This document shows positions 1-64,000 of a DNA stretch of 64,000 nt, in pieces (the stretch's first letter is position 1; the number at the start of each line of letters is the position of its first letter). The position numbers and the translations under genes are program-made. Source of the DNA: Bacillota bacterium (GTDB lineage: Bacteria; Bacillota; DTU030; DUMP01). Location of the stretch: the NCBI GenBank assembly GCA_012799605.1, contig JAAZKX010000046.1, positions 1-64,000 on the forward strand, written 5' to 3'. Under the pieces are notes generated by a model. That model saw nothing but the letters and a program-made list of their open reading frames with translations. It did no database searches and was not told the DNA's origin.

Positions 1-72
1 ATGGATGTTAACATTTTAGGGAATGGGATTAATACCCGATAGTACTTGACTCAGTCTAGATTACCACCCAAC

Positions 73-101
73 TTGTGCTATCGTACTTGATATGCTACAA
101 T
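73..101 (+). promoter_or_regulatory. Putative sigma-A promoter of smpB-ssrA
   Basis: TTGTGC at 73-78 and TACAAT at 96-101 are separated by exactly 17 bp, about 48 bp before the chosen smpB start. The -10 box is good and the -35 box is moderate. Upstream, an open frame entering the window ends with TAG at 40-42. It may be the tail of a preceding gene, but 13 codons are too few to identify it. No second convincing promoter was seen between smpB and ssrA, so this one may serve both. Confidence 0.55.
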
Positions 102-148
102 GATAACGAACGCTGAGCCGGTGGGCATCCCGTTTGGGGGGAGGGAAA

Positions 149-631
149 ATGGCGAAGAAGAAAACTAGCCAGAAAGTTGTATGCACTAACCGCAGGGCTC
201 GACATGATTATTTCATTTTAGAAAAATATGAGGCCGGGCTGGTGCTTCAGGGGACCGAGGTAAAATCTTTACGGGCTGGAAGGGCCAGTTTGGTAGATAG
301 CTATGCCCAGGCAAAAGATGGGGAACTTATCCTCTATAATCTGCATATCAGCCCCTACCAGCAAGGCGGATACGTTAACCACGAGCCCCGGCGGCCGCGC
401 AAGCTGCTGCTCCATAAGCGAGAAATCAGAAACCTGGCTGCTGCGATCAAGGAAAAAGGACTGACCTTGATTCCGCTCAAGATATACTTCAATGAACGCG
501 GCTGGGCTAAAGCGGAGCTGGCTTTAGCTCGGGGTAAAAAGTTTTATGATAAACGCGCTGACTTAGCAGCCCGGGATGCTAGGCGGGAGATTGAACGAGC
601 GTTCAAGGACCATTTTTTGGGGGCGATTTAG
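149..631 (+). CDS. smpB: SsrA-binding protein SmpB
   Basis: SmpB binds the tRNA-like domain of tmRNA and brings it to stalled ribosomes for trans-translation. The 161-residue product has the family features: an early NRRARHDY segment, a [13 protein letters not shown] core and a basic C-terminal tail around KFYDKR that enters the mRNA channel. A TTG lies 15 bases upstream in frame, but the ATG at 149 follows the GGGGGGAGGG ribosome binding site at normal distance and gives the usual MAKKK start. The last codons and the TAG stop (629-631) lie inside the 5' end of the adjacent tmRNA gene, so the C-terminal LGAI is encoded by tmRNA acceptor-stem sequence. This overlap of 13 bases is unusual. Confidence 0.97.
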
Positions 632-970
632 GTTCGACAGAGGTAAAGTTGGCGAAGGAAGCGAGCCGCGGACCATGGCCGCGCTAAAACATGGAAAGGC
701 ATAACTGCCAACAACGATTACGCACTGGCTGCGTAGTTAACGCAGCCCATCCGCCTGGCCTAAGCTTGCGAGGCCAGCCCCGGATGTCATTTTAGCAAGC
801 TACCGGCTGCTGTTGCTCTCACTTCAGCCGGGAAATTTAGAGAGCTAGCCCAAATCGGATCCGGCTTCCGGGAGCCGGTACGGGTGAACATTAAAGCGGA
901 AGCTACGCTCGTAGATGCCTTTGTGGACTTACTTTTGGACGGGAGGTGCAATTCCTCCCCGCCTCCACCA
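619..970 (+). ncRNA. ssrA: Transfer-messenger RNA (tmRNA)
   Basis: tmRNA rescues stalled ribosomes and tags the incomplete protein for proteolysis. The 5' GGGGGC (619-624) pairs with GCCTCC just before the 3' ACCA, including the alanine-type G3-U pair, and TTCGACAG follows at 633-640. A T-arm (GGAGG/CCTCC with loop TGCAATT) precedes the acceptor strand, and CCA is encoded at 968-970. The tag frame is readable: resume codon GCC at 707-709, then AAC AAC GAT TAC GCA CTG GCT GCG and TAG at 734-736, giving ANNDYALAA, a standard YALAA-ending degron for ClpXP. clpP and clpX lie about 12 kb downstream. The 352-nt length is normal. The 5' end is set by acceptor pairing; starting one base later breaks the helix. 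Confidence 0.97.
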
Positions 971-1046
971 AATGAAAATGATGAATTTAATGCAATTTGA
1001 GCCAGCGAGGTCAGGCAGGCCAACGTTGGCGCCTAAAACTACATAT

Positions 1047-1096
1047 AATAAGGGCGTCTGAAGTTAGGAAGACAACTTCGAACGCCCTTATTTTGT
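1047..1096. terminator. Bidirectional intrinsic terminator between ssrA and murB
   Basis: A long hairpin pairs 1047-1057 with 1082-1092 and, after a small bulge, GAAGTT (1060-1065) with AACTTC (1074-1079). It is followed by TTTTGTTT on the plus strand. On the minus strand the arm is also followed by a T-rich stretch. It lies between the end of ssrA and the convergent end of murB and probably serves both. Confidence 0.8.
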
Positions 1097-1190
1097 TTAC
1101 GTAGGTGAAGTAAGGCCGGAAAGTGTTTTTTGGCTAAACATTGCCCGCCCCTGAAAAGGCCATAATAATCCCTTATCCAAAGATGTGTAG

Positions 1191-2051
1191 CTACTCAAAT
1201 TTTCCCCATAGACGCACTTCAGTCTGCAGAAAAATACCGCGGGCTGCTGCCTCTGTTTGAACGAGGTTGATGAGGGCATACACATCTTGGGCACTGGCAC
1301 CGCCAAGATTAACGATAAAATTTGCATGAGAAGGGGAGATTTGTGCCTGCCCGATTTTGGTGCCTTTAAGACCCATCTCTTCGATGAGTTTCCCAGCATA
1401 TACTCCGGGGGGATTGCGGAAGGTCGAGCCGCAACTGGGCAACGGCGGTAAATGACGCCTTTTTTCCCTGCTAGCTGCAATGTTGTGCATCAGCTTTCTA
1501 TTCGATTGAGGCGAAATGGCAAGAACAGTTTCCAATACTATTAGTTTTTTATGCTGAAAAATGCTGCTTCGATAGGCAAAATCGTGCTCTGCGGAAGATA
1601 AGCGGCTGATTGTACCGTCTGGATCCATCACCATACTTTCTTGGACAAACTCACCCAAGCTTACCCCGTGAGCCCCAGCGTTCATGTAAATTGCACCGCC
1701 CACCGTGCCGGGAATACCAGCTAAACGCTCAAAATTACCCCACCCTTTTTCCGCTAGCTGGGTAACTAGCCGATCTAGCGATAGTCCAACGCCCACCCGG
1801 GCACTTCCTGCCTCGATAGAAAGATGATTGAAATTTTGGGCCAAACGAATAACAAGGCCGTCGACACCGGCATCGCTAACTAATATATTGCTACCGTTGC
1901 CAAGGACATATACTGGCAGCCGCAGTTTGTGAGCAAAATTTAATGCTTTTACAACCTGATCTGGCGAGGATGGCTGGCAAAAAAACCGGGCTGGGCCGCC
2001 AATTCCATATGATGTATAATTTTTTAAGGGGACATTTTCGGTTATTTCCAT
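1191..2051 (-). CDS. murB: UDP-N-acetylenolpyruvoylglucosamine reductase (MurB)
   Basis: MurB reduces the enolpyruvyl ether of UDP-GlcNAc with NADPH and FAD to give UDP-N-acetylmuramic acid, a cytoplasmic step of peptidoglycan synthesis. The 286-residue protein shows the FAD-binding PCMH-type fold: PLKNYTSYGIGGPA near the N-terminus, VLGNGSNILVSDAG around residues 49-62, and the AGIPGTVGGAIYMNAGAHG motif around residues 110-128. It ends with the MurB C-terminal domain containing CGSTFRNP, which carries the catalytic serine, and GSHAN-like PSHANFIVN. A GGAGGG sequence precedes the ATG. It stands alone on the minus strand, apart from other mur genes. Confidence 0.97.
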   Translation of the reverse strand: MEITENVPLKNYTSYGIGGPARFFCQPSSPDQVVKALNFAHKLRLPVYVLGNGSNILVSDAGVDGLVIRLAQNFNHLSIEAGSARVGVGLSLDRLVTQLAEKGWGNFERLAGIPGTVGGAIYMNAGAHGVSLGEFVQESMVMDPDGTISRLSSAEHDFAYRSSIFQHKKLIVLETVLAISPQSNRKLMHNIAASREKRRHLPPLPSCGSTFRNPPGVYAGKLIEEMGLKGTKIGQAQISPSHANFIVNLGGASAQDVYALINLVQTEAAARGIFLQTEVRLWGKFE

Positions 2052-2239
2052 CTAATCCTGATCCCTCCATCTAAAATTTAACCCCAGGCCCGCCCTCTAG
2101 CTGGCCTTACTTGTCATAAATTCCCTGCCAAAAAACTTTACAAAAAATGCATAAGAAACAGGGAAAACGCCAATGGCGTCGAATACTCATTATGAAGGGA
2201 GGCTCAAAGGGCATATAACCGGAAGGGGGTGCCCTATTT

Positions 2240-3214
2240 ATGTATCGTAAGAGCAGCGTTTCGCCATTGTTGGCGGCTATGGTTTTGCTTATCATAGCCG
2301 TTTTCTCGGTCGGATGTACTGAACTGCGTTCATTCCCGAGTGAAGAATTGGCTGATTCGGCTTCCGAACAGCAGCAGGTTACAGTGTATTATATCACACG
2401 CCGAGGCAATTATTTAGTCCCGATCAACGCCAGTGTTCCCAAAAATGATAACCTTCACTGTTCCGTCGTAAAGAAGGTTTTATCCGGCCCGCAAGATCCT
2501 GAACTTAAAGGGGCCTTATCATCGCCCTTTCCGCCTGACGTACTGTTAAAATATATCTATGCGAAAGACGGTTGGGTCGGTGTGGATCTAGCCGGGGAAA
2601 CGATTAAAACAATGGATCCCGAGCTGCTGCAACGAGCCCTCAGCTGCCTGATGTTCACATTAGCCGAATTGCCCGATATGCATGTTGACTCAATTGAAAT
2701 GCTGATTGACGGGGCATCCGATAATGGCATGTTGCTCACACATCCGATCCATATTAATCCAATTTATGACCAGCATGATGATGGTTTTCCGGTAACGGTA
2801 TTTTTCAGTTATGACGATACTTGCTTAGTACCGGTAACTATAAAACTTGTTCCGGAAACTACTGATGTACTTAAAGAAACACTGGATCGGTTGGTAGCCG
2901 GGCCGCGTGGTATCCAATATTTATCTTCGGTGTTTCCGGAGGGGACCCGCTTATTAGAATATGAACTAAACGAAGGGCTAATTAATTTAAATTTTTCTAA
3001 AGAGGCAGTGCTATTGGATCGAAAAGGTAATATCAGCAAAGAAGAACAAAGCCCTTCTATCGGGTCGTTAGCATTGACACTACGGCAGTTTTCCGGTATT
3101 GAGCGCTTTCAAATCCTAATTGAAGGCAAACCCCTTATTTATAAGTCGTTAAAAGTGCCTCGGAACTATTTGGATCTGGAAAATATCGCCAAAGCCCAGC
3201 CGGAACAAGGCTAG
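2240..3214 (+). CDS. GerMN-domain sporulation lipoprotein
   Basis: GerM-family proteins are exported proteins of endospore formers needed for normal sporulation and germination; their biochemical role is not settled. The 324-residue protein has a lipoprotein signal peptide (hydrophobic stretch at residues 10-24 and lipobox SVGC with Cys26). Two GerMN repeats follow, at about residues 45-160 and 180-305, each with the pattern of a beta strand, an LLxGP-type turn (VLSGPQDPE, LVAGPRGIQ) and a later LNFS or VDL strand. The start follows GGAAGGGGGTG. It is next to a cell-wall amidase in the same direction, which fits a role in spore envelope remodelling. It is longer than single-domain family members. 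Confidence 0.88.
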   Translation: MYRKSSVSPLLAAMVLLIIAVFSVGCTELRSFPSEELADSASEQQQVTVYYITRRGNYLVPINASVPKNDNLHCSVVKKVLSGPQDPELKGALSSPFPPDVLLKYIYAKDGWVGVDLAGETIKTMDPELLQRALSCLMFTLAELPDMHVDSIEMLIDGASDNGMLLTHPIHINPIYDQHDDGFPVTVFFSYDDTCLVPVTIKLVPETTDVLKETLDRLVAGPRGIQYLSSVFPEGTRLLEYELNEGLINLNFSKEAVLLDRKGNISKEEQSPSIGSLALTLRQFSGIERFQILIEGKPLIYKSLKVPRNYLDLENIAKAQPEQG

Positions 3215-3313
3215 GGCCTTTTTCGTTAGAATTGTAAAAAAGGTTACACTTCTTTTAATTAAAAACAACCAAACAAAACCTGCGTTTGCGCTAAAGTTTA
3301 GGAGGCAACAGAC

Positions 3314-5212
3314 ATGCGGCGTTATCCAGGGATAGTCTGCTGGTGCTTATTTTTAACCTTTCTATTTATTTATACCATCCCGGCCCAGGCAGCAGGGACG
3401 GTACGGCTTATTATTGACGAACAAATTATAGATTCTGATGTGGATCCAATAATCCATAACGACCGCACTATGGTTCCGCTGCGTATTATCTCGGAGCAGC
3501 TAGGGGCCCAGGTGCATTGGGATGGAGCCACTCGTTCGGTACGGGTGGGCTTGCCCGCTGGGCATATCCGCCTTAGCATTGGTAACAGCACGGCTTATAT
3601 CCATGAACAGGAATACAGGCTGGATGCAGCCCCGATGATTGTGGGTGACCGGACTATGGTGCCTCTTCGTTTTATCGGTGAAGCCTTAGGGGCCCAAGTT
3701 CGCTGGGATGCTTCTACTCGCACAGTATACGTCACCGGGGCTAAGGCCGAAGTTCGCCAAATAACCCTGCAAGCGGAATTGGGACGGGAAGTAGTCTCTA
3801 TTAAAGGGAGCGGTCGTATAGAGGGCACGGTTACCCGATCCGCGAACCAGGTGTCGATCACGCTACCGGAAGCGGAACTGATTATGCCCGAGGGGGTGTA
3901 CCCGCTTAAGGGATCTTTAGCCCAAAGCGTATCGGTACAACCGCTGGTTCCTGGACAAGCTAAGGGTGTTCAAGCCACCATTACCTTAATTGAGCCGACT
4001 CCGTTTACCATTCGTGCCGACAGGGGCGAACTGAGCATAGTATTTCCTTACCGGCTGGAACAGCTAGACTATGAGCATAAATCCGGCTGGGAGACCCTTA
4101 CCATTTCCACTACTGGACAGGTGCCGTATACGGTGCAGCAGCTGGCTGCACCGGATCGGCTGGTTATTCATTTGCCCGGGATTGCAGTCGGCCCGCAGGT
4201 GGACAGGCTGAATATAAGCAGCTTGCTAAATAAAGAAGTTCGGGTTCAAGACAATCCGGCAGGGATCGATATCGTGGTAGATCAAAACCGGGTGACGAAG
4301 TTTCATGTTGATGCGACCGCTACTGGCCTGAAGATTAAGTTTACGCCCCAAATTTTTGGCTTTAACTATGAGACTATTCCCGGCGGAGCTAGGGTGAAAA
4401 TTAGCTCTTCTGGCGATCTACGCTATCATGTAACCCAGCTAAAAAATCCGGACCGGCTGGTAGTGGATTTTCAAAATACAATTTTAGCCTGTGACAGCCC
4501 CACAATCGATGTTGATGATGAGGTAACGACACAAATCCGGGCCAGTCAGTTCGCTTTAGATCCTGATGTGACCCGGCTGGTAGTGGAGCTAAAATCTTAT
4601 TTAACCCATAAGTTTAGCCGGGGCCAACAACAGGGAGAGCTGGTGTTGGAGCTGCTAACTAGCCCCATTTTAGGTCGCTATATCGGAATAGATGCCGGCC
4701 ACGGTGGCAGTGAACCGGGATCAGTCAGTCCCTCCGGACTTAGGGAAAAGGATATAAATCTGGATATAGCCCAAAGGGTGGCATCTAATCTGAGGGCTGC
4801 CGGGGCAAAAGTTTTTATGGTCAGAGAAGGCGATGTAAATATAGATTTTAGGGACCGGCCTGAAATAGCTAATCGGGAAAATGTAGATATTTTGGTTAGT
4901 ATTCACTGCAATTCGTTTACTGACCCCAGCAAACGGGGTACTGAAGTATATTATTTTAGGGATGGACATGGGGGCCAAGCGCTAGCTTCGGCTTTGCATA
5001 AAGCTTTGATCGGGACGCTTGGATTGCCGGATCGAGGCTTAAGAACTGCTAATTACAATGTAATTCGCTATACTAGAATGCCGGCAGCTTTAGTTGAGGT
5101 AGCCTATATGTCTAACCCGGTGGAAGAAAAGTTGTTGGCAGATCCAGCGTTTCGCGAGCGAGCAGCTCAAGCAATAACCGAAGGAATTATGGCCTATTTC
5201 CGGGATCACTAG
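3314..5212 (+). CDS. N-acetylmuramoyl-L-alanine amidase with copper-amine-oxidase-N and AMIN domains
   Basis: This is an exported peptidoglycan hydrolase cleaving the bond between muramic acid and the stem peptide. The 632-residue protein has a signal peptide (residues 1-27), then paired copper-amine-oxidase-like N-terminal repeats (NDRTMVPLRIISEQLGA and GDRTMVPLRFIGEALGA). AMIN-type beta-rich wall-binding segments fill about residues 240-440, with repeated PDRLV motifs. The catalytic amidase_3 domain is at about 453-630: IDAGHGG supplies the first zinc histidine, REGDV is conserved, VSIHCNS contains the next histidine, and the glutamate lies in ALVEVAYMSN. AGGAGG precedes the ATG. This architecture is common in clostridial spore formers. 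It follows the GerMN lipoprotein by about 100 bp. Confidence 0.93.
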   Translation: MRRYPGIVCWCLFLTFLFIYTIPAQAAGTVRLIIDEQIIDSDVDPIIHNDRTMVPLRIISEQLGAQVHWDGATRSVRVGLPAGHIRLSIGNSTAYIHEQEYRLDAAPMIVGDRTMVPLRFIGEALGAQVRWDASTRTVYVTGAKAEVRQITLQAELGREVVSIKGSGRIEGTVTRSANQVSITLPEAELIMPEGVYPLKGSLAQSVSVQPLVPGQAKGVQATITLIEPTPFTIRADRGELSIVFPYRLEQLDYEHKSGWETLTISTTGQVPYTVQQLAAPDRLVIHLPGIAVGPQVDRLNISSLLNKEVRVQDNPAGIDIVVDQNRVTKFHVDATATGLKIKFTPQIFGFNYETIPGGARVKISSSGDLRYHVTQLKNPDRLVVDFQNTILACDSPTIDVDDEVTTQIRASQFALDPDVTRLVVELKSYLTHKFSRGQQQGELVLELLTSPILGRYIGIDAGHGGSEPGSVSPSGLREKDINLDIAQRVASNLRAAGAKVFMVREGDVNIDFRDRPEIANRENVDILVSIHCNSFTDPSKRGTEVYYFRDGHGGQALASALHKALIGTLGLPDRGLRTANYNVIRYTRMPAALVEVAYMSNPVEEKLLADPAFRERAAQAITEGIMAYFRDH

Positions 5213-5227
5213 CTGAATAATAAATAT

Positions 5228-5250
5228 ATAATAACCTAATATGTTATTAT
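5228..5250. repeat. Short perfect inverted repeat upstream of the UPF0316 gene
   Basis: ATAATAAC (5228-5235) and GTTATTAT (5243-5250) are perfect reverse complements separated by 7 bases, in an AT-rich gap between the amidase stop and the next ribosome binding site. It could be an operator or a weak hairpin. There is no T-run, so it is not a standard terminator. Confidence 0.45.
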
Positions 5251-5277
5251 GTAAAAGAAGTGGAAGGAGAGGGGGCA

Positions 5278-5802
5278 ATGATTCTTTCAGGATTGCTGGG
5301 GTATCTGTTTATATTTTTTGCACGGGTTATCGATGTATCCTGTGCAACTATACGTACTTTGATGATCGTGCGGGGTCAACGGAATATAGCAGCCCTCATT
5401 GGTTTCTTTGAGGTATCCGTGTATATCTTGGCCTTAAACCAGGTTGTAGGCCAGCTTAATAATCCTTTAAACCTACTATTTTATGCATCCGGGTTTGCCG
5501 CTGGTAACTATGTCGGTAGCCTGATTGAGGAACGAATGGCGTTGGGTTTTGTCACCGTGGAAATTATCCCGACCGGACTTGATTCCGGCCTGGCAGAATT
5601 GCTCCGACAGAAAGGGTTTGGGGTGACTACCTTTTCTGCTTTCGGCAAGGAGGGTCCGCGTCAAGTACTACACGTGCTTCTTAAACGGAGAATGCTACCG
5701 CAGTTGGCTCAAATGATCGCCCAACATGACCCAAAGTCGTTTTATACTATTATGGATGCTCGTGCTACCTATGGTGGTTTTCTGGGCCGTCAGGGTAAAT
5801 GA
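5278..5802 (+). CDS. UPF0316 family membrane protein (DUF5698/DUF2179)
   Basis: This is a conserved protein of unknown function, related to the YebE-type UPF0316 family. The 174-residue product has three or so hydrophobic helices in the first 85 residues (GLLGYLFIFFARVIDV, an ALIGFFEVSVYILALN segment, and a third segment). A soluble C-terminal DUF2179 domain follows (residues 95-165), with the typical RQKGFGVTTFSAFGKEG and ending in AHDP and DARATYGGF. The ATG at 5278 lies right after GGAGAGGGGG; an in-frame GTG at 5260 would overlap that ribosome binding site. It is followed within 20 bp by a GntR regulator, so the two may be co-transcribed. Confidence 0.85.
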   Translation: MILSGLLGYLFIFFARVIDVSCATIRTLMIVRGQRNIAALIGFFEVSVYILALNQVVGQLNNPLNLLFYASGFAAGNYVGSLIEERMALGFVTVEIIPTGLDSGLAELLRQKGFGVTTFSAFGKEGPRQVLHVLLKRRMLPQLAQMIAQHDPKSFYTIMDARATYGGFLGRQGK

Positions 5803-5819
5803 GCATAGGGGGGTAAAGG

Positions 5820-6809
5820 GTGGCACTTAAAATTTCTCATAAGAATGGGATTCCTATTTATGTTCAACTTCAAAGGCAAATAAAGGACTTAGTGGTGCGT
5901 GGCACTTGGAAACAAGGCGATCAGTTACCCACCGAGCGAGATCTTGCAGACCAGCTGGGAATAAGCCGCAATACAGTAAGTGCTGCTTACAGGCAACTGG
6001 AAGCCCAAGGAATTGTTAGTCGCCGTCAAGGTGCAGGTACATTTGTTTGCTTTTCGCCCAACATCTCTGTTATAGATGCCGGAGATAAGGATCAGGTACT
6101 TAAACTCGTAGACTTGGCTATCGGGGAAGCACTCGAGCTGGGTTTTTCGATCGAAGATTTTACTGCGATTGTTGCCCTGCGGGTTCGGCAAAAAAAGGAA
6201 ATGCTGAACCGGTTGCAGGTGGCTTTTATAGAATGTAATCGGGAGCAGCTGGATTATTTCACCAAGGAGCTAGAGCTGGGTTCCGGTGTGACTATTCATC
6301 CGCTGCTGTTACAAGATCTTCAGCAAAAAACTGCTGAAAACTTGCGTAAACTGCGGCGGATGGATATGGTCGTAACTACGTTTTATCATCTGGACGAAAT
6401 CAAGGCTGCGTTAGGCTCAGAAGCACCGCAGCTTTTGGGTATAGCATTAGAACCATCAGTAAACAGCATCGTTAAAATTGCCCGGGCAACACCGGACAGC
6501 AGGATTCCTGTAGTTTGCCTGTCTAAAACTTTTGCTGAATCGATCGTAAATGTACTCCAGCAATTAGATATTACCTTTGAGAATATGCCCCTGATTACTA
6601 CCCGCGATCAAACCGAGCTATCACAGGCTTTAGCCGGGGCTAGCCTGGTGGTTGCCTCTCCTAATCGAAAAAAAGATGTAGAGCAAGCTGTAGATCCAGG
6701 CACTGAAATAATTGAATTTGTCTTTCGCCCCGATACCGGTTCTATAACTTCATTGAAGGCAGCGCTTCTGGGGGTCAAAAATGAAGTTTCATCCAGTGCG
6801 GAGGTTTAA
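5820..6809 (+). CDS. GntR-family transcriptional regulator with a large C-terminal sensor domain
   Basis: The N-terminal 80 residues form a GntR winged helix: PIYVQLQRQIKDLVVRG, then LPTERDLADQLGISRNTV and the wing RRQGAGTFV. The remaining 250 residues are not an aminotransferase (MocR) nor a UTRA or FCD domain that I can recognise. They look like an alpha/beta periplasmic-binding-protein-like fold (MDMVVTTFYHLDEIKA, RIPVVCLSKTFAES, ASLVVASPNRKKDVEQ). The GTG start follows AGGGGGGTAAAGG. Only 5 bases separate it from the next gene, a glutamate-mutase-epsilon-like protein, so it probably controls that gene and the P-loop gene after it. The ligand is unknown. Confidence 0.85.
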   Translation: MALKISHKNGIPIYVQLQRQIKDLVVRGTWKQGDQLPTERDLADQLGISRNTVSAAYRQLEAQGIVSRRQGAGTFVCFSPNISVIDAGDKDQVLKLVDLAIGEALELGFSIEDFTAIVALRVRQKKEMLNRLQVAFIECNREQLDYFTKELELGSGVTIHPLLLQDLQQKTAENLRKLRRMDMVVTTFYHLDEIKAALGSEAPQLLGIALEPSVNSIVKIARATPDSRIPVVCLSKTFAESIVNVLQQLDITFENMPLITTRDQTELSQALAGASLVVASPNRKKDVEQAVDPGTEIIEFVFRPDTGSITSLKAALLGVKNEVSSSAEV

Positions 6810-6814
6810 GCTCT

Positions 6815-8113
6815 ATGGCCCATCATCCCCAGCCCCAGCAAAAAAATTCAAGCCAACCCCCACAGAACCCTGAGATTATTTCATGGTTACAAGGCCTAAA
6901 CTTAACTACTCCAACAGATCGGCAAGGGCGGTTGCGTCTAGGCCTCAATCTGAGGGCAGAAACATTGCCATTGTTGGAAAATTATTTGTCATACTTGGGA
7001 TCGAACGATGCTTTTATCATGTTTACCTTGCCTAGATTTCCGGATCAACAAACCTTAACCTGGCTTCAGGCGGAATTTGGGCCGGAATTACGAGCGTTGG
7101 CACCGCAGTACCTCGATGTTTTTGGCCGTTGGGGGATTCAACTAAATGGCGATTTTCCAAGCGAAATGGCTGAATTATCCTTATCAGCTGGAATACTAAC
7201 CTGGCAGGGAGGGCCATTGGCTGACTATTTTGCGACCGGACGTACCGGCAGTTTGCCGGATTATCTGGATCGATATGCTAGGGTGGATAGGCTAGCTTAC
7301 GAGTATGGTCAGGCCGATATCCCGGTAAGGCGTGAAGTTTGCGGGCTGCATACTGCTACAATGGTGCCGGCCAGCCTATTGGTGGCCCTTATTGCTTTGG
7401 AAGCCCGGCTCATTCAGGCTCAGGGCGTTAGCCAGATCTCAGTTGCCTACAGCCCCAACGGACACCTTTTACAGGACGTAGCTGCTTTAAGAGTGTTGGC
7501 GACTTTAATCGAAGGCCCGGCGGTGGATGTTGTCTGCCTTCCTTGGACCGGCGGATCTTTGCTGGGCCAGCAGAATCTAAACACCGTCGCTGCATGGACC
7601 ACGGCTACATCAGTTTTGGGGTCGGCCCGCTGTTGCGAGGTCACAGCTGTAGAAACAGACCGGTCTTTGACTACAGATCAGCTGGGTGTGCTACTGGATT
7701 TAGCCCGAGGCTTGATCCGCTTGAGTGCCGATCAGGCTCAGGCAGTTGCTGCGGCAGCTGAACTGGAAGCACAACAGATAAGAATGGAAGCTGAGGCTAT
7801 TGTTAACCGAGTGTTGGAATTAGGCGACGGAAAGGTAGCAATGGGATTAGAACCGGCTATAGCGGAAGGCAGTCTAGACCTTCCCCTGGCTTCTTTCGGG
7901 GTTTGTCGGGGACAAGTATTATCTGCCCGTGACAATACAGGTGCCCTGCGGTTTTTAGATGCTGGTGCCCTGCCTTTACCGGCGGTGTGTAAACAAAAGC
8001 ATATCCAGTTGCTAAAAGAAAGAGCTCAACTCGAGGGACGAGAGCTGGGTATCTCTATGGTCATAGATGATGTTTATGCTTATAGCAAAGGAAAACTGGT
8101 GGGAAAATTTTGA
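6815..8113 (+). CDS. Glutamate mutase epsilon subunit-like protein (stand-alone)
   Basis: The 432-residue protein resembles the large subunit of B12-dependent methylaspartate (glutamate) mutase, a TIM-barrel subunit that normally works with a small cobalamin-binding subunit. Supporting segments are the barrel strand RREVCGLHTATMVPASLLVALIA (partly quoted here), a match in position to the REPFGPLTGTLVPPS region of MutE, and GVSQISVAYSPNGHLLQDVAALRVL, parallel to GYGQCGNLIQDVAAIRAL. The N-terminus is short, proline- and glutamine-rich and probably disordered. No gene for the cobalamin-binding sigma subunit or for MutL lies nearby, and the usual polar motif GQCGN is replaced by SPNGH, so catalysis as a true glutamate mutase is doubtful. 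It sits between a GntR regulator and a P-loop protein. Assignment to the family rests on motif recall only. Confidence 0.7.
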   Translation: MAHHPQPQQKNSSQPPQNPEIISWLQGLNLTTPTDRQGRLRLGLNLRAETLPLLENYLSYLGSNDAFIMFTLPRFPDQQTLTWLQAEFGPELRALAPQYLDVFGRWGIQLNGDFPSEMAELSLSAGILTWQGGPLADYFATGRTGSLPDYLDRYARVDRLAYEYGQADIPVRREVCGLHTATMVPASLLVALIALEARLIQAQGVSQISVAYSPNGHLLQDVAALRVLATLIEGPAVDVVCLPWTGGSLLGQQNLNTVAAWTTATSVLGSARCCEVTAVETDRSLTTDQLGVLLDLARGLIRLSADQAQAVAAAAELEAQQIRMEAEAIVNRVLELGDGKVAMGLEPAIAEGSLDLPLASFGVCRGQVLSARDNTGALRFLDAGALPLPAVCKQKHIQLLKERAQLEGRELGISMVIDDVYAYSKGKLVGKF

Positions 8114-8163
8114 CCGATGCATGCCCGGCCCGAGGATAGCATAGGCTAGGGAAGTGAAACGCT

Positions 8164-9054
8164 GTGCAACACCTAAATATGCGTGAATCTATTTATTTCG
8201 CCCCCAGAGGCAAAGAACGCCTGATTCGCCTTGGCAACTTCTTGGCCCAACGGTACCTTGACCCTGATGATCGATTAATCGGCTTCATTGGGGAATCGGG
8301 AATGGGTAAATCCTTGTTGATCCGGGGCATGTTTCCAGGTTTAGAACTTACTAACGATGACGAGAACGTAAACATTCGTCCCCTCCCGTTGGTACGGGAT
8401 ATTCGAAAAGGTTATTTTCGCAGCCATACTTATCATGTAGATGTTCGTTTTGAGATGGCTTTTTTATCCCTGGCCGAATTGGCTACTTGTGTCAGTAGGG
8501 CTGCATTAACAGGGCGAAGGGTTGTAGTGGAACATTTTGAAACGCTGGCTCCTTTGCTGGCTATAAATGCTGGGCTGTTGATAGGCATAGGAGAAGAGGT
8601 CATAGTCTCCCGGCCCACTTTGTTTGGACCACATGCGTCTGATATAGCAGCGCGAGTATATGCTTCTTCATATTATCGCAAGATGGTTCATACGGCCGAA
8701 GATTTAACCACCCTTGTACTTTTGGATTTAGGTCAACCGGTGCCGGACGGTCATAGTGATTTGCCCCATGGTTTTATACTGGAGTATAAAGCCAAACTGG
8801 CGCTTGATTTGACCTTGGTCGAACGCGAAGTTAAAAAGATTATCTCGGCCGATTTACCGGTCGCTTATCATGATCAGGATCATATTAAAATTGGCGACCG
8901 TGTTATACCTTGTACAGGGCCACGGATTCATTTAAACCGTACTAGCGCCATTCGAGGGTTTTCGCTCAGACCACAGCTGTATTTTGATCCGTTAAGCAAC
9001 AATCACCTGCTTGTGGGAACTGTAGGCAATGTATCCGCGGAAAGTGAGGGTTAA
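8164..9054 (+). CDS. P-loop NTPase-like protein of unknown function, partner of the MutE-like gene
   Basis: The 296-residue protein has a clear Walker A motif, GESGMGKS (around residues 43-50), in an N-terminal nucleotide-binding domain. A segment [16 protein letters not shown] and a hydrophobic [16 protein letters not shown] strand follow. A central [26 protein letters not shown] region is reminiscent of the HxxxH/second additional domain of alanyl-tRNA synthetases; as I recall, homologues are labelled with that domain name. No aminoacylation or editing active site can be asserted. GTG at 8164 is used; the ATG at 8179 is a possible alternative start. It is only 2 bp from rph. Function is unknown; a shared role with the MutE-like protein is inferred from adjacency. 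Confidence 0.6.
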
Positions 9055-9056
9055 AG

Positions 9057-9803
9057 ATGCGAACCGATGGAAGATTACCAACTGAGCTGAGGCCGGTGAC
9101 GATAACCCGGCAGTTTACCAAGCATGCTGAAGGTTCGGTACTTATTAGCACCGGCGATACTAAGATAATTTGCACCGCTACGGTCGAGGACAAAGTGCCG
9201 CCGTTTTTAAGAGGGAGCGGACAAGGCTGGTTGACGGCTGAATATGCCATGTTGCCCCGTGCGACCCCAGTGCGTACTATACGTGATTCAGTGCGGGGGC
9301 GCACAGGGGGCCGGGGATTGGAAATTCAACGGCTGATCGGTCGGGCTTTACGCCCGGCGCTAGATTTATTTGCTCTGGGCGAACGTACCATTTGGCTTGA
9401 TTGCGATGTAATTCAGGCTGACGGTGGTACCCGGACTGCGGCGGTAACCGGTAGTTTTGTCGCTTTAGTAGATGCAGTAAAATGGCTTTTGGACAATAAT
9501 GCCTTGACCAGCTCACCGCTGCTTGATTTTGTAGCGGCAACATCGGTCGGGATTGTAGATGGCCGTATTCTTTTGGACTTGGCTTTTGCCGAGGATTCAC
9601 AGGCGGATGTAGATATGAATTTCGTTATGACCGCCGGCGGCAACATTATTGAGATTCAAGGTACGGCAGAGGCAACCCCGTTTTCCCGCTCAAGGCTAAA
9701 CGATTTAACGGAGGTAGCTTTTGCCGGAATTAAGGAACTGATAGCTAAGCAAAAAAGTGCGCTGGGCGCTGACTGTAAACTGGTGGGCGCGAAAGAGCAA
9801 TGA
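9057..9803 (+). CDS. rph: Ribonuclease PH
   Basis: RNase PH is a phosphate-dependent 3'-5' exonuclease that trims tRNA precursors. The 248-residue protein begins [15 protein letters not shown], the family signature, with [17 protein letters not shown] and the conserved [20 protein letters not shown] phosphate/active-site region around residues 80-100, followed by [16 protein letters not shown]. The C-terminus ends in [12 protein letters not shown] and FAGIKEL. It overlaps rdgB by 4 bases (ATGA), as in many Firmicutes, and precedes a tRNA cluster that would be its substrate. Note that all tRNA genes here encode CCA, so the trimming role is in removing trailers. Confidence 0.97.
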
Positions 9804-10444
9804 ATAAACCGGTGCTGGTTATAGCTACTTACAACCCAAACAAAGCCGCAGAACTTAAAGCTGGGCTAGCTGGATTAGGTTTCGAAATTTTGCTACTGTC
9901 TAATTTTACGGGATGTTTTAGAGTCGAAGAAGATGGAACCACCTTTAGCGCAAACGCGATTAAAAAAGCCCGGGCTGCGTTTGCTTTTACCGGTTATCCC
10001 AGTTTAGCTGATGATTCCGGTTTGGAAGTAGCAGCCTTAAATGGAGCCCCAGGTGTTTATTCTCATCGATTTGCTGGGCAAGATAGCGATGATGCTAATA
10101 ATGCATTGCTGCTGGAAAAACTGGCAGGAATGCCGCCCGACCGGCGCCAGGCTCGCTTTCGCTGTGTGCTGGCTCTGGTATGGGGCTCTAATCAGGAAGT
10201 GACCGTTGAGGGAACCTGCTCCGGGATAATTTTAACAGCCCCGCGAGGTGCTGGCGGCTTTGGCTATGATCCTTTATTTTACCTGCCTGAACTCGGGCGG
10301 ACCATGGCGGAAATAACCCGGGAGGAAAAATACCACGTCAGTCATCGTGGCCGGGCGGTAGGTAAACTGCGTCAAATGTTAAAGGCAGGCTATTTTTGCC
10401 CTCAAATTACCCCAGAAGATCGAACAAAGATCGAATCTAGTTAG
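9800..10444 (+). CDS. rdgB: XTP/dITP diphosphatase (RdgB/HAM1 family)
   Basis: This house-cleaning pyrophosphatase hydrolyses dITP, ITP and XTP to the monophosphates, keeping deaminated purines out of nucleic acids. The 214-residue protein has the N-terminal [12 protein letters not shown] motif (usual (S/T)xNxxK), the [13 protein letters not shown] segment, the catalytic [19 protein letters not shown] region, and C-terminal [12 protein letters not shown] and SHRGRA. The C-terminus is about 15 residues longer than in compact homologues. Its ATG overlaps the stop of rph, so the two are translationally coupled. Confidence 0.96.
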
Positions 10445-10502
10445 GCGGCAGAGCTAAAAATGGTTCCAAATAATAGCCGGTAGAGGTTTTATAAAACTAG
10501 CT

Positions 10503-10531
10503 TTGACGAACAAACGTAAATAAGCTATAAT
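10503..10531 (+). promoter_or_regulatory. Sigma-A promoter of the tRNA cluster
   Basis: TTGACG (10503-10508) and a perfect TATAAT (10526-10531) are separated by 17 bp and end 13 bp before tRNA-Pro. This is a very strong match to the vegetative consensus. Confidence 0.9.
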
Positions 10532-10544
10532 ATAGAGCGCGAGG

Positions 10545-10621
10545 CGGGGCGTGGCGCAGTTTGGTAGCGCACATGGTTTGGGACCATGGAGTCGTAGGTT
10601 CGAATCCTATCGCCCCGACCA
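10545..10621 (+). tRNA. tRNA-Pro (anticodon TGG)
   Basis: A full cloverleaf can be drawn. The acceptor CGGGGCG pairs with CGCCCCG, the D stem is GCGC/GCGC, and the anticodon stem CATGG/CCATG carries loop TTTGGGA (TGG). The T stem GTAGG/CCTAT has loop TTCGAAT, the discriminator is A, and CCA is encoded. First gene of a six-tRNA cluster. Confidence 0.97.
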
Positions 10622-10636
10622 AAGCATATTTATCCT

Positions 10637-10711
10637 GCGGGAATAGCTCAGTGGTAGAGCACCAGCCTTCCAAGCTGGGTGTCGCGGGTTCGAGTCCCGT
10701 TTCCCGCTCCA
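10637..10711 (+). tRNA. tRNA-Gly (anticodon TCC)
   Basis: Acceptor GCGGGAA pairs with TTCCCGC, the D stem is GCTC/GAGC, and the anticodon stem CCAGC/GCTGG carries loop CTTCCAA (TCC). The T stem is CGGGT-type with loop TTCGAGT, the discriminator is T, and CCA is encoded. It is 15 bp after tRNA-Pro and probably in the same transcript. Confidence 0.97.
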
Positions 10712-10718
10712 GATATGC

Positions 10719-10795
10719 GTCCTGGTAGCTCAACTGGATAGAGCAACAGCCTTCTAAGCTGTGGGTTGGGGGTTCGAGTCCCTCCCAGGACGCCA
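10719..10795 (+). tRNA. tRNA-Arg (anticodon TCT)
   Basis: Acceptor GTCCTGG pairs with CCAGGAC, and the D stem is GCTC/GAGC. The anticodon stem ACAGC/GCTGT has loop CTTCTAA (TCT). The T stem GGGGG/CCCTC has loop TTCGAGT, the discriminator is G, and CCA is encoded. Starting two bases earlier gives an apparent GCGTCCT/AGGACGC helix but breaks the standard arm spacing, so 10719 was chosen. It lies 7 bp after tRNA-Gly. Confidence 0.95.
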
Positions 10796-10808
10796 GCTAC
10801 TTCCCAGC

Positions 10809-10837
10809 TTGACGGGGATAACGCACTTTGCTATACT
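10809..10837 (+). promoter_or_regulatory. Second sigma-A promoter, before tRNA-His
   Basis: TTGACG (10809-10814) and TATACT (10832-10837) are separated by 17 bp and end 19 bp before the tRNA-His gene, giving the downstream three tRNAs their own promoter. Confidence 0.85.
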
Positions 10838-10856
10838 AACTTTGAAGGTATGTTGT

Positions 10857-10934
10857 GGTGAATGTAGCTCAGTTGGTTAGAGCACCAGATTGTGGCTCTG
10901 GGGGTCGCGGGTTCGAATCCCGTCATTCACCCCA
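10857..10934 (+). tRNA. tRNA-His (anticodon GTG)
   Basis: Acceptor GTGAATG pairs with CATTCAC, and the anticodon stem CCAGA/TCTGG has loop TTGTGGC (GTG). The T stem is CGGGT-type with loop TTCGAAT. The histidine-specific extra G(-1) at 10857 faces C73 at 10931, and CCA is encoded at 10932-10934. Confidence 0.96.
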
Positions 10935-10980
10935 TTTTTACTCTCAATAATTTACCCCATTTCGCCAAATAATTCCGCGT

Positions 10981-11055
10981 TGGGGCGTAGCCAAGCGGTA
11001 AGGCACGGGACTTTGGATCCTGTATGCGTTGGTTCGAATCCAGCCGCCCCAGCCA
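10981..11055 (+). tRNA. tRNA-Gln (anticodon TTG)
   Basis: Acceptor TGGGGCG pairs with CGCCCCA. The anticodon stem CGGGA/TCCTG encloses loop CTTTGGA (TTG), the T loop is TTCGAAT, the discriminator is G73, and CCA is encoded at 11053-11055. The U1-A72 pair is typical of glutamine tRNA. Confidence 0.96.
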
Positions 11056-11126
11056 TTTTGTTTTTTATCTTAAAGTGAAAACTGGCCGCCGAAGCTGTGT
11101 TTAAAGTAAATAACTTGGCTACACGT

Positions 11127-11212
11127 GCGGATGTGGCGGAACTGGCAGACGCGCTAGACTTAGGATCTAGTGGGTAACGCCCTTGAGGGTTCGAGTCCCT
11201 CCGTCCGCACCA
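11127..11212 (+). tRNA. tRNA-Leu (anticodon TAG)
   Basis: A class II tRNA of 86 nt with a long variable arm (TGGGTAACGCCCT). Acceptor GCGGATG pairs with CGTCCGC with one G-U wobble, the anticodon stem CTAGA/TCTAG encloses loop CTTAGGA (TAG), the T loop is TTCGAGT, and the 3' ACCA is encoded. Last gene of the cluster. Confidence 0.96.
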
Positions 11213-11234
11213 CCTACACAAACTCAGCAGTAAC

Positions 11235-11258
11235 AAGGCTTTTAGGCCTTTTTTATTT
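11235..11258 (+). terminator. Intrinsic terminator of the tRNA cluster
   Basis: AAGGC pairs with GCCTT across a small loop and is followed by TTTTTTATTT. It lies 22 bp after the tRNA-Leu gene. Confidence 0.75.
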
Positions 11259-11430
11259 GGGTTTTATCACTAGCTCCTTTGCAGCGAGCGGTTAGATGTG
11301 CCCGTTTGATTAAATGGGGGCAAGTTGTACTTGCGAGGCGCAGATAATAGTGGTAAAATTACGGAGGTCTTAGGAAACGTCTCTATTGGGTGACTTTTGT
11401 CTCGGTGGTATACCGGGATTTTGTTTTTGC

Positions 11431-11459
11431 TTGGACAATGGGTAAGTAGAGGATAATTT
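11431..11459 (+). promoter_or_regulatory. Possible promoter of tig-clpP-clpX
   Basis: TTGGAC (11431-11436) and TAATTT (11454-11459) are 17 bp apart, in the 364-bp stretch between tRNA-Leu and trigger factor. That stretch otherwise contains only the tRNA terminator and no coding sequence that I can support. I looked for a CIRCE or CtsR repeat and did not see one. Confidence 0.4.
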
Positions 11460-11576
11460 TCTTTGGTGTAGAAGTAATACTACCTAGAAGATACTGTACT
11501 CGTTGCTCAAGGTCTTTATCCTATCTTGGGCGGATTTGTGATCAGGACATATAAATCGGTGAGGAGGTTTCCAGGT

Positions 11577-12944
11577 TTGAGCGTTAAGGTGGAGCATGTT
11601 GAAAAAAACATGGTATGTTTGCAAGTTGAGGTGGACAAAGATAAGGTAAATGCGGCCATCACAACAGCGGTGCGTTCTTTGGCCCACAGGGTAAAAGTGC
11701 CGGGCTTTAGGCGGGGCCGTGTTCCTAAGAATATACTGGAGCTGACAGTGGGTAAAGATGCAATTCTCAGTGAGGCCCTGGAATCGTTAGTGCCCGAGGC
11801 CTACAGCCGGGCAGTGGAAGAAGAGGATCTTGAGCCTATTGATAGCCCCGAGGTGGAAGTAGTTACAATAGAAGAAGGCACGCCGCTGGTGTTTAAGGCC
11901 ACAGTGCCAGTTAAACCCGAGGTCACGCTGGGGGACTACAAAGGTTTGGCCATAGATAAGGAAAAATTTTCGGTTGAAGCCGAAGAAGTCGAACAAGTGC
12001 TGCATAATTTGCGCGAGCGGCAGGCTACTTATGAGGTCTCAAACGAGGAACCTATAGCCACCGGAGATTTAGTCATGGTGGATTTTTCGGGTACAGTCGA
12101 TGGGAAACCGTTTGAAGGAAGTAAAGCGGACAACATGCCGCTGGTAATCGGTGCGCCGGGCTTTTTCCCCGGTTTAAGCGAGCGGCTTGTTGGTGCCAAA
12201 CACGGTGACACTTTGGAGGTAGAGATTCCTTTGCCTGAGGATTTTCATGTAAGCGCTGTAGCCGGGCGAAAAGCAAAATTCGATCTAACCGTAAAAGATG
12301 TTCGAAAAAAACGCCTGGCTAAATTGGACGATGAGTTTGCCCGCGATATAAGTGATTTTGATACTTTAGCCGAACTGAAGGCAAATTGTGAACAACAATT
12401 GTATGAAACGAAAAAACAGCGCATACAAGAAAAGATGGAGGCTCAAGCTATAAAACAGGTTGTAGAGCGATCCGAAGTTGACGTGCCGGATATAATGACC
12501 AAACGCCGGGCTAGGTCTATGTTAAACAGCTTTGCCCGCGAATTAGAATACCGTGGAACTTCGTTGGAAAAGTACTGTGAGCTCAGAGAAAAGACAGAAG
12601 AAGAAGTCAAACAAGAGCTGTTTCCTACAGCCCGGGATCTGGTTAAGCAAGAACTTGTTCTCGATGCCATAGCTAAGAAAGAAAACATTACGGTGAACCC
12701 TGACAAGCTGGAGCAGGCTTTAGAAGGATTGGCCGCCGCCGAACAAGATTCGGAGCAAGCTAAAGAGCGTTGGCGCCATGATGGCACCAGGGATGCCCTA
12801 GCGGTCAACCTTTTACGCCGAGAGACAATCAACTGGTTGTTACAGCAGGCTGAAATTACGGAAGTTGATCCGAAGCTTGATGACGACGCCGACGCTGACA
12901 ACAACAAAGATAAAACGGATAGTGAGCAAGAAGAAAATCAATAA
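11577..12944 (+). CDS. tig: Trigger factor (ribosome-associated peptidyl-prolyl isomerase)
   Basis: Trigger factor binds ribosomal protein L23 at the exit tunnel and shields nascent chains. The N-terminal ribosome-binding domain has the signature GFRRGRVPK at about residues 45-53. The FKBP-type PPIase domain begins near [19 protein letters not shown] (quoted in part) and the C-terminal helical arms end in an acidic DDDADADN tail. The frame is open upstream, but TTG at 11577 is 9 bases after GAGGAGG and gives [11 protein letters not shown], the expected start; 455 residues then match the family. It is followed by clpP and clpX, the classical order. Confidence 0.95.
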
Positions 12945-13009
12945 GACCGATTGGGGAAACTTCCCGCGTACTTTGGCCAACTTGGCACAAATTCAGGGGG
13001 TGCTCATAC

Positions 13010-13603
13010 ATGAACTTGGTACCAATGGTAGTGGAACAGACGAATCGTGGTGAACGAGCCTATGATATTTACTCACGACTTCTCAAAGATCGGATTGTTT
13101 TCTTGGGTAGTGCTATCAATGAAACGGTGGCCAACACAGTTATTGCCCAACTGCTTTTTCTCGAAGCCGAAGATCCGGACAAAGATATTTTTCTATATGT
13201 AAACACTCCTGGCGGAGAGGTGCCGGCCGGGCTGGCTATATACGATACGATTCAGTACATTAAGCCCGATGTAAGCACTATTTGTGTCGGCTTAGCGGCC
13301 AGCATGGGTGCTGTACTTTTGGCCGCTGGAGCCAAAGGAAAGCGTTTTGCGTTGCCTAACGCCCGAATAATGATCCACCAGCCCTGGGGGGGAGTACGGG
13401 GTCAAGCGGCCGATGTTGCTATTCATGCCAAAGAAATTGTCAGAACCCGTGAACGCCTCAATGAAATCCTCGTCCACCATACCGGCCAACCTTATGAACG
13501 TATCGAGCGGGATACGGACCGTGATTTCTTTATGTCAGCTGCTGAGGCTAAAGAATATGGTGTAGTCGATGATGTAATGAAACGAAAGGGCGGCAAGGGA
13601 TAA
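13010..13603 (+). CDS. clpP: ATP-dependent Clp protease proteolytic subunit
   Basis: ClpP forms the barrel-shaped serine protease of ClpXP and ClpCP, degrading regulatory, misfolded and tmRNA-tagged proteins. The 197-residue protein has the N-terminal [20 protein letters not shown], the glycine-rich VNTPGGEV strand, catalytic Ser in [11 protein letters not shown] (about residue 98), catalytic His in [10 protein letters not shown] (about 123) and the Asp in the [15 protein letters not shown] region. It is complete and lacks a long propeptide. It is 14 bp before clpX and presumably co-transcribed. Confidence 0.98.
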
Positions 13604-13616
13604 AGGGGGGAAAGTC

Positions 13617-14879
13617 ATGTTCAAGTTTAACGATGAAAAGGGCCAGCTCAAATGCTCTTTTTGTGGCAAAACGCAGGAACAGGTCCGCAAACTGGTAGCC
13701 GGCCCTGGCGTGTATATTTGCGATGAATGTATCGAGCTCTGCAATGAGATAATTGAAGAGGAACTATACGATGATGTAGAACTGGAACTCAAAGATATTC
13801 CTAAACCCAGGGAAATTGCCGCCATTCTCAATCAATATGTTGTAGGCCAGGAGCAAGCAAAAAAAGTTATGTCAGTGGCCGTGTATAACCACTACAAGCG
13901 CATTAACGTAGGGGCGCGGGTTGACGATGTTGAGCTTCACAAAAGCAACATTGTGATGCTCGGACCTACTGGCTCTGGAAAAACGTTGCTGGCTCAGACA
14001 TTGGCCCGGATTTTAAATGTGCCGTTTTGTATTGCTGATGCTACCTCGCTTACCGAAGCTGGATATGTGGGCGAAGATGTTGAAAACATTTTGCTTAAAC
14101 TCATTCAAAATGCTGACTACGATGTTGAGAAAGCCGAGCGAGGAATCATTTATGTCGATGAGATCGATAAGATTGCTCGCAAGTCGGATAATCCATCCAT
14201 TACGCGTGATGTATCCGGCGAAGGCGTCCAGCAGGCCTTGCTTAAGATTTTAGAAGGCACGGTGGCCAGTGTACCTCCGCAGGGGGGACGCAAGCACCCG
14301 CACCAGGAATTTATTCAAATTGACACCACCAATATCCTGTTTATCGTTGGCGGTGCTTTTGAAGGGATCGATAAGATTATTCAAAAGAGAATGCAGCAAA
14401 AAACGATGGGATTTGGAGCCCAGATTAAAAGCAAAGCGGAGCAAAAAGTGGGCGATATCCTTAAGCATATCATGCCGGAGGATCTGCTTAACTATGGGAT
14501 GATTCCTGAGTTTGTAGGCCGGGTTCCGGTCATCGTGACCCTCGACGCTTTGGATGCTGATGCTCTGGTGAAAATCCTTACCAAACCTAAAAATGCTCTT
14601 GTGCGGCAATACCTCAAGTTCTTTGAGCTTGATGGTGTAAAGTTGGAATTTGAGCCGGATGCCTTGGAAGCTGTCGCCCAGGAGGCTATCCGTCGTAAGA
14701 CTGGCGCCCGCGGGTTGAGAGGGATTATGGAAGAGGTTATGCTCGAGGCTATGTATGATATCCCGTCCCGCAGCGATGTACTAAAGGTTAAGGTTACCAA
14801 GGATGCTGTTGAAAAACGCGACCCACCTATGGTCGTGCTGCGGAAACGTAAAGGTAGAAAAAAAGAAGCCTCTGCTTAA
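13617..14879 (+). CDS. clpX: ATP-dependent Clp protease ATP-binding subunit ClpX
   Basis: ClpX is the AAA+ unfoldase that feeds ClpP and recognises the SsrA tag. The 420-residue protein has an N-terminal C4 zinc-binding domain (CSFCGK and CDECIELC), Walker A GPTGSGKT at about residue 120, Walker [12 protein letters not shown], the RKH pore loop in [10 protein letters not shown] and sensor motifs toward the [15 protein letters not shown] end. Start ATG after AGGGGGGAAAG. An intrinsic terminator follows, closing the tig-clpP-clpX unit. Confidence 0.98.
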
Positions 14880-14891
14880 AGATAAATTGTA

Positions 14892-14918
14892 AGACCTGGC
14901 TGATGCCGGGTCTTTTTT
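14892..14918 (+). terminator. Intrinsic terminator after clpX
   Basis: AGACCTGGC and GCCGGGTCT pair (one G-U) around TGAT and are followed by TTTTTTT. Confidence 0.9.
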
Positions 14919-14975
14919 TGATAAATCATTATTACCACGGAGATAATAGAAGTAATAGCGAAGGGAGGTTGGAGC

Positions 14976-16652
14976 GTGGCCTTATCTTCCGGCCTAGGTG
15001 GTTTTTTAGGGCTGATCCAAATCGGCTTTGCTCTTATTATTGGTATTTATTTTTGGAATCTGTTACGCACCCAACAAGGGAATAAAGTAGCGGTTGAGCG
15101 TGAATCTCGCAAGGAATTGGATAAATTGCGCGCTTTGAGAAACATTTCTTTGAGCGAACCTCTGGCAGAACAAACCCGCCCCAGCACTTTTGCCGAAATT
15201 ATTGGCCAAGAACAAGGCTTAAAGGCATTGAGGGCTGCCTTGTGTGGCCCAAATCCGCAACATGTTTTGGTCTATGGCCCTCCAGGTGTTGGTAAAACTG
15301 CTGCAGCGCGTTTAGTTTTGGAGGAAGCTAAACAAAACCCGCTGTCTCCATTTCAGGCCTGTGCCAAATTTGTCGAAGTAGATGCTACTACGGCCCGTTT
15401 TGATGAACGCGGCATTGCCGATCCGTTGCTGGGTTCTGTGCACGATCCTATTTACCAGGGAGCCGGCCCCTTGGGGGTTGCCGGTATTCCACAACCGAAA
15501 TCAGGAGCTGTCACTAAAGCCCATGGCGGGGTACTTTTTTTGGATGAGATCGGCGAGCTTCACTCAATCCAAATGAATAAATTACTCAAAGTTTTGGAAG
15601 ACCGGGTGGTCCATTTAGAGAGTGCCTACTACAATTCTGAGGATAGCAACATTCCCAGCCACGTTCATGATATTTTTAAGCATGGGTTACCAGCTGACTT
15701 TCGTTTGGTCGGCGCAACCACTCGTTCGCCGGATGAATTGCCGCCGGCGTTAAGATCACGTTGCGTAGAGGTTTTTTTTCGGGCTTTATTGCCGGAAGAA
15801 GTACGTGTTATTGCTGCTAATGCGGCTCGCAAGATCGGTTTTTTCTTAGAAGAGGGAGCAGTAGATGTAGTGGCCCAATATGCTGCTAACGGTCGTGATG
15901 CGGTCAATATTATTCAGATCGCAGCTGGTATTGTCCAAGGCGAAAATAATGATATAATTCGGATCGAAACGATAGAATGGGTGGTAAACAGCGGGCAATA
16001 TTCTCCCCGACTGGACCGCAGAGTTCCTTCTGGCCCGCAGGTAGGCTATGCCAACGGGCTGGCTGTTTATGGGACGAACTTAGGTATGTTGCTTGAGATC
16101 GAAGTGGCGGTGTTTCCGTTAGCCAAAGGGGCTGGGCGGTTGACTGTTACCGGGGTAATTGAAGAAGAGGAAATGGGACGTTTTGGTCATGTGGTTCGGC
16201 GGCAAAGTACAGCCAAGGAATCTGTGGCCAATGTTCTGACGGTGTTGCGCCAATATCTTGATTTCGACCCGGCAAACTTTGACATTCATGTCAATTTCCC
16301 CGGCGGTATACCTGTGGATGGCCCTTCAGCTGGGGCTAGCATGGCTGTAGCCATTTTCTCGGCTCTTACCGGAATCCCGGTGGATAATAACGTTGCTATT
16401 ACCGGAGAAGTGTCCATCCGGGGGCAAATCAAGCCAGTTAGCGGCATAGTAGCCAAAATAGAAGCTGCTTCGGCAGCCGGCGCTAACAAGGTGATCATTC
16501 CGGCCGATAATTGGCAAGAAATCTTGGCCCAGTATTCGGATGTGCAAGTTATCCCCGTGGAAACTTTGAAACAAGTATTTAACGAGGTTTTAATTCCGAC
16601 TGAACGTTCGAATATTAGCCTGATCAATTGTGAGCCGGCTGTTACCGTCTAA
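14976..16652 (+). CDS. lonB: ATP-dependent protease LonB (sporulation type)
   Basis: LonB is a membrane-anchored Lon-like protease of spore formers, forespore-associated in Bacillus. The 558-residue protein has one N-terminal transmembrane helix (about residues 8-28), Walker [13 protein letters not shown], Walker B GGVLFLDEIGEL, and a C-terminal Ser-Lys protease domain. The nucleophile serine is in DGPSAGASMAV and the lysine lies in the later PVSGIVAKIEAA region. It lacks the long N-domain of LonA. The GTG start follows GGGAGG. It precedes lonA, as in Bacillus (tig-clpX-lonB-lonA), with 85 bp between them. Confidence 0.95.
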   Translation: MALSSGLGGFLGLIQIGFALIIGIYFWNLLRTQQGNKVAVERESRKELDKLRALRNISLSEPLAEQTRPSTFAEIIGQEQGLKALRAALCGPNPQHVLVYGPPGVGKTAAARLVLEEAKQNPLSPFQACAKFVEVDATTARFDERGIADPLLGSVHDPIYQGAGPLGVAGIPQPKSGAVTKAHGGVLFLDEIGELHSIQMNKLLKVLEDRVVHLESAYYNSEDSNIPSHVHDIFKHGLPADFRLVGATTRSPDELPPALRSRCVEVFFRALLPEEVRVIAANAARKIGFFLEEGAVDVVAQYAANGRDAVNIIQIAAGIVQGENNDIIRIETIEWVVNSGQYSPRLDRRVPSGPQVGYANGLAVYGTNLGMLLEIEVAVFPLAKGAGRLTVTGVIEEEEMGRFGHVVRRQSTAKESVANVLTVLRQYLDFDPANFDIHVNFPGGIPVDGPSAGASMAVAIFSALTGIPVDNNVAITGEVSIRGQIKPVSGIVAKIEAASAAGANKVIIPADNWQEILAQYSDVQVIPVETLKQVFNEVLIPTERSNISLINCEPAVTV

Positions 16653-16737
16653 AAGTGATGCCACTTTTGTGGTACAATATACATACTTGGCACATAGATC
16701 GAGAAGCGAATAAGACCCGGAGGGTGTGATAAGCAAC

Positions 16738-19071
16738 GTGAAAACGTCCAAACGTGCACTTCCGCTTCTGCCCCTACGGGGTATACAGGTATTTCCTTAT
16801 ATGGTAATTCATCTTGACGTGGGCAGACCCAAATCCATTGCGGCAATGGAAGAAGCCATGGCTCAAAACAAACAGCTTTTATTGGTAGCCCAAAGGGATC
16901 CGCGGGTGGATGAGCCCCAATCAGGCGAGATTTATCAAATGGGTACTGTAGCCGAGATTAAACAATTGCTAAAGATCCCCGGGGGCACAATGAGGGTTCT
17001 AGTCGAGGGGTTGGCTCGGGGGGAGATTATTTCCATCGAGCAAACGGACCCCTTTTATTTGGCATCCTGCCAAGAATACGAAGAAAATGAACCGGCTTTT
17101 TGGAACGCTAAAACCGAAGCGCTCATGCGGGGTATAATTTTTCTGTTCGAAAAATATGTTCAGTTATCGAAAAAGATTCCGGCTGAAACGGTAGTTTCCA
17201 TTGTTACAGTCAAAGAACCAGGGCGGTTAGCCGACTTGATTGGGGCCCATCTTAATCTCAAACAAGAGGATAAACAAAGGCTGTTAGAAGCGGTTCAATT
17301 AAATGAGCGGCTCGAAATATTATATTCTTTTCTCAGTCGTGAACTAGAAATTTTGGAACTTGAGCGGAAGATCAGCGCCCGCGTCCGCGAACAAATGGAA
17401 AAATCCCAGCGTGAATATTATTTGAGGGAACAGCTCAAAGCGATCCAAGCAGAACTGGGCGATGACCGGGAAGAAGAGATTAATGAAGCACGCGAAATAG
17501 AACGCCGTATTGACCAGGTGTCTTTGCCGGCTGAGGTATATAAAAAGGCCAAATGCGAGGTTGAACGGTTTAAAAAAATGCCGCCTATGGCCGCCGAGGC
17601 TGTGGTGGTACGCACCTATTTGGATTGGTTGTTGGCTTTACCTTGGACCAAGACCACCCCTGATCGGCTAGATTTGGACCGAGCCGAGCAAATTTTAAAT
17701 GAAGATCACTATGGTCTTAAAAAGGTTAAGGAGCGAATTTTAGAGTACCTGGCAGTACGAAAACTGGCCGCCAGCATGAAAGGCCCGATCCTATGCCTGG
17801 TGGGCCCGCCGGGAGTAGGTAAAACATCATTAGCTAAATCGATTGCGCGAGCTATAGACCGCCGCTTTGTCCGTATTTCATTAGGTGGAGTCCGGGATGA
17901 GGCTGAAATCCGGGGCCATAGGCGGACTTATGTCGGTGCCCTGCCCGGGCGCATACTTCAGGGAATGCGTCAGGCCGATTCCAACAACCCGGTATTTTTG
18001 TTAGATGAAATTGACAAGATCAGCATGGATTTTCGCGGCGATCCGTCAGCAGCGCTACTTGAAGTTTTAGATCCGGAACAAAACCATGCTTTTAGTGATC
18101 ACTATATTGAGCTGCCGTTTAATCTATCCCACACGATGTTTATCACAACTGCCAATACTACCTACAATATTCCGCCTGCTCTGCTGGATCGGATGGAGGT
18201 AATAAGGCTACCCGGGTATACCGAGGAAGAAAAACTGCATATAGGTCGTTCTTTTTTACAACCTAAACAACTCAAAGCGCATGGTCTTAAGCCAAGCCAG
18301 CTGAAGTTGTCGGATAATACAATCAGGGGCATTATTAGGGAATATACACGGGAAGCGGGCGTCCGGAATTTAGAACGGGCTATTGCTGGTTTATGCCGCA
18401 AAGCTGCCCGTGAAATAGTGCAGGGTAAAAAAGAAAAGGTTCATATTACTTCTCGCAACTTGAGTATTTACTTGGGTCCGTCGCGGTTCCGTTCTGGTAT
18501 GCCCCAACAAAAAGATGAAATAGGTGTTGCCACCGGCTTGGTTTGGACTGAGGTAGGCGGGGATGTGCTCAACATTGAGGTTAGTGTTATAAACGGAAAA
18601 GGTCGGTTAATGCTTACGGGACAGCTAGGGGATGTAATGCGCGAATCGGCGCAAGCCGGCTGCACTTATATTCGTTCTCGGGCCTCAGCATTAGGGATCA
18701 GGGCAGATTTTAGTGACGGCCAAGATGTGCATATCCATGTCCCGGAAGGGGCTATTCCTAAAGATGGTCCTTCAGCTGGCATTACCATGGCAACAGCGTT
18801 GGCTTCAGCCCTGTCGGGCCGGCCGGTGCGGGCAGGGGTAGCCATGACCGGTGAGATCACCTTAAGAGGCCGGGTGCTGCCTGTAGGTGGGATAAAAGAA
18901 AAAGTACTGGCGGCCCATCGGGCGGGCCTGAAAACAGTGATTTTGCCACAGGAAAACCGCCGTGACCTAAGCGAAATCCCACGCCATGTACAACGAAAGC
19001 TGAACTTTGTTTTGGTAGAGAATATGGACCAAGTACTCGAGCAGGCTTTAACCGGTAGCGCCGAACCTTGA
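16738..19071 (+). CDS. lon: ATP-dependent protease La (LonA)
   Basis: LonA degrades misfolded and short-lived regulatory proteins. The product (about 777 residues) has the N-terminal LAN substrate-binding domain, a coiled-coil linker ([17 protein letters not shown]), Walker [10 protein letters not shown], Walker B FLLDEIDK, and the protease domain with catalytic Ser in [12 protein letters not shown] and Lys in [14 protein letters not shown]. An in-frame GTG at 16726 abuts the GGAGGG sequence; GTG at 16738 gives [15 protein letters not shown], the usual N-terminus, although its spacing (13 bases) is a little long. The engB/ysxC gene that usually follows is absent. Confidence 0.96.
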
Positions 19072-19096
19072 CAGGAATTGCTACCTGGAGTATCAT
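19068..19096 (+). promoter_or_regulatory. Promoter of the valS T-box transcript
   Basis: A perfect TTGACA (19068-19073) overlaps the lonA stop codon and is followed, after 17 bp, by TATCAT (19091-19096). Transcription would start near 19103, ahead of the T-box leader. Confidence 0.7.
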
Positions 19097-19103
19097 TAAG
19101 GAA

Positions 19104-19345
19104 ATAATTCACTGAATAACATAGTTATGATTGGGAGGAGTAGGCTGTCACAACCAGAGAGAGAAGCCCGGGGCTGCAAGGCTTCTCACCATGGCGCCGA
19201 AGTCGCCCAGGAACTTGCCCGGATGAACATCTAAGTAGTCGGGGCCGTCACCCGCGTTAAGGCTAAGAGCCTGGCTGAGTATTCAGCTGGGAAACTAAGG
19301 TGGTACCACGAACCTTCGTCCTTATATGGCGAGGGTTTTATGCTT
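19104..19345 (+). ncRNA. T-box riboswitch leader of valS (specifier GUC)
   Basis: T-box leaders sense uncharged tRNA and relieve premature termination. Stem I features are visible: a GGAGTAG start, the AGAGAG bulge (around 19157-19163), and a specifier region CCGAAGTCGCCC in which GTC (19202-19204) is a valine codon. The T-box core AAGGTGGTACCACG is at 19297-19310. The competing terminator pairs 19311-19321 with 19328-19337 and runs into TTTTA. valS begins 36 bp later. The specifier matches the gene it controls. The 5' limit is inferred from the promoter. Confidence 0.93.
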
Positions 19346-19381
19346 TATAGATAAAAATAACCGATAGAAAGGAAATGGGGC

Positions 19382-22036
19382 ATGAATATAAAAGACATCC
19401 CTACTGCCTATGATCCACATTTGGTGGAAGAAAAATGGTACCGTTATTGGTTGGACAATGCTTACTTTACACCGGAAATCGATACGAAGGTCGAACCTTA
19501 TACAATTGTAATTCCCCCCCCTAATATAACCGGTGCCCTGCATATGGGCCATGCGCTAGATAACACCATCCAAGATGTTCTTATACGATATCAGCGGATG
19601 AAAGGTAAGCCGACCTTGTGGTTGCCTGGGACCGATCATGCTGGTATTGCAACCCAGGCCCGGGTGGAGGCTGAATTGGCAAAGGAAGGGGTTAGCCGCT
19701 GGGATTTGGGCCGGGAAGAATTTTTAAACCGGGTTTGGGAGTGGAAAGACCGTTACGGCGGTCGGATCATTACCCAATTGCAGCGGTTAGGTGCATCATG
19801 TGACTTTACCCGGGAACGGTTTACTATGGATGAAGGCTGTTCGCGGGCGGTACGGGAAGTGTTTGTCAGCCTATATGAACGTGGGCTTATTTACCGTGGG
19901 AACTATATAGTGAACTGGTGTCCCCAATGCCACACTGCTATTTCCGATATTGAAGTAGAATATAAAGAAGCGGATGGACATTTATGGCATGTACGGTACC
20001 CGTTGGCCGGTAAGAAAGATGAATATATCACGGTTGCTACCACCAGGCCGGAAACTATTCTCGGCGATACTGCGGTAGCCGTAAATCCAAAAGATGAACG
20101 GTACCAGCATTTGATTGGCCTGGAAGCTGTACTGCCGGTAGTGGGGCGCCGACTGCCGATCATTGCCGACTACTACGTTGACCCTGACTTTGGAACGGGA
20201 GCGGTTAAAATCACCCCGGCCCACGATCCAAACGATTTCGAGCTAGGGCAGCGTCATGGACTGGATCAAGTAGTGGTCATTGGCCAGGACGGAAAAATGA
20301 CGGCTGAGGCCGGAACATTTGCCGGGCAAGACCGTTACCAGTGCCGGGAGCTGCTATTGGAAAAATTAGAGGCGGCCGGGCTAGTGGTAAAGGTAGAGGA
20401 TTTAATTCATGCTGTAGGCCACTGTTCGCGCTGTGATACGGTAATTGAACCGCTGCTGTCAAAACAGTGGTTTGTTAAAATGAAGCCCTTAGCCGAACCG
20501 GCTTTGAAGGCGGTAAAGGACCGGCGCATTAACTTTGTGCCTGAACGGTTCAATAGAATTTGCTGCCAGTGGATGGAAAACATTCGTGACTGGTGTATTT
20601 CCAGGCAGCTATGGTGGGGGCATCGAATTCCCGTTTGGTATTGCCGCGATTGTAAGACGGAAATTGCCAGTAGGGAAGACGTTGTCAATTGTACCGCTTG
20701 CGGTAGCGGCAACGTTTATCAAGACCCTGATGTTTTAGATACATGGTTCTCGTCAGCTTTGTGGCCCTTTTCCACCTTAGGCTGGCCTGAACGCACTGAG
20801 GATCTTAATTACTTCTATCCTACATCAGTGTTAGTTACCGGGCGTGACATTATCTTCTTTTGGGTGGCCCGGATGATTTTTATGGCCCTTGTGTTTATGG
20901 ATGAAGTCCCTTTCCGGGATGTATTTATCCATGGTCTCGTTTTGGATGCTAAAGGCCGCAAAATGAGCAAGTCCTTGGGCAATGGGATCGACCCTTTGGA
21001 AGTGATCGAAAAATATGGGGCTGATACCCTGCGGTTTATGCTGATCACCGGCAATGTGCCCGGCCATGACCTGCGGTTTCAATGGGAACGGGTAGAGGCT
21101 ACTAGAAACTTTGCCAATAAGATCTGGAATGTATCCCGGTTAGCGCTGCTCAACTTGGGGGACTTTGACCCTGAACAGGTGGATGTTCCCGGTTTGAAAT
21201 TCACTTTAGCTGACCGCTGGATCAGGAGCCGGTTTAGCTCAGTGAAAAACCAGGTAGTCGAACTTATTGACAGCTTTGATCTTGGCGGGGCAGCGCGAAT
21301 TTTATATGATTTCATTTGGGATGAATTTTGTGATTGGTATGTTGAGTTGGCCAAGCTGCGTTTGTATGGGCAGGACGCTCAGGAACGCAAGACCGCCCAG
21401 TATGTTATCTGGGAAGTCCTTGAACGGACTCTTCGGTTACTGCATCCATTTATGCCTTTCATTACCGAAGAAATATGGCAACTTTTGCCTGGAACCGGAG
21501 AAAGCATTATGATAGCTGACTACCCGGAAATTGTGGTAGAACAGGATCGGGTAGCTGAAGCTGACTTTGCTCTGATCCAGGAAGTCGTACGGGGTATTCG
21601 GAACGTCAGGGCCGAAATGAATGTTCCGCCAGCCCGAAAAGCGCGGGTTATCATCCAAGCCTATCCGGAGGCGGTGGCAATACTCGCTGCTGCGAAGCCA
21701 TACCTGCAAAGCTTAGCTTGGGCCCGGGAAGTAATCACAAGCGCGATCACTGACCAAAAACCATCCCAGGCGGCGAGCTTTATAACCCAAGGAGTGGAAG
21801 TTTATTTGCCTTTGGCTGATTTGGTAGACATGGAGAAGGAGATTGCCCGGATCAAAAAAGAAATCAGCGCCATGAAAGCCGAGGTCGAACGTTCAAAACG
21901 AATGCTGTCCAATAAAGGTTTTCTGGCCAAAGCGCCGGCTGCTATAGTACAGAAAGAGCGCGACAAAGAAGCTGGTTATCGAGATAAACTAGCCCGCCTT
22001 CAAGAACGGTTATCCCGTCTTGAGGGGGCTTGGTAA
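19382..22036 (+). CDS. valS: Valyl-tRNA synthetase
   Basis: This class Ia synthetase charges tRNA-Val and edits mischarged Thr. The 884-residue protein has the HIGH motif as ALHMGHALD, a CP1 editing domain with zinc-type cysteines (CPQCHTA; CSRCDT; CRDCKTE and CTACGS), the GRKMSKSLGN ATP-binding loop, an anticodon-binding domain and a C-terminal coiled coil (EKEIARIKKEISAMKAE) with SNKGFLAKAPA. Complete length. ATG follows GAAAGGAAATGGGGC. It is regulated by the T-box leader just upstream and is followed after 12 bp by folC, a common pairing. Confidence 0.98.
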   Translation: MNIKDIPTAYDPHLVEEKWYRYWLDNAYFTPEIDTKVEPYTIVIPPPNITGALHMGHALDNTIQDVLIRYQRMKGKPTLWLPGTDHAGIATQARVEAELAKEGVSRWDLGREEFLNRVWEWKDRYGGRIITQLQRLGASCDFTRERFTMDEGCSRAVREVFVSLYERGLIYRGNYIVNWCPQCHTAISDIEVEYKEADGHLWHVRYPLAGKKDEYITVATTRPETILGDTAVAVNPKDERYQHLIGLEAVLPVVGRRLPIIADYYVDPDFGTGAVKITPAHDPNDFELGQRHGLDQVVVIGQDGKMTAEAGTFAGQDRYQCRELLLEKLEAAGLVVKVEDLIHAVGHCSRCDTVIEPLLSKQWFVKMKPLAEPALKAVKDRRINFVPERFNRICCQWMENIRDWCISRQLWWGHRIPVWYCRDCKTEIASREDVVNCTACGSGNVYQDPDVLDTWFSSALWPFSTLGWPERTEDLNYFYPTSVLVTGRDIIFFWVARMIFMALVFMDEVPFRDVFIHGLVLDAKGRKMSKSLGNGIDPLEVIEKYGADTLRFMLITGNVPGHDLRFQWERVEATRNFANKIWNVSRLALLNLGDFDPEQVDVPGLKFTLADRWIRSRFSSVKNQVVELIDSFDLGGAARILYDFIWDEFCDWYVELAKLRLYGQDAQERKTAQYVIWEVLERTLRLLHPFMPFITEEIWQLLPGTGESIMIADYPEIVVEQDRVAEADFALIQEVVRGIRNVRAEMNVPPARKARVIIQAYPEAVAILAAAKPYLQSLAWAREVITSAITDQKPSQAASFITQGVEVYLPLADLVDMEKEIARIKKEISAMKAEVERSKRMLSNKGFLAKAPAAIVQKERDKEAGYRDKLARLQERLSRLEGAW

Positions 22037-22048
22037 AGAAGGTGTCGT

Positions 22049-23347
22049 ATGAACTGGGAACAAGTACTGGCCTGGCTGGAATCTTTGGGGCAGTTTGGTG
22101 CCCGGCCAGGTCTGGAGCGAATAAATCGAGTACTGGATGCTTTAGGCCGACCGGAAAAGAAACTAAACATCATTCACATAGCCGGTACTAATGGCAAAGG
22201 ATCTGTGGCTGCTTTTATAAGTTCAATATTAACTGCAGCGGGCTATCGTACGGGATTGTATACCTCTCCTCATTTGGTCAGGTATACAGAACGGTTTTTG
22301 CTCGACGGGACTGAAGCGGATCAATGCGAGTTAGCCCGTCATTTCAGCTTGATCCGGGACGTGGTGGCCAGATTACAGACCGAAAGCAATTTAATACTGA
22401 CTGAGTTTGAAGTGCTGACCGTGGCTGCCTGTTTGTATTTTGCGGCCCAGAAGGTAGACTATCTAGTCCTCGAAGCGGGTCTGGGCGGCCGGCTCGATGC
22501 TACCAATGTGGTTGACCCTAGTTTGGCTGTCATAACCCGGATTGGCCTCGATCACCTCGATGTATTGGGCAATACCTTGGTCTCTATTGCTAATGAAAAA
22601 GCTGGGATTATAAAACCGGGTGTAGCAACAGTATTGGGGGCCCAGGAAACGGAAGTTACAGCCGCTATTTGCAACCAGGCCCAACAAAAAAAGGCGAAGC
22701 TTTATTTCGCCCCAGAATTGGTTTCGGCTTATCCGAAGGAGATTAGTTTAACCGGCCAGCGATTCGACTTGCAAATTGCAGATTTACCACGCCAGAGGAA
22801 TTTACAGATAAAGCTGCTGGGGCCGCACCAATTAGAAAATGTAGCTACGGCAGCTTGCGCATGGTATGCTCTGTTAAAACAAGGGGTAACAATCAGCGAA
22901 ACGGCTTTTAGTCAAGGCTTGGCTACTGCTTTCTGGCCGGCTCGTTTTGAGGTCATATCAACTGATCCGGTTACTATCATAATCGATGGCGGCCATAATT
23001 ATAGTGCTGCCCGGGCCTTGGCCCGTACGGTAAAACAATACCTACCGATGGAGAAAGTGCTATTGGTGATAGGGTTGCTAGGGGACAAAGATGTCGATGG
23101 AATCCTCAAGGTTCTGGCTCCGCTTGCCGCTAAAGCGGTGGCTACTAGACCGAACAGCCCCCGGGCCCTAAACCCTGAAGAAGTAGCCAGAAAGCTCGAA
23201 TCGCTGAAGGTAGAAAGTCTTGTTGAACCTGATATCGAAGCTGCAGTGAACCGGGCTTTATCAATGGCTAAACCGGGAGATACTGTTCTTGTTTGTGGCT
23301 CATTGTATTTGGTCGGACGGGTAAGGGAGCGCCTTCAACACAACTAG
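22049..23347 (+). CDS. folC: Dihydrofolate synthase / folylpolyglutamate synthase
   Basis: FolC adds glutamate to dihydropteroate and extends folate polyglutamate chains using ATP. The 432-residue Mur-ligase-family protein has HIAGTNGKGSVAAF as the P-loop, the SPHLVRYTERF omega-loop region, the VLEAGLGGRLDATN motif, RIGLDHLDVLG, and the C-terminal DGGHNYSAARAL signature. It follows valS by 12 bp and so is probably under T-box control too. Its last 4 bases overlap the end of the convergent coiled-coil gene, with no terminator visible between. Confidence 0.97.
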   Translation: MNWEQVLAWLESLGQFGARPGLERINRVLDALGRPEKKLNIIHIAGTNGKGSVAAFISSILTAAGYRTGLYTSPHLVRYTERFLLDGTEADQCELARHFSLIRDVVARLQTESNLILTEFEVLTVAACLYFAAQKVDYLVLEAGLGGRLDATNVVDPSLAVITRIGLDHLDVLGNTLVSIANEKAGIIKPGVATVLGAQETEVTAAICNQAQQKKAKLYFAPELVSAYPKEISLTGQRFDLQIADLPRQRNLQIKLLGPHQLENVATAACAWYALLKQGVTISETAFSQGLATAFWPARFEVISTDPVTIIIDGGHNYSAARALARTVKQYLPMEKVLLVIGLLGDKDVDGILKVLAPLAAKAVATRPNSPRALNPEEVARKLESLKVESLVEPDIEAAVNRALSMAKPGDTVLVCGSLYLVGRVRERLQHN

Positions 23348-24432
23348 GAGCCACGTTTTAGAAACACCTGCATTTCACCGGCTTTTATTTGAGCCTGGCT
23401 AATTTGAAGCCCGGCCATAAGAGGTATGTTAAGTGCCAGCTCGCGATCCTGAAACAGTAGTTTAAGGGCGTTGTCTGGCACTTTTGTTTGTCCTATTGTA
23501 ACTGAGTAGGGCTTAAACAACAGACGACGGTTTTGGGTGTATATTGTAAAGCTGATATTATAATCCAACGCAGGCCGGGTTAAAACCATAAAACCTGGCT
23601 GGCATTGCAGCTGGTACCTATCTTGCTGCGGGTCAAGGCCTTGGTTTAGCAACTTTTCCAAAGTGCGTTGTTTAAATGTGACCTCTGCCTGACCGCGGAA
23701 ATAATTAAGCTTAATTTGATCCGGTTCAATTGTATGCCAGGACATTGTAGCCAGCCGGTTAAGACAATGTTCGATATCCGGCAGTACCTGCTCCCAGGCT
23801 TGGCTGAGGGCAATGATAGCAGAAAAATCATCCAGTTTTTTCTCAGCTTCAGCCAGGGCTGCAGATTTAGCCTGATGTAAACGCTGGGCTTCTTCCAGGC
23901 TACGGTCAATAGCTGCATAAACATCAGCAATATCTTGTTCACGAGCTCGGTATTTTTCTTCCTGGGCTGCGATCTCAAGGGTCAAGGATTTTAATTGTTT
24001 TAGGCTGGTGACGTTGGCCTCAATGATAGTAATAATTATATCCAACCGGGTCATAAAATCGGCCAGATTTGCTGCACCCAGAAGTACATCCAGGTATGTA
24101 AAACTGCCTTCTTCGACCAAAAACCGCAGCCACCGGCCCACAACTCGTTCTTCTTCTTCAGCAGCTTTTAATAAGCGGCTTTTTTCTTGCTGGGTAGTTT
24201 TTAACGCGGTTCGAAGTTCCTCTAACCGTGTTTCGGCCGCAGCTTTTTCACTCTGCAATAAGGCTAGCCTGGTATCGAGTTCCAGGATTTCGGCTATAAG
24301 CCGGTCCCGTTCCTGTAGAGTTTTTAAGCTGATGTCGGCCCCGTGAGGGGAAGCGAGCACTGGACAAAAGCTGTTGGCTGCTAAAAATATTATGAGCAGG
24401 CAAGCCATAAATTCACGCTGTGGAAGGGGCAT
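23344..24432 (-). CDS. Exported coiled-coil protein of unknown function
   Basis: The frame is open for another 34 codons upstream, but the ATG at 24432 follows TTTTGGAGGTGTGTTT and is followed by a plausible signal peptide (MACLLIIFLAANSFCPVLAS), giving 362 residues. Residues about 35-220 form long coiled coils (LQERDRLIAEILELDTRL, KAAAETRLEELRTAL) interrupted by a hydrophobic FTYLDVLLGAANLADFMTRL segment, as in the N-terminal domain of PcsB/EnvC-type cell-division proteins. The C-terminal 140 residues are beta-rich and carry no NlpC/P60 or M23 catalytic motif. It could be a structural or regulatory wall protein. It is divergent from nrdD. Confidence 0.75.
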   Translation of the reverse strand: MPLPQREFMACLLIIFLAANSFCPVLASPHGADISLKTLQERDRLIAEILELDTRLALLQSEKAAAETRLEELRTALKTTQQEKSRLLKAAEEEERVVGRWLRFLVEEGSFTYLDVLLGAANLADFMTRLDIIITIIEANVTSLKQLKSLTLEIAAQEEKYRAREQDIADVYAAIDRSLEEAQRLHQAKSAALAEAEKKLDDFSAIIALSQAWEQVLPDIEHCLNRLATMSWHTIEPDQIKLNYFRGQAEVTFKQRTLEKLLNQGLDPQQDRYQLQCQPGFMVLTRPALDYNISFTIYTQNRRLLFKPYSVTIGQTKVPDNALKLLFQDRELALNIPLMAGLQISQAQIKAGEMQVFLKRGS

Positions 24433-24574
24433 AAACACACCTCCAAAACCGGGAGTGGATAAGTAAGAAATTGGGCGAGGAACCTCGGCCAGGCTTTCTA
24501 TTTCCTGGCTACTGCCGTTGGTTGCTATATTCAAGGCTGGACATCGCCTATGTGGTAGGTATATACTAGATGGG

Positions 24575-24590
24575 CTACTATATGTTGTAG
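24575..24590. promoter_or_regulatory. Probable NrdR box upstream of nrdD
   Basis: CTACTATATGTTGTAG has the palindromic core CTATATGTTG, matching 9 of 10 positions of the NrdR consensus CWATATWTWG. A weaker partner, GTATATACTA, begins at 24559. NrdR boxes usually come in pairs, but the 19-bp offset here is shorter than the common 31-32, so the second box is uncertain. nrdR itself lies 4 kb downstream. Confidence 0.6.
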
Positions 24591-24620
24591 GTAGTAATGT
24601 TTTAAGGCGGGTGAAAACGA

Positions 24621-26699
24621 GTGATACCCAAAAGGATAAGAAAAAGAGATGGTCGTTTGGTGCCCTATGAGCGCCAGCGCATAACGACGGCGATCTTTAA
24701 GGCAGCCCAATCGGTAGGCGGGGGTGACCGGGAGCGGGCTGAGCAATTGGCTGTTCAGGTTGAACGAATTTTAAGGGAGCGCGATCAGGCCCATATTCCC
24801 GAAGTAGAAGAAATCCAAGACATAGTCGAAAAGGTACTGATAGAAAACGGGCATGTTCGGACGGCTAAGTCCTACATACTCTACCGCAAGCAGCGTGCCG
24901 ATTGGCGTAGTTTAGAAAACGTGTTTCTAGATGTAGAACGAACGGTCAAGCGTTACTTAAAGGAGGAAAGCTGGCTAGTTAAAGAAAACAGCAATATGGA
25001 TTATTCGCTTCAGGGGTTGAATAATCATATTATCGGAGCAGTAACATCGCGCTATTGGCTCAACAGAATTTATCCCCCGGAGGTGGCCCAAGCACATAGT
25101 AACGGTGATCTGCATATCCATGATCTTGCTCTGCTGGCACCATATTGTTGTGGGTGGGATTTGTCGGATTTGTTGTTGCAAGGCTTTAGGGGGGCTGCCC
25201 AAAAGGTTGAAAGCGCCCCGGCCAGGCATTTTCGTACCGCATTGGGTCAAATCGCCAACTTCTTTTATACCCTCCAAGGCGAAGCCTCGGGAGCACAAGC
25301 TTTAGCCAGCTTTGATACCTATCTGGCCCCGTTTATCCGTTACGATGGCCTCGATTATCGGGAGGTCAAACAAGCGCTGCAAGAGTTTATCTTTAATCTT
25401 AATGTACCAACCCGGGTCGGTTTTCAAACCCCATTTGTTAATCTCACTTTTGATGTCCGGCCGCCGAAAACGATGCAGGCTGAGCCTGTAATTATCGGCG
25501 GCGAACGTCAAACAGAATCTTACGGAGAATTTCAAGCCGAGATGGATATGCTGGGCCAGGCTTTTTGCGAAATAATGACCGAAGGGGATGCCAAGGGCCG
25601 GATTTTTACGTTTCCTATTCCTACTTATAATATCACGGCTGATTTTCCCTGGGGAACTCCTGTGGCTGAAAAAATCATGTATATGACAGCAAAATATGGT
25701 ATTCCCTATTTCGCTAACTTTGTAAATTCCGATTTAGATCCTGAAGATGTCCGCTCCATGTGTTGCCGGCTGCGTTTGGATGTACGTGAGCTGAGGCACA
25801 GGGGGGGAGGGCTATTCGGGGCGAATCCGTTGACCGGTTCTATTGGGGTGGTCACCATTAACTTGCCCCGAATCGGCTATTTAGCCGAAGATAAGGATGA
25901 GTTTGTACAAATTTTAATCAAACGCATGGATTTGGCCAAGCAAAGCCTGCTTTTAAAACGCAAGGTGCTGGAGCATTTTACCGAACAGGGTCTTTATCCT
26001 TATTCTCGGTTTTACCTTCGAACTGTAAAGGCTGGGTTTGGAAGTTATTGGGAAAACCATTTTAATACCATTGGCATTGTGGGCATGCACGAGGCAGCTT
26101 GTAATCTGTTGGGACAAGGCATCGATACCCCCGCAGGGAAAAACTTTGCCTGCGATGTATTAGCGTTTATGCGCGATCGCTTGAGCGACTACCAAGAAGA
26201 AACCGGCCGGTTATTTAATTTGGAAGCCACGCCGGCTGAAGGAACCAGCTATCGCTTGGCCAAGTTGGACCGGGAACTTTACCCGGACATTGTCACCTCG
26301 GGTCAAAGGGAGCCCTATTATACCAACTCCACCCAGCTGCCGGTTAATCATATTTTGGATTTGTTCACTGCTATCGGTCATCAAGACGAACTGCAAACCC
26401 AATATACTGGCGGAACAGTTTTTCATGCCCTCTTAGGTGAGCGGTTGACTGATCTTAAAACCTGTGAACAAGTCATTCGAACGGTGTTTAACAAATTTCG
26501 GCTGCCTTATTTTTCCCTGACCCCAACTTTCAGTGTGTGCCCTCAGCATGGCTATTTGGTCGGCGAACAGCATACCTGTTCTCGTTGTGGTCAGGAAACG
26601 GAAGTATGGAGTCGGGTCGTGGGTTATTACCGCCCGGTAAAAAACTGGAACCGGGGTAAACAAGAAGAATTTCGTGAACGCAGCACTTTTGCTGTTTGA
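24621..26699 (+). CDS. nrdD: Anaerobic (class III) ribonucleoside-triphosphate reductase
   Basis: NrdD reduces ribonucleotides with a glycyl radical made by its radical-SAM activase, so growth without oxygen is implied. The 692-residue protein opens with an ATP-cone allosteric domain (IRKRDGRLVPYERQRI), has the central NLNVPTRVGFQTPFVN barrel region and NLEATPAEGTSYRLA. It ends with a zinc ribbon (CPQHGY and CSRCGQ) and the glycyl-radical loop SRVVGYYRPVKNWN, in which the glycine is present. GTG start. The activase starts about 47 bp after the stop. A NrdR box lies 31 bp upstream of the start. Confidence 0.97.
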   Translation: MIPKRIRKRDGRLVPYERQRITTAIFKAAQSVGGGDRERAEQLAVQVERILRERDQAHIPEVEEIQDIVEKVLIENGHVRTAKSYILYRKQRADWRSLENVFLDVERTVKRYLKEESWLVKENSNMDYSLQGLNNHIIGAVTSRYWLNRIYPPEVAQAHSNGDLHIHDLALLAPYCCGWDLSDLLLQGFRGAAQKVESAPARHFRTALGQIANFFYTLQGEASGAQALASFDTYLAPFIRYDGLDYREVKQALQEFIFNLNVPTRVGFQTPFVNLTFDVRPPKTMQAEPVIIGGERQTESYGEFQAEMDMLGQAFCEIMTEGDAKGRIFTFPIPTYNITADFPWGTPVAEKIMYMTAKYGIPYFANFVNSDLDPEDVRSMCCRLRLDVRELRHRGGGLFGANPLTGSIGVVTINLPRIGYLAEDKDEFVQILIKRMDLAKQSLLLKRKVLEHFTEQGLYPYSRFYLRTVKAGFGSYWENHFNTIGIVGMHEAACNLLGQGIDTPAGKNFACDVLAFMRDRLSDYQEETGRLFNLEATPAEGTSYRLAKLDRELYPDIVTSGQREPYYTNSTQLPVNHILDLFTAIGHQDELQTQYTGGTVFHALLGERLTDLKTCEQVIRTVFNKFRLPYFSLTPTFSVCPQHGYLVGEQHTCSRCGQETEVWSRVVGYYRPVKNWNRGKQEEFRERSTFAV

Positions 26700-26746
26700 A
26701 GGCTGCTAGAGCTGCAAAGGTAATAAACGAAGGTGGAATTGCCCAG

Positions 26747-27439
26747 ATGGAAATCAGAGGGGTAGAGCGGGTTAGCTTGGTGGATTATCCAGGCCAAATT
26801 TGCGCTACGGTTTTTTATGGCGGCTGCAATTTACGCTGTGGCTTTTGCCATAATCCAATGCTGGTTGCTGAACCCGGCTCGTTGCCAATAGTAGATCGGA
26901 TCCAGTTGCTGGAGCAGCTGGCGTCACGGCGGGATCTGGTACCTGCAGTTTGTATTAGCGGGGGCGAACCGACTCTAGACCCGGATTTACCGGATTTAAT
27001 CCAACAAATCAAGCAGCTGGACCTCAAGGTCAAGCTCGATACTAATGGGACCAGGCCCGAGGTATTAGCCGACTTGCTAAGGAGTGCTAGTTTAGATTAT
27101 GTGGCATTGGATGTAAAAGCCCCCTGGCCTAAATACAGCCTGGTTTGTGGCCTGGATGTAGTTTCTGCAGTACAAAAAAGTATCAAACTGATAAAGAAGC
27201 TGGCACCGGCATATGAATTTCGGACTACGGTAGTACCAGGCTTGTTGGATAAAGACGACCTGCTCGCTATAGGAGAAATTCTAGCTGGGGCGGAAAAATA
27301 TGTATTGCAACAATTTAGATCGACCGGCCCTCTATTGGATCGTAGTTTAGAGGGGCAAAAACCTTATCCGGAAAAGTTTTTACACCAAATCGCAATTGAG
27401 CTCAAATCTATGATAAACACAATTGAAGTGCGCTGCTGA
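26747..27439 (+). CDS. nrdG: Anaerobic ribonucleotide reductase activating protein (radical SAM)
   Basis: The activase installs the glycyl radical on NrdD by reductive cleavage of S-adenosylmethionine. The 230-residue product has CNLRCGFCHNP (CxxxCxxC 4Fe-4S cluster), VCISGGEPTLD and LDTNGTRPEVL, which bind SAM. The upstream frame is open to 26696, but ATG at 26747 gives MEIRGVERVSLVDYPG, the family start; an AAGGTGG element precedes it. It directly follows nrdD and is closed by an intrinsic terminator. Confidence 0.94.
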   Translation: MEIRGVERVSLVDYPGQICATVFYGGCNLRCGFCHNPMLVAEPGSLPIVDRIQLLEQLASRRDLVPAVCISGGEPTLDPDLPDLIQQIKQLDLKVKLDTNGTRPEVLADLLRSASLDYVALDVKAPWPKYSLVCGLDVVSAVQKSIKLIKKLAPAYEFRTTVVPGLLDKDDLLAIGEILAGAEKYVLQQFRSTGPLLDRSLEGQKPYPEKFLHQIAIELKSMINTIEVRC

Positions 27440-27460
27440 GGGCCACCGAGGCTTGGCCGG

Positions 27461-27484
27461 GAGCGGCCAGTTGGCCGCTCTTTT
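27461..27484. terminator. Intrinsic terminator between nrdG and the aminotransferase
   Basis: GAGCGGCCA (27461-27469) and TGGCCGCTC (27472-27480) pair perfectly around a 2-base gap and are followed by TTTT on the plus strand. It ends nrdDG and lies close to the end of the convergent gene. Confidence 0.8.
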
Positions 27485-27500
27485 GGGCACTAAGTTATGC

Positions 27501-28616
27501 TTACTCCAGTCGGGAGCAATAGCGATCAAGTTGGGCTAGACCGGTGGAGAAAGTTTCGCAATCAGCGCCAAAACCAAGGCGAAAATGACCGGCTTGGCCG
27601 AAAGCTTCACCGGGTACGAGCAGTACTCCCTCTTCATCGAAAGCACCCTGGCAAAAATCGGTCCCGGAAAGGCCAGGTTGTTTTAACCACGGAAAAACGA
27701 GTATACCTGCCTCCGGCGGCACATAAGCAAATAGCCGGGACCACTTTTTTAACCAGTTAGCAAGCAATCCCCAATTTCTGTTAGCGATGGCAATGTTACG
27801 GGCAATGATTTGTTTTTTATTGGACAAGGCCAGCTGGGCTAAATAATCAGAGATCGGGGATATCGAGATGGTAGTATAATCTTTCCATTGCCACGCTTTT
27901 TCTACTAAACTAGCCGGCCCGACAAACCAGCCCAGTCTCAACCCGGATAAACCATAGGCTTTGGACATACTGCCCACACTGATGGCCTTGGGGCTTAGGG
28001 TGCAGGCGTAGGGTGGGATTTTGTCTGTAGCTGCCAGATCGTGATAGACTTCATCACATAAAACCCAAAAACCTTTTTGTTCGGCCCAGTTCAAAATAGT
28101 TCTTAAATCACTCTCATTTAGGACGGCCCCGGTGGGATTATGGGGGATATTAAGGACTACCAGCTTGGTATTCGCATCTATAAGCTGCTCCAACTTGTTT
28201 AAATTGGGTTTGAACCCTTCATCCCGGGCCAGCTGCCAAAACTTAACGTTTGCCCCCCGGGCTTCGGCAATTGAATACAATGCCTGGTAAGCAGGGTACT
28301 GGACGATAACGGTATCCCCGGGGTTGACCAGAACATTGGCTAGCAAAAAATCTGCTTCCATAGCGCCGGTGGTGACCAAAACGTTGTCGGCTGAGTGGTT
28401 AGGATAAAAACTAGCAATCAGCTCCCGTAGCGGATCTGATCCGAGGGTGGGATTATAGGAAATGCTTTTATCCAGGAGCTCTTGAGCCGAGGTATGAGCG
28501 ATTTGAAGCAGTTCCTGTACGGTAAAAGGCTGGGCGTCAGTTTCGGCTAAATTGTAACGTGCAACTTGTTCGTGAGTATTAAGCCAACGCTCGACTAAAA
28601 AAGGGGACGGCTGCAT
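27501..28616 (-). CDS. PLP-dependent aminotransferase, class I/II
   Basis: A fold-type I PLP enzyme of 371 residues. The Schiff-base lysine is in VGSMSKAYGLSGLRLGW, the PLP contacts in NIPHNPTGAVLNESDL and CDEVYHDL, and the C-terminal substrate arginine in GHFRLGFG. The N-terminus (RYNLAETDAQPFTVQELL) resembles the aspartate/alanine aminotransferase-like subgroup rather than PatB cystathionine lyases. The substrate cannot be given. It interrupts the nrdDG/nrdR neighbourhood on the opposite strand. A GGAGAGG sequence precedes the ATG. Confidence 0.88.
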   Translation of the reverse strand: MQPSPFLVERWLNTHEQVARYNLAETDAQPFTVQELLQIAHTSAQELLDKSISYNPTLGSDPLRELIASFYPNHSADNVLVTTGAMEADFLLANVLVNPGDTVIVQYPAYQALYSIAEARGANVKFWQLARDEGFKPNLNKLEQLIDANTKLVVLNIPHNPTGAVLNESDLRTILNWAEQKGFWVLCDEVYHDLAATDKIPPYACTLSPKAISVGSMSKAYGLSGLRLGWFVGPASLVEKAWQWKDYTTISISPISDYLAQLALSNKKQIIARNIAIANRNWGLLANWLKKWSRLFAYVPPEAGILVFPWLKQPGLSGTDFCQGAFDEEGVLLVPGEAFGQAGHFRLGFGADCETFSTGLAQLDRYCSRLE

Positions 28617-28750
28617 GTTTATCCTCTCCTATGCTGGGATTATACATAATAAATAGTATTCGGGGCCCAGACCCAATTCCCTCTTTGAAGGCAGTAACAG
28701 GCACACAGTGCCGGCCTCAAGCTATCAGATGATAAAGGAGAATCAACCTA

Positions 28751-29224
28751 ATGCGTTGCCCATTTTGCAGTGAGCTTGATACGCGGGTATTGGATTCCAG
28801 GCCAGCGGAAGCAGGTTCGGTTGTCCGGCGGCGCCGGGAATGCAACAGCTGCAAGCGCCGGTTTACAACTTATGAGCGTGTAGAGGAGCAACTGCTTTAC
28901 GTAGTCAAGCGTGATGGACGCCGGGAACGCTTTGACCAGCAAAAGATCCTTAAAGGCTTGATCAAAGCTTGCGAAAAACGCCCAATCTCCCTATCGACTT
29001 TAGAAGAATTAGCGGCTGAAATAGAACGCGAAATTCGCAATGCCTTGATGGAGGAGGTATCTTCTACTGAAATCGGTGATATAGTGATGGATAGGTTACG
29101 CCAGCTGGACGAGGTAGCCTATGTCCGGTTTGCATCGGTTTACCGGCGTTTTACTGATGTAGAAAAATTTCTAGAAGAACTGCAATCATTGGTGGACGGC
29201 CCCAAACCGGATCAGGAGGCTTAA
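28751..29224 (+). CDS. nrdR: Transcriptional repressor NrdR
   Basis: NrdR represses ribonucleotide reductase genes in response to ATP/dATP. The 157-residue protein has the zinc ribbon [15 protein letters not shown] and [15 protein letters not shown], followed by an ATP-cone domain with [16 protein letters not shown] and [25 protein letters not shown] precedes the ATG. A NrdR box in front of nrdD fits the obvious target. Confidence 0.98.
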
Positions 29225-29251
29225 AGGCCGGTAAAGCAATCTTAAGTGCAA

Positions 29252-29281
29252 CCAAAATTAAAAACCCGGCTAAGCCGGGTT
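29252..29281 (-). terminator. Intrinsic terminator after the NifU-like gene
   Basis: On the minus strand AACCCGGC and GCCGGGTT pair around a 3-base loop and run into TTTTTAATTTT. It serves the small NifU-like gene; the plus strand has no T-run here, so nrdR has no obvious terminator of its own. Confidence 0.8.
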
Positions 29282-29295
29282 GCAATAAACTTATC

Positions 29296-29520
29296 TTAAA
29301 CTGCGCGAACTTCTTTTACTTCAGGTACTTCTTCTTTTAAGGTGCGTTCGATCCCTTGTTTTAGGGTCACAGTAGCAAACGGACAGCTGCCACAGCTTCC
29401 GGTAAGTTTCACTGTTACAATGCCGCTACTTTCATCAACAGCCACCAGATCAACGTTGCCACCATCTGCCTGTAAAAACGGACGAACCTTAGCTAATGCT
29501 AGTTCAACCTTCTTCTTCAA
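29296..29520 (-). CDS. NifU-like C-terminal Fe-S scaffold protein
   Basis: A 74-residue NifU C-terminal-domain protein that can carry a [4Fe-4S] or labile cluster for delivery to apoproteins. It shows the ALAKVRPFLQADGGNVDL motif and the cluster-binding GSCGSCPFA (CxxC). A GTG three codons upstream overlaps the AAAGGAG ribosome binding site, so TTG at 29520 is preferred, giving MKKKVELAL. It is transcribed alone. Confidence 0.92.
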   Translation of the reverse strand: MKKKVELALAKVRPFLQADGGNVDLVAVDESSGIVTVKLTGSCGSCPFATVTLKQGIERTLKEEVPEVKEVRAV

Positions 29521-29617
29521 ACAAGCCACTCCTTTAACCTTCGATGTTGTTTACATTATACCACGGGCTCGGCTAGGGATACAATTTTAAATCAATAAAA
29601 CTAAAACCCTGGCGGTG

Positions 29618-29677
29618 ATCAGTTGGCTTGCGCCTTGAGGCGGCCAGCAATTATACTTAAGATACCAGCCACCTGAT
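29618..29677. other. Foldable segment in the leader region of csoR
   Basis: ATCAGTTGGC (29618-29627) can pair with GCCACCTGAT (29668-29677) except for a 2-base mismatch, enclosing a second hairpin TGGCTTGCGCC with GGCGGCCA-like partners around 29624-29647. An A/T-rich run follows. It may be an operator, a terminator-like element or chance. Confidence 0.3.
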
Positions 29678-29728
29678 GAGAAAATTTTTTCTGTTATGAA
29701 TAGAAAATTATAGAAGGAGGGATGTGCT

Positions 29729-30013
29729 TTGGCCCAACAGCCTTCTTACGCTGCTGATCGCGGCAATATGCTGCAGCGGCTACGTAAAGTGGAGGGTCAA
29801 ATTCGTGGGATACAAAAGATGATCGATGATGGCCGTTATTGTGTCGACATTTTAACCCAGCTATCAGCTGCCCAAGCAGCACTCAAAAAGGTTGGTTTTA
29901 TGGTACTGGAAGATCATATACGAGGTTGTGTGGCGCAGGCTATACGGGAAGGTGAAGGGGATGACCTGGTTGATGAATTAGTTTCAGTGATAGAAAAATC
30001 TATCCGACGGTAG
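29729..30013 (+). CDS. csoR: CsoR-family metal-responsive repressor
   Basis: CsoR/RcnR/FrmR proteins are four-helix repressors that release DNA when they bind metal or react with thiols or aldehydes. The 94-residue protein has Cys38 (GRYC), His63 and Cys67 (LEDHIRGC), the W-X-Y-Z pattern of copper-type CsoR (Cys-His-Cys), with a downstream glutamate at 83. The N-terminus lacks the RcnR histidine. TTG start 8 bases after AGGAGGG. No copper ATPase or chaperone lies nearby; the next gene is a small membrane protein, so the regulon is unknown. Confidence 0.88.
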   Translation: MAQQPSYAADRGNMLQRLRKVEGQIRGIQKMIDDGRYCVDILTQLSAAQAALKKVGFMVLEDHIRGCVAQAIREGEGDDLVDELVSVIEKSIRR

Positions 30014-30034
30014 CAAAAAAAGGGGGGGGACAAG

Positions 30035-30304
30035 GTGTCGGCAAATGGTCTCAGAAAGAGCGACAAATTTTTTTTATTGCCAGTGGCTCTTATCCTTATT
30101 GGCGTATCGGCTTGGAACTGGATGCACGGCTGGCGCGATTTATATGTGCTGATTTGGTTTTTAGTCGGTGTTAATAACTTATTGCTGATGGGGCTCCGGG
30201 CCTGGCCGCAGCGGCGGCGATACTTAAACATATTGATTGCCGTAGCTGGGATGTCTTTGATTATAGCATCAGCCCGGCTGTTATGGCTATATATTAAGGG
30301 TTAA
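30035..30304 (+). CDS. Small membrane protein of unknown function
   Basis: An 89-residue protein with three hydrophobic segments (about residues 12-30, 37-55 and 64-86) separated by short basic loops (RAWPQRRR). GTG start after a run of G (AGGGGGGGG). I recognise no family. It is 21 bp after csoR and may share its transcript. Confidence 0.6.
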   Translation: MSANGLRKSDKFFLLPVALILIGVSAWNWMHGWRDLYVLIWFLVGVNNLLLMGLRAWPQRRRYLNILIAVAGMSLIIASARLLWLYIKG

Positions 30305-30393
30305 AACTAAAACGGTCACCCTTTGCCCTCATATTTGAAAATAACTGGCATATAAATTAGGGACAAGAGCCAAAGCTATAAGGGGGGAAAGCC

Positions 30394-31197
30394 GTGGGAA
30401 TTGGCTATCGCTGGCACAGCCTGCGGCGGCGCCTGCGAACTTTTGGAAGCGAGTCCCTACTTTTACGCCAGTCCTTGTTGGCGGGGATTTTATACCTGGC
30501 CGTTTGGGGATTGGTACAGATAAACATTCCTATAACCAGCAAGGTAGCGCATTATATCCAGTGGTCGGTAGCTGAATATAAGCCCTCTTTAAGCTGGGAG
30601 CAGATTCAATCCTGGGGTGAAGAAAGTCTAAACTTACCGGCATTATCTGTTTTGCAATCAAAAGGACAAGATTCGGCAGGCGTATCGCTGGCAGGTTACA
30701 CATTTCCGGTAGAGGAAGGGCAGGTAATATCCCGTTACGGATGGCGATTACATCCTGTTTCCGGGGAAAAACGTTTTCACCAAGGGATTGACATTGCAGC
30801 CCCGGCCGGAACGCCGATCAAAACTATTGCCTCCGGCTTTGTCAGCCAGATCAGGGAGGAAGAGCTTCTGGGTAAAGTAGTGGAAATAAGCCACGGAAAT
30901 GGCATTACCAGCCTTTATGGCCATTTAGACCGGGTGTTGGTTGAGCCCAAACAAGTACTAAAACAAGGAGACATTATTGCTACTGTTGGCAGCACCGGGG
31001 TAAGCAGTGGTAACCATCTTCATTTGGAAATTAAAGAGCGCGGGGTCAACGTCGACCCTGCGATTAAGCTCGGAGTGGTAGAGCAGGCGGTGGCCCCCGC
31101 TCAGGCGCCGTGCTCCGATCAGGTTTTGGATAAGGACGCCCGGTCTGTTCCCGCCGAGGATACGGTCGACGAGACTGCAGAGGTAGGCCCTAGTTGA
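30394..31197 (+). CDS. spoIVFA: M23 peptidase-domain membrane protein, SpoIVFA-like
   Basis: A 267-residue protein with one transmembrane helix (about residues 28-48) and a C-terminal LytM/M23 domain at about 105-225. In Bacillus, SpoIVFA holds the SpoIVFB protease inactive until the SpoIVB signal arrives in late sporulation. The gene overlaps spoIVFB by 4 bases and precedes it, the classic order. Unlike a purely scaffold domain, the zinc ligands look intact (HQGIDIAAP and HLHLEIK), so it may also be an active endopeptidase. A 45-residue acidic tail follows. GTG start after AGGGGGGAAAG. Confidence 0.85.
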   Translation: MGIGYRWHSLRRRLRTFGSESLLLRQSLLAGILYLAVWGLVQINIPITSKVAHYIQWSVAEYKPSLSWEQIQSWGEESLNLPALSVLQSKGQDSAGVSLAGYTFPVEEGQVISRYGWRLHPVSGEKRFHQGIDIAAPAGTPIKTIASGFVSQIREEELLGKVVEISHGNGITSLYGHLDRVLVEPKQVLKQGDIIATVGSTGVSSGNHLHLEIKERGVNVDPAIKLGVVEQAVAPAQAPCSDQVLDKDARSVPAEDTVDETAEVGPS

Positions 31198-32078
31198 AAA
31201 TTGGCCGGATATTGGGTGTACGAATAAAACTAAATATTTTTTTTCTGCTTATTTTGGCTATCTATGGTAGCGCTGGTTATCTGACTGAAGCGTTGATAAT
31301 TTACGGAGCCGCTTTGCTGCATGAAATTGCCCATGCTGTGGTGGCTCATTCTTATGGGCTTAAAATTGATGAGATCGAGCTCCTTCCTTTCGGCGGTGTG
31401 GCCCGTATCAGGGATCTTGATTTGTCCTCATGGGATTTGGGAACAGAAATAATGGTGACTTTAGCGGGTCCGGCCGAAAACATGATCTTAGCGGCAACTG
31501 CCAGAATATTAGCCGGCTATGGGGTATGGGACACCTCTTTGGCTGGCTTGTTTTATCGGGCCAATATTGCTATAGCCGGGTTTAACTTACTTCCAGCACT
31601 CCCGTTAGACGGTGGCCGCTTATTGCGGGCATACCTGGCCCGGCATTTATCCTGGCATCAGGCGACAGAAATTACTGCCCGGCTAGGCCAGGCGTTAGGA
31701 GCTTTGTTGGTGAGCGGGGGGCTGGTGCTTCTAAAGCATAACCTTTTGTTTATTAATGTGACAGTGTTAGGCATATTTTTATGGGCGGCTGCAGCTGGCG
31801 AAAAACGATGGGCCGGTCTAATGTTGCTGCGCTATTTGACCAGAAAACACCGCGGCTTGAAAACAGGTCAGATTGCCAAAGGGGAACTTTTGGCGGTGAG
31901 CGCTGACACGACATTGCGGGAACTGGCTCAACGGTTTGTGGCCGGGCGCTATCATTTTATTTATATATTGGACAAAGACTATACGATTATGGCTATAATA
32001 AGTGAGGATGAGGTGGTCACGGGCCTGTTTACCCACGGGCCTAATATCACCCTAAAACAGCTGTTGGGCTGCTGCTGA
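31194..32078 (+). CDS. spoIVFB: Intramembrane site-2 metalloprotease SpoIVFB
   Basis: SpoIVFB cleaves pro-sigma-K in the mother cell. The 294-residue protein has the zinc motif HEIAH in the second hydrophobic segment, the third ligand region LPLDGGRLLRA, several further membrane segments and a C-terminal CBS domain (about residues 222-290, with VSADTTLRELAQRF), which senses ATP in Bacillus. TTG start coupled to the preceding gene. The rplU-prp-rpmA-obg cluster lies 4.5 kb further on, as in Bacillus. Confidence 0.92.
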   Translation: MKIGRILGVRIKLNIFFLLILAIYGSAGYLTEALIIYGAALLHEIAHAVVAHSYGLKIDEIELLPFGGVARIRDLDLSSWDLGTEIMVTLAGPAENMILAATARILAGYGVWDTSLAGLFYRANIAIAGFNLLPALPLDGGRLLRAYLARHLSWHQATEITARLGQALGALLVSGGLVLLKHNLLFINVTVLGIFLWAAAAGEKRWAGLMLLRYLTRKHRGLKTGQIAKGELLAVSADTTLRELAQRFVAGRYHFIYILDKDYTIMAIISEDEVVTGLFTHGPNITLKQLLGCC

Positions 32079-32176
32079 TTGATAGTTAGGATTTTTTCAA
32101 CAGGAATTTCCGCTGTTTCGGAGAACTATCCACGTAGCCGGCTTAAAGTATTGGCTGTAGACGGGAGATGGCAATC

Positions 32177-34027
32177 ATGGACAAGATAAAGTCCCAACTG
32201 GATTTCATTTTACCACGGGTAGAAAAACCGGCTCGCTATATAGGTGAAGAATGGAATATTGTAAAAAAAGACCATAGCAAGACTAGCGTAAAAATGGTAC
32301 TGGCTTTTCCCGATGTGTACGAAGTGGGCATGTCCCATCTTGGCTCGCACATCTTGTATCACATTGTAAATTTGCGTTCTGATGCTTTATTGGAACGCGT
32401 TTATACGCCGTGGGGGGATATGGAGCAAGAATTAAGGCGGGCAGGGCTACCGCTGTTTAGTTTGGAGACAAAAACACCGTTGTTCGATTTTGACCTGATC
32501 GGGTTTACTTTGCAATACGAGCTTTCCTACACAAATATCCTCAATCTGCTCGCTTTGGGGCAGATACCACTTCGGGCAGCCGAACGGCAGGAAGATGATC
32601 CCTTTGTACTTGCGGGGGGACCATGTGCTTACAACCCTGAACCCTTAGCCCCGTTTTTGGATTTAGTAGTCCTGGGAGAGGGAGAAGAAGTTATCGGGGA
32701 ACTTATCGCTATTTTTAAGGATTGGAAACAGCAACAAGGAACAAGGCACGAATTTTTAACTGCTGCAGCTAAAGTACCCGGTGTGTACGTACCGGCATTT
32801 TATGTTGTTGACTACGATTCCAAGGGCTGTATCAAGAGCATCCGTCCAACTGAAACTGGCATTCCGGAACAAATTCAAAAACGGGTCGTACGGGATTTGG
32901 ACGGAGCTTCGTTTTCCTGCCAGCCGGTGGTACCGTATTTGGATACGGTTCATAACCGCAGTATGTTGGAGCTGTTCCGGGGGTGTACGCGAGGATGCCG
33001 GTTTTGTCAGGCGGGCATGATCTATCGCCCAGTGCGGGAGCGCAGCCGGGAAACCCTGCTCAAACAGGCACGGGAATTGTTAGCGCGCACCGGTTATGAT
33101 GAGATATCGCTCAGCTCCCTGTCTAGTTTAGACTACTTTGAAATTGAAAAACTGATCGATGATCTGGTCTCGGAGCACAAGTCAGCCGGTGTACGTATAT
33201 CACTACCTTCACTTCGGGCCGACAGTTTTGCTATCGAACAAGCGGAGAAAATCCATCCTTTGCGCCGTTCCAGCATGACTTTGGCACCGGAGGCTGGCAG
33301 CCAGCGTTTACGTGATGTAATCAATAAAAACGTGACCGAGGATGATTTGTTAACAGCTATCGAGGCAGCAGTAGCTGCTGGTTGGAGGGCGTTTAAACTT
33401 TATTTTATGATTGGGTTGCCGACTGAAACAGAACAGGACGTGGCGGCGATAGCAACGTTGGCTCAAAAGGTGGCCGCGGTCAAAGCGGATGGTAGGCAGA
33501 TTACCAGGGTTACGGTATCCACATCAAACTTTGTCCCCAAAGCTCATACACCCTTTCAATGGGAGGGGCAACTACCGCGGGGAGAGCTCAGGAAACGCCA
33601 GCAACTACTGAGCAGCAAAATTAAAGGCCGAAAGGTTGAACACCGCTGGCATGATCCGGATCAAAGTTTTCTGGAAGCGGTATTTTCCCGCGGCGACAGG
33701 CGATTGGCGGTTGTTTTGGAAAAGGCCTGGCAGCTGGGTTGCCGCTTAGACGGCTGGAGCGAATATTTTCGGATGGATTTGTGGGAGCAGGCCTTTGCGG
33801 AAACTGGCTGTGATCCTGAATTTTATGCTAACCGAGCTATTCCTGAAAACGAAACGCTACCTTGGCAGCATTTAAGTCCGGGCTTAGAACTCGATTTTCT
33901 TCTTACTGAACGGTCGCGGGCATTTTTAGGCCTAACTACAGCTGACTGCAGTTTTAAACAGTGCCAGGCGTGTGGTGTTTGTACAGCTTTGCGGCTGCCA
34001 TTGAAGCGGCGAGGTGAGCGGATGTGA
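32177..34027 (+). CDS. TIGR03960-family radical SAM protein
   Basis: A 616-residue radical SAM protein with an N-terminal B12-binding-like domain (VYEVGMSHLGSHILYHIVN, later LAGGPCAYNPEPLAPFLD and VLGEGEEV) and the core cluster motif CTRGCRFCQAG. The C-terminus ends in a Cys pair region (CSFKQCQACGVC, in part). Members of this family are always paired with the TIGR03936 gene found next here, and both are sometimes encoded as one protein; the substrate is not established. ATG at 32168 abuts GGGAG, so ATG at 32177 was preferred. It overlaps the next gene by 4 bases. Confidence 0.9.
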   Translation: MDKIKSQLDFILPRVEKPARYIGEEWNIVKKDHSKTSVKMVLAFPDVYEVGMSHLGSHILYHIVNLRSDALLERVYTPWGDMEQELRRAGLPLFSLETKTPLFDFDLIGFTLQYELSYTNILNLLALGQIPLRAAERQEDDPFVLAGGPCAYNPEPLAPFLDLVVLGEGEEVIGELIAIFKDWKQQQGTRHEFLTAAAKVPGVYVPAFYVVDYDSKGCIKSIRPTETGIPEQIQKRVVRDLDGASFSCQPVVPYLDTVHNRSMLELFRGCTRGCRFCQAGMIYRPVRERSRETLLKQARELLARTGYDEISLSSLSSLDYFEIEKLIDDLVSEHKSAGVRISLPSLRADSFAIEQAEKIHPLRRSSMTLAPEAGSQRLRDVINKNVTEDDLLTAIEAAVAAGWRAFKLYFMIGLPTETEQDVAAIATLAQKVAAVKADGRQITRVTVSTSNFVPKAHTPFQWEGQLPRGELRKRQQLLSSKIKGRKVEHRWHDPDQSFLEAVFSRGDRRLAVVLEKAWQLGCRLDGWSEYFRMDLWEQAFAETGCDPEFYANRAIPENETLPWQHLSPGLELDFLLTERSRAFLGLTTADCSFKQCQACGVCTALRLPLKRRGERM

Positions 34028-34740
34028 GGATCAGGGCCAAAATAGCTAAAAATGAAATTCTCCGCTTTATTTCCCACCTGGATTTTGCCGGAGTGCTGGA
34101 AAAAGCAGTGCGCCGGGCTAAACTTCCGTTAGAATTGAGCCGTGGCTATACACCCCGTCTTAAAATAAGTTATGCTTCAGCGTTAGCAATGGGCACGACT
34201 TCCGAAGCCGAATATGCCGATTTTTATCTCCGAGAGCGGATGCCGGTTACGGAATTTGTACGCCGTTTAAACGGGCAGCTGCCAGGGGGAATAAAAGTCA
34301 TAACTGCAAGCCAAGTAGCTGCCAATGCCCCTTCGCTAATGGCTCAAATCCGGGCTGCTTCCTACTGGGTTACGGCTGAGTTGTTGCAATCTTCCCCGGA
34401 GCAATTGGAACAGGAGTGGGAGCAATTTTTACAGCAAGATAAGATTATAATTACAAAGACCACAAAACGCAGAACCCGGCAAATTGACATCGTGCCTTTG
34501 ATTCTGGCTACCCGTTTTTACCCTGGTCCTAAAAGCAGCAGCTGGGATTTGCTTGTAGCGAGTGGATCGGCCGGTAACTTGAGGCCAGAAGAATTGCTGG
34601 AGGCTTTCTTTGCCCATAGCGGTTTTGCGGGAAAGATTGATCGTATTCATCGGACCGGGCTCTTTATTGAACGCTTTGGGCAGTTGATGTCACCTTTGGC
34701 CCGGTTACGTCCGGCGGAGGAATTGGGGGAAGGGTTGTGA
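34024..34740 (+). CDS. TIGR03936-family (DUF2344) protein
   Basis: A 238-residue protein with the family N-terminus RAKIAKNEILRFISHLDF and the PLELSRGYTPRLKISYASAL segment. It always accompanies the TIGR03960 radical SAM protein, suggesting they form one enzyme system, perhaps in RNA or ribosome-related modification given the neighbouring rng and ribosomal genes (inference). GTG start coupled to the gene before; its stop overlaps the rng start by 4 bases. Confidence 0.88.
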   Translation: MRIRAKIAKNEILRFISHLDFAGVLEKAVRRAKLPLELSRGYTPRLKISYASALAMGTTSEAEYADFYLRERMPVTEFVRRLNGQLPGGIKVITASQVAANAPSLMAQIRAASYWVTAELLQSSPEQLEQEWEQFLQQDKIIITKTTKRRTRQIDIVPLILATRFYPGPKSSSWDLLVASGSAGNLRPEELLEAFFAHSGFAGKIDRIHRTGLFIERFGQLMSPLARLRPAEELGEGL

Positions 34741-36410
34741 AGACAGAAATATTGGTACACGCGACGGCCGAGGAAACTTGGGTGGCAGTTTTGGAAAATC
34801 AAGTGCTAGTGGAGTTATATATAGATCAAAGTGGGTCCGAGCGCTTTAGCGGCAATATCTATAAAGGCCAGGTAGAGAATGTACTCCCGGGCATGCAAGC
34901 TGCATTCGTCGATATTGGCTTGGATCGAAATGCGTTTTTATATATAGCTGATGTAAAAGCTAAGGGAAAACAGGTTAAGGAAACAGCGAATATTAAAAAA
35001 CTTTTGCGCCCGGGACAACAAGTCGTGGTGCAGGTTGTGAAAGAGCCTACCGAGTCAAAAGGTGCGCGGGTTAGTATGCATCTTTCATTACCGGGCCGGA
35101 ATTTGGTCCTTATGCCTGGGGCGGACCATGTGGGTGTATCTCGGCAAATTCAAACCGAAAAAGAACGTGAACGCTTGCGGCAAGCAGCAACCAATATCAA
35201 ACCGCCTGGTATGGGCCTTATCGTCCGCACGGTAGCAGCGGGAATGGAAGAAGATGAATTTGCCCAAGATCTCGAATTTTTACAGCGCTTATATAAGACT
35301 ATTAAACGCCGAAGTAGAACAAAAACCGTACCGACATTACTATACCGGGATCTGGATTTGGTTTATCGTATTGTTCGCGATTTGTTTACCCCCGGTGTTG
35401 ACCGGTTTGTGGTGGACAGTTGGGAGGTATACGAACGTACGCTGGAGCTTTTAAGCATAATGAGCCCGGAACTAAAAGACCGGGTTGAATACTTTGAGCC
35501 GGAAAAAGATTTGTTACTGACTTATGCCCTGGAAGCGGATGTGGAAAAGGCCTTCCGCCGTAAAGTTTGGCTTAAATGTGGGGGATACATTGTAATAGAT
35601 CAAACCGAAGCCCTTACAGCAATTGATGTTAACACCGGCAAGTTTGTTGGCAGTACTTCTTTTCAAGCTACGGTGCTAAAGACCAATTTGGAAGCAGTGA
35701 AGGAAATAGCCCGCCAAATTCGCCTGCGCAATATCGGCGGTATTATTGTGGTAGATTTTATTGATATGGAAGACCCTGAAGCTAGTGGCCGGGTAGTGAC
35801 AGCTTTGGAGGATCAACTTAAACGGGATAAAATTAAAGCCCAGGTGTTAGGTTTGACCAAGCTGGGGCTGGTGGAAATAAGCCGAAAAAAAGAACGTCGT
35901 AGTTTGGAAAGCGTGTTTTTAAAACCATGCCCCTATTGCGGCGGCAAAGGCAAGATACCATCCGAGCAGGCGGTAGGATTTAAAATACGGCGGGAAATCC
36001 AACGGCTTGTAGCCGAAGAAAAACCGGGAGCGCTGCTGGTAGAAACGCATCCGTCAGTAGCTGCAGTATTAATTGGACCCGGCGGTAAGAGCCTGAAGCA
36101 GCTGGAAAACAACGTAGGCGTTCCAATTCAGGTGCGAGGGATGAAGAGCTTGCATAGCCGGGATTTTGCTTTGGTGCCGCTGGCATCAAAGGAAGAGCTG
36201 TGGGCAGCCGGAATACCGGTTAAGGCTGGCCAAGTGATCACAGCTTCGATTGAGGAACGACACCTGACTAAAACCATGGATGGCGTGGCCCGTATTGAGG
36301 GTTTTGTTATTAATGTAAAAAACGGGGCTATGTTTGTCGGTGAAACAGTGCGGTTAAAAATTACAAAAGTATCACGTACTTATGCCCAAGCTGAAATGCT
36401 CGATAACTAA
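34737..36410 (+). CDS. rng: Ribonuclease G/E family endoribonuclease
   Basis: RNase G/E cuts single-stranded AU-rich RNA in rRNA maturation and mRNA decay. The 557-residue protein has an N-terminal S1 domain (NIYKGQVENVLPGMQAAFVD), the DNase I-like catalytic domain with the two metal aspartates in AIDVNTGKFVG and VVDFIDMED, and the zinc-link CPYCGG. The C-terminus includes a KH-like GPGGKSLKQLE and an OB-like stretch that makes it a little longer than E. coli RNase G. GTG start. Bacillus subtilis lacks this enzyme, so its presence points to Clostridia. Confidence 0.95.
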   Translation: MKTEILVHATAEETWVAVLENQVLVELYIDQSGSERFSGNIYKGQVENVLPGMQAAFVDIGLDRNAFLYIADVKAKGKQVKETANIKKLLRPGQQVVVQVVKEPTESKGARVSMHLSLPGRNLVLMPGADHVGVSRQIQTEKERERLRQAATNIKPPGMGLIVRTVAAGMEEDEFAQDLEFLQRLYKTIKRRSRTKTVPTLLYRDLDLVYRIVRDLFTPGVDRFVVDSWEVYERTLELLSIMSPELKDRVEYFEPEKDLLLTYALEADVEKAFRRKVWLKCGGYIVIDQTEALTAIDVNTGKFVGSTSFQATVLKTNLEAVKEIARQIRLRNIGGIIVVDFIDMEDPEASGRVVTALEDQLKRDKIKAQVLGLTKLGLVEISRKKERRSLESVFLKPCPYCGGKGKIPSEQAVGFKIRREIQRLVAEEKPGALLVETHPSVAAVLIGPGGKSLKQLENNVGVPIQVRGMKSLHSRDFALVPLASKEELWAAGIPVKAGQVITASIEERHLTKTMDGVARIEGFVINVKNGAMFVGETVRLKITKVSRTYAQAEMLDN

Positions 36411-36482
36411 CCGCCGGCATATTTTGCCATTTATAACCAGGCATACTACTAAATCTTGGTGCCTCGTTTAATCCCAGTTTCG

Positions 36483-36511
36483 TTGACTTGATCTTTGGGG
36501 TATGCTAGAAT
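36483..36511 (+). promoter_or_regulatory. Promoter of the rplU operon
   Basis: TTGACT (36483-36488) and TAGAAT (36506-36511) are separated by 17 bp, 80 bp before the rplU start, leaving room for the L21 leader. Confidence 0.8.
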
Positions 36512-36517
36512 GATTCG

Positions 36518-36590
36518 GTAAGCTACCCGCTCGGGGCAGGCTTTGCGTACTGCCTTCTCCGGCGGAGATAATAGGGTGGAGGTGGAGAAA
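36518..36590 (+). ncRNA. Putative L21 ribosomal protein leader
   Basis: The 70-nt leader contains GGTAAGCTACCCGCTCGGGGCAGG, here described as paired short arms, then TGCCTTCTCCGGCGGAGA, including a CTCCGGCGGAG hairpin. It lies where Firmicute L21 leaders are found. These are autoregulatory RNAs upstream of rplU. The match is by position and hairpin, not by model alignment. Confidence 0.5.
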
Positions 36591-36902
36591 ATGTATGCAG
36601 TGATTGCTACTGGTGGAAAACAATACCGGGTCCAGCCGGGGGACATAATTACGGTAGAAAAATTACCTTATGAGCCCGAGGATACGGTGGAATTTGAAGA
36701 AGTTTTGCTTGTAGCGGATGGGGAAAGGGTTAAAGTGGGTGACCCTGTATTATCCGGTATCAAGGTTACAGCGAAAGTGTTGGAACAGGGGAAAGGGCCC
36801 AAAATTCATGGCCTTAAATTTAAACCTAAAAAAAGATACCGCCGTCGTTATGGGCATCGACAGCGCTACACAAAAGTTCAAATTCAATCAATTGTGGTCT
36901 AG
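36591..36902 (+). CDS. rplU: 50S ribosomal protein L21
   Basis: A complete 103-residue L21: [14 protein letters not shown] start, DVLLV-type central strands and the basic C-terminus [14 protein letters not shown]. The frame is open upstream to 36543, but ATG at 36591 follows GGTGGAGGTGGAG and gives the universal N-terminus. First gene of rplU-prp-rpmA. Confidence 0.98.
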
Positions 36903-36905
36903 GCA

Positions 36906-37232
36906 ATGATAAACGTTCGATTATGGCATAGCGGCCGTGGAAACATTGTCGGTTATACCATAACGGGACATGCAGGCTACGCTCCCCGGGGTACGGACAT
37001 CGTCTGTGCTGCTGTTTCAGCCCTGACACAGGCAGCGTTGTTAGGTCTTACTGAACATCTGGGCCTTGACCCTAAGGTGGAGACCGAGACCGGATATCTC
37101 TCGGTGATGTTGCCCGAGGGCAGTGAAAAAGATGGGACGGTTCAGGCAATTTTGGCTACGTTAGAGCTGGCGCTAGCTGATATTGCCGATCAGTATCCGG
37201 CCCAGGTATGTCTTAAGAAGGAGGGGTTATAA
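36906..37232 (+). CDS. prp: Ribosomal-processing cysteine protease Prp
   Basis: Prp removes the N-terminal extension of ribosomal protein L27 in Firmicutes. The 108-residue protein has His22 in TGHAG and Cys34 in TDIVCAAVS, the exact catalytic dyad. It sits between rplU and rpmA, the standard order. The adjacent L27 here carries the cleavable extension, so the pair is functionally complete. Confidence 0.95.
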
Positions 37233-37234
37233 AG

Positions 37235-37519
37235 ATGATGGATTTACAATTATTTGCTACTAAAAAAGGCGGCGGCAGCTCGCGCAACGGGCGCGATAGC
37301 CATTCACAAAGGTTGGGAGTCAAAAGATTTGGCGGCCAACACGTGAGGGCAGGTAGTATTTTGGTCCGTCAGCGCGGAACTAAGATTCACCCGGGGCAAA
37401 ATGTTGGTTTGGGCCGGGACCATACGTTGTTTGCCAAAATTGATGGCATTGTATCGTTTGAACAAAAGGCTGGCGGCCGGCGTCAAGTCAGTGTTTTACA
37501 AACTGCGGCCGCGGAATAA
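37235..37519 (+). CDS. rpmA: 50S ribosomal protein L27 with Prp-cleaved leader
   Basis: A 94-residue L27. The N-terminus [16 protein letters not shown] carries the Firmicute extension; Prp would cut after LQLF, exposing ATKKGGG, which reaches the peptidyl-transferase centre. The core [18 protein letters not shown] and [10 protein letters not shown] is conserved. Ribosome binding site AAGGAGGGG. Terminator follows at once. Confidence 0.98.
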
Positions 37520-38860
<1,341 letters not shown>

Positions 38861-38915
38861 TCGGCTGAGGAATTTATTAAAGGCCGATAATTATGGTATC
38901 TGGAGGTTAGAGCAA

Positions 38916-39539
38916 GTGGAGGGTCAGCCGGGGATCAGACTGGGCATTATGGGAGGAACCTTCGATCCAATTCACTATGGGCACTTGGTAACAGCGGAAG
39001 CAGCTCGGGACGCATTTGGGCTTGATAAGGTTCTGTTTGTACCCAATAAGCTGCCGCCGCATAAAAAGGATTATCAAGTATCCGGGGCAAAACACCGCTA
39101 TTTAATGGTAGTACTGGCCACAATTACCAACCGCTTTTTTGAGGCGTCACGGATCGAGCTGGATCGAGGCGGCATTTCATATACTATTGACACTTTACGT
39201 TCTTTGCGATCGGTTTATGGATCAGAGGTTGAGCTATATTTTATTAGCGGAGCCGATGCGATCTTGGACCTGCTAGGGTGGAAAGACGTGGATGAACTGA
39301 TGGCGCTATGTTATTTTATTGCTGCCACGCGGCCGGGTTACCGGCTAAGCGAACAGCTGTTACGATTGCAAAATGAATACCCCAGCCGGGTTTTTTTTGT
39401 CGAAGTGCCAGCACTGGCGATTTCGTCCACCGATATACGCCGCCGGGTTAAGTTGGGGAAATCGATCAAGTATTTGCTCCCGGAACCGGTGGAATACTAC
39501 CTAAGAAAAAACAAACTTTACTTGTCTAACCAAGAATAA
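38916..39539 (+). CDS. nadD: Nicotinate-nucleotide adenylyltransferase
   Basis: NadD makes nicotinic acid adenine dinucleotide from NaMN and ATP in NAD synthesis. The product (about 207 residues) has the nucleotidyl-transferase motif [34 protein letters not shown] and ISSTDIRRR. The frame runs upstream into obg, but GTG at 38916 stands 9 bases after TGGAGG and gives [14 protein letters not shown]. It is followed by yqeK, LCP and rsfS as in other Firmicutes, with an RRM gene inserted. A NiaR-controlled niacin transporter lies 21 kb on. Confidence 0.95.
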
Positions 39540-39638
39540 GTTATTTTTTGCATCAGCTGGGCAGGAATGTCCATACTAAACGTAGAATCATATGTCATGT
39601 AAGGAGGTTCCTGGCCTCAGAAAGGTAGGTGATGGTGA

Positions 39639-39899
39639 ATGAAAACCATCTACGTTGGCAATCTGCCGTGGGCTACCACAGAAGACGAGCTAGCCTCGGT
39701 GTTTGCTGAAAAGACAGGTGTAGAAGTCCAGGCTAGTCGTATCATTACGGATCGCGAGACCGGACGTTCCCGCGGATTTGGGTTCGTCGAGGTTGCCGAT
39801 AATGATTTGGAAAAGTGCTTGGAGGCAATGCAAGGTACAGAATTAGACGGTCGCGAACTCGTTATCAATGAGGCTCGCGAGAGGCAAGATCGCTTCTAA
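39639..39899 (+). CDS. Small RRM-type RNA-binding protein
   Basis: An 86-residue protein made of one RNA-recognition motif: RNP2 is IYVGNLPW and RNP1 is RSRGFGFVEV. The basic tail ends in ARERQDRF, without the glycine-rich tail of cyanobacterial cold-induced homologues. Possible promoter TTGCAT and CATACT with 18-bp spacing at 39548-39577. The RNA target is unknown. It is monocistronic, with a terminator after it. Confidence 0.9.
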   Translation: MKTIYVGNLPWATTEDELASVFAEKTGVEVQASRIITDRETGRSRGFGFVEVADNDLEKCLEAMQGTELDGRELVINEARERQDRF

Positions 39900-39910
39900 A
39901 TAGGTAATCG

Positions 39911-39949
39911 AAAGGGTCTTCGCGGCTTGTCCACGAAGGCCTTTTTCTT
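39911..39949 (+). terminator. Intrinsic terminator after the RRM gene
   Basis: AAAGG, CTTCG and GG pair with CC, CGAAG and CCTTT with small bulges, followed by TTTTTCTTTT. Confidence 0.8.
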
Positions 39950-39972
39950 TTGGGAAAGGCGGCTTAAACCTT

Positions 39973-40602
39973 ATGGATGACTACGGGGCGCTAAAATTAC
40001 AACTTAAAAACTCCTTGTCCCAACAATTATTTACACATTCTGTCAATACGGCCCGGACAGCAATGGCTTTGGCCCGGCGGTATGAAAGTGATCCCAGCCA
40101 GGCTTATCTTGCTGGTCTGTTACATGATTGTGCCAAGGAATGCGCTCCTCAATATCTGTTGCAAACAGCAATTGCCTTTGGTATAGTAAGGGATGATAGC
40201 GAAAAAAGGCATCCGGATCTTTTACATGACCGCGTGGGGGCCTTGCTGGCTTGGAAAAAATATGGGATCCAGGACAAAGAAGTTCTTACTGCAATTGCTG
40301 TACACACCCTTGGCGCTGAAACAATGGGGCTTCTTGATAAAATTGTATATATAGCTGACTTAATTGAGCCGGGCCGCGATTTTCCTGCTGTGGGCGGGCT
40401 ACGAGCTTTGGCTCACCAGGATTTGGATCGTGCCGTACTTATAGCTATGGATAATACTATTTCACGTGTTCTGCAACGGGGATTGTTCCTTCATCCCCAG
40501 ACAGTACAGGCACGAAACAGCCTATTGCTGACAGCGACAGCTTCGACATGGGAGAGGGGAGAAAATGGCCCAGACAAGAAAGAGGGTTATTCGGAAGCTT
40601 AA
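39973..40602 (+). CDS. yqeK: HD-domain protein YqeK (diadenosine tetraphosphatase family)
   Basis: YqeK-type proteins hydrolyse diadenosine tetraphosphate to ADP. The 209-residue protein shows the HD motif HSVNTARTA and LLHDCAKE, with later conserved HPDLLHDRVGA and AIAVHTLGAE and ADLIEPGRDF. It lies two genes after nadD, as in many Firmicutes. Its last 38 bases overlap the next gene in a different frame. Confidence 0.92.
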   Translation: MDDYGALKLQLKNSLSQQLFTHSVNTARTAMALARRYESDPSQAYLAGLLHDCAKECAPQYLLQTAIAFGIVRDDSEKRHPDLLHDRVGALLAWKKYGIQDKEVLTAIAVHTLGAETMGLLDKIVYIADLIEPGRDFPAVGGLRALAHQDLDRAVLIAMDNTISRVLQRGLFLHPQTVQARNSLLLTATASTWERGENGPDKKEGYSEA

Positions 40603-41803
40603 CTGGCGAAAATTCGCCCTATTTTGTACCTGCGTTATGGTGCTAGTAACGCTGGCCCTACTTGCCGGATTATATGCTTTCTTGGGTGGGTTAAGGGGCC
40701 CCGATGGACAAGCAGCCGGGCATGGTCATCCGGAACCGGATAAACACGAACCTGTGAATGTGTTAGTTCTCGGTTTAGATGTAGGTGATGTTGACAATCC
40801 TTACGGAGGGGCCCCGGAGCGAAGTGATACAATGATAGTAGCCAGGATAGATCCGGACAAGGAACAAGCTGGCCTATTGTCCCTCCCACGTGATAGCCGG
40901 GTTGCTATCCCGGGCTGGGGGGTCGATAAGATCTGTCATGCCCATGCGTTTGGGGGGACGGACTTGGCCGTACAAACTGTGGAAACCCTTCTCAATATGC
41001 CAATTCATTACTATATAAAAATAAATTATGCCGGCCTGCGTGGTTTGGTGGATGCTTTGGGCGGGGTGCATATCAACATCCAAGAGGACATGAAATATAC
41101 TGACCGGGCTGGGGGGCTGTATATTGACCTTAGGGCAGGACCCCAGACCTTGGACGGGGCCCAAGCCGAAGAGTTTTTGCGTTTTCGTGACCGAGCTACT
41201 GGCGATCTGGGCCGGGTAGAACGGCAGCAACAGTTTATCCGGGCTCTAGCCGAACATGTTTTTTCCACCAGTACGGTATTTAAAATTCCAGAGCTAAGCC
41301 GCATTATTCTTAATAATGTCGAAACCAACATGACGCCGGCTCAAATCGTTTTTTATGCTAATGCAGCCCGGAAAATCGATTTAAAAGCTGTGCCGATGGA
41401 AATGCTGGCCGGTACAGACTCTTACATTGATGAAATAAGTTATTGGATTGTAGACCAAAATAGCATACCTGAACAGGTAGCTAGGGTTCTACTCGGTATT
41501 GACCGGGAAGCAAACAAAGCTATTAGTTTGGAAATACTAAACGGTAACGGCAACCGCGGGGCGGCGGGGAAGATCGCCCGCCAACTTGAACACCTGGGCT
41601 ATACGATCAACAGTGTTGGTAATGCTGATAACTTTGGCTATGATACAAGTAAAATTATATACCGCTATCATACGCCACCGGAAGCGATAGAAGCGGTAGC
41701 CAAATCACTTAATATTAGCCAAACCATTCTTGCTCCTAAAGAGGATACTTACGAGGACGAGGCGGATATCACGATCATCATTGGGAGTGACCTGGCTAGC
41801 TAG
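40565..41803 (+). CDS. LytR-CpsA-Psr (LCP) family protein with LytR_C domain
   Basis: LCP proteins attach teichoic-acid-like or capsular glycopolymers to peptidoglycan. The 412-residue protein has an N-terminal transmembrane helix (about residues 17-40), the LCP domain with RSDTMIVARIDP, LLSLPRDSRVAIP and the arginine-rich ending FLRFRDRATGDLGRVERQQQF (in part), and a C-terminal LytR_C domain (SLEILNGNGNRGAAGKIA). ATG after GGGAGAGGGGAG. It overlaps yqeK and is followed by rsfS. Confidence 0.94.
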   Translation: MAQTRKRVIRKLNWRKFALFCTCVMVLVTLALLAGLYAFLGGLRGPDGQAAGHGHPEPDKHEPVNVLVLGLDVGDVDNPYGGAPERSDTMIVARIDPDKEQAGLLSLPRDSRVAIPGWGVDKICHAHAFGGTDLAVQTVETLLNMPIHYYIKINYAGLRGLVDALGGVHINIQEDMKYTDRAGGLYIDLRAGPQTLDGAQAEEFLRFRDRATGDLGRVERQQQFIRALAEHVFSTSTVFKIPELSRIILNNVETNMTPAQIVFYANAARKIDLKAVPMEMLAGTDSYIDEISYWIVDQNSIPEQVARVLLGIDREANKAISLEILNGNGNRGAAGKIARQLEHLGYTINSVGNADNFGYDTSKIIYRYHTPPEAIEAVAKSLNISQTILAPKEDTYEDEADITIIIGSDLAS

Positions 41804-41813
41804 GAGGGAGTAT

Positions 41814-42200
41814 GTGAACACTTGGGAAGTAGCGCAGGCTGCGGCTAGAGCGATAGAGGAAAAAAAAGGCCATGATATCGTGATCCTTAATATTAGTCCA
41901 GTGTCTCTTATCGCAGACTATTTTGTTATAGCCAGTGCCAGCAATAGACCCCAGATGGAGGCCATTGCTGACAATGTGGTCGAAAAGTTAGCAGAACTTG
42001 GCCAAACGATTTTGCATCGTGAAGGACGCCAACCAGCAACGTGGATTCTGCTCGACTATGGGGCGGTAGTGGTGCATATTTTCCGGGAAGAAGCCCGGGA
42101 TTTCTACGCTTTGGAACGCCTGTGGGGTGATGTGCCAACGCACCAGTTGCACCAGTTGGAAGAGAGCATTAATCCAAGCCCATCCCCTGATGGCCAGTAG
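41814..42200 (+). CDS. rsfS: Ribosome silencing factor RsfS
   Basis: RsfS binds L14 and keeps the subunits apart in starvation. The 128-residue protein contains IVILNISPVSLIADYFVIASASNRPQ (in part), the Trp-containing WILLDYGAVVVHIFREEARDFYALERLWGD motif (in part). GTG at 41814 follows TAGGAGGGAG; an overlapping ATG at 41812 is out of frame. The C-terminal HQLEESINPS is short. Typical neighbour of nadD-yqeK. Confidence 0.95.
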   Translation: MNTWEVAQAAARAIEEKKGHDIVILNISPVSLIADYFVIASASNRPQMEAIADNVVEKLAELGQTILHREGRQPATWILLDYGAVVVHIFREEARDFYALERLWGDVPTHQLHQLEESINPSPSPDGQ

Positions 42201-42244
42201 GAACTGGACCTGACTACATTTCCGGTTAAATAAATACGGAAACC

Positions 42245-42273
42245 TTGACAACGGTTATTAACTTAGCTATAAT
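42245..42273 (+). promoter_or_regulatory. Consensus promoter for the leuS leader and its nested tRNA
   Basis: A perfect TTGACA (42245-42250) and TATAAT (42268-42273) with 17-bp spacing. No other promoter is evident between here and the tRNA-Ala gene, so tRNA-Ala and leuS appear to share it. Confidence 0.93.
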
Positions 42274-42279
42274 GGCGAA

Positions 42280-42590
42280 GGTGACAAAAGAAATACCTTG
42301 GCGATGATAAGGAGTAGTAAGTAGCTAGCTTGACCGAAGAGAGCCGGTGGCAGGTGTGAACCGGTGGCAGCGGCTGCCGAACTCGCCTTAGAGCTAAAAT
42401 GTGAAGAGGGTAAAGAAGTGGGGCTGTGGCGCAGTGGGAGCGCGCTTCCTTGGCATGGAAGAGGTCACGGGTTCAACCCCCGTCAGCTCCACCAAGATTT
42501 ATGCTTTACCAAACAGGGTGGTACCGCGGGTTGGTACATAACCTCTCGTCCCTGGACAAGCTACAGGGCGGGAGGTTCTTTATATTTTTG
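42280..42590 (+). ncRNA. T-box riboswitch leader of leuS (specifier CUC) interrupted by a tRNA gene
   Basis: Stem I features are clear: GATAAGGAGTAGTAAG at 42306-42321, the AGAGAG bulge followed by hairpin CCGG/CCGG with loop around GGTGTGAA, and the specifier segment CCGAACTCGCCTTAGAGCT, where CTC (42382-42384) codes for leucine. The antiterminator core AGGGTGGTACCGCGG is at 42515-42529. The terminator pairs AACCTC...CCCT (42540-42553) with AGGG...GAGGTT (42564-42577), followed by CTTTATATTTTT. Between Stem I and the T-box, GGTAAAG (42409-42415) pairs perfectly with CTTTACC (42504-42510), in the place of Stem III; its loop is occupied by a whole tRNA-Ala gene. Such nesting is not something I know from other T-box leaders. 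Confidence 0.9.
42420..42494 (+). tRNA. tRNA-Ala (anticodon GGC), nested in the leuS T-box leader
   Basis: All arms are standard. Acceptor GGGGCTG pairs with CAGCTCC and includes the G3-U70 pair, the main alanine identity element. The D stem is GCGC/GCGC and the anticodon stem CTTCC/GGAAG carries loop TTGGCAT (GGC). The T stem ACGGG/CCCGT has loop TTCAACC, the discriminator is A73, and CCA is encoded. Nothing looks degenerate, so it should be functional. It is read in the same direction as leuS, before the leuS terminator, so it would be made whether or not leuS is expressed. RNase P and 3' processing would cut the leader apart. Confidence 0.95.
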
Positions 42591-42623
42591 GCAACATAGT
42601 AGAACGCAAAAGAGGTGGTTATT

Positions 42624-45113
42624 TTGGCTTACAATGATGGGCAATATAATTTTCAGACTGTCGAGCGTAAGTGGCAAAATATCTGGGAGAAAGAGAACAC
42701 TTACCGGGTTCCTAACCGGAGCGAAAAACCAAATTATTATGTTCTGGAAATGTTCCCTTATCCTTCCGGGGCATTGCACATGGGGCATATCCGCAACTAT
42801 GCTATCGGTGATGTTGTTGCTCGTTTGAAAACTATGAGCGGCTATAATGTCTTACATCCAATGGGCTGGGATGCTTTTGGTCTCCCAGCGGAAAATGCAG
42901 CAATTCAGCGGGGCATACATCCGGTTGAATGGACCCGGGAAAATATTGCTAACATGAGAAGCCAGCAGAAACGCTTGGGATTGAGTTATGATTGGGAGCG
43001 CGAAGTAACTACCTCTGATCCCGAATACTATAGATGGACCCAGTGGATGTTTCTTTTAATGTATAACAGGGGTTTGGCCTATAAAAAACTAGCTCCGGTG
43101 AACTGGTGTCCTACTTGTCAAACTGTATTAGCCAATGAACAAGTAAGCGAAGGGGGTTGCTGGCGCTGCGGTACCCCGGCGGTTGAGAAGGATTTGGAAC
43201 AGTGGTTTTTCCGTACTACCGACTACGCTGACCGGCTGCTGAAGGATCTGGATCTGCTCGATGGCTGGCCGGAGCGGGTTCGCACTATGCAGGAGCATTG
43301 GATCGGTAAGAGCGAGGGGACGGATGTAACCTTTCCCTTGCCAGGGTATGAAAATGGAATTACGGTTTTTACCACCCGGGCCGATACTCTTTACGGGGTA
43401 ACGTTTATGACATTAGCCCCAGAACATCCTTTAGTAACAAAACTGGCTCAAGCCAGCCCTCGTAAACGAGAGATCATGGCTTTCGTCGATAAATGCCGGC
43501 AGGAAAGTAAAATAGAACGTGCTGCTGCGGATATGGAAAAGGAAGGAATGTTCCTTGATTCCTATTGCCTGAATCCATTAAATGGGGAACGGATCCCTAT
43601 CTGGGTAGCTAATTATGTTTTGATGGACTATGGTACCGGCGCGGTAATGGGCGTGCCAGCCCATGACCAGCGTGACTTTGAGTTCGCTAGGAAATACGGT
43701 CTGGCTATCCGGGTGGTAATTACACCACCGGGAACTGAACTTCAGGCTGATGATATGACAGGGGCCTATGTGGAGCCGGGCATTTTGATAAATTCAGGGC
43801 CCTATAATGGCTTGACCAATTTAGAGGGCCTGAAGCGGATTAATGCGCATCTTAAAGACCAAGGCTTTGGTGTGCCATCTGTTACCTACAGGCTGAAAGA
43901 CTGGCTTGTTTCCCGTCAGCGCTATTGGGGGGCGCCGATACCTATTATTTATTGTTCTCATTGCGGAACCGTACCAGTTCCGGAGACCGATTTGCCGGTT
44001 CTGCTGCCGGAACATATTGATTTTGACCCTAGCCTGATGTCGCCTTTGGCCCATGTAGCAGAATTTATCAACACTACCTGCCCGAAATGTTCTCGACCGG
44101 CGCAGCGTGAAACCGATACGATGGACACTTTTATTTGCTCTTCTTGGTATTATTTTCGTTATAGTGATCCTAAAAACGACCGGTTGCCATTTAGCAAGGA
44201 GGCAGCGGCGGCCTGGCTACCGGTGGATCAGTATATCGGTGGCGTCGAGCATGCTGTAATGCACCTGCTGTACTCACGCTTTTTTACCAAAGTGTTGTAT
44301 GATGCTGGTTGGGTACAAAAGGTTGAGCCTTTTACTAATCTCCTTACCCAGGGCATGGTAATTAAAGATGGTCATAAAATGTCCAAATCTAAGGGGAATG
44401 TAGTCGATCCGGAGGAGATAATAGCAAAATACGGGGCTGATACGGCTCGTCTATTTATCTTGTTTGCTTCCCCCCCGGATAAGGATCTGGAGTGGTCGGA
44501 TCAAGGGGTGGAGGGATCGTGGCGTTTTCTAAACCGAGTTTGGCGATTGGTAAAAGGGCTGGATGTGTTTGGTGCCATCGATGATGCCCACGATCAGCTC
44601 AGCCGAGCTGATCGTGATCTTCGCCATAAAATTCACCGCACGATCAAGAAGGTAAGCGAGGACGTGGAAGATCGTTTCAGCTTAAATACTGCCATTGCAG
44701 CTATTATGGAGCTCGTTAACGAAATCTATCGCTATAAGGACAATGTACCCTCGCCTGACCAAAATAAAGCGCTGCTAAAAAATGCGTTGGAAAATGTGCT
44801 CCTGCTGTTAGCTCCATTTGCCCCACATATTACTGCTGAATTATGGCAACAAACAGGGCATACCGAGAATATTCACGACTGTGCCTGGCCCAAATGGGAT
44901 GAAACTGCCCTTGAAGTTGAGGAACTAACTATCGTAGTTCAGGTAAATGGCAAAGTCCGTGACCGGCTGGTCGTAGCCGCAGATAGCTCCAGTGAGGAAA
45001 TAGAGCAACTGGCTTTAACAGCTCCTAAGGTACAGCCTTTATTGGATAATAAACAGGTGGACCGGATTATTAGTGTGCCAGGACGGTTGGTGAATATCGT
45101 AGTTCGTCCGTAA
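42624..45113 (+). CDS. leuS: Leucyl-tRNA synthetase
   Basis: Class Ia synthetase charging tRNA-Leu, with a CP1 editing domain. Key motifs are MFPYPSGALHMGH (HIGH), the editing-site TTRADTLYGVTFM, WVANYVLMDYGTGAVMGVPAHD, zinc-type CPTCQ and CWRCG, GHKMSKSKGNV (KMSKS) and the C-terminal VQVNGKVRDR. TTG at 42624 has AGAGGTGG seven bases ahead and yields 829 residues. It is controlled by the T-box leader above. Confidence 0.98.
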   Translation: MAYNDGQYNFQTVERKWQNIWEKENTYRVPNRSEKPNYYVLEMFPYPSGALHMGHIRNYAIGDVVARLKTMSGYNVLHPMGWDAFGLPAENAAIQRGIHPVEWTRENIANMRSQQKRLGLSYDWEREVTTSDPEYYRWTQWMFLLMYNRGLAYKKLAPVNWCPTCQTVLANEQVSEGGCWRCGTPAVEKDLEQWFFRTTDYADRLLKDLDLLDGWPERVRTMQEHWIGKSEGTDVTFPLPGYENGITVFTTRADTLYGVTFMTLAPEHPLVTKLAQASPRKREIMAFVDKCRQESKIERAAADMEKEGMFLDSYCLNPLNGERIPIWVANYVLMDYGTGAVMGVPAHDQRDFEFARKYGLAIRVVITPPGTELQADDMTGAYVEPGILINSGPYNGLTNLEGLKRINAHLKDQGFGVPSVTYRLKDWLVSRQRYWGAPIPIIYCSHCGTVPVPETDLPVLLPEHIDFDPSLMSPLAHVAEFINTTCPKCSRPAQRETDTMDTFICSSWYYFRYSDPKNDRLPFSKEAAAAWLPVDQYIGGVEHAVMHLLYSRFFTKVLYDAGWVQKVEPFTNLLTQGMVIKDGHKMSKSKGNVVDPEEIIAKYGADTARLFILFASPPDKDLEWSDQGVEGSWRFLNRVWRLVKGLDVFGAIDDAHDQLSRADRDLRHKIHRTIKKVSEDVEDRFSLNTAIAAIMELVNEIYRYKDNVPSPDQNKALLKNALENVLLLLAPFAPHITAELWQQTGHTENIHDCAWPKWDETALEVEELTIVVQVNGKVRDRLVVAADSSSEEIEQLALTAPKVQPLLDNKQVDRIISVPGRLVNIVVRP

Positions 45114-45137
45114 TCAAAGTGGCAGCTTTATTGCTTA

Positions 45138-45180
45138 AACGTAGGTCGATGCCCTAGTGTCGGCCTACGTTGTTAAATTT
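45138..45180 (+). terminator. Intrinsic terminator after leuS
   Basis: AACGTAGG (45138-45145) pairs with CCTACGTT (45164-45171) with further pairing of CG inside, followed by GTTAAATTTAT, a weak T-run. Confidence 0.65.
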
Positions 45181-45280
45181 ATGCCGGGGCTTATCAGCAA
45201 GGTGTTGCAGGATTTTAGCCGCCGGAGGTTGAATAAGCCTGCTAAGGCTTGTGGCGGTATAGAGTGGTATAGATTAGGAG

Positions 45281-45919
45281 GTGCGAATTGGGGGTGCAGA
45301 AACGAACGTGTTTAATCTTACTCGGACCCAGCAATATTTACTGGTAGCTCTGGCAGCGGTGTTGGTGTTGACCGCCTCATGTATTTATTGGCGCCATATT
45401 GCTTCTTCCCGTCAGGCAATAATTATTGAACCGAATGCGGCTGAAACCGCCCCGGATAATGATTATGTGGTTGAAGCAGAACCTAAGGAAATAGTTGTGC
45501 ATGTTGCCGGGGCGGTAAAACAAAGCGGGGTTTATTCCCTAGCGGAAGGTAGCCGGGTTATCGATGCCATAATTGCCGCCGGCCAAGCTGAGGCTGAGGC
45601 TGATTTAGATGCTATTAATTTGGCTCAGCCCCTGGTCGATGGACAAAGGGTATGGGTGCCCAAAAAAGGCGAACAGGCTGGATCGAATCCGGGCGGGGAA
45701 TATGTAGATGTTTCCTTTGGGACAGCAAAAGTTAACATCAATACCGCTAATTTGGTCGAACTGCAGACCCTATCTGGTATTGGCCCATCCTTGGCTCAAA
45801 GAATTATCGACTTCCGTGCCCAAAACGGGCCCTTTAAACAGATAGAAGATATTATGAATGTATCCGGTATTGGCGAAAAAAGATTTGAACAGCTAAAGAA
45901 CCATATAACTGTTTATTAA
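45281..45919 (+). CDS. comEA: ComEA-family helix-hairpin-helix DNA-binding protein
   Basis: ComEA binds DNA at the cell surface during transformation. The 212-residue protein has an N-terminal membrane helix (about residues 18-36), an SLBB domain (VHVAGAVKQSGVYSLAEGSRVIDAI, in part), and a C-terminal HhH pair (VNINTANLVELQTLSGIG and IMNVSGIGEKRFEQL). The start is uncertain: GTG at 45281 overlaps the AGGAGG sequence, while GTG at 45308 lies beyond normal spacing. No comEC is adjacent, unlike the usual comEA-comEC operon. Confidence 0.88.
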   Translation: MRIGGAETNVFNLTRTQQYLLVALAAVLVLTASCIYWRHIASSRQAIIIEPNAAETAPDNDYVVEAEPKEIVVHVAGAVKQSGVYSLAEGSRVIDAIIAAGQAEAEADLDAINLAQPLVDGQRVWVPKKGEQAGSNPGGEYVDVSFGTAKVNINTANLVELQTLSGIGPSLAQRIIDFRAQNGPFKQIEDIMNVSGIGEKRFEQLKNHITVY

Positions 45920-45938
45920 TTAGGAGGTAGCGTATATT

Positions 45939-46958
45939 ATGAGCTGGCCAAAAATAAAAGAACAAGCCCGAGAAAAACTACGAGGGATTTGCCGCCTTTG
46001 TCCGAATTGTGATGGCCGTTCTTGCGCGGGGGAGGTCACTGGCATTGGCGGTGTCGGTACGGGCAGTTCCTTTATAAACAATTACGAAGCACTGCGGAAA
46101 ATACACTTAAATTTAGATGCTTTACACAGCGTTACTGATCCTAGCCTAAAAACGCGGCTTTTCGGCCACTCGTTGGCATTTCCGATTTTAGGAGCCGCAG
46201 TGGCTGGGTGTAAGATTAATTTTCAAGGGCGTATGAATGAGGATGAATTTTGCCTCGCCCAGGTGCAAGGGGCACATGAAGCCGGGACAGTGGCGCTTAC
46301 CGGCGATGCCGGACACGCAGAAGTTTTTGCGGCTGGAATTAAAGCTGCCAAGGCTGTAGGAGGGGCCTCGATTCCTATTATTAAGCCACGCGAAGTAGCG
46401 GATATAGTTGCCCGTATACGCGAGGCTGAGGAAGCAGGAGCGATAGCTGTAGGTATCGATATAGATGCAGCCGGGCTGGTCAATATGCGGCTTTTGGGAC
46501 AACCGGTAGGACCGCTTAGCTTGGCTGAGTTAAAGTCAGTTTGCCGCAGCACGGAACTACCTGTTATAATTAAAGGAGTAATGACACCTAAGGCAGCGCT
46601 ATTGGCTTATGAAGCGGGGGCCCGGGCTGTTGTGGTTTCCAATCATGGCGGGCGCGCGTTGGATCATACCCCGGGAACGGCCACGGTATTACCCGAAATA
46701 GCCCAAGCGGTACGGGGACGCCTTGCAGTTATGGCTGACGGCGGTGTGCGTTCTGGTGTAGATGTACTGAAATTTTTGTCCTTGGGGGCAGACGTAGTCC
46801 TCGTCGGTCGTCCACTTGTTTGGGCCGTTTTCGGCGGCGGGGTTGAAGGAGTCAAGACTTTATACACGAAGCTGGCTGAAGAACTCAAAACAGCGATGAT
46901 CCTTACAGGCTGTCCCAACCCATCACAGGCTGGAAAGCATCTATTGGCTATCAGTTAG
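45939..46958 (+). CDS. FMN-dependent alpha-hydroxy-acid dehydrogenase-like protein with N-terminal cysteine motif
   Basis: A 339-residue TIM-barrel flavoenzyme of the LldD/glycolate oxidase family. Evidence is ELPVIIKG-like VIIKGVMTPKAALLAYEAGA, the active-site SNHGGRALD with the proton-abstracting histidine, and the FMN phosphate site MADGGVRSGVDVLKFLSLGADVVLVGRP (in part). The N-terminus is unusual: four cysteines (CRLCPNCDGRSC, residues 18-29) in a CxxCxxC pattern suggest an iron-sulfur or zinc site, and the usual family N-terminal tyrosine region is missing. The electron acceptor and substrate are unknown. ATG follows TTAGGAGG. Confidence 0.85.
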   Translation: MSWPKIKEQAREKLRGICRLCPNCDGRSCAGEVTGIGGVGTGSSFINNYEALRKIHLNLDALHSVTDPSLKTRLFGHSLAFPILGAAVAGCKINFQGRMNEDEFCLAQVQGAHEAGTVALTGDAGHAEVFAAGIKAAKAVGGASIPIIKPREVADIVARIREAEEAGAIAVGIDIDAAGLVNMRLLGQPVGPLSLAELKSVCRSTELPVIIKGVMTPKAALLAYEAGARAVVVSNHGGRALDHTPGTATVLPEIAQAVRGRLAVMADGGVRSGVDVLKFLSLGADVVLVGRPLVWAVFGGGVEGVKTLYTKLAEELKTAMILTGCPNPSQAGKHLLAIS

Positions 46959-46998
46959 ATTTTGATTTATAATCCTAGCCTGCTCTACAGGTATAAGG

Positions 46999-48195
46999 TT
47001 AACAGTTCTTTTTTGGCCGGGGAGATCTAGCAAGGAGGCGAGCTCTTACCAGGGCCTGATCGCCAAATTGCGCTCGCACCTGATCGACAACTTGGGCCAA
47101 ACGGCTGTATTTTTCTTTTTCGGCCGAAAAAAGATTAAGTTGGGTAGGGGTTTTGTTACTGCAAATGCCGCTGACGGTAATGCCTACTGATCGTATGCGC
47201 AAGCGGCGAAAATGTTGGCGATAGATGCTTACCGCATGCCGGTAAATGGTTTCGGTAAGATCGGTAGCAACCTGGTGAGTTTGGGACCGGGTAATAAACC
47301 TGAAATTAGAAGTTTTCACGCTTACGGTTACAATGTTCCCGGTTAGATCCTGACACCGCAACCGGGTTGCTACTTTTTCAGCCAAAGCTAGAAGTATAGT
47401 TTCTATTTCAGTATCATCCTCGCTGTCCTCGGGCAATGTAACAGTATTACCAACTGACTTGACTGGCTTTGGATTCGGGTCAACCGGGCTGTAATCTTGT
47501 CCCCGGGCCAACTGCCGCAAATGAGGGCCGTAAGTGCCGAAACGTTGTTTTAATAATGCCGGCGGGAAATTTGCCAGATCGCCAATGGTGGTTACCCCCA
47601 TATTGTGTAGTGTAGCTGCCGTTTGCGGTCCGACACCGACCAGTTTGTTCACCGGCATAGGCCAGATCAAATTAGGAATATCATCCCAGGTTATAACCGT
47701 TAGCCCATCTGGTTTTCTGAAATCGGATGCTAGTTTGGCCATAATTTTGGTCGAAGCAATACCGATGGAGCATTGCAAGCCTAATTGGTCCTTAATTTGG
47801 TTTTTTATTTTGTGGGCGATGATATCCGGTGGACCAAACAATTTCTCGCAGCCGCTGACATCCAGCCAGGCTTCATCGATGGAATACGGCTCCAGAAGCG
47901 GGGTAAATGAACCGAGGATGGCCATGATTTGGCGCGAATAAGAGACATATAGCTTAAAATTTGGTTTTACCAGAAGGGCATCAGGACACAGACGCAGTGC
48001 TTGGACGGTGGGCATAGCAGTTTTAACCCCCATGTAGCGTGCCTCATAGGAAGCTGTCAGGACGATACCTTTTCGGGTGCCAGGATCGCCGCTTACCAAT
48101 AAGGGTCTATTTCTAAGAGCAGGATCCTGAGCCTGATGACAGGCGGCGAAAAAAGCATTCATATCGACATGAAGGATGTGTGGCAGCTTAGCCAA
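46999..48195 (-). CDS. dinB: DNA polymerase IV (Y-family)
   Basis: Translesion polymerase. The 398-residue protein has the metal-binding HVDMNAFFAACHQ with steric-gate phenylalanine, GIVLTASYEARYMGVKTAMP, the second carboxylates in YSIDEAWLDVSG, HhH palm-finger NKLVGVGPQTAATLHNMGV and a little-finger domain (KSVGNTVTLPEDSED). The C-terminal QLNLFSAEK is a likely beta-clamp-binding motif, followed by 36 residues. Lone gene on the minus strand. Confidence 0.97.
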   Translation of the reverse strand: MAKLPHILHVDMNAFFAACHQAQDPALRNRPLLVSGDPGTRKGIVLTASYEARYMGVKTAMPTVQALRLCPDALLVKPNFKLYVSYSRQIMAILGSFTPLLEPYSIDEAWLDVSGCEKLFGPPDIIAHKIKNQIKDQLGLQCSIGIASTKIMAKLASDFRKPDGLTVITWDDIPNLIWPMPVNKLVGVGPQTAATLHNMGVTTIGDLANFPPALLKQRFGTYGPHLRQLARGQDYSPVDPNPKPVKSVGNTVTLPEDSEDDTEIETILLALAEKVATRLRCQDLTGNIVTVSVKTSNFRFITRSQTHQVATDLTETIYRHAVSIYRQHFRRLRIRSVGITVSGICSNKTPTQLNLFSAEKEKYSRLAQVVDQVRAQFGDQALVRARLLARSPRPKKNC

Positions 48196-48296
48196 TTTAA
48201 CCCCCTCCTTTTAGGTTGGTCGCTGGCAAATCAAATCGGAGCTGCTAAAGCGGCTACTTATCAGTATAACCCGAGTTTCGCTTTTGGTAAATCTAT

Positions 48297-48323
48297 GCAA
48301 AACAGCTGCCGCTGGCAGCTGTT
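48297..48323 (-). terminator. Intrinsic terminator of the minus-strand deacetylase
   Basis: AACAGCTGCC (48301-48310) and GGCAGCTGTT (48314-48323) form a perfect 10-bp stem with a 3-base loop. On the minus strand it runs into TTTTGC, about 50 bp after the deacetylase gene ends. Confidence 0.85.
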
Positions 48324-48372
48324 TTAAGGGCAAGATATAAAATGAAAGTTTGGGTTAAAATCAAAAGGCTGG

Positions 48373-49308
48373 CTATGGCCTAGCGACCGGGTCGCTAGCG
48401 GGGCTGGCGTTTGCCTTTGTGCTTACCGGAACGGATTTACCCGGGGCAAAACCGAATAAATCCGAGACAGTGACAAAACTATAACCTTTTTGCCGCAAAT
48501 GCTGAATAATAGCCGGTAAGGCGCGTAGGGTTTGAGCCTTCCCCTCATGAAGTAAAATTATGGAGCCTGCTTCTACCTGGCGCAGCACTTCGTTGATTAT
48601 TTGGTCGGGATCATTGGTTTCCCAATCACGGGGATCCACATTCCATGTAACGATAGTTTGCCCCAGCTCGTGGGCAACATTTTTTACCCTTCCGTCAGTG
48701 GCACCATAAGGGGGGCGAAAATAAGCCAGGGTTTGCCCGTTGACGCTGTAAATTGCCTGGGCCGAATCTACCAGATCTTGTTTTATTTGGGCTTCATTAA
48801 GGCGGGTTAACTCTCTGTGAGTATGGGAGTGGATACCGATTTCATGCCCAGCTGCTACAACAGCCTCGGCCGCAAGGGGATATTTTTTGACTTGGCTGCC
48901 GATGAAAAAGAAAGTGGCTGGGACATGCTCTTGATCGAGTACGTCTAAATATTTCGCAGTCCAGTCAGGATCGGGTCCGTCATCAAAAGTAAGTGCTATC
49001 TGTTTATCAGCCTCTTCCCTTTTGCCCCGCAGTACTTCTTGGGAATATGGTTCCGCGGGGAAAAGAGGCGGCTTTACTACCTCGGCTGGGATCGTCGGCG
49101 GGATAGAAGGTGGCGGTTGTGTTTCGTGACCGAGCGGTTTGGTTTCTTTCGCCGGGATTTCTTCTGGTTTGAAATTGTCGGTTACACTAACAGGGTTGGC
49201 TGGTGTTTCTATTATGCTGGCGGCCAAAGTCCAGGAACAAAGAAAGAACAACGCCAAGCCTAGCAAAAAAATGGTAATGGTGGGGATACGTTTCTGAGGT
49301 TGAAGCAT
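48373..49308 (-). CDS. Polysaccharide deacetylase (NodB domain), exported
   Basis: A 311-residue protein with an N-terminal signal/anchor (FLLGLALFFLCSWTLA), a proline-rich linker (residues 40-90) and a carbohydrate-esterase-4 domain. It has LTFDDGPDPDWT (catalytic Asp and metal Asp), IGIHSHTHRELTRL (metal histidines), FRPPYGATDGRVK, and the C-terminal IILLHEG. It deacetylates peptidoglycan or related sugars outside the membrane. A second NodB protein lies 900 bp away on the other strand. Confidence 0.93.
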   Translation of the reverse strand: MLQPQKRIPTITIFLLGLALFFLCSWTLAASIIETPANPVSVTDNFKPEEIPAKETKPLGHETQPPPSIPPTIPAEVVKPPLFPAEPYSQEVLRGKREEADKQIALTFDDGPDPDWTAKYLDVLDQEHVPATFFFIGSQVKKYPLAAEAVVAAGHEIGIHSHTHRELTRLNEAQIKQDLVDSAQAIYSVNGQTLAYFRPPYGATDGRVKNVAHELGQTIVTWNVDPRDWETNDPDQIINEVLRQVEAGSIILLHEGKAQTLRALPAIIQHLRQKGYSFVTVSDLFGFAPGKSVPVSTKANASPASDPVARP

Positions 49309-49468
49309 GTTTTTCTCTCCCGTCGGGAAACTTGTCCTTTCCAGTCGCTTTTATAATATCATAGTTATTGGGCGAGGAGGTTACAGAAATTAAAATTTTT
49401 TTAGCAGCTTTTTGCTACCTGATAGATCATAACCAGAGAGTGAGTCTAGGTCAAAAGGAGTGCAGCAA

Positions 49469-50122
49469 TTGGGCCAAATAGATTGTATTTTGTTTGATTT
49501 AGATGGTACACTTATTGATTCCAATCAACTTATTATTGATTCGTTCCAGCATACATTTAAAACTCATTTGGGGTTGGATGTTCCGGCGACTGAGATTGTG
49601 CATACGTTGGGCCGCCCTTTGGTGGAAATATTGCGCCAATACGGAGCAGACAAGGCGGATGATATGCTGGAAACGTTTTGTGTTTTCAATGAAACAAGGC
49701 ATGATACTGCCATAAAACTATTTCCTCAGGTAAAGGAAACCCTAACAGAGCTGAAATCAGCTGGAATTAAGCTTGCCGTTGTAACCGGTAAACGGCGGCG
49801 GCTAGCCTGGCGTGGCCTGCGATTGTTTGGCCTCGATGCTTTTATGACTGTGGTGGTAACTCCCGAAGATACAAGCTTACATAAGCCCCACCCGGCACCG
49901 GTGAACAAAGCGTTGGAACTTTTAGCTCAACGTCCCGAAAACACCTTAATGGTTGGTGACAGTCCGCTTGATATAGCCAGCGCCCGGGCGGCCGGAACCT
50001 ATACAGCTGCTGTTAATTGGGGTGTGGTGCCGCTGCGGTTTATGCTAGCCAAACAACCTGACTTTATTATACAGACTATGCCTGACCTTATCGATATCTG
50101 TCTTTTAAAACCGCAAGTTTAA
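49469..50122 (+). CDS. HAD-family phosphatase, PpaX/Gph-like
   Basis: A 217-residue hydrolase with all HAD motifs: FDLDGTLIDSN (I), VVTGKRR (II), the lysine in HKPHPAPVNKAL (III) and MVGDSPLDI (IV), plus a helical cap. Length and cap type resemble pyrophosphatase PpaX and phosphoglycolate phosphatase; the substrate cannot be assigned. TTG at 49469, 8 bases after AAAGGAG, is preferred over GTG at 49460. Confidence 0.9.
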   Translation: MGQIDCILFDLDGTLIDSNQLIIDSFQHTFKTHLGLDVPATEIVHTLGRPLVEILRQYGADKADDMLETFCVFNETRHDTAIKLFPQVKETLTELKSAGIKLAVVTGKRRRLAWRGLRLFGLDAFMTVVVTPEDTSLHKPHPAPVNKALELLAQRPENTLMVGDSPLDIASARAAGTYTAAVNWGVVPLRFMLAKQPDFIIQTMPDLIDICLLKPQV

Positions 50123-50220
50123 AACCGCAAGCGTCCCGGGAAAACTGAGACCCAATTCCTGCTTGTTCTCTTTGGTCAATTTTGACATAAATATATAAAG
50201 AACAAGGAGGGAAAAGTAGG

Positions 50221-51027
50221 TTGAAGGTGCTATATTTTTCCCGCCCTAAACTTTTAGCAGCGGTTATGATTCTGGTTCTGGCTTTAGGTTTAATTACAAG
50301 TAAGTCGGTCGGCTATCTGTCAGCGCTCGGCTCTGATGCCCGCCTGGTTCCAATTTATTCCGTTGAAACTGCTACCAAAAAAGTGGCGATTAGTTTTGAT
50401 GCTGCCTGGGGCGCAGATAAGACCCCTATGCTATTGGATATTTTGGATCAATATGGTGTTAAAACAACCTTTTTTCTAGTCGATTTTTGGATGGAAAAAT
50501 ACCCAGAGACCACAAAACAAATTGCGGCCCGCGGACACGAGATCGGGAATCATTCGGCTACGCACCCACATTTTAATTCCTTAACAGCAGAAGAAATCTC
50601 TCTAGAGCTGAAAACAACCAATAGCCGGATTTATCAACTTACCGGGCAAAAACCGCTTTTGTTTCGGCCTCCGTTTGGGGAATACAATAATACAGTCATA
50701 ACGGTAGCAAATGAACAGGGCTTATTTGTTATCCAGTGGGACGTAGATTCTCTTGATTGGCAAGGGCTCTCGTCTGAGGAAATTAGCCAACGGGTGATCA
50801 GTCGGACCGAGCCAGGTTCCATTATTCTTTTTCATAATAATGCAGACAATACACCAGCAGCTTTAACCACGATTATCCCCTCCCTTCACCGGCAAGGTTA
50901 TGAAATAGTACCTATATCAAAACTTATTTACCGAGACAATTTTTACATAGAAAGCCACACCGGCAGGCAGCGCCCCTACCCGGGCCTGCGCCCAACGATG
51001 GATTTTAACAAAACTTGTCCGCCATAA
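50221..51027 (+). CDS. pdaB: PdaB-like sporulation polysaccharide deacetylase
   Basis: A 268-residue protein with an N-terminal membrane segment and a NodB domain. The first motif reads ISFDAAWG instead of TFDDGP; loss of the second aspartate in this form is typical of the PdaB subgroup, needed for late spore cortex maintenance in Bacillus. The metal-type IGNHSATHPHFNSL, FRPPFGEYNN and IILFHNN motifs remain. TTG start after AAGGAGGG. An SASP gene follows, in line with sporulation. Confidence 0.88.
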   Translation: MKVLYFSRPKLLAAVMILVLALGLITSKSVGYLSALGSDARLVPIYSVETATKKVAISFDAAWGADKTPMLLDILDQYGVKTTFFLVDFWMEKYPETTKQIAARGHEIGNHSATHPHFNSLTAEEISLELKTTNSRIYQLTGQKPLLFRPPFGEYNNTVITVANEQGLFVIQWDVDSLDWQGLSSEEISQRVISRTEPGSIILFHNNADNTPAALTTIIPSLHRQGYEIVPISKLIYRDNFYIESHTGRQRPYPGLRPTMDFNKTCPP

Positions 51028-51082
51028 AAATCAACAGTATGGATAAAGTAATAATGCCATTACTCCTAAAGGGGTGAGGCTA

Positions 51083-51271
51083 ATGGCGAGAAGGCGTCGA
51101 GGCGTAATGTCCGATAAGCTGAAGTACGAGTTAGCCAAAGAGCTTGGGGTGGCGGATATCGTTCGCCGCGAAGGCTTTGGCGGCGTAACCTCCCGCGATT
51201 GCGGGAATCTGGTACGTTTGGCCATTGAGCGTGCTGAACGAGCATTAGCCAACCAAGAAATAAACGAGTAA
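51083..51271 (+). CDS. Alpha/beta-type small acid-soluble spore protein
   Basis: A 62-residue SASP that coats and protects spore DNA. The MSDKLKYELAKELGV segment contains the germination-protease-type cleavage region (E-L-A) and VTSRDCGNLVRLAIERAE matches the C-terminal helix. The very basic MARRRRG start is unusual. ATG at 51083 follows AAAGGGGTGAGG. Single cysteine in the second half. Confidence 0.9.
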   Translation: MARRRRGVMSDKLKYELAKELGVADIVRREGFGGVTSRDCGNLVRLAIERAERALANQEINE

Positions 51272-51277
51272 TGGCGT

Positions 51278-51314
51278 CAGGGCTGCCTGCGGGTGGCCCT
51301 GAGCTGTTTTTTAG
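51278..51314 (+). terminator. Intrinsic terminator after the SASP gene
   Basis: CAGGGC (51278-51283) and GCCCTG (51296-51301) pair around a 12-base loop that can itself pair in part, followed shortly by TTTTTT. Confidence 0.75.
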
Positions 51315-51478
51315 GCCTGCATAACTTTATATCCCAAAGGAGATTTAGCCTTTTGGCGGATGTTTGCAGGAATACTGCCAACATAAAGAGAAATAATTAG
51401 GCAGGCAGTAAGATTTCTTGACGGGTGCGAATGTCAAATTAAGGCCATAGTGGCACCAATGGAAAGGGGAGATAAGGT

Positions 51479-52381
51479 ATGACAAGTCTGGCTGAATTAT
51501 TGGAAAGAGCCAAACAGTACGGACCGCTGGCTATTTCGGTAGCAGCCGCAGCTGATGAAGAAGTGTTAAGGGCGTTAAAAGAAGCCCAAGAAATGGGAAT
51601 AGCTACTCCCTTTCTTGTCGGGTCAGAACAACAAATCAAGGAGTTAGCTGCAAAGATTGATTTTGATGTCAGCAATTTAAAAATTTATGATGAACCCAGT
51701 GCTACCGGTTGTGCTCGCCGTGCTGTTCAGCTCGTAAGCAGCGGTAAGGCTCAAATATTAATGAAGGGCCTAATGTCTACGTCCGATATTTTACGGGCTG
51801 TGCTAGATAAGGAAATTGGCCTTAGAACTGGACGAGTATTAAGTCATGTTATGCTGTACGAACTGCCAAAGTATGAACGGTTGTTCTTCCTGACCGATGG
51901 CGGCATGAATATGTTTCCGGATCTAAGGCAAAAAGCCGAAATTATCATTAATGCGGTGGAGGTAGCCCATGCTTTGGGCATAGCGGAGCCTAAGGTAGCT
52001 GCACTGGCTGCGGTGGAGGTCGTTAATCCCGACATGCCTGCTACTTTAGATGCTGCTGCATTGGCGCAAATGGGAGCCCGGGGGCAAATAAAAGGCTGCC
52101 TAATCGATGGTCCCCTGGCTTTGGATAATGCGATTTGTGCCGAGGCCGCGGCCCGCAAAGGTATCCGCAGTCCTGTGGCCGGACAAGCTGATGTTTTACT
52201 AGTGCCTACTATTGAAGCCGGCAATTTGTTAGGTAAGGCCATGACTTATTTTGGCGCCGGTAAATCAGCTGGGATTATTGCGGGTACCAAAGCCCCGGTT
52301 GTATTGGTGTCCAGAGCTGACCCGCATGAAACTAAATTACAGTCGATTGCTTTAGGTGTTGTCGCTGCGGCGGCAAAGTAA
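51479..52381 (+). CDS. ptb: Phosphate butyryltransferase
   Basis: Ptb converts acyl-CoA plus phosphate to acyl phosphate, supplying butyrate kinase. The 300-residue protein belongs to the phosphate acetyl/butyryltransferase family: LMKGLMSTSDILRAVLDKE, RVLSHVMLYELP, DGGMNMFPDLRQKAEII (in part), and the C-terminal VPTIEAGNLLGKAMTYFG motif. The ATG follows AGGGGAGATAAGG. It is 117 bp ahead of iorA in the same direction, and the kinase lies 3.7 kb downstream. Confidence 0.93.
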   Translation: MTSLAELLERAKQYGPLAISVAAAADEEVLRALKEAQEMGIATPFLVGSEQQIKELAAKIDFDVSNLKIYDEPSATGCARRAVQLVSSGKAQILMKGLMSTSDILRAVLDKEIGLRTGRVLSHVMLYELPKYERLFFLTDGGMNMFPDLRQKAEIIINAVEVAHALGIAEPKVAALAAVEVVNPDMPATLDAAALAQMGARGQIKGCLIDGPLALDNAICAEAAARKGIRSPVAGQADVLLVPTIEAGNLLGKAMTYFGAGKSAGIIAGTKAPVVLVSRADPHETKLQSIALGVVAAAAK

Positions 52382-52498
52382 TAACGGCATTTTTGCTAAT
52401 TTAACAGGAATGAAGGTACCGCTAGTCGAATTAGTATTGTAAGAAGCATGGAGCATGGTAGGATGGCAGAGCTAAAACTGCCAAAGGGGGAAAAAAGC

Positions 52499-54253
52499 GT
52501 GAAATTGTTCCTGTCGGGGAACGAGGCTATCGCTCGTGGTGGGTATGAGTATGGGGCAACTTTTGCTGCAGCATACCCGGGCACGCCAAGTACGGAAATT
52601 TTAGAAAACCTAACTTCGTACGAAGAAATCTATGCTGAATGGTCCACCAATGAAAAAGTAGCTTTGGAAGTAGGCCTGGGCGCATCGTTGGCTGGATCTC
52701 GGGTTATTGTAGCCATGAAGCATGTAGGTGTTAACGTGGCTGCCGACCCCCTCTTTACTGCTGCCTACACCGGGGTAAACGGGGGCTTCCTGCTAGTTTC
52801 AGCCGATGACCCAACTATGCACAGTTCCCAAAACGAACAAGACAACCGAAACGTTGCTCCGTTTGCCAAAATACCCATGCTTGAGCCCAGCGACAGCCAG
52901 GAAGCGAAAGATTTAGTCGGCCAAGGTTTTGAAATCAGTGAAAAATTTGATACCCCAGTGCTGATACGGATAACTACCCGGATTGCCCATGGTAAGGGAT
53001 TAGTACATTGCCAGGAACGGCAGCAACCGCCTGAGCTAGATTATAAAAAAGATGCCGCTAAATACTGCATGCTACCTGCTTTTGCCCGGCAAAGGCGTTT
53101 GGTGATCGAAGAACGCACAGCACGGTTGCAGGAATTCAGTGAAAACTTTCCCTACAATAAAATTGAGTGGGGATCAAAGGATGTCGGCATAATTACCTCA
53201 GGCATAAGCTATCAATATGCTAAGGAAGTTTTTGGCGACTCAGCTTCGTATCTTAAACTGACTTTAACTTGGCCCTTGCCGGAAAAGATGATTCGTGAAT
53301 TTGCTGCCAAAGTTAACAAGATCTATGTGATCGAAGAACTGGATCCTTATTTGGAAACCCAAATCAGGGCTCTGGGTGTTGAGGTTATCGGGAAAGACGT
53401 AATTCCGAACATGTTCGAGCTGTCAGCCGAAATTCTACGCGAACGGATTTTAGGTCAGAAACTTCCTGAACAAGAGCTCGATGTCCCAATTCCTCCCCGG
53501 CCGCCAGTTCTTTGCGCTGGCTGCCCGCATCGACCTGTATTTTACATTTTGAAAAAAATGAAAGTCCCGGTCATGGGCGATATCGGTTGTTATGGGTTGG
53601 CTGTACCTCCGCCATTGGAAGCTGTTGATACTACTGTTTGTATGGGCGCTAGTATTACGATGGCTCATGGGTTCCAAAAAGCTAGCTCATGGCTGGGTAC
53701 GAATAAAAAAGCGGTAGGTGTGATCGGGGACTCAACCTTTTTCCATAGCGGTATGACTGGTTTGGCTGACCTGGTGTTTAATAAAGGTGCTAGTGCGGTT
53801 CTTGTTTTGGATAACCGTACAACAGCTATGACCGGCCATCAACCACATCCCGGCAGTGGGATTACCGCTAAAGGTGAACCCACGCAAGAAATTAAAATCG
53901 AGGATGTAGTCCGCAGCATGGGAGTAGAGGATGTAGCTGTTGTAGACGCTTATGATTTAGACGGGGCCGAGAAAGCCATCCGGCACGCACTGGATTTTGA
54001 TGGACCATCAGTGGTAATATTCCGCCGGGCCTGTGCTCTTTTAAAAGGTCTCCCCAAACTTCCACCGCTTCAAATCGATCAAGAAAAATGTACAAAGTGT
54101 CATATCTGTCTCAGCACCGGTTGCCCAGCATTAGTGCACCATCCGGATAAAAGCGTAACCATAGATACCGATGCCTGTACCGGTTGCACTGTTTGTGCTC
54201 AGGTTTGCCCCTTTGATGCTATTGTTGAAGTTGGGGGTGAGGTTCTTGGCTAA
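52499..54253 (+). CDS. iorA: Indolepyruvate ferredoxin oxidoreductase, alpha subunit
   Basis: IorA, with IorB, oxidises aryl 2-oxoacids from aromatic amino acids to acyl-CoA and reduces ferredoxin. The 584-residue subunit shows GNEAIARGGYEYGATFAAAYPGTPSTE (in part), the ThDP-binding GDIGCYGLAV and GDSTFFHSGMTGL regions, and two C-terminal 4Fe-4S motifs (CTKCHICLSTGCP with a 4-residue last gap, then CTGCTVCAQVCP). GTG at 52499 after AAAGGGGG gives MKLFLSGNEA, better than the ATGs upstream. Its end overlaps iorB by 8 bases. Confidence 0.94.
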   Translation: MKLFLSGNEAIARGGYEYGATFAAAYPGTPSTEILENLTSYEEIYAEWSTNEKVALEVGLGASLAGSRVIVAMKHVGVNVAADPLFTAAYTGVNGGFLLVSADDPTMHSSQNEQDNRNVAPFAKIPMLEPSDSQEAKDLVGQGFEISEKFDTPVLIRITTRIAHGKGLVHCQERQQPPELDYKKDAAKYCMLPAFARQRRLVIEERTARLQEFSENFPYNKIEWGSKDVGIITSGISYQYAKEVFGDSASYLKLTLTWPLPEKMIREFAAKVNKIYVIEELDPYLETQIRALGVEVIGKDVIPNMFELSAEILRERILGQKLPEQELDVPIPPRPPVLCAGCPHRPVFYILKKMKVPVMGDIGCYGLAVPPPLEAVDTTVCMGASITMAHGFQKASSWLGTNKKAVGVIGDSTFFHSGMTGLADLVFNKGASAVLVLDNRTTAMTGHQPHPGSGITAKGEPTQEIKIEDVVRSMGVEDVAVVDAYDLDGAEKAIRHALDFDGPSVVIFRRACALLKGLPKLPPLQIDQEKCTKCHICLSTGCPALVHHPDKSVTIDTDACTGCTVCAQVCPFDAIVEVGGEVLG

Positions 54254-54827
54254 AGTAACTAACGTTTTGTTAGTAGGGGTAGGCGGCCAAGGTACTCTTT
54301 TAGCAGCCCGGATTTTGTCTGGTGTTTTACAACAAGGCGGCTATGACGTTAAGATGTCCGAAGTCCACGGTATGTCCCAACGCGGTGGCAGTGTAGTTAC
54401 CTTTGTTCGGTATGGTGACCGGATATACTCGCCCTTAGTGGAAAAAGGCACGGCTGACCTTATTCTTTCCTTTGAAAAGATGGAAGCTCTTCGTTGGCTG
54501 CCTTACCTTAAACCGGGTGGGACGGTAGTGGTTAATGACTTTGCTTTGTTGCCGGCACCTGTACTCATGGGTAAGGCTGAATATCCGTACAACGCCCTAG
54601 AGATCTTAAAAGAACAAGCCGAAACATTGATCGTTTTAGATGCTGCTAAAGTGGCAATGGAAGAAGCGGGTAATATTCGGACCCAAAATGTCGCCCTGCT
54701 GGGGGCATTGGCTAGCCATATGGATATTGATACCGAAATATGGCAACAGGTTATTCGCGAGAGTGTGCCACCTAAAACAGTGGAGGCTAACTTGAAGGCA
54801 TTTGCAGCCGGTGGCCAACAACATTAA
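54246..54827 (+). CDS. iorB: Indolepyruvate ferredoxin oxidoreductase, beta subunit
   Basis: The gamma/beta-type subunit of the 2-oxoacid oxidoreductase, 193 residues. NVLLVGVGGQGTLLAARIL is the CoA-binding-type N-terminus, with SEVHGMSQRGGSVVTFVR and VVNDFALLPAPV. TTG at 54246 follows GGGGGTGAGG inside the end of iorA; the upstream frame is only a shadow of the ferredoxin motif. A terminator closes ptb-iorAB. Confidence 0.94.
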   Translation: MAKVTNVLLVGVGGQGTLLAARILSGVLQQGGYDVKMSEVHGMSQRGGSVVTFVRYGDRIYSPLVEKGTADLILSFEKMEALRWLPYLKPGGTVVVNDFALLPAPVLMGKAEYPYNALEILKEQAETLIVLDAAKVAMEEAGNIRTQNVALLGALASHMDIDTEIWQQVIRESVPPKTVEANLKAFAAGGQQH

Positions 54828-54850
54828 GCCCAAATACAAAACTTAAAGCC

Positions 54851-54887
54851 AAAAGCACCTGGGTAATCGCCCAGGTGCTTTTAATTT
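54851..54887 (+). terminator. Intrinsic terminator after iorB
   Basis: AAAAGCACCTGGG (54851-54863) pairs with CCCAGGTGCTTTT (54870-54882) around 6 bases, followed by AATTTG. Confidence 0.9.
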
Positions 54888-55113
54888 GGCCGGGGATAAA
54901 TTTTGAGGCCGAGTGGCCGGATTTTAAACACTGAAGGACAGTAAATGCCTGGTCATGGTTAATATTGTTAGCCGCTTCTTGGAATAGCTCTCCTGGGGTA
55001 GGAATAAGAATTTTAACAAGAGTATCCGTTGTAGCAAAGCATTTATGAAGGGGGATAGTAGGGATAAGATTTGGCGAGCTAACTTTGAGTATATAAGGAT
55101 AGGGGGTGACAAC

Positions 55114-55653
55114 ATGGAACTACCGCGGGTGAAAGCGCGATTACCGCGGGGTTTGGCCGATACTCGCAATTTACAGCTTGCAGCCCGAACTATTGTTTTT
55201 ATCGTACTTTCTGCCTTAGGGGCAATGGTAAAGGCAAGTAGTCCTGTTGGCGTTTTGACTCTGGCAGCTGCCCCGTCTTTTTTTGTTGCTTTGACCTACA
55301 GTTGGGCGGAGGGGGCAGTAGTAGCTGGTTTGGGGACAATTCTTGCGGCAGTGGTGGCTGGGTTTCCATTGGGTGTGTTTGCACATCTGTACAGCGCTGT
55401 ACAAGCAGCTTTATGGGCAACATGTTTGCGTTTGGCTTATGAACAGAGTGGCCCTTTGATTGCTCTAATAAGTACTATTTTTTTGGCCGGAGTGGTTGCT
55501 GCGGGCTTACTGTGGCCCTTGGGTGGGCTACCCCTGGTCGTAGGATCATTAGCACGCTTAATTGCCAACGCAGCTTTTAACGTAGCAGCAGCGATGGCTT
55601 TGTTTTTACTTTTTAACCGTAGTAAAGTGGTGTATGTGCGCCGACGCCATTGA
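55114..55653 (+). CDS. Multi-pass membrane protein, possible ECF S component
   Basis: A 179-residue, very hydrophobic protein with about five or six membrane segments rich in Ala and Gly, beginning IVFIVLSALGAMVKASSPVG and ending basic (KVVYVRRRH). The size and small-residue pattern resemble the substrate-binding S components of energy-coupling-factor transporters, but no substrate signature is seen. ATG at 55114 follows AGGGGGTG. No riboswitch could be recognised in the 226 bp after the upstream terminator. Confidence 0.55.
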   Translation: MELPRVKARLPRGLADTRNLQLAARTIVFIVLSALGAMVKASSPVGVLTLAAAPSFFVALTYSWAEGAVVAGLGTILAAVVAGFPLGVFAHLYSAVQAALWATCLRLAYEQSGPLIALISTIFLAGVVAAGLLWPLGGLPLVVGSLARLIANAAFNVAAAMALFLLFNRSKVVYVRRRH

Positions 55654-55725
55654 AATCGAACAGGGCCCCCTCATTGACAGCGAATATTGGCGGCAGTATA
55701 ATAGAAGTTAGAGGAGGTGGTCAAT

Positions 55726-55917
55726 TTGCCCAGCTATGAGTTTATCTGTCGCCAATGTGGTGAACGTTTTACGGTTATGATACCGTACAGCAAGAAGGAA
55801 GAAGTATCCTGCCCCCGCTGTCAAAGTGACAGGCTGCAGGAGCTGTTTGGATTTAGTTTTGTTAGCAGCGGCAGTGGAGGTTGCGCTGCTGCTGATGGCG
55901 GCTGTTCTTTCGGCTGA
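55726..55917 (+). CDS. FmdB-family zinc ribbon protein
   Basis: A 63-residue protein with the FmdB-type zinc ribbon, PSYEFICRQCGERFTV and CPRCQSDRLQELFGF, and a Cys/Gly-rich tail (SSGSGGCAAADGGCSFG, four residues from the end). TTG at 55726, 9 bases after GAGGAGG. Often near one-carbon or acid-activation genes, but a regulatory role is not proven. Confidence 0.88.
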   Translation: MPSYEFICRQCGERFTVMIPYSKKEEVSCPRCQSDRLQELFGFSFVSSGSGGCAAADGGCSFG

Positions 55918-55949
55918 AGCCCTTTTTAAGGAACCGTGAGTTCCCTCAG

Positions 55950-55977
55950 CGCCTGCTTTCGGGCAGGCGTTATTTTT
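55950..55977 (+). terminator. Intrinsic terminator after the FmdB-like gene
   Basis: CGCCTGC (55950-55956) and GCAGGCG (55963-55969) pair around a short loop, followed by TTATTTTT. Confidence 0.8.
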
Positions 55978-56071
55978 GGCAGGAACAAGAGGTGCAAATA
56001 GCGAATTTAACACACAGCAGGATGGTAGGTGAGGCTAAGCCTAATAATGACTAAGGAAGAGGAGTTGGTTG

Positions 56072-57157
56072 ATGTTGCAGCAAGATTTTCGTGTTTTAAC
56101 CATTAATCCCGGTTCTACCACCACTAAAATAGCAGTTTTTGATGGGGACAAGTTGTTTCTAGAGAAAAAAATAGAACATAAAGTCCAGGATTTAAAGGGT
56201 TTTGGTAAGGCAACCGACCAGTATGAGTACCGGCTAAATCTTATCCGCGCAGCCTTAAATGAGGCTGGCATCAGCCTAAATTCATTATCGGCGGTGGTAG
56301 GCCGCGGCGGACTGTTGAAGCCGTTGCCGGGCGGCACATTCGAGGTTAATGAACAGATGGTGGATGATTTGCTTCAGCGGCCAGCGACAGATCATGCATC
56401 GAATTTAGGTGCGGTTATTGCTTATCATTTGGCTCAAGAACTGGACATTCCAGCTTTTATCGTAGATCCGGTGGTAGTGGATGAGTATGAAAATGTAGCC
56501 AGAATTTCGGGCTACCCGGCCTTGGAGCGGCAAAGCCGATCCCACGCCTTAAATATGAAAGCCGTGGCCCATAAAGTAGCGCACGACCTGGGTAAATCGT
56601 ATCATAATTGTAAAATGGTGGTAGCCCATTTGGGTAGTGGCTTTTCAGTAAGTATTCATGTCGGTGGTAGAATGGTAGATACCACTAACCCCAACGATGA
56701 AGGGCCATTTTCTATTGAACGGGGTGGTGATCTGCCTGTTACCCAGCTTGTATCTTTTGTCTGGGACAAGTTTCAGGCCGGTTATAGCTTGGAGCAACTA
56801 CAGACTATGTTAAGTAAAGAATCAGGGCTGTACGCTTATTTAGGTACTAAGGATCTAAGGGTAGCCGAGCGTAAAGCAAATGAAGGGGACAAGAAAGCTG
56901 ATCTGGTTCTCACAGCTATGGCCTATCAAGTGGCCAAGGCTATCGGCGCCATGGCGACAGTTGCAGCGGGAGAAATTGACTGCATAATTTTGACTGGCGG
57001 GGTAGCGAATTCAAAGCGGATTACGGACGATATTGCCCGGCGAGTACAGTTTTTAGCCCCGGTGGTGGTAGTGCCCGGTGAGGAAGAGCTACCAGCTCTG
57101 GCCGAGGGAGCGCTTAGGGTGTTGCGGCAGCAAGAGAAGGCCAAAGAATATAAGTAA
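56072..57157 (+). CDS. buk: Butyrate kinase
   Basis: Buk makes ATP from acyl phosphate (butyryl or branched-chain). The 361-residue ASKHA-family kinase has the phosphate-1 motif TINPGSTTTKIAVF, GRGGLLKPLPGG, VAHLGSGFSVSIHVGG and the C-terminal CIILTGGVANSKRI motif. ATG at 56072 follows AGGAGTTGG. Together with ptb and iorAB it makes a path from aryl or acyl oxoacids to acid plus ATP. Split from ptb by the ior, membrane-protein and FmdB genes. Confidence 0.95.
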   Translation: MLQQDFRVLTINPGSTTTKIAVFDGDKLFLEKKIEHKVQDLKGFGKATDQYEYRLNLIRAALNEAGISLNSLSAVVGRGGLLKPLPGGTFEVNEQMVDDLLQRPATDHASNLGAVIAYHLAQELDIPAFIVDPVVVDEYENVARISGYPALERQSRSHALNMKAVAHKVAHDLGKSYHNCKMVVAHLGSGFSVSIHVGGRMVDTTNPNDEGPFSIERGGDLPVTQLVSFVWDKFQAGYSLEQLQTMLSKESGLYAYLGTKDLRVAERKANEGDKKADLVLTAMAYQVAKAIGAMATVAAGEIDCIILTGGVANSKRITDDIARRVQFLAPVVVVPGEEELPALAEGALRVLRQQEKAKEYK

Positions 57158-57183
57158 GCAATAGATCCTTTGCTTGGAATTTA

Positions 57184-58914
57184 TCAGCAGTGAGCTGTGA
57201 CACAGCCTATGCGCCGTTCACCATCCAGGTAAACATTAAACAGGCCGGTATATACGCTGACAGCCGGGTGGCCGGTCGGTTCGGCCATACCAGCCTGCGA
57301 ATTAAGCCAATCGGAATAAAAAACGTTTCCCGGTATATTGTCAAAGACTGATAGATATAAAATACCGTCAACTTCAAGATCGTGGAAAAAGCGGGTTCCG
57401 TAAGGCAATTCAGGAACGAAATTGGCTGCCTTGATGCCCAGCTCTACAATTAAACCGGCATTGGAAATCTGGTTATAGCTAATCGGTACCCCTAGTTCGG
57501 CCTTAGTAGATCCCCAACGCCCGGGTCCAACCAAAATATACTGTTCGCCCTCTAAGCTGCGATTTATGCGCTCTATTTCCCGGGCTACGGCGGCCTTATT
57601 AGTAGCTTGTTTATATAAATATGGATCTACATAAACCAGGCGTTTTATTCCTAATAATATACCGGTGGCTAACATGCGGTTTCCGCAGAGCAAAATTGTT
57701 TCCGGCCGCAAGTTAGCCGGTATTTGAACGGCTCGATATTCCTCATAACTCGGTAGCGGGCGCATTTGAACTAAAGTCAATAGTTTTTCTTCCGGTTCAT
57801 AGGCAAACTCTATGTCCACCGGAAGCCCTAATTCTTTTTCCAGTGTATTTACCAAAGTATTGACCAGCTGAAAAAACTCCGGGTGCAATTGTGGAAACTG
57901 CTGAAAAGTAAATACTATTTTATCGGCAGGGCTGAGCTGATACAGGCCTTTGCTGTTCAAATCGGTTATTTGTTCATTTTCAGTGTTGTATAGTTGGGTA
58001 TAATGGCTAAAGTAAGGATGGTATTTAGCTGCGTCTGGGTGCTGGTTAATATTAATAACCTGCACCTGATCAGCAGCCAAATCTAAAACATCAAACCTTT
58101 CCTGGGAGTATTTGGCGACCGACCAAGGCGCGTAGCCCTCGGGGCGTAAACTCAAGTCTGTCAAGGAAAATGTCCGGGCATATTCCCGGCCCACACACCG
58201 GGTTCCCAGTCCAAACACTAGCCTCAGGATCCCGTCTTCTTTTCGCACTTCGTTGGTCCAACGGCGGTAGTTCTTGGAAAAGGCTACACCCGATATTTCC
58301 GGATAGAAAAAAACACCGCGCTGTTTTCCGGTAAGCTGCTGAATCATAACAGCCATTTTGTCACCGCGCAATCCATGTTTACGGCGGTATTCAACTGCAT
58401 TAGGACAGTAGATGCTGGCAAAAACCAACTTAATTGCCTGTTCCAATTTTGCCTGCCGCTCTGCCTGGGAACCCTTGTTGGCCATAAAAATAGTTTCGTA
58501 TTTGCCGGCGAAAGAATAGCGCAGGTTATCTTCCAGAAGTGAGGATGAACGGATAGCAAGCGGCGAGGAAAAATCACCGATCAGTTGGGCCAACTGGGAG
58601 CGAATAGCCCGGTCAAATGCACCGTTGATAAAGGCATCTTTTATCTGGTCATAGTCCCGCCCGCTTTCTACGATTCTTTCCAGCTGATTTTGAGCGACAA
58701 AATCAGCGAATACACCAGTTGCGATATAGTAAGTTTTTGGTACAATGATTCGATTAAATAAAGGGTCATTACTTTGGCGGAGAATTTGTTTAGCGAATAA
58801 AAAACCGCGCGCTTTCCCGCCAAGTTTCCCCGGGCCGATGGTATAATCGCGGTAAAGCGGGTTTAATTGGGGATCGAAAGCTAGATAACGGGTGATTTTA
58901 CTGGCTGTTGGCAT
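57184..58914 (-). CDS. PEP/pyruvate-binding-domain protein lacking the phosphohistidine domain
   Basis: A 576-residue protein related to the N-terminal nucleotide-binding domain of PEP synthase and PPDK: GGKARGFLFAKQIL, SSPLAIRSSSLLEDNLRYSFAGKYET (in part) and FAYEPEEKLLTLVQMRPLP. It has neither the swivelling domain with its catalytic histidine (the GGxxSHAA motif) nor the C-terminal barrel, so it cannot be a complete PEP synthase. The C-terminal 180 residues (PGRWGSTKAELGVPISYNQI, in part) are an extra domain of unknown role. ATG at 58914 follows GAGGGAGC; the frame is open 46 codons further. Confidence 0.82.
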   Translation of the reverse strand: MPTASKITRYLAFDPQLNPLYRDYTIGPGKLGGKARGFLFAKQILRQSNDPLFNRIIVPKTYYIATGVFADFVAQNQLERIVESGRDYDQIKDAFINGAFDRAIRSQLAQLIGDFSSPLAIRSSSLLEDNLRYSFAGKYETIFMANKGSQAERQAKLEQAIKLVFASIYCPNAVEYRRKHGLRGDKMAVMIQQLTGKQRGVFFYPEISGVAFSKNYRRWTNEVRKEDGILRLVFGLGTRCVGREYARTFSLTDLSLRPEGYAPWSVAKYSQERFDVLDLAADQVQVININQHPDAAKYHPYFSHYTQLYNTENEQITDLNSKGLYQLSPADKIVFTFQQFPQLHPEFFQLVNTLVNTLEKELGLPVDIEFAYEPEEKLLTLVQMRPLPSYEEYRAVQIPANLRPETILLCGNRMLATGILLGIKRLVYVDPYLYKQATNKAAVAREIERINRSLEGEQYILVGPGRWGSTKAELGVPISYNQISNAGLIVELGIKAANFVPELPYGTRFFHDLEVDGILYLSVFDNIPGNVFYSDWLNSQAGMAEPTGHPAVSVYTGLFNVYLDGERRIGCVTAHC

Positions 58915-59125
58915 ATATAGCTCCCTCGCTCGATCTTTGCGTTTATTATAGCACACCAAACTCGGGTAAGTAAGCCCTGTCTTGCAATTGGCAACAATCG
59001 GGCATGTATGATGGTAGACTTTTTTAATAGCGATTTTAGGTTCTATTGCCATATGATGCTTGTGGGACTAAATACCGCCACAGGCTTTATTGTTTTTAAA
59101 GCCAAAGCCTGAAAGGAGAGCGTTT

Positions 59126-60091
59126 ATGGTAATAAAACTTACAGATTGGCTGCTGGCAGTTTTTATCCGGGGCCACGAGAAGGTGGAAGATCCGCAAGTT
59201 CGTGCTCGTTACGGATTTTTGGCAGCATGGATCAGCATTATTGGCAATATTATTCTTTCAGCCTTAAAGGTTATAATAGGATTGGCGCTAAATAGCGTTT
59301 CCTTGCTAGCAGATGCAGCCCATACTTTTTCTGATGTTATTACTTCCGCTGTAGTGCTGGTCGGTTTCCATGTTTCCCGGCGTCGCCCCGACCGGGAGCA
59401 TCCTTTTGGTCATGGCCGGATAGAGCAGATCGCAACCCTGATTATATCGTTGTTGTTGGCTTTGGTAGGAATAAAGTTCGGCCAAACTGCGCTGGTCCGA
59501 TTGCTGGATGGCAATGAAGTTCGAGGAACAATGTTTGGAGCGGTGTTCATGCTTGTCTCTGGCTTGATTAAGGAGCTTATGGCTGCCGTTGCTTTTGACA
59601 TCGGGGATCGGATAAATTCGACAGCCCTTCGAGCGGATGCCTGGCATCATCGCAGTGATGCTATGGCCTCGGCCCTGGTGGCGGTCGCGATTGTAGCTGC
59701 TCGTTATGGTTATCAAGCAGTTGACGCTATTTTGGGCTTAGCAGTGTCGGGGCTGATTATTTATACAGCCTTACGGCTGGGGCATGCTGCCGGTAGCAGT
59801 CTGATCGGTGAAGCACCCGATTGTGCTTTACTGGCGGAGATTGCTGCCATCGCCCACAATATACCCGGGGTTATGGATGTGCATGATGTTGTCGTACATG
59901 ATTATGGTGCTCTCAAGGCCATCTCTTTGCATATCGTTGTCAGCCGCGATATCAGCTTTGTGTCCGCCCATAAAATAGCTTCCCGGGTAGAAAATGCAAT
60001 CGAAAACTGCATCAGCAGTATTGTAGTCGTTCATGTAGACCCAAGCGAAAAGAAATTGAATCCTACTAGCGCTCACCGGGATTTGCTTTGA
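59126..60091 (+). CDS. Cation diffusion facilitator family transporter
   Basis: CDF proteins export divalent cations by proton antiport. The 321-residue protein has six membrane segments. The first metal site HTFSD and the paired DAWHHRSDAM in TM5 carry the Asp/His residues (LADAAH and DAWHHRSD). HPFGHGRIE is conserved, and a cytoplasmic C-terminal domain contains MDVHDVVVHDYGALKAI (in part). Zn, Mn or Fe cannot be told apart. ATG at 59126 after GAAAGGAGAG. Confidence 0.92.
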   Translation: MVIKLTDWLLAVFIRGHEKVEDPQVRARYGFLAAWISIIGNIILSALKVIIGLALNSVSLLADAAHTFSDVITSAVVLVGFHVSRRRPDREHPFGHGRIEQIATLIISLLLALVGIKFGQTALVRLLDGNEVRGTMFGAVFMLVSGLIKELMAAVAFDIGDRINSTALRADAWHHRSDAMASALVAVAIVAARYGYQAVDAILGLAVSGLIIYTALRLGHAAGSSLIGEAPDCALLAEIAAIAHNIPGVMDVHDVVVHDYGALKAISLHIVVSRDISFVSAHKIASRVENAIENCISSIVVVHVDPSEKKLNPTSAHRDLL

Positions 60092-60152
60092 AATCTTTGG
60101 CGCCGGTTAAAATATTTTTACTGGGCGAAGAGGATTTCGGCATTCAATTTAG

Positions 60153-60368
<216 letters not shown>

Positions 60369-60389
60369 TCTGCTGAAAAAAGCCGGAAA

Positions 60390-60430
60390 AACAAGAGCGC
60401 CGGGGCGGTCCCGACGCTCTTGTTGTGTAA
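60390..60430 (-). terminator. Intrinsic terminator of the niacin S-component gene
   Basis: AACAAGAGCG (60390-60399) and CGCTCTTGTT (60415-60424) pair around an inner CGGG/CCCG hairpin. On the minus strand a T-run (TTGTTTTT) follows. It may also slow transcription from the ferredoxin side. Confidence 0.75.
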
Positions 60431-60442
60431 TACGGGGGAAAC

Positions 60443-60934
60443 TTAGTGGTGATGGCCGATTGAAATCCCAGCGACTTTTATTCCGGCAGCGATAGCCAGG
60501 GCAATGAGTGCATCAGCTGTATGATGCAGTAATGTTCCAACACCGACTAAGACCCAGGCCTCGTAGGAACTAAATCCGAACGGCAAGACCACTAGCACTT
60601 CCCCCAACGCGTGAATAGGTGCAGTGGCTAGAAGCGCTGTAGCAAAAGTATGATTCCGCGCTAGGATGGCTCCTACGATACCCACTGCTATGTGGACTGC
60701 TGCCCGGGCCGCTATTACTGGACCTAGTACTACTAAAAAACCAATACTGGATCCAATACCGACCAAGGCGGCTACGCTGGGGCTTACCAGCATGGCTAGC
60801 ATTACCGGAACATGGGAAGCTAACGTAGCTGAAAAAGGAGGCAAGTACACTCGCAGATAGTTGCCAAATGCAATGGGTATCAGAAGCGACAAAGCGGTGA
60901 GCATAGCGCCGTAAACTAAATCACGACTTCGCAT
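60443..60934 (-). CDS. niaX: ECF transporter S component, probably for niacin
   Basis: A 163-residue membrane protein with about five or six segments (SLLIPIAFGNYLRVY, ATLASHVPVMLAMLVSP, a central LVGIGSSIGFLV), typical of ECF S components. It lies directly after niaR on the same strand, and its promoter carries a palindrome that fits a NiaR operator, so niacin or a niacin precursor is the likely substrate. The call NiaX is by context. ATG at 60934 after AAAGGTGATG is chosen; two start codons lie just upstream. It ends in a histidine-rich HHH, with SIGHHH. Confidence 0.72.
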   Translation of the reverse strand: MRSRDLVYGAMLTALSLLIPIAFGNYLRVYLPPFSATLASHVPVMLAMLVSPSVAALVGIGSSIGFLVVLGPVIAARAAVHIAVGIVGAILARNHTFATALLATAPIHALGEVLVVLPFGFSSYEAWVLVGVGTLLHHTADALIALAIAAGIKVAGISIGHHH

Positions 60935-60969
60935 GGGCATCACCTTTCAATCCATTATCGTCACTAGCT

Positions 60970-61004
60970 ATTGTAGGCCCTTACAGCTGTCTTGTCAAGT
61001 GTAA
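60970..61004 (-). promoter_or_regulatory. Promoter of niaX with an overlapping 24-bp operator palindrome
   Basis: On the minus strand TTGACA (60993-60998) and TACAAT (60970-60975) are separated by exactly 17 bp. The region 60981-61004 is an imperfect palindrome of 24 bp with symmetric half sites TTACAnnTG and CAnnTGTAA. It covers the -35 box, the position expected for a repressor. The gene just upstream is the NiaR homologue. Confidence 0.75.
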
Positions 61005-61012
61005 AGAACCTC

Positions 61013-61543
61013 TTATTTGTTACCCCGGTGGCTCGGCAACAGAAGCCCAAGCTGATCCAACCGTCTTTTAGCCTCTTTGATGGCGCCGGGGTAATCGGCT
61101 TCCAAGGTATGAAGGTGAATACCCTCTGTGAGGCTTGATAGTAATTGAGCCGGCTGGTTTTCATAGCGAGCAATAAAATCGTCTACGTCAGCGATATTGT
61201 TCAATAACAGGAGGCCACGAATTTCACCGTAAAGCGGATGTTCAACGATAACATCCTTTACACGGCAGCCGGCTTCGATCATTGTAGTCAGCTCCAGACG
61301 TGTTTGCTGGGCTGTGTGCTGGCAAGCCAAGCGCTGGACGAACTTGTCTTCAGTACTGGGAATTTCGTACAGATAGCCGCGGGGGGTGGCAATAATAGCA
61401 GCCCCTTGAGCCCGGAGCAAAGCAATATCTTGCACTATCACCTGACGGCTAACCCCAAAATGTTGGGCCAGCTCGGTGCCTGTTGTCGGCTGTTGTCGGC
61501 TGCTTAGTAGTTGCAATATGGCTGTACGGCGGTTATGGCTCAT
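61013..61543 (-). CDS. niaR: NiaR-family niacin-responsive transcriptional repressor
   Basis: NiaR blocks NAD synthesis and niacin uptake genes when niacin is present. The 176-residue protein has an N-terminal HTH_11 winged helix (TELAQHFGVSRQVIVQDIALL) and the C-terminal 3H domain with the three histidines seen in EHPLYGEI, GIHLHTLEADYP and a further conserved site. Starts at ATG 61543 or 61546 behind GGAGGG. A 10-bp tandem duplication (TGTTGTCGGC twice, 61481-61500) lies in the codons before the HTH, without breaking the frame. Followed by niaX. Confidence 0.9.
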   Translation of the reverse strand: MSHNRRTAILQLLSSRQQPTTGTELAQHFGVSRQVIVQDIALLRAQGAAIIATPRGYLYEIPSTEDKFVQRLACQHTAQQTRLELTTMIEAGCRVKDVIVEHPLYGEIRGLLLLNNIADVDDFIARYENQPAQLLSSLTEGIHLHTLEADYPGAIKEAKRRLDQLGLLLPSHRGNK

Positions 61544-61720
61544 CATTATCCCTCCGGCTAAGATGTTCCCTACTAACATATCTGAATCCTTCTAGCAATT
61601 TGCCCATTTTGCCTAGCGAAGGTGGCAGCTGCCCCCTGGCGGAAAGCGCTCATAAGTAACTTTTCCGTAATATCTTTACTTTATAATCGCTCATGAGACC
61701 ATCGAGGGGGGGGAAGAGGC

Positions 61721-63271
61721 GTGGGTCAAAAACTAACGGTAATATTGCTGGTCATTTCGCTGCTCTTTCTGGCCGTAGGCGGGTGTAATTCTGTTGTTGA
61801 ATCGGTTGAAGATGAATCTAATAAGCGGTCTTGCCAGGGGGATCCGTCCTATACGGGTAAGCCCAGTGTTGGTGCAGGCAATCAAGATCGAAACAAGGCA
61901 GGATCAAGCCCAGATTTACCCCTGGACATACAAATAGAAACGAAACCAGACCAAACGTGCCTGGGCCCCTTTTTTGGCCTGCTGCCGGAACTCGCTTGGT
62001 CACCAGATGGAAGGTATTTGGCTGCTTTTGGCGAAAAGAACGGGTACGGGCTCTGGTTATGGGACCAGCAGACCGAGTCTTGCCGGCGGTTAGTCCAGCT
62101 GTTAGACCGCAGCGGGCAACGGCTTACATCTTTAACCTTTTTCGGTTGGAATCAAGCCGGGCAGGCGTTAATTTACGGCGTTGACGGCATCCAAAGCGAA
62201 GGAGAGCTGTTGGGCAAAAATGGGGTATTAGTCCGCCAGGTTGATTTACAAGGAACAGATGAAGTTTTGGCCTGGCTACCCGGCGAGGGGATGATGATTC
62301 ACAACTATTTATTCGTGCGCGCCAGTGGTTTACTGCTAATACACCGGGGCCGGAATCTATGGGTGGTAGATACTGATGATGGTAGCCACAAACTGGTTAA
62401 ATCAGATTTGCCCACCTGGGATGGACTCTTTGTTGTTACACCATCGCCGGCTGGGGAAAAGGTCGTTTACCCGGATCCTGATATTTCCAAACGGAGGCTC
62501 ATTATCCTAGATTTAAAAAGTGGTATAGAAACACCTGTGGGCCTGGCCGGAGAATACTCTTTTTATCCGGTTTGGTCTCCTGACGGGGAAAAAATCGCTT
62601 TTCTCAGTTCGCAGCCCACCTACGATGGCTATGATTTCCAAGTAGGCGAAGACGGTCCTTTGCCGCCTGCCACTCGGCTTGTTATTGCTACTAAAGAAGG
62701 ACAAATTCTAACCAAAATTACGCCTCCGCAGCACGAAAAAGCCGGGGCCCCGGTATGGTCTGCCGACAGCAGCCAAGTAGCCTTTTTGACAGCTACTGTT
62801 GCTCCGGGACCGGCCAAATTTCTCGAAGTAACCTGGCGCCGCTTGATTTTAAGCGATGTCAGTGGTCGCATCTGCGATCTAGGTCCTGTAAGCGGCAATT
62901 GGTTGATTATCGGAGGTTTTTCCCCGGACGGCTCGATACTCCTTTTTGTCTATGGAGAGGGGGGCGATGTGGCAGCAGTGCTGCAAGGCAAGGATCTTAA
63001 CTTAATTTTAGCCCGAGATGCCGTCGATGAACCTCTCACGTGGTGGGGACAGAATTTGATTTTGCCGCGCATAGCAGCAAGCGATGGTGATTATCTTAAT
63101 ACACAGTTGTACTTGGTTGAACCAGCTGGTAAAATGACGAAACTTACAGCCGGACCTGGCTGGAAGAGCGGGCTCCAAATCTCCGCCGAGGACTGGCTGG
63201 CCTACATCAGCGCTAATAATCAACATTATCCTTACCCGTTGACAGTAGTTATACAGCCATTGCTTGAATAA
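61721..63271 (+). CDS. Lipoprotein with TolB-like beta-propeller repeats
   Basis: A 516-residue lipoprotein (hydrophobic stretch 6-18 and lipobox VGGC with Cys22) with a Ser/Asp/Lys-rich linker to about residue 75. PD40/WD40-like blades can be seen at LAWSPDGRYLAAFG, PVWSPDGEKIAFLSS, PVWSADSSQVAFLT and GGFSPDGSILLFVY. No enzyme active site is seen. It may bind proteins or sugars at the cell surface. GTG start after GGGGGGGAAGAGG. Confidence 0.8.
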   Translation: MGQKLTVILLVISLLFLAVGGCNSVVESVEDESNKRSCQGDPSYTGKPSVGAGNQDRNKAGSSPDLPLDIQIETKPDQTCLGPFFGLLPELAWSPDGRYLAAFGEKNGYGLWLWDQQTESCRRLVQLLDRSGQRLTSLTFFGWNQAGQALIYGVDGIQSEGELLGKNGVLVRQVDLQGTDEVLAWLPGEGMMIHNYLFVRASGLLLIHRGRNLWVVDTDDGSHKLVKSDLPTWDGLFVVTPSPAGEKVVYPDPDISKRRLIILDLKSGIETPVGLAGEYSFYPVWSPDGEKIAFLSSQPTYDGYDFQVGEDGPLPPATRLVIATKEGQILTKITPPQHEKAGAPVWSADSSQVAFLTATVAPGPAKFLEVTWRRLILSDVSGRICDLGPVSGNWLIIGGFSPDGSILLFVYGEGGDVAAVLQGKDLNLILARDAVDEPLTWWGQNLILPRIAASDGDYLNTQLYLVEPAGKMTKLTAGPGWKSGLQISAEDWLAYISANNQHYPYPLTVVIQPLLE

Positions 63272-63309
63272 ATGGCATTAACGGAAACCGGGACGAGGAG
63301 GATACGAGT

Positions 63310-64000
63310 TTGTTTGAAGCTTTAAAACCATTGTGGGAAACTGCTAAAAATGTTCTGCCGATCGTATTTTTTATGGTGGCCTTTCAACTACTAGTACTTA
63401 AGCAAACTCCTGCAGGCTCTAAACAGATTTTGGCAGGATTGGTACTGAGTATTTTGGGTTTACATTTTTTTCTCAAGGGAATTTCTTTAAGCTTGTTGCC
63501 GTTGGGGAACTCCATCGGCCGTGACTTGGTTTTGTTAGATAATAAATACATTATTGTAGCCTTTGCATTTATACTGGGCTACTTTGCTACTTTGGTCGAA
63601 CCAGCTTTGAGGGTGCTGGCCTTGGAGGTCGAAGAGGTGTCGGTGGGCGCTATACCCAACAAAATTTTGATTCATACAGTTGCAATAGGGTTTGGTGCTG
63701 GCATGGCCCTGGGCATTTTTAAAATACTAAATAATATTCCTACGCCGAAAATCGTTACCCCGATATTGGTCCTAGCTTTGATTCTGGCTCAGTTTGCGCC
63801 AGATGAATTTGTGGCCATAGCCATGGATTCAGCCAGTGCTACCACCGGGCCGGTGAATATCCCGCTAAATGTAGCTTTGGCCCTAGGCCTTACGAAAATA
63901 CTAGGGCTGACTGACCCGCTGTTGAATGGGTTTGGTATTGTTGGCCTCACCTCGCTAGGGGCTGTGATATCGGTGCTATCTTTGGGGATTATTAACAAAT
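63310..64000 (+). CDS. DUF1538 family membrane protein (runs off the window)
   Basis: An open frame from TTG at 63310, 9 bases after GAGGAGG, to the window end. The 230 residues present have about seven membrane segments (LPIVFFMVAFQLLVLK, IIVAFAFILGYFATLVEPALRVLA, in part) and the family phrases ATTGPVNIPLNVALALGL and DPLLNGFGIVGLTSLGAV. DUF1538 permeases usually have two paralogous genes or halves, so a second one may follow. Substrate unknown. The gene has no stop here and is incomplete. Confidence 0.85.
   Translation, partial: MFEALKPLWETAKNVLPIVFFMVAFQLLVLKQTPAGSKQILAGLVLSILGLHFFLKGISLSLLPLGNSIGRDLVLLDNKYIIVAFAFILGYFATLVEPALRVLALEVEEVSVGAIPNKILIHTVAIGFGAGMALGIFKILNNIPTPKIVTPILVLALILAQFAPDEFVAIAMDSASATTGPVNIPLNVALALGLTKILGLTDPLLNGFGIVGLTSLGAVISVLSLGIINK

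Follow-up and report, generated by a model that had tools for sequence, protein, structure and literature searches.

Dicistronic transcripts, in which a tRNA and an mRNA share one RNA, are known. Examples have been described in plants (PMC13293983). In the leuS, valS and serS T-box leaders of S. aureus, RNase Y cuts between Stem I and the T-box (PMC4608709). Two papers give the T-box discriminator motif as 5'-RRRNG-Stem III-AA-3' (PMC7778990, PMC7583486). The second of these, a T-box review, describes the stem and loop of Stem III as generally variable, and it mentions insertions in Stem III and Helix A2, and in every domain, 'with unknown structure and function' (PMC7583486).

The window (the whole 64,000-nucleotide stretch of DNA that was analysed) contains a complete leucine T-box leader of leuS with a canonical tRNA-Ala(GGC) gene inside it (Table 1). 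We propose, with a probability of roughly 0.8, that this is a transcription-attenuating leucine T-box in which a functional tRNA-Ala(GGC) gene has replaced the loop of Stem III, making it a dual-use leader. ARAGORN and Rfam RF00005 (66.1 bits) agree on the tRNA; together with an RF00230 alignment and direct reading they confirm the nesting and its coordinates as given in the original prediction. The RF00230 alignment, made with Rfam at a lax threshold, runs end to end over 42295-42556 (79.9 bits, E 6.9e-18) and takes up the tRNA as an insert. The curated cut-off of this family is 93 bits, which is an annotation rule and not a mechanism, and a standard Rfam scan therefore misses the leader. The 75-nt tRNA insert is probably the cause of the low score.

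Table 1. Positions of the leader elements and of leuS in the window.
Feature	Position	Strand	Basis or remark
Sigma-A-type promoter TTGACA-17-TATAAT	42245..42273	+	full consensus, 12/12 matches
T-box Stem I domain, AGAGAG / GGTG-type apical motifs	42295..42395	+	RF00230 alignment; homologues
Specifier codon CTC (Leu)	42382..42384	+	complementary to tRNA-Leu(GAG), encoded in the genome; GAACTCRYC context
RRRNG purine string AAGAG, 5' of Stem III	42404..42408	+	sequence; motif common to 113/117 leaders
Stem III 5' strand GGTAAAG	42409..42415	+	in-register pairing across leaders
Complete tRNA-Ala(GGC) gene, encoded CCA, G3:U70, replacing the Stem III loop	42420..42494	+	ARAGORN; RF00005
Stem III 3' strand CTTTACC	42504..42510	+	in-register pairing across leaders
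AA flank 3' of Stem III	42511..42512	+	kept in 103/117 leaders
Antiterminator, 7-nt T-box bulge TGGTACC	42514..42554	+	fold; RF00230 alignment
Leader terminator, hairpin 42540-42577 and U-rich tail	42540..42590	+	fold, -29.7 kcal/mol, z -3.4
leuS, leucyl-tRNA synthetase	42624..45113	+	TTG start inferred; mechanical ORF opens at GTG 42615

The specifier matches the regulated amino acid: CTC is read in the leader, leuS lies downstream and the genome encodes tRNA-Leu(GAG). Within the T-box sequence AGGGTGGTACCGCGG (42515-42529), TGGT at 42519-42522 complements the ACCA end of that tRNA-Leu(GAG). The antiterminator and the terminator are mutually exclusive alternative folds. Folded as a single strand, the Stem I region gave z -1.3, and the fold is not informative. 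The likely start of leuS, read from the sequence, is the TTG in Table 1, with an AGGTGG ribosome-binding site. Stem II and IIA/B are apparently absent from the leader of the window (42385-42408) and from those of its family and class (L001-L010), where there is little room between Stem I and Stem III; sequence resembling these elements is present in many other nested leaders. Stem II and IIA/B are optional in T-boxes, and accepted T-boxes such as glyQS also lack them.

In the promoter scan, the promoter of Table 1 is the only strong one. One weaker match (9/12) ends at 42308, and no promoter-like site was found between 42308 and the tRNA. Leaders of the other family members have the same kind of promoter. 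The prediction of a single promoter for both products is thus supported, and a separate tRNA promoter between Stem I and 42420, which had been named as a finding that would speak against the proposal, was looked for and not found. Elsewhere the window carries a second, ordinary T-box (19118-19326, Rfam 105 bits) with a GTC specifier context and no nested tRNA; it precedes valS (ORF 19382-22036, named from its sequence).

The segment around the tRNA reads AAGAG-GGTAAAG-[AAGT-tRNA-AGATTTATG]-CTTTACC-AA-ACAGGGTGGTACC. Since the AAGAG and AA flanks fit RRRNG-Stem III-AA, we identify the 7-bp helix as Stem III and the tRNA as its loop. The original prediction had the tRNA on a 7-bp helix in the place of Stem III; the helix is real, but the tRNA sits on Stem III and does not take its place. 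Comparison of leaders supports this pairing. Where the two anchors of a leader leave no choice of strands, 86% of positions pair in register, against at most 57% when one strand is slid by one to four bases, and several standard pair types occur at most positions. Shuffling partners gave a mean of 63% and a maximum of 68%, compared with 80% observed. Cross-pairing of unanchored helices (own 6.4, crossed 4.9) is a weak control because related stems are alike, and the case for the pairing rests on the anchored and slid controls instead. The thermodynamic minimum of the single strand favours a slightly different register; we regard the register as settled by comparison and not by folding. Relatives without the tRNA have an ordinary short loop on an empty Stem III, such as GGCA-TTC-TGCC-AA (L191) and GGCT-TTT-AGCC-AA (L193).

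The tRNA in the window has its cloverleaf, GGC anticodon, G3:U70 and CCA, and is preceded by U(-1), the optimal base for RNase P (PMC9433436). The draft genome of the window holds one GGC gene and one CGC gene in addition to the tRNA-Leu(GAG) that the specifier requires; a further tRNA-Ala copy may be missing, since the draft is 92.5% complete. By pattern search, exactly one tRNA-Ala(GGC) gene is present in 70 of the 75 nested genomes where the tRNA-Ala(GGC) pattern was seen. The nested tRNA is thus usually the only GGC gene found, and it is predicted to be a functional gene whose product is processed and alanylated. Five nested genomes (G008, G009, G011, G103, G203) have a second tRNA-Ala(GGC) gene elsewhere and offer a natural experiment on the retention of a nested copy alongside another.

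Features were counted over a non-redundant set of 117 nested leaders. Their tRNAs have complete acceptor stems, and G3:U70 is present in every one (117/117); U(-1) precedes the tRNA in 95. RRRNG is found in 113, the AA flank in 103 and the specifier context GAACTCRYC in 100. Pairing of the 5' leader with RCCA is a known brake on RNase P (PMC9433436). Such pairing, by at least 2 bp, is possible for 60 of 117 nested tRNAs and 22 of 65 control tRNAs (p 0.03), a slight excess among related sequences for which the p value is too good. Three nested leaders (L049, L068 and L076, from Coprothermobacterota, Caldisericota and a Bacillota assembly) have a very short Stem I in which no apical tRNA-elbow motifs were seen.

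The arrangement is widespread. The same leader turned up in all seven family members and in five members of the same class when 60 relatives were searched at the DNA level, and the tRNA and T-box part was matched in further families. A broader pattern, in which any CCA-encoding tRNA is followed within 8-38 nt by a T-box, gave at least 120 loci in named genomes. The tRNA is tRNA-Ala in 113 of them; the other seven (L037, L071, L079, L081, L106, L109, L110) were rejected as chance matches or unrelated tRNAs. The idea that several kinds of tRNA are nested in T-boxes was likewise dropped, as among the matches listed only tRNA-Ala is credible. In an even draw from the phylum of the window, the nested pattern occurs in 78 of 399 genomes, 51 of 267 genera and at least 25 families (families counted by hand), whereas a reversed control pattern occurs in one genome. 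Chance juxtaposition is rejected, the conservation being far beyond chance. Absence of the nesting from relatives had been named beforehand as a refuting result; the family and phylum counts show the opposite.

Named carriers include Syntrophomonas wolfei subsp. methylbutyratica, Thermosyntropha lipolytica, Desulfofundulus, Desulfotruncus and Desulfovirgula, as well as Ktedonobacter robiniae, Dictyobacter and Tengunoibacter. The nesting is also found in Chloroflexota and in assemblies labelled Armatimonadota, Atribacterota, Coprothermobacterota, Caldisericota and Actinomycetota; outside the phylum of the window these are matches without denominators. Single matches labelled Pseudomonadota or Desulfovibrio may be binning errors.

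Among the matches listed, leuS lies directly downstream of most nested leaders. An acyl-CoA-synthetase-like gene stands between leader and leuS in several Desulfotomaculum-like genomes, and an ilvE-like gene does so in Armatimonadota-like genomes; both names were assigned by eye from the translations rather than by a family search. One or other such ORF comes after the nested leader in L036, L042, L060, L075, L108, L121, L141, L149; L054, L069, L097, L112. Wherever these loci extend far enough to show it, leuS stands behind the intervening ORF and on the same strand.

Where a genome has a plain leuS T-box and its tRNA-Ala(GGC) locus was fetched, the tRNA gene lies elsewhere, alone or in a tRNA cluster (L022, L025, L027, L029). 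At two loci, L190 (G055) and L205 (G050), leuS is immediately preceded by a promoter, tRNA-Ala(GGC) and a terminator similar to the remnant of a T-box, with Stem I and antiterminator both missing. They are possible relics of the nested state, and their make-up points to the tRNA as the part retained. L188 has a terminator-like remnant only. On a leuS tree the nested leaders are clustered but scattered, with 15 changes of state of which at least five are forced by well-supported branches; the nested rows were picked by pattern, and the tree fits one gain followed by losses or transfers as well as it fits several gains. Since tRNA, site and specifier are alike in every case, a single early origin, with later losses and perhaps some transfer of leuS units, seems more probable to us than repeated gain.

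The sequence itself shows a promoter ahead of Stem I, a canonical tRNA and an intact set of switch parts: the leucine specifier, the two alternative conformations and the flanks of Stem III. We envisage that one strong promoter would constantly yield leader RNA. When tRNA-Leu(GAG) is charged, the terminator would form and transcription would stop after the tRNA, so that the short RNA would serve only as a precursor of the tRNA. With tRNA-Leu(GAG) uncharged, polymerase would read on and leuS mRNA would also be made. The tRNA would be made in both cases since it precedes the terminator, which accords with the expectation that its production is independent of termination. For the same reason alanine tRNA supply should not depend on leucine, and the further suggestion that alanine tRNA supply is linked to leucine sensing is not supported in that form. 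RNase P would cut the 5' end of the tRNA and other nucleases would trim to the encoded CCA; these steps would also part Stem I from the discriminator and clear away the leader once it has been used. What would maintain the arrangement is that the switch encloses the sole gene for an important tRNA. Pairing of the nested tRNA's own CCA with the T-box bulge in cis was considered and set aside, as the CCA would be tied in the chain until processing.

The strongest alternative accepts all of this anatomy and differs on why the arrangement is kept. It holds that the nesting is mainly an accident of history, in which a loop that tolerates insertion received a tRNA gene. The gene would then be kept only since the tRNA is indispensable, and neither switching nor tRNA supply would gain from it. 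We put this a little short of even odds. The variability of Stem III stem and loop in T-boxes described in the review (PMC7583486), the patchy distribution with its forced changes on the leuS tree and the possible relics that keep only the tRNA are all consistent with it. However, the nesting has been kept across several phyla with specifier, flanks and helix intact, although a second tRNA copy would free the leader, which suggests, without proving, more than inertia.

We consider it doubtful that processing is itself the regulation. In such a scheme the RNase P cut, by parting Stem I from the antiterminator, would compete with antitermination and act as a timer, a reset or a sensor of RNase P. 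RNase P would cleave the stretch from Stem I to the T-box, which is also where RNase Y cuts S. aureus leaders (PMC4608709), and 5' leaders able to pair with RCCA are slightly commoner in nested than in control tRNAs. That excess is weak, though, half of the leaders are without such pairing, and nothing shows that cleavage precedes the decision of the switch, some 90 nt later. Equally unlikely, in our judgement, is the broader version of this idea, an ancient class of riboswitch with a functional tRNA gene in its aminoacylation-sensing domain, in which RNase P, by maturing that tRNA, would itself act in the regulation and end or reset the switch. A directly regulatory role for tRNA processing is plausible, but the evidence does not require it.

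It is very improbable that tRNA and T-box work as two separate genes, with a promoter for the tRNA alone and nothing but position in common: a promoter stands directly before the tRNA in the possible relics L190 and L205, but in the window the interval from 42308 to the tRNA has no such site, only 38 nt separate specifier and tRNA, and Stem III pairs across the tRNA. Still more remote is the notion that the tRNA-like element is a structural decoy or pseudo-tRNA, working for the switch alone and unused in translation. Its location on Stem III, inside the sensing domain, speaks for this; its full cloverleaf, invariant G3:U70, GGC anticodon and encoded CCA speak against it, as does the failure of the pattern search to find another GGC gene in 70 of 75 nested genomes.

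The dual-use leader that we favour places a tRNA gene in a tRNA-sensing riboswitch across several phyla, and so joins tRNA production and T-box control, hitherto studied apart. It shows Stem III able to carry a structured cargo of 75 nt, and with the nested leader nature provides a way of asking if T-box decisions respond to processing of the leader. The nesting may also explain why standard annotation misses such leuS T-boxes, as seen for the window's own. Direct testing is feasible since cultured carriers exist (Syntrophomonas wolfei, Desulfofundulus, Thermosyntropha, Ktedonobacter). No earlier description of a nested tRNA was found in open-access papers, among them the one on the T-box database, an in silico survey of T-boxes and a 2020 T-box review; the original claim that no case had been described stands for that literature, not for the literature as a whole. 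The switch is a T-box and the cargo an ordinary tRNA, both known; the combination and its spread are apparently overlooked and undescribed.

Compared with known systems, the leader shares with the transcriptional leuS type of T-box (RF00230) (i) Stem I with a CUC specifier; (ii) RRRNG-Stem III-AA; (iii) the TGGN bulge; (iv) the antiterminator and terminator; and (v) its position upstream of an aminoacyl-tRNA synthetase gene. It differs in its Stem III loop, which is an entire tRNA gene, and, in the family of the window, in the apparent lack of Stem II and IIA/B; the window's leader also scores below the Rfam cut-off. None of the insertions mentioned in the available text of the T-box review is described there as a tRNA or a functional gene (PMC7583486). 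Unlike dicistronic tRNA-mRNA transcripts, the nested tRNA lies inside a conditional switch, between sensor and expression platform. In contrast to the RNase Y cleavage of S. aureus leaders (PMC4608709), the enzyme expected here is RNase P, and one of the products would be a tRNA.
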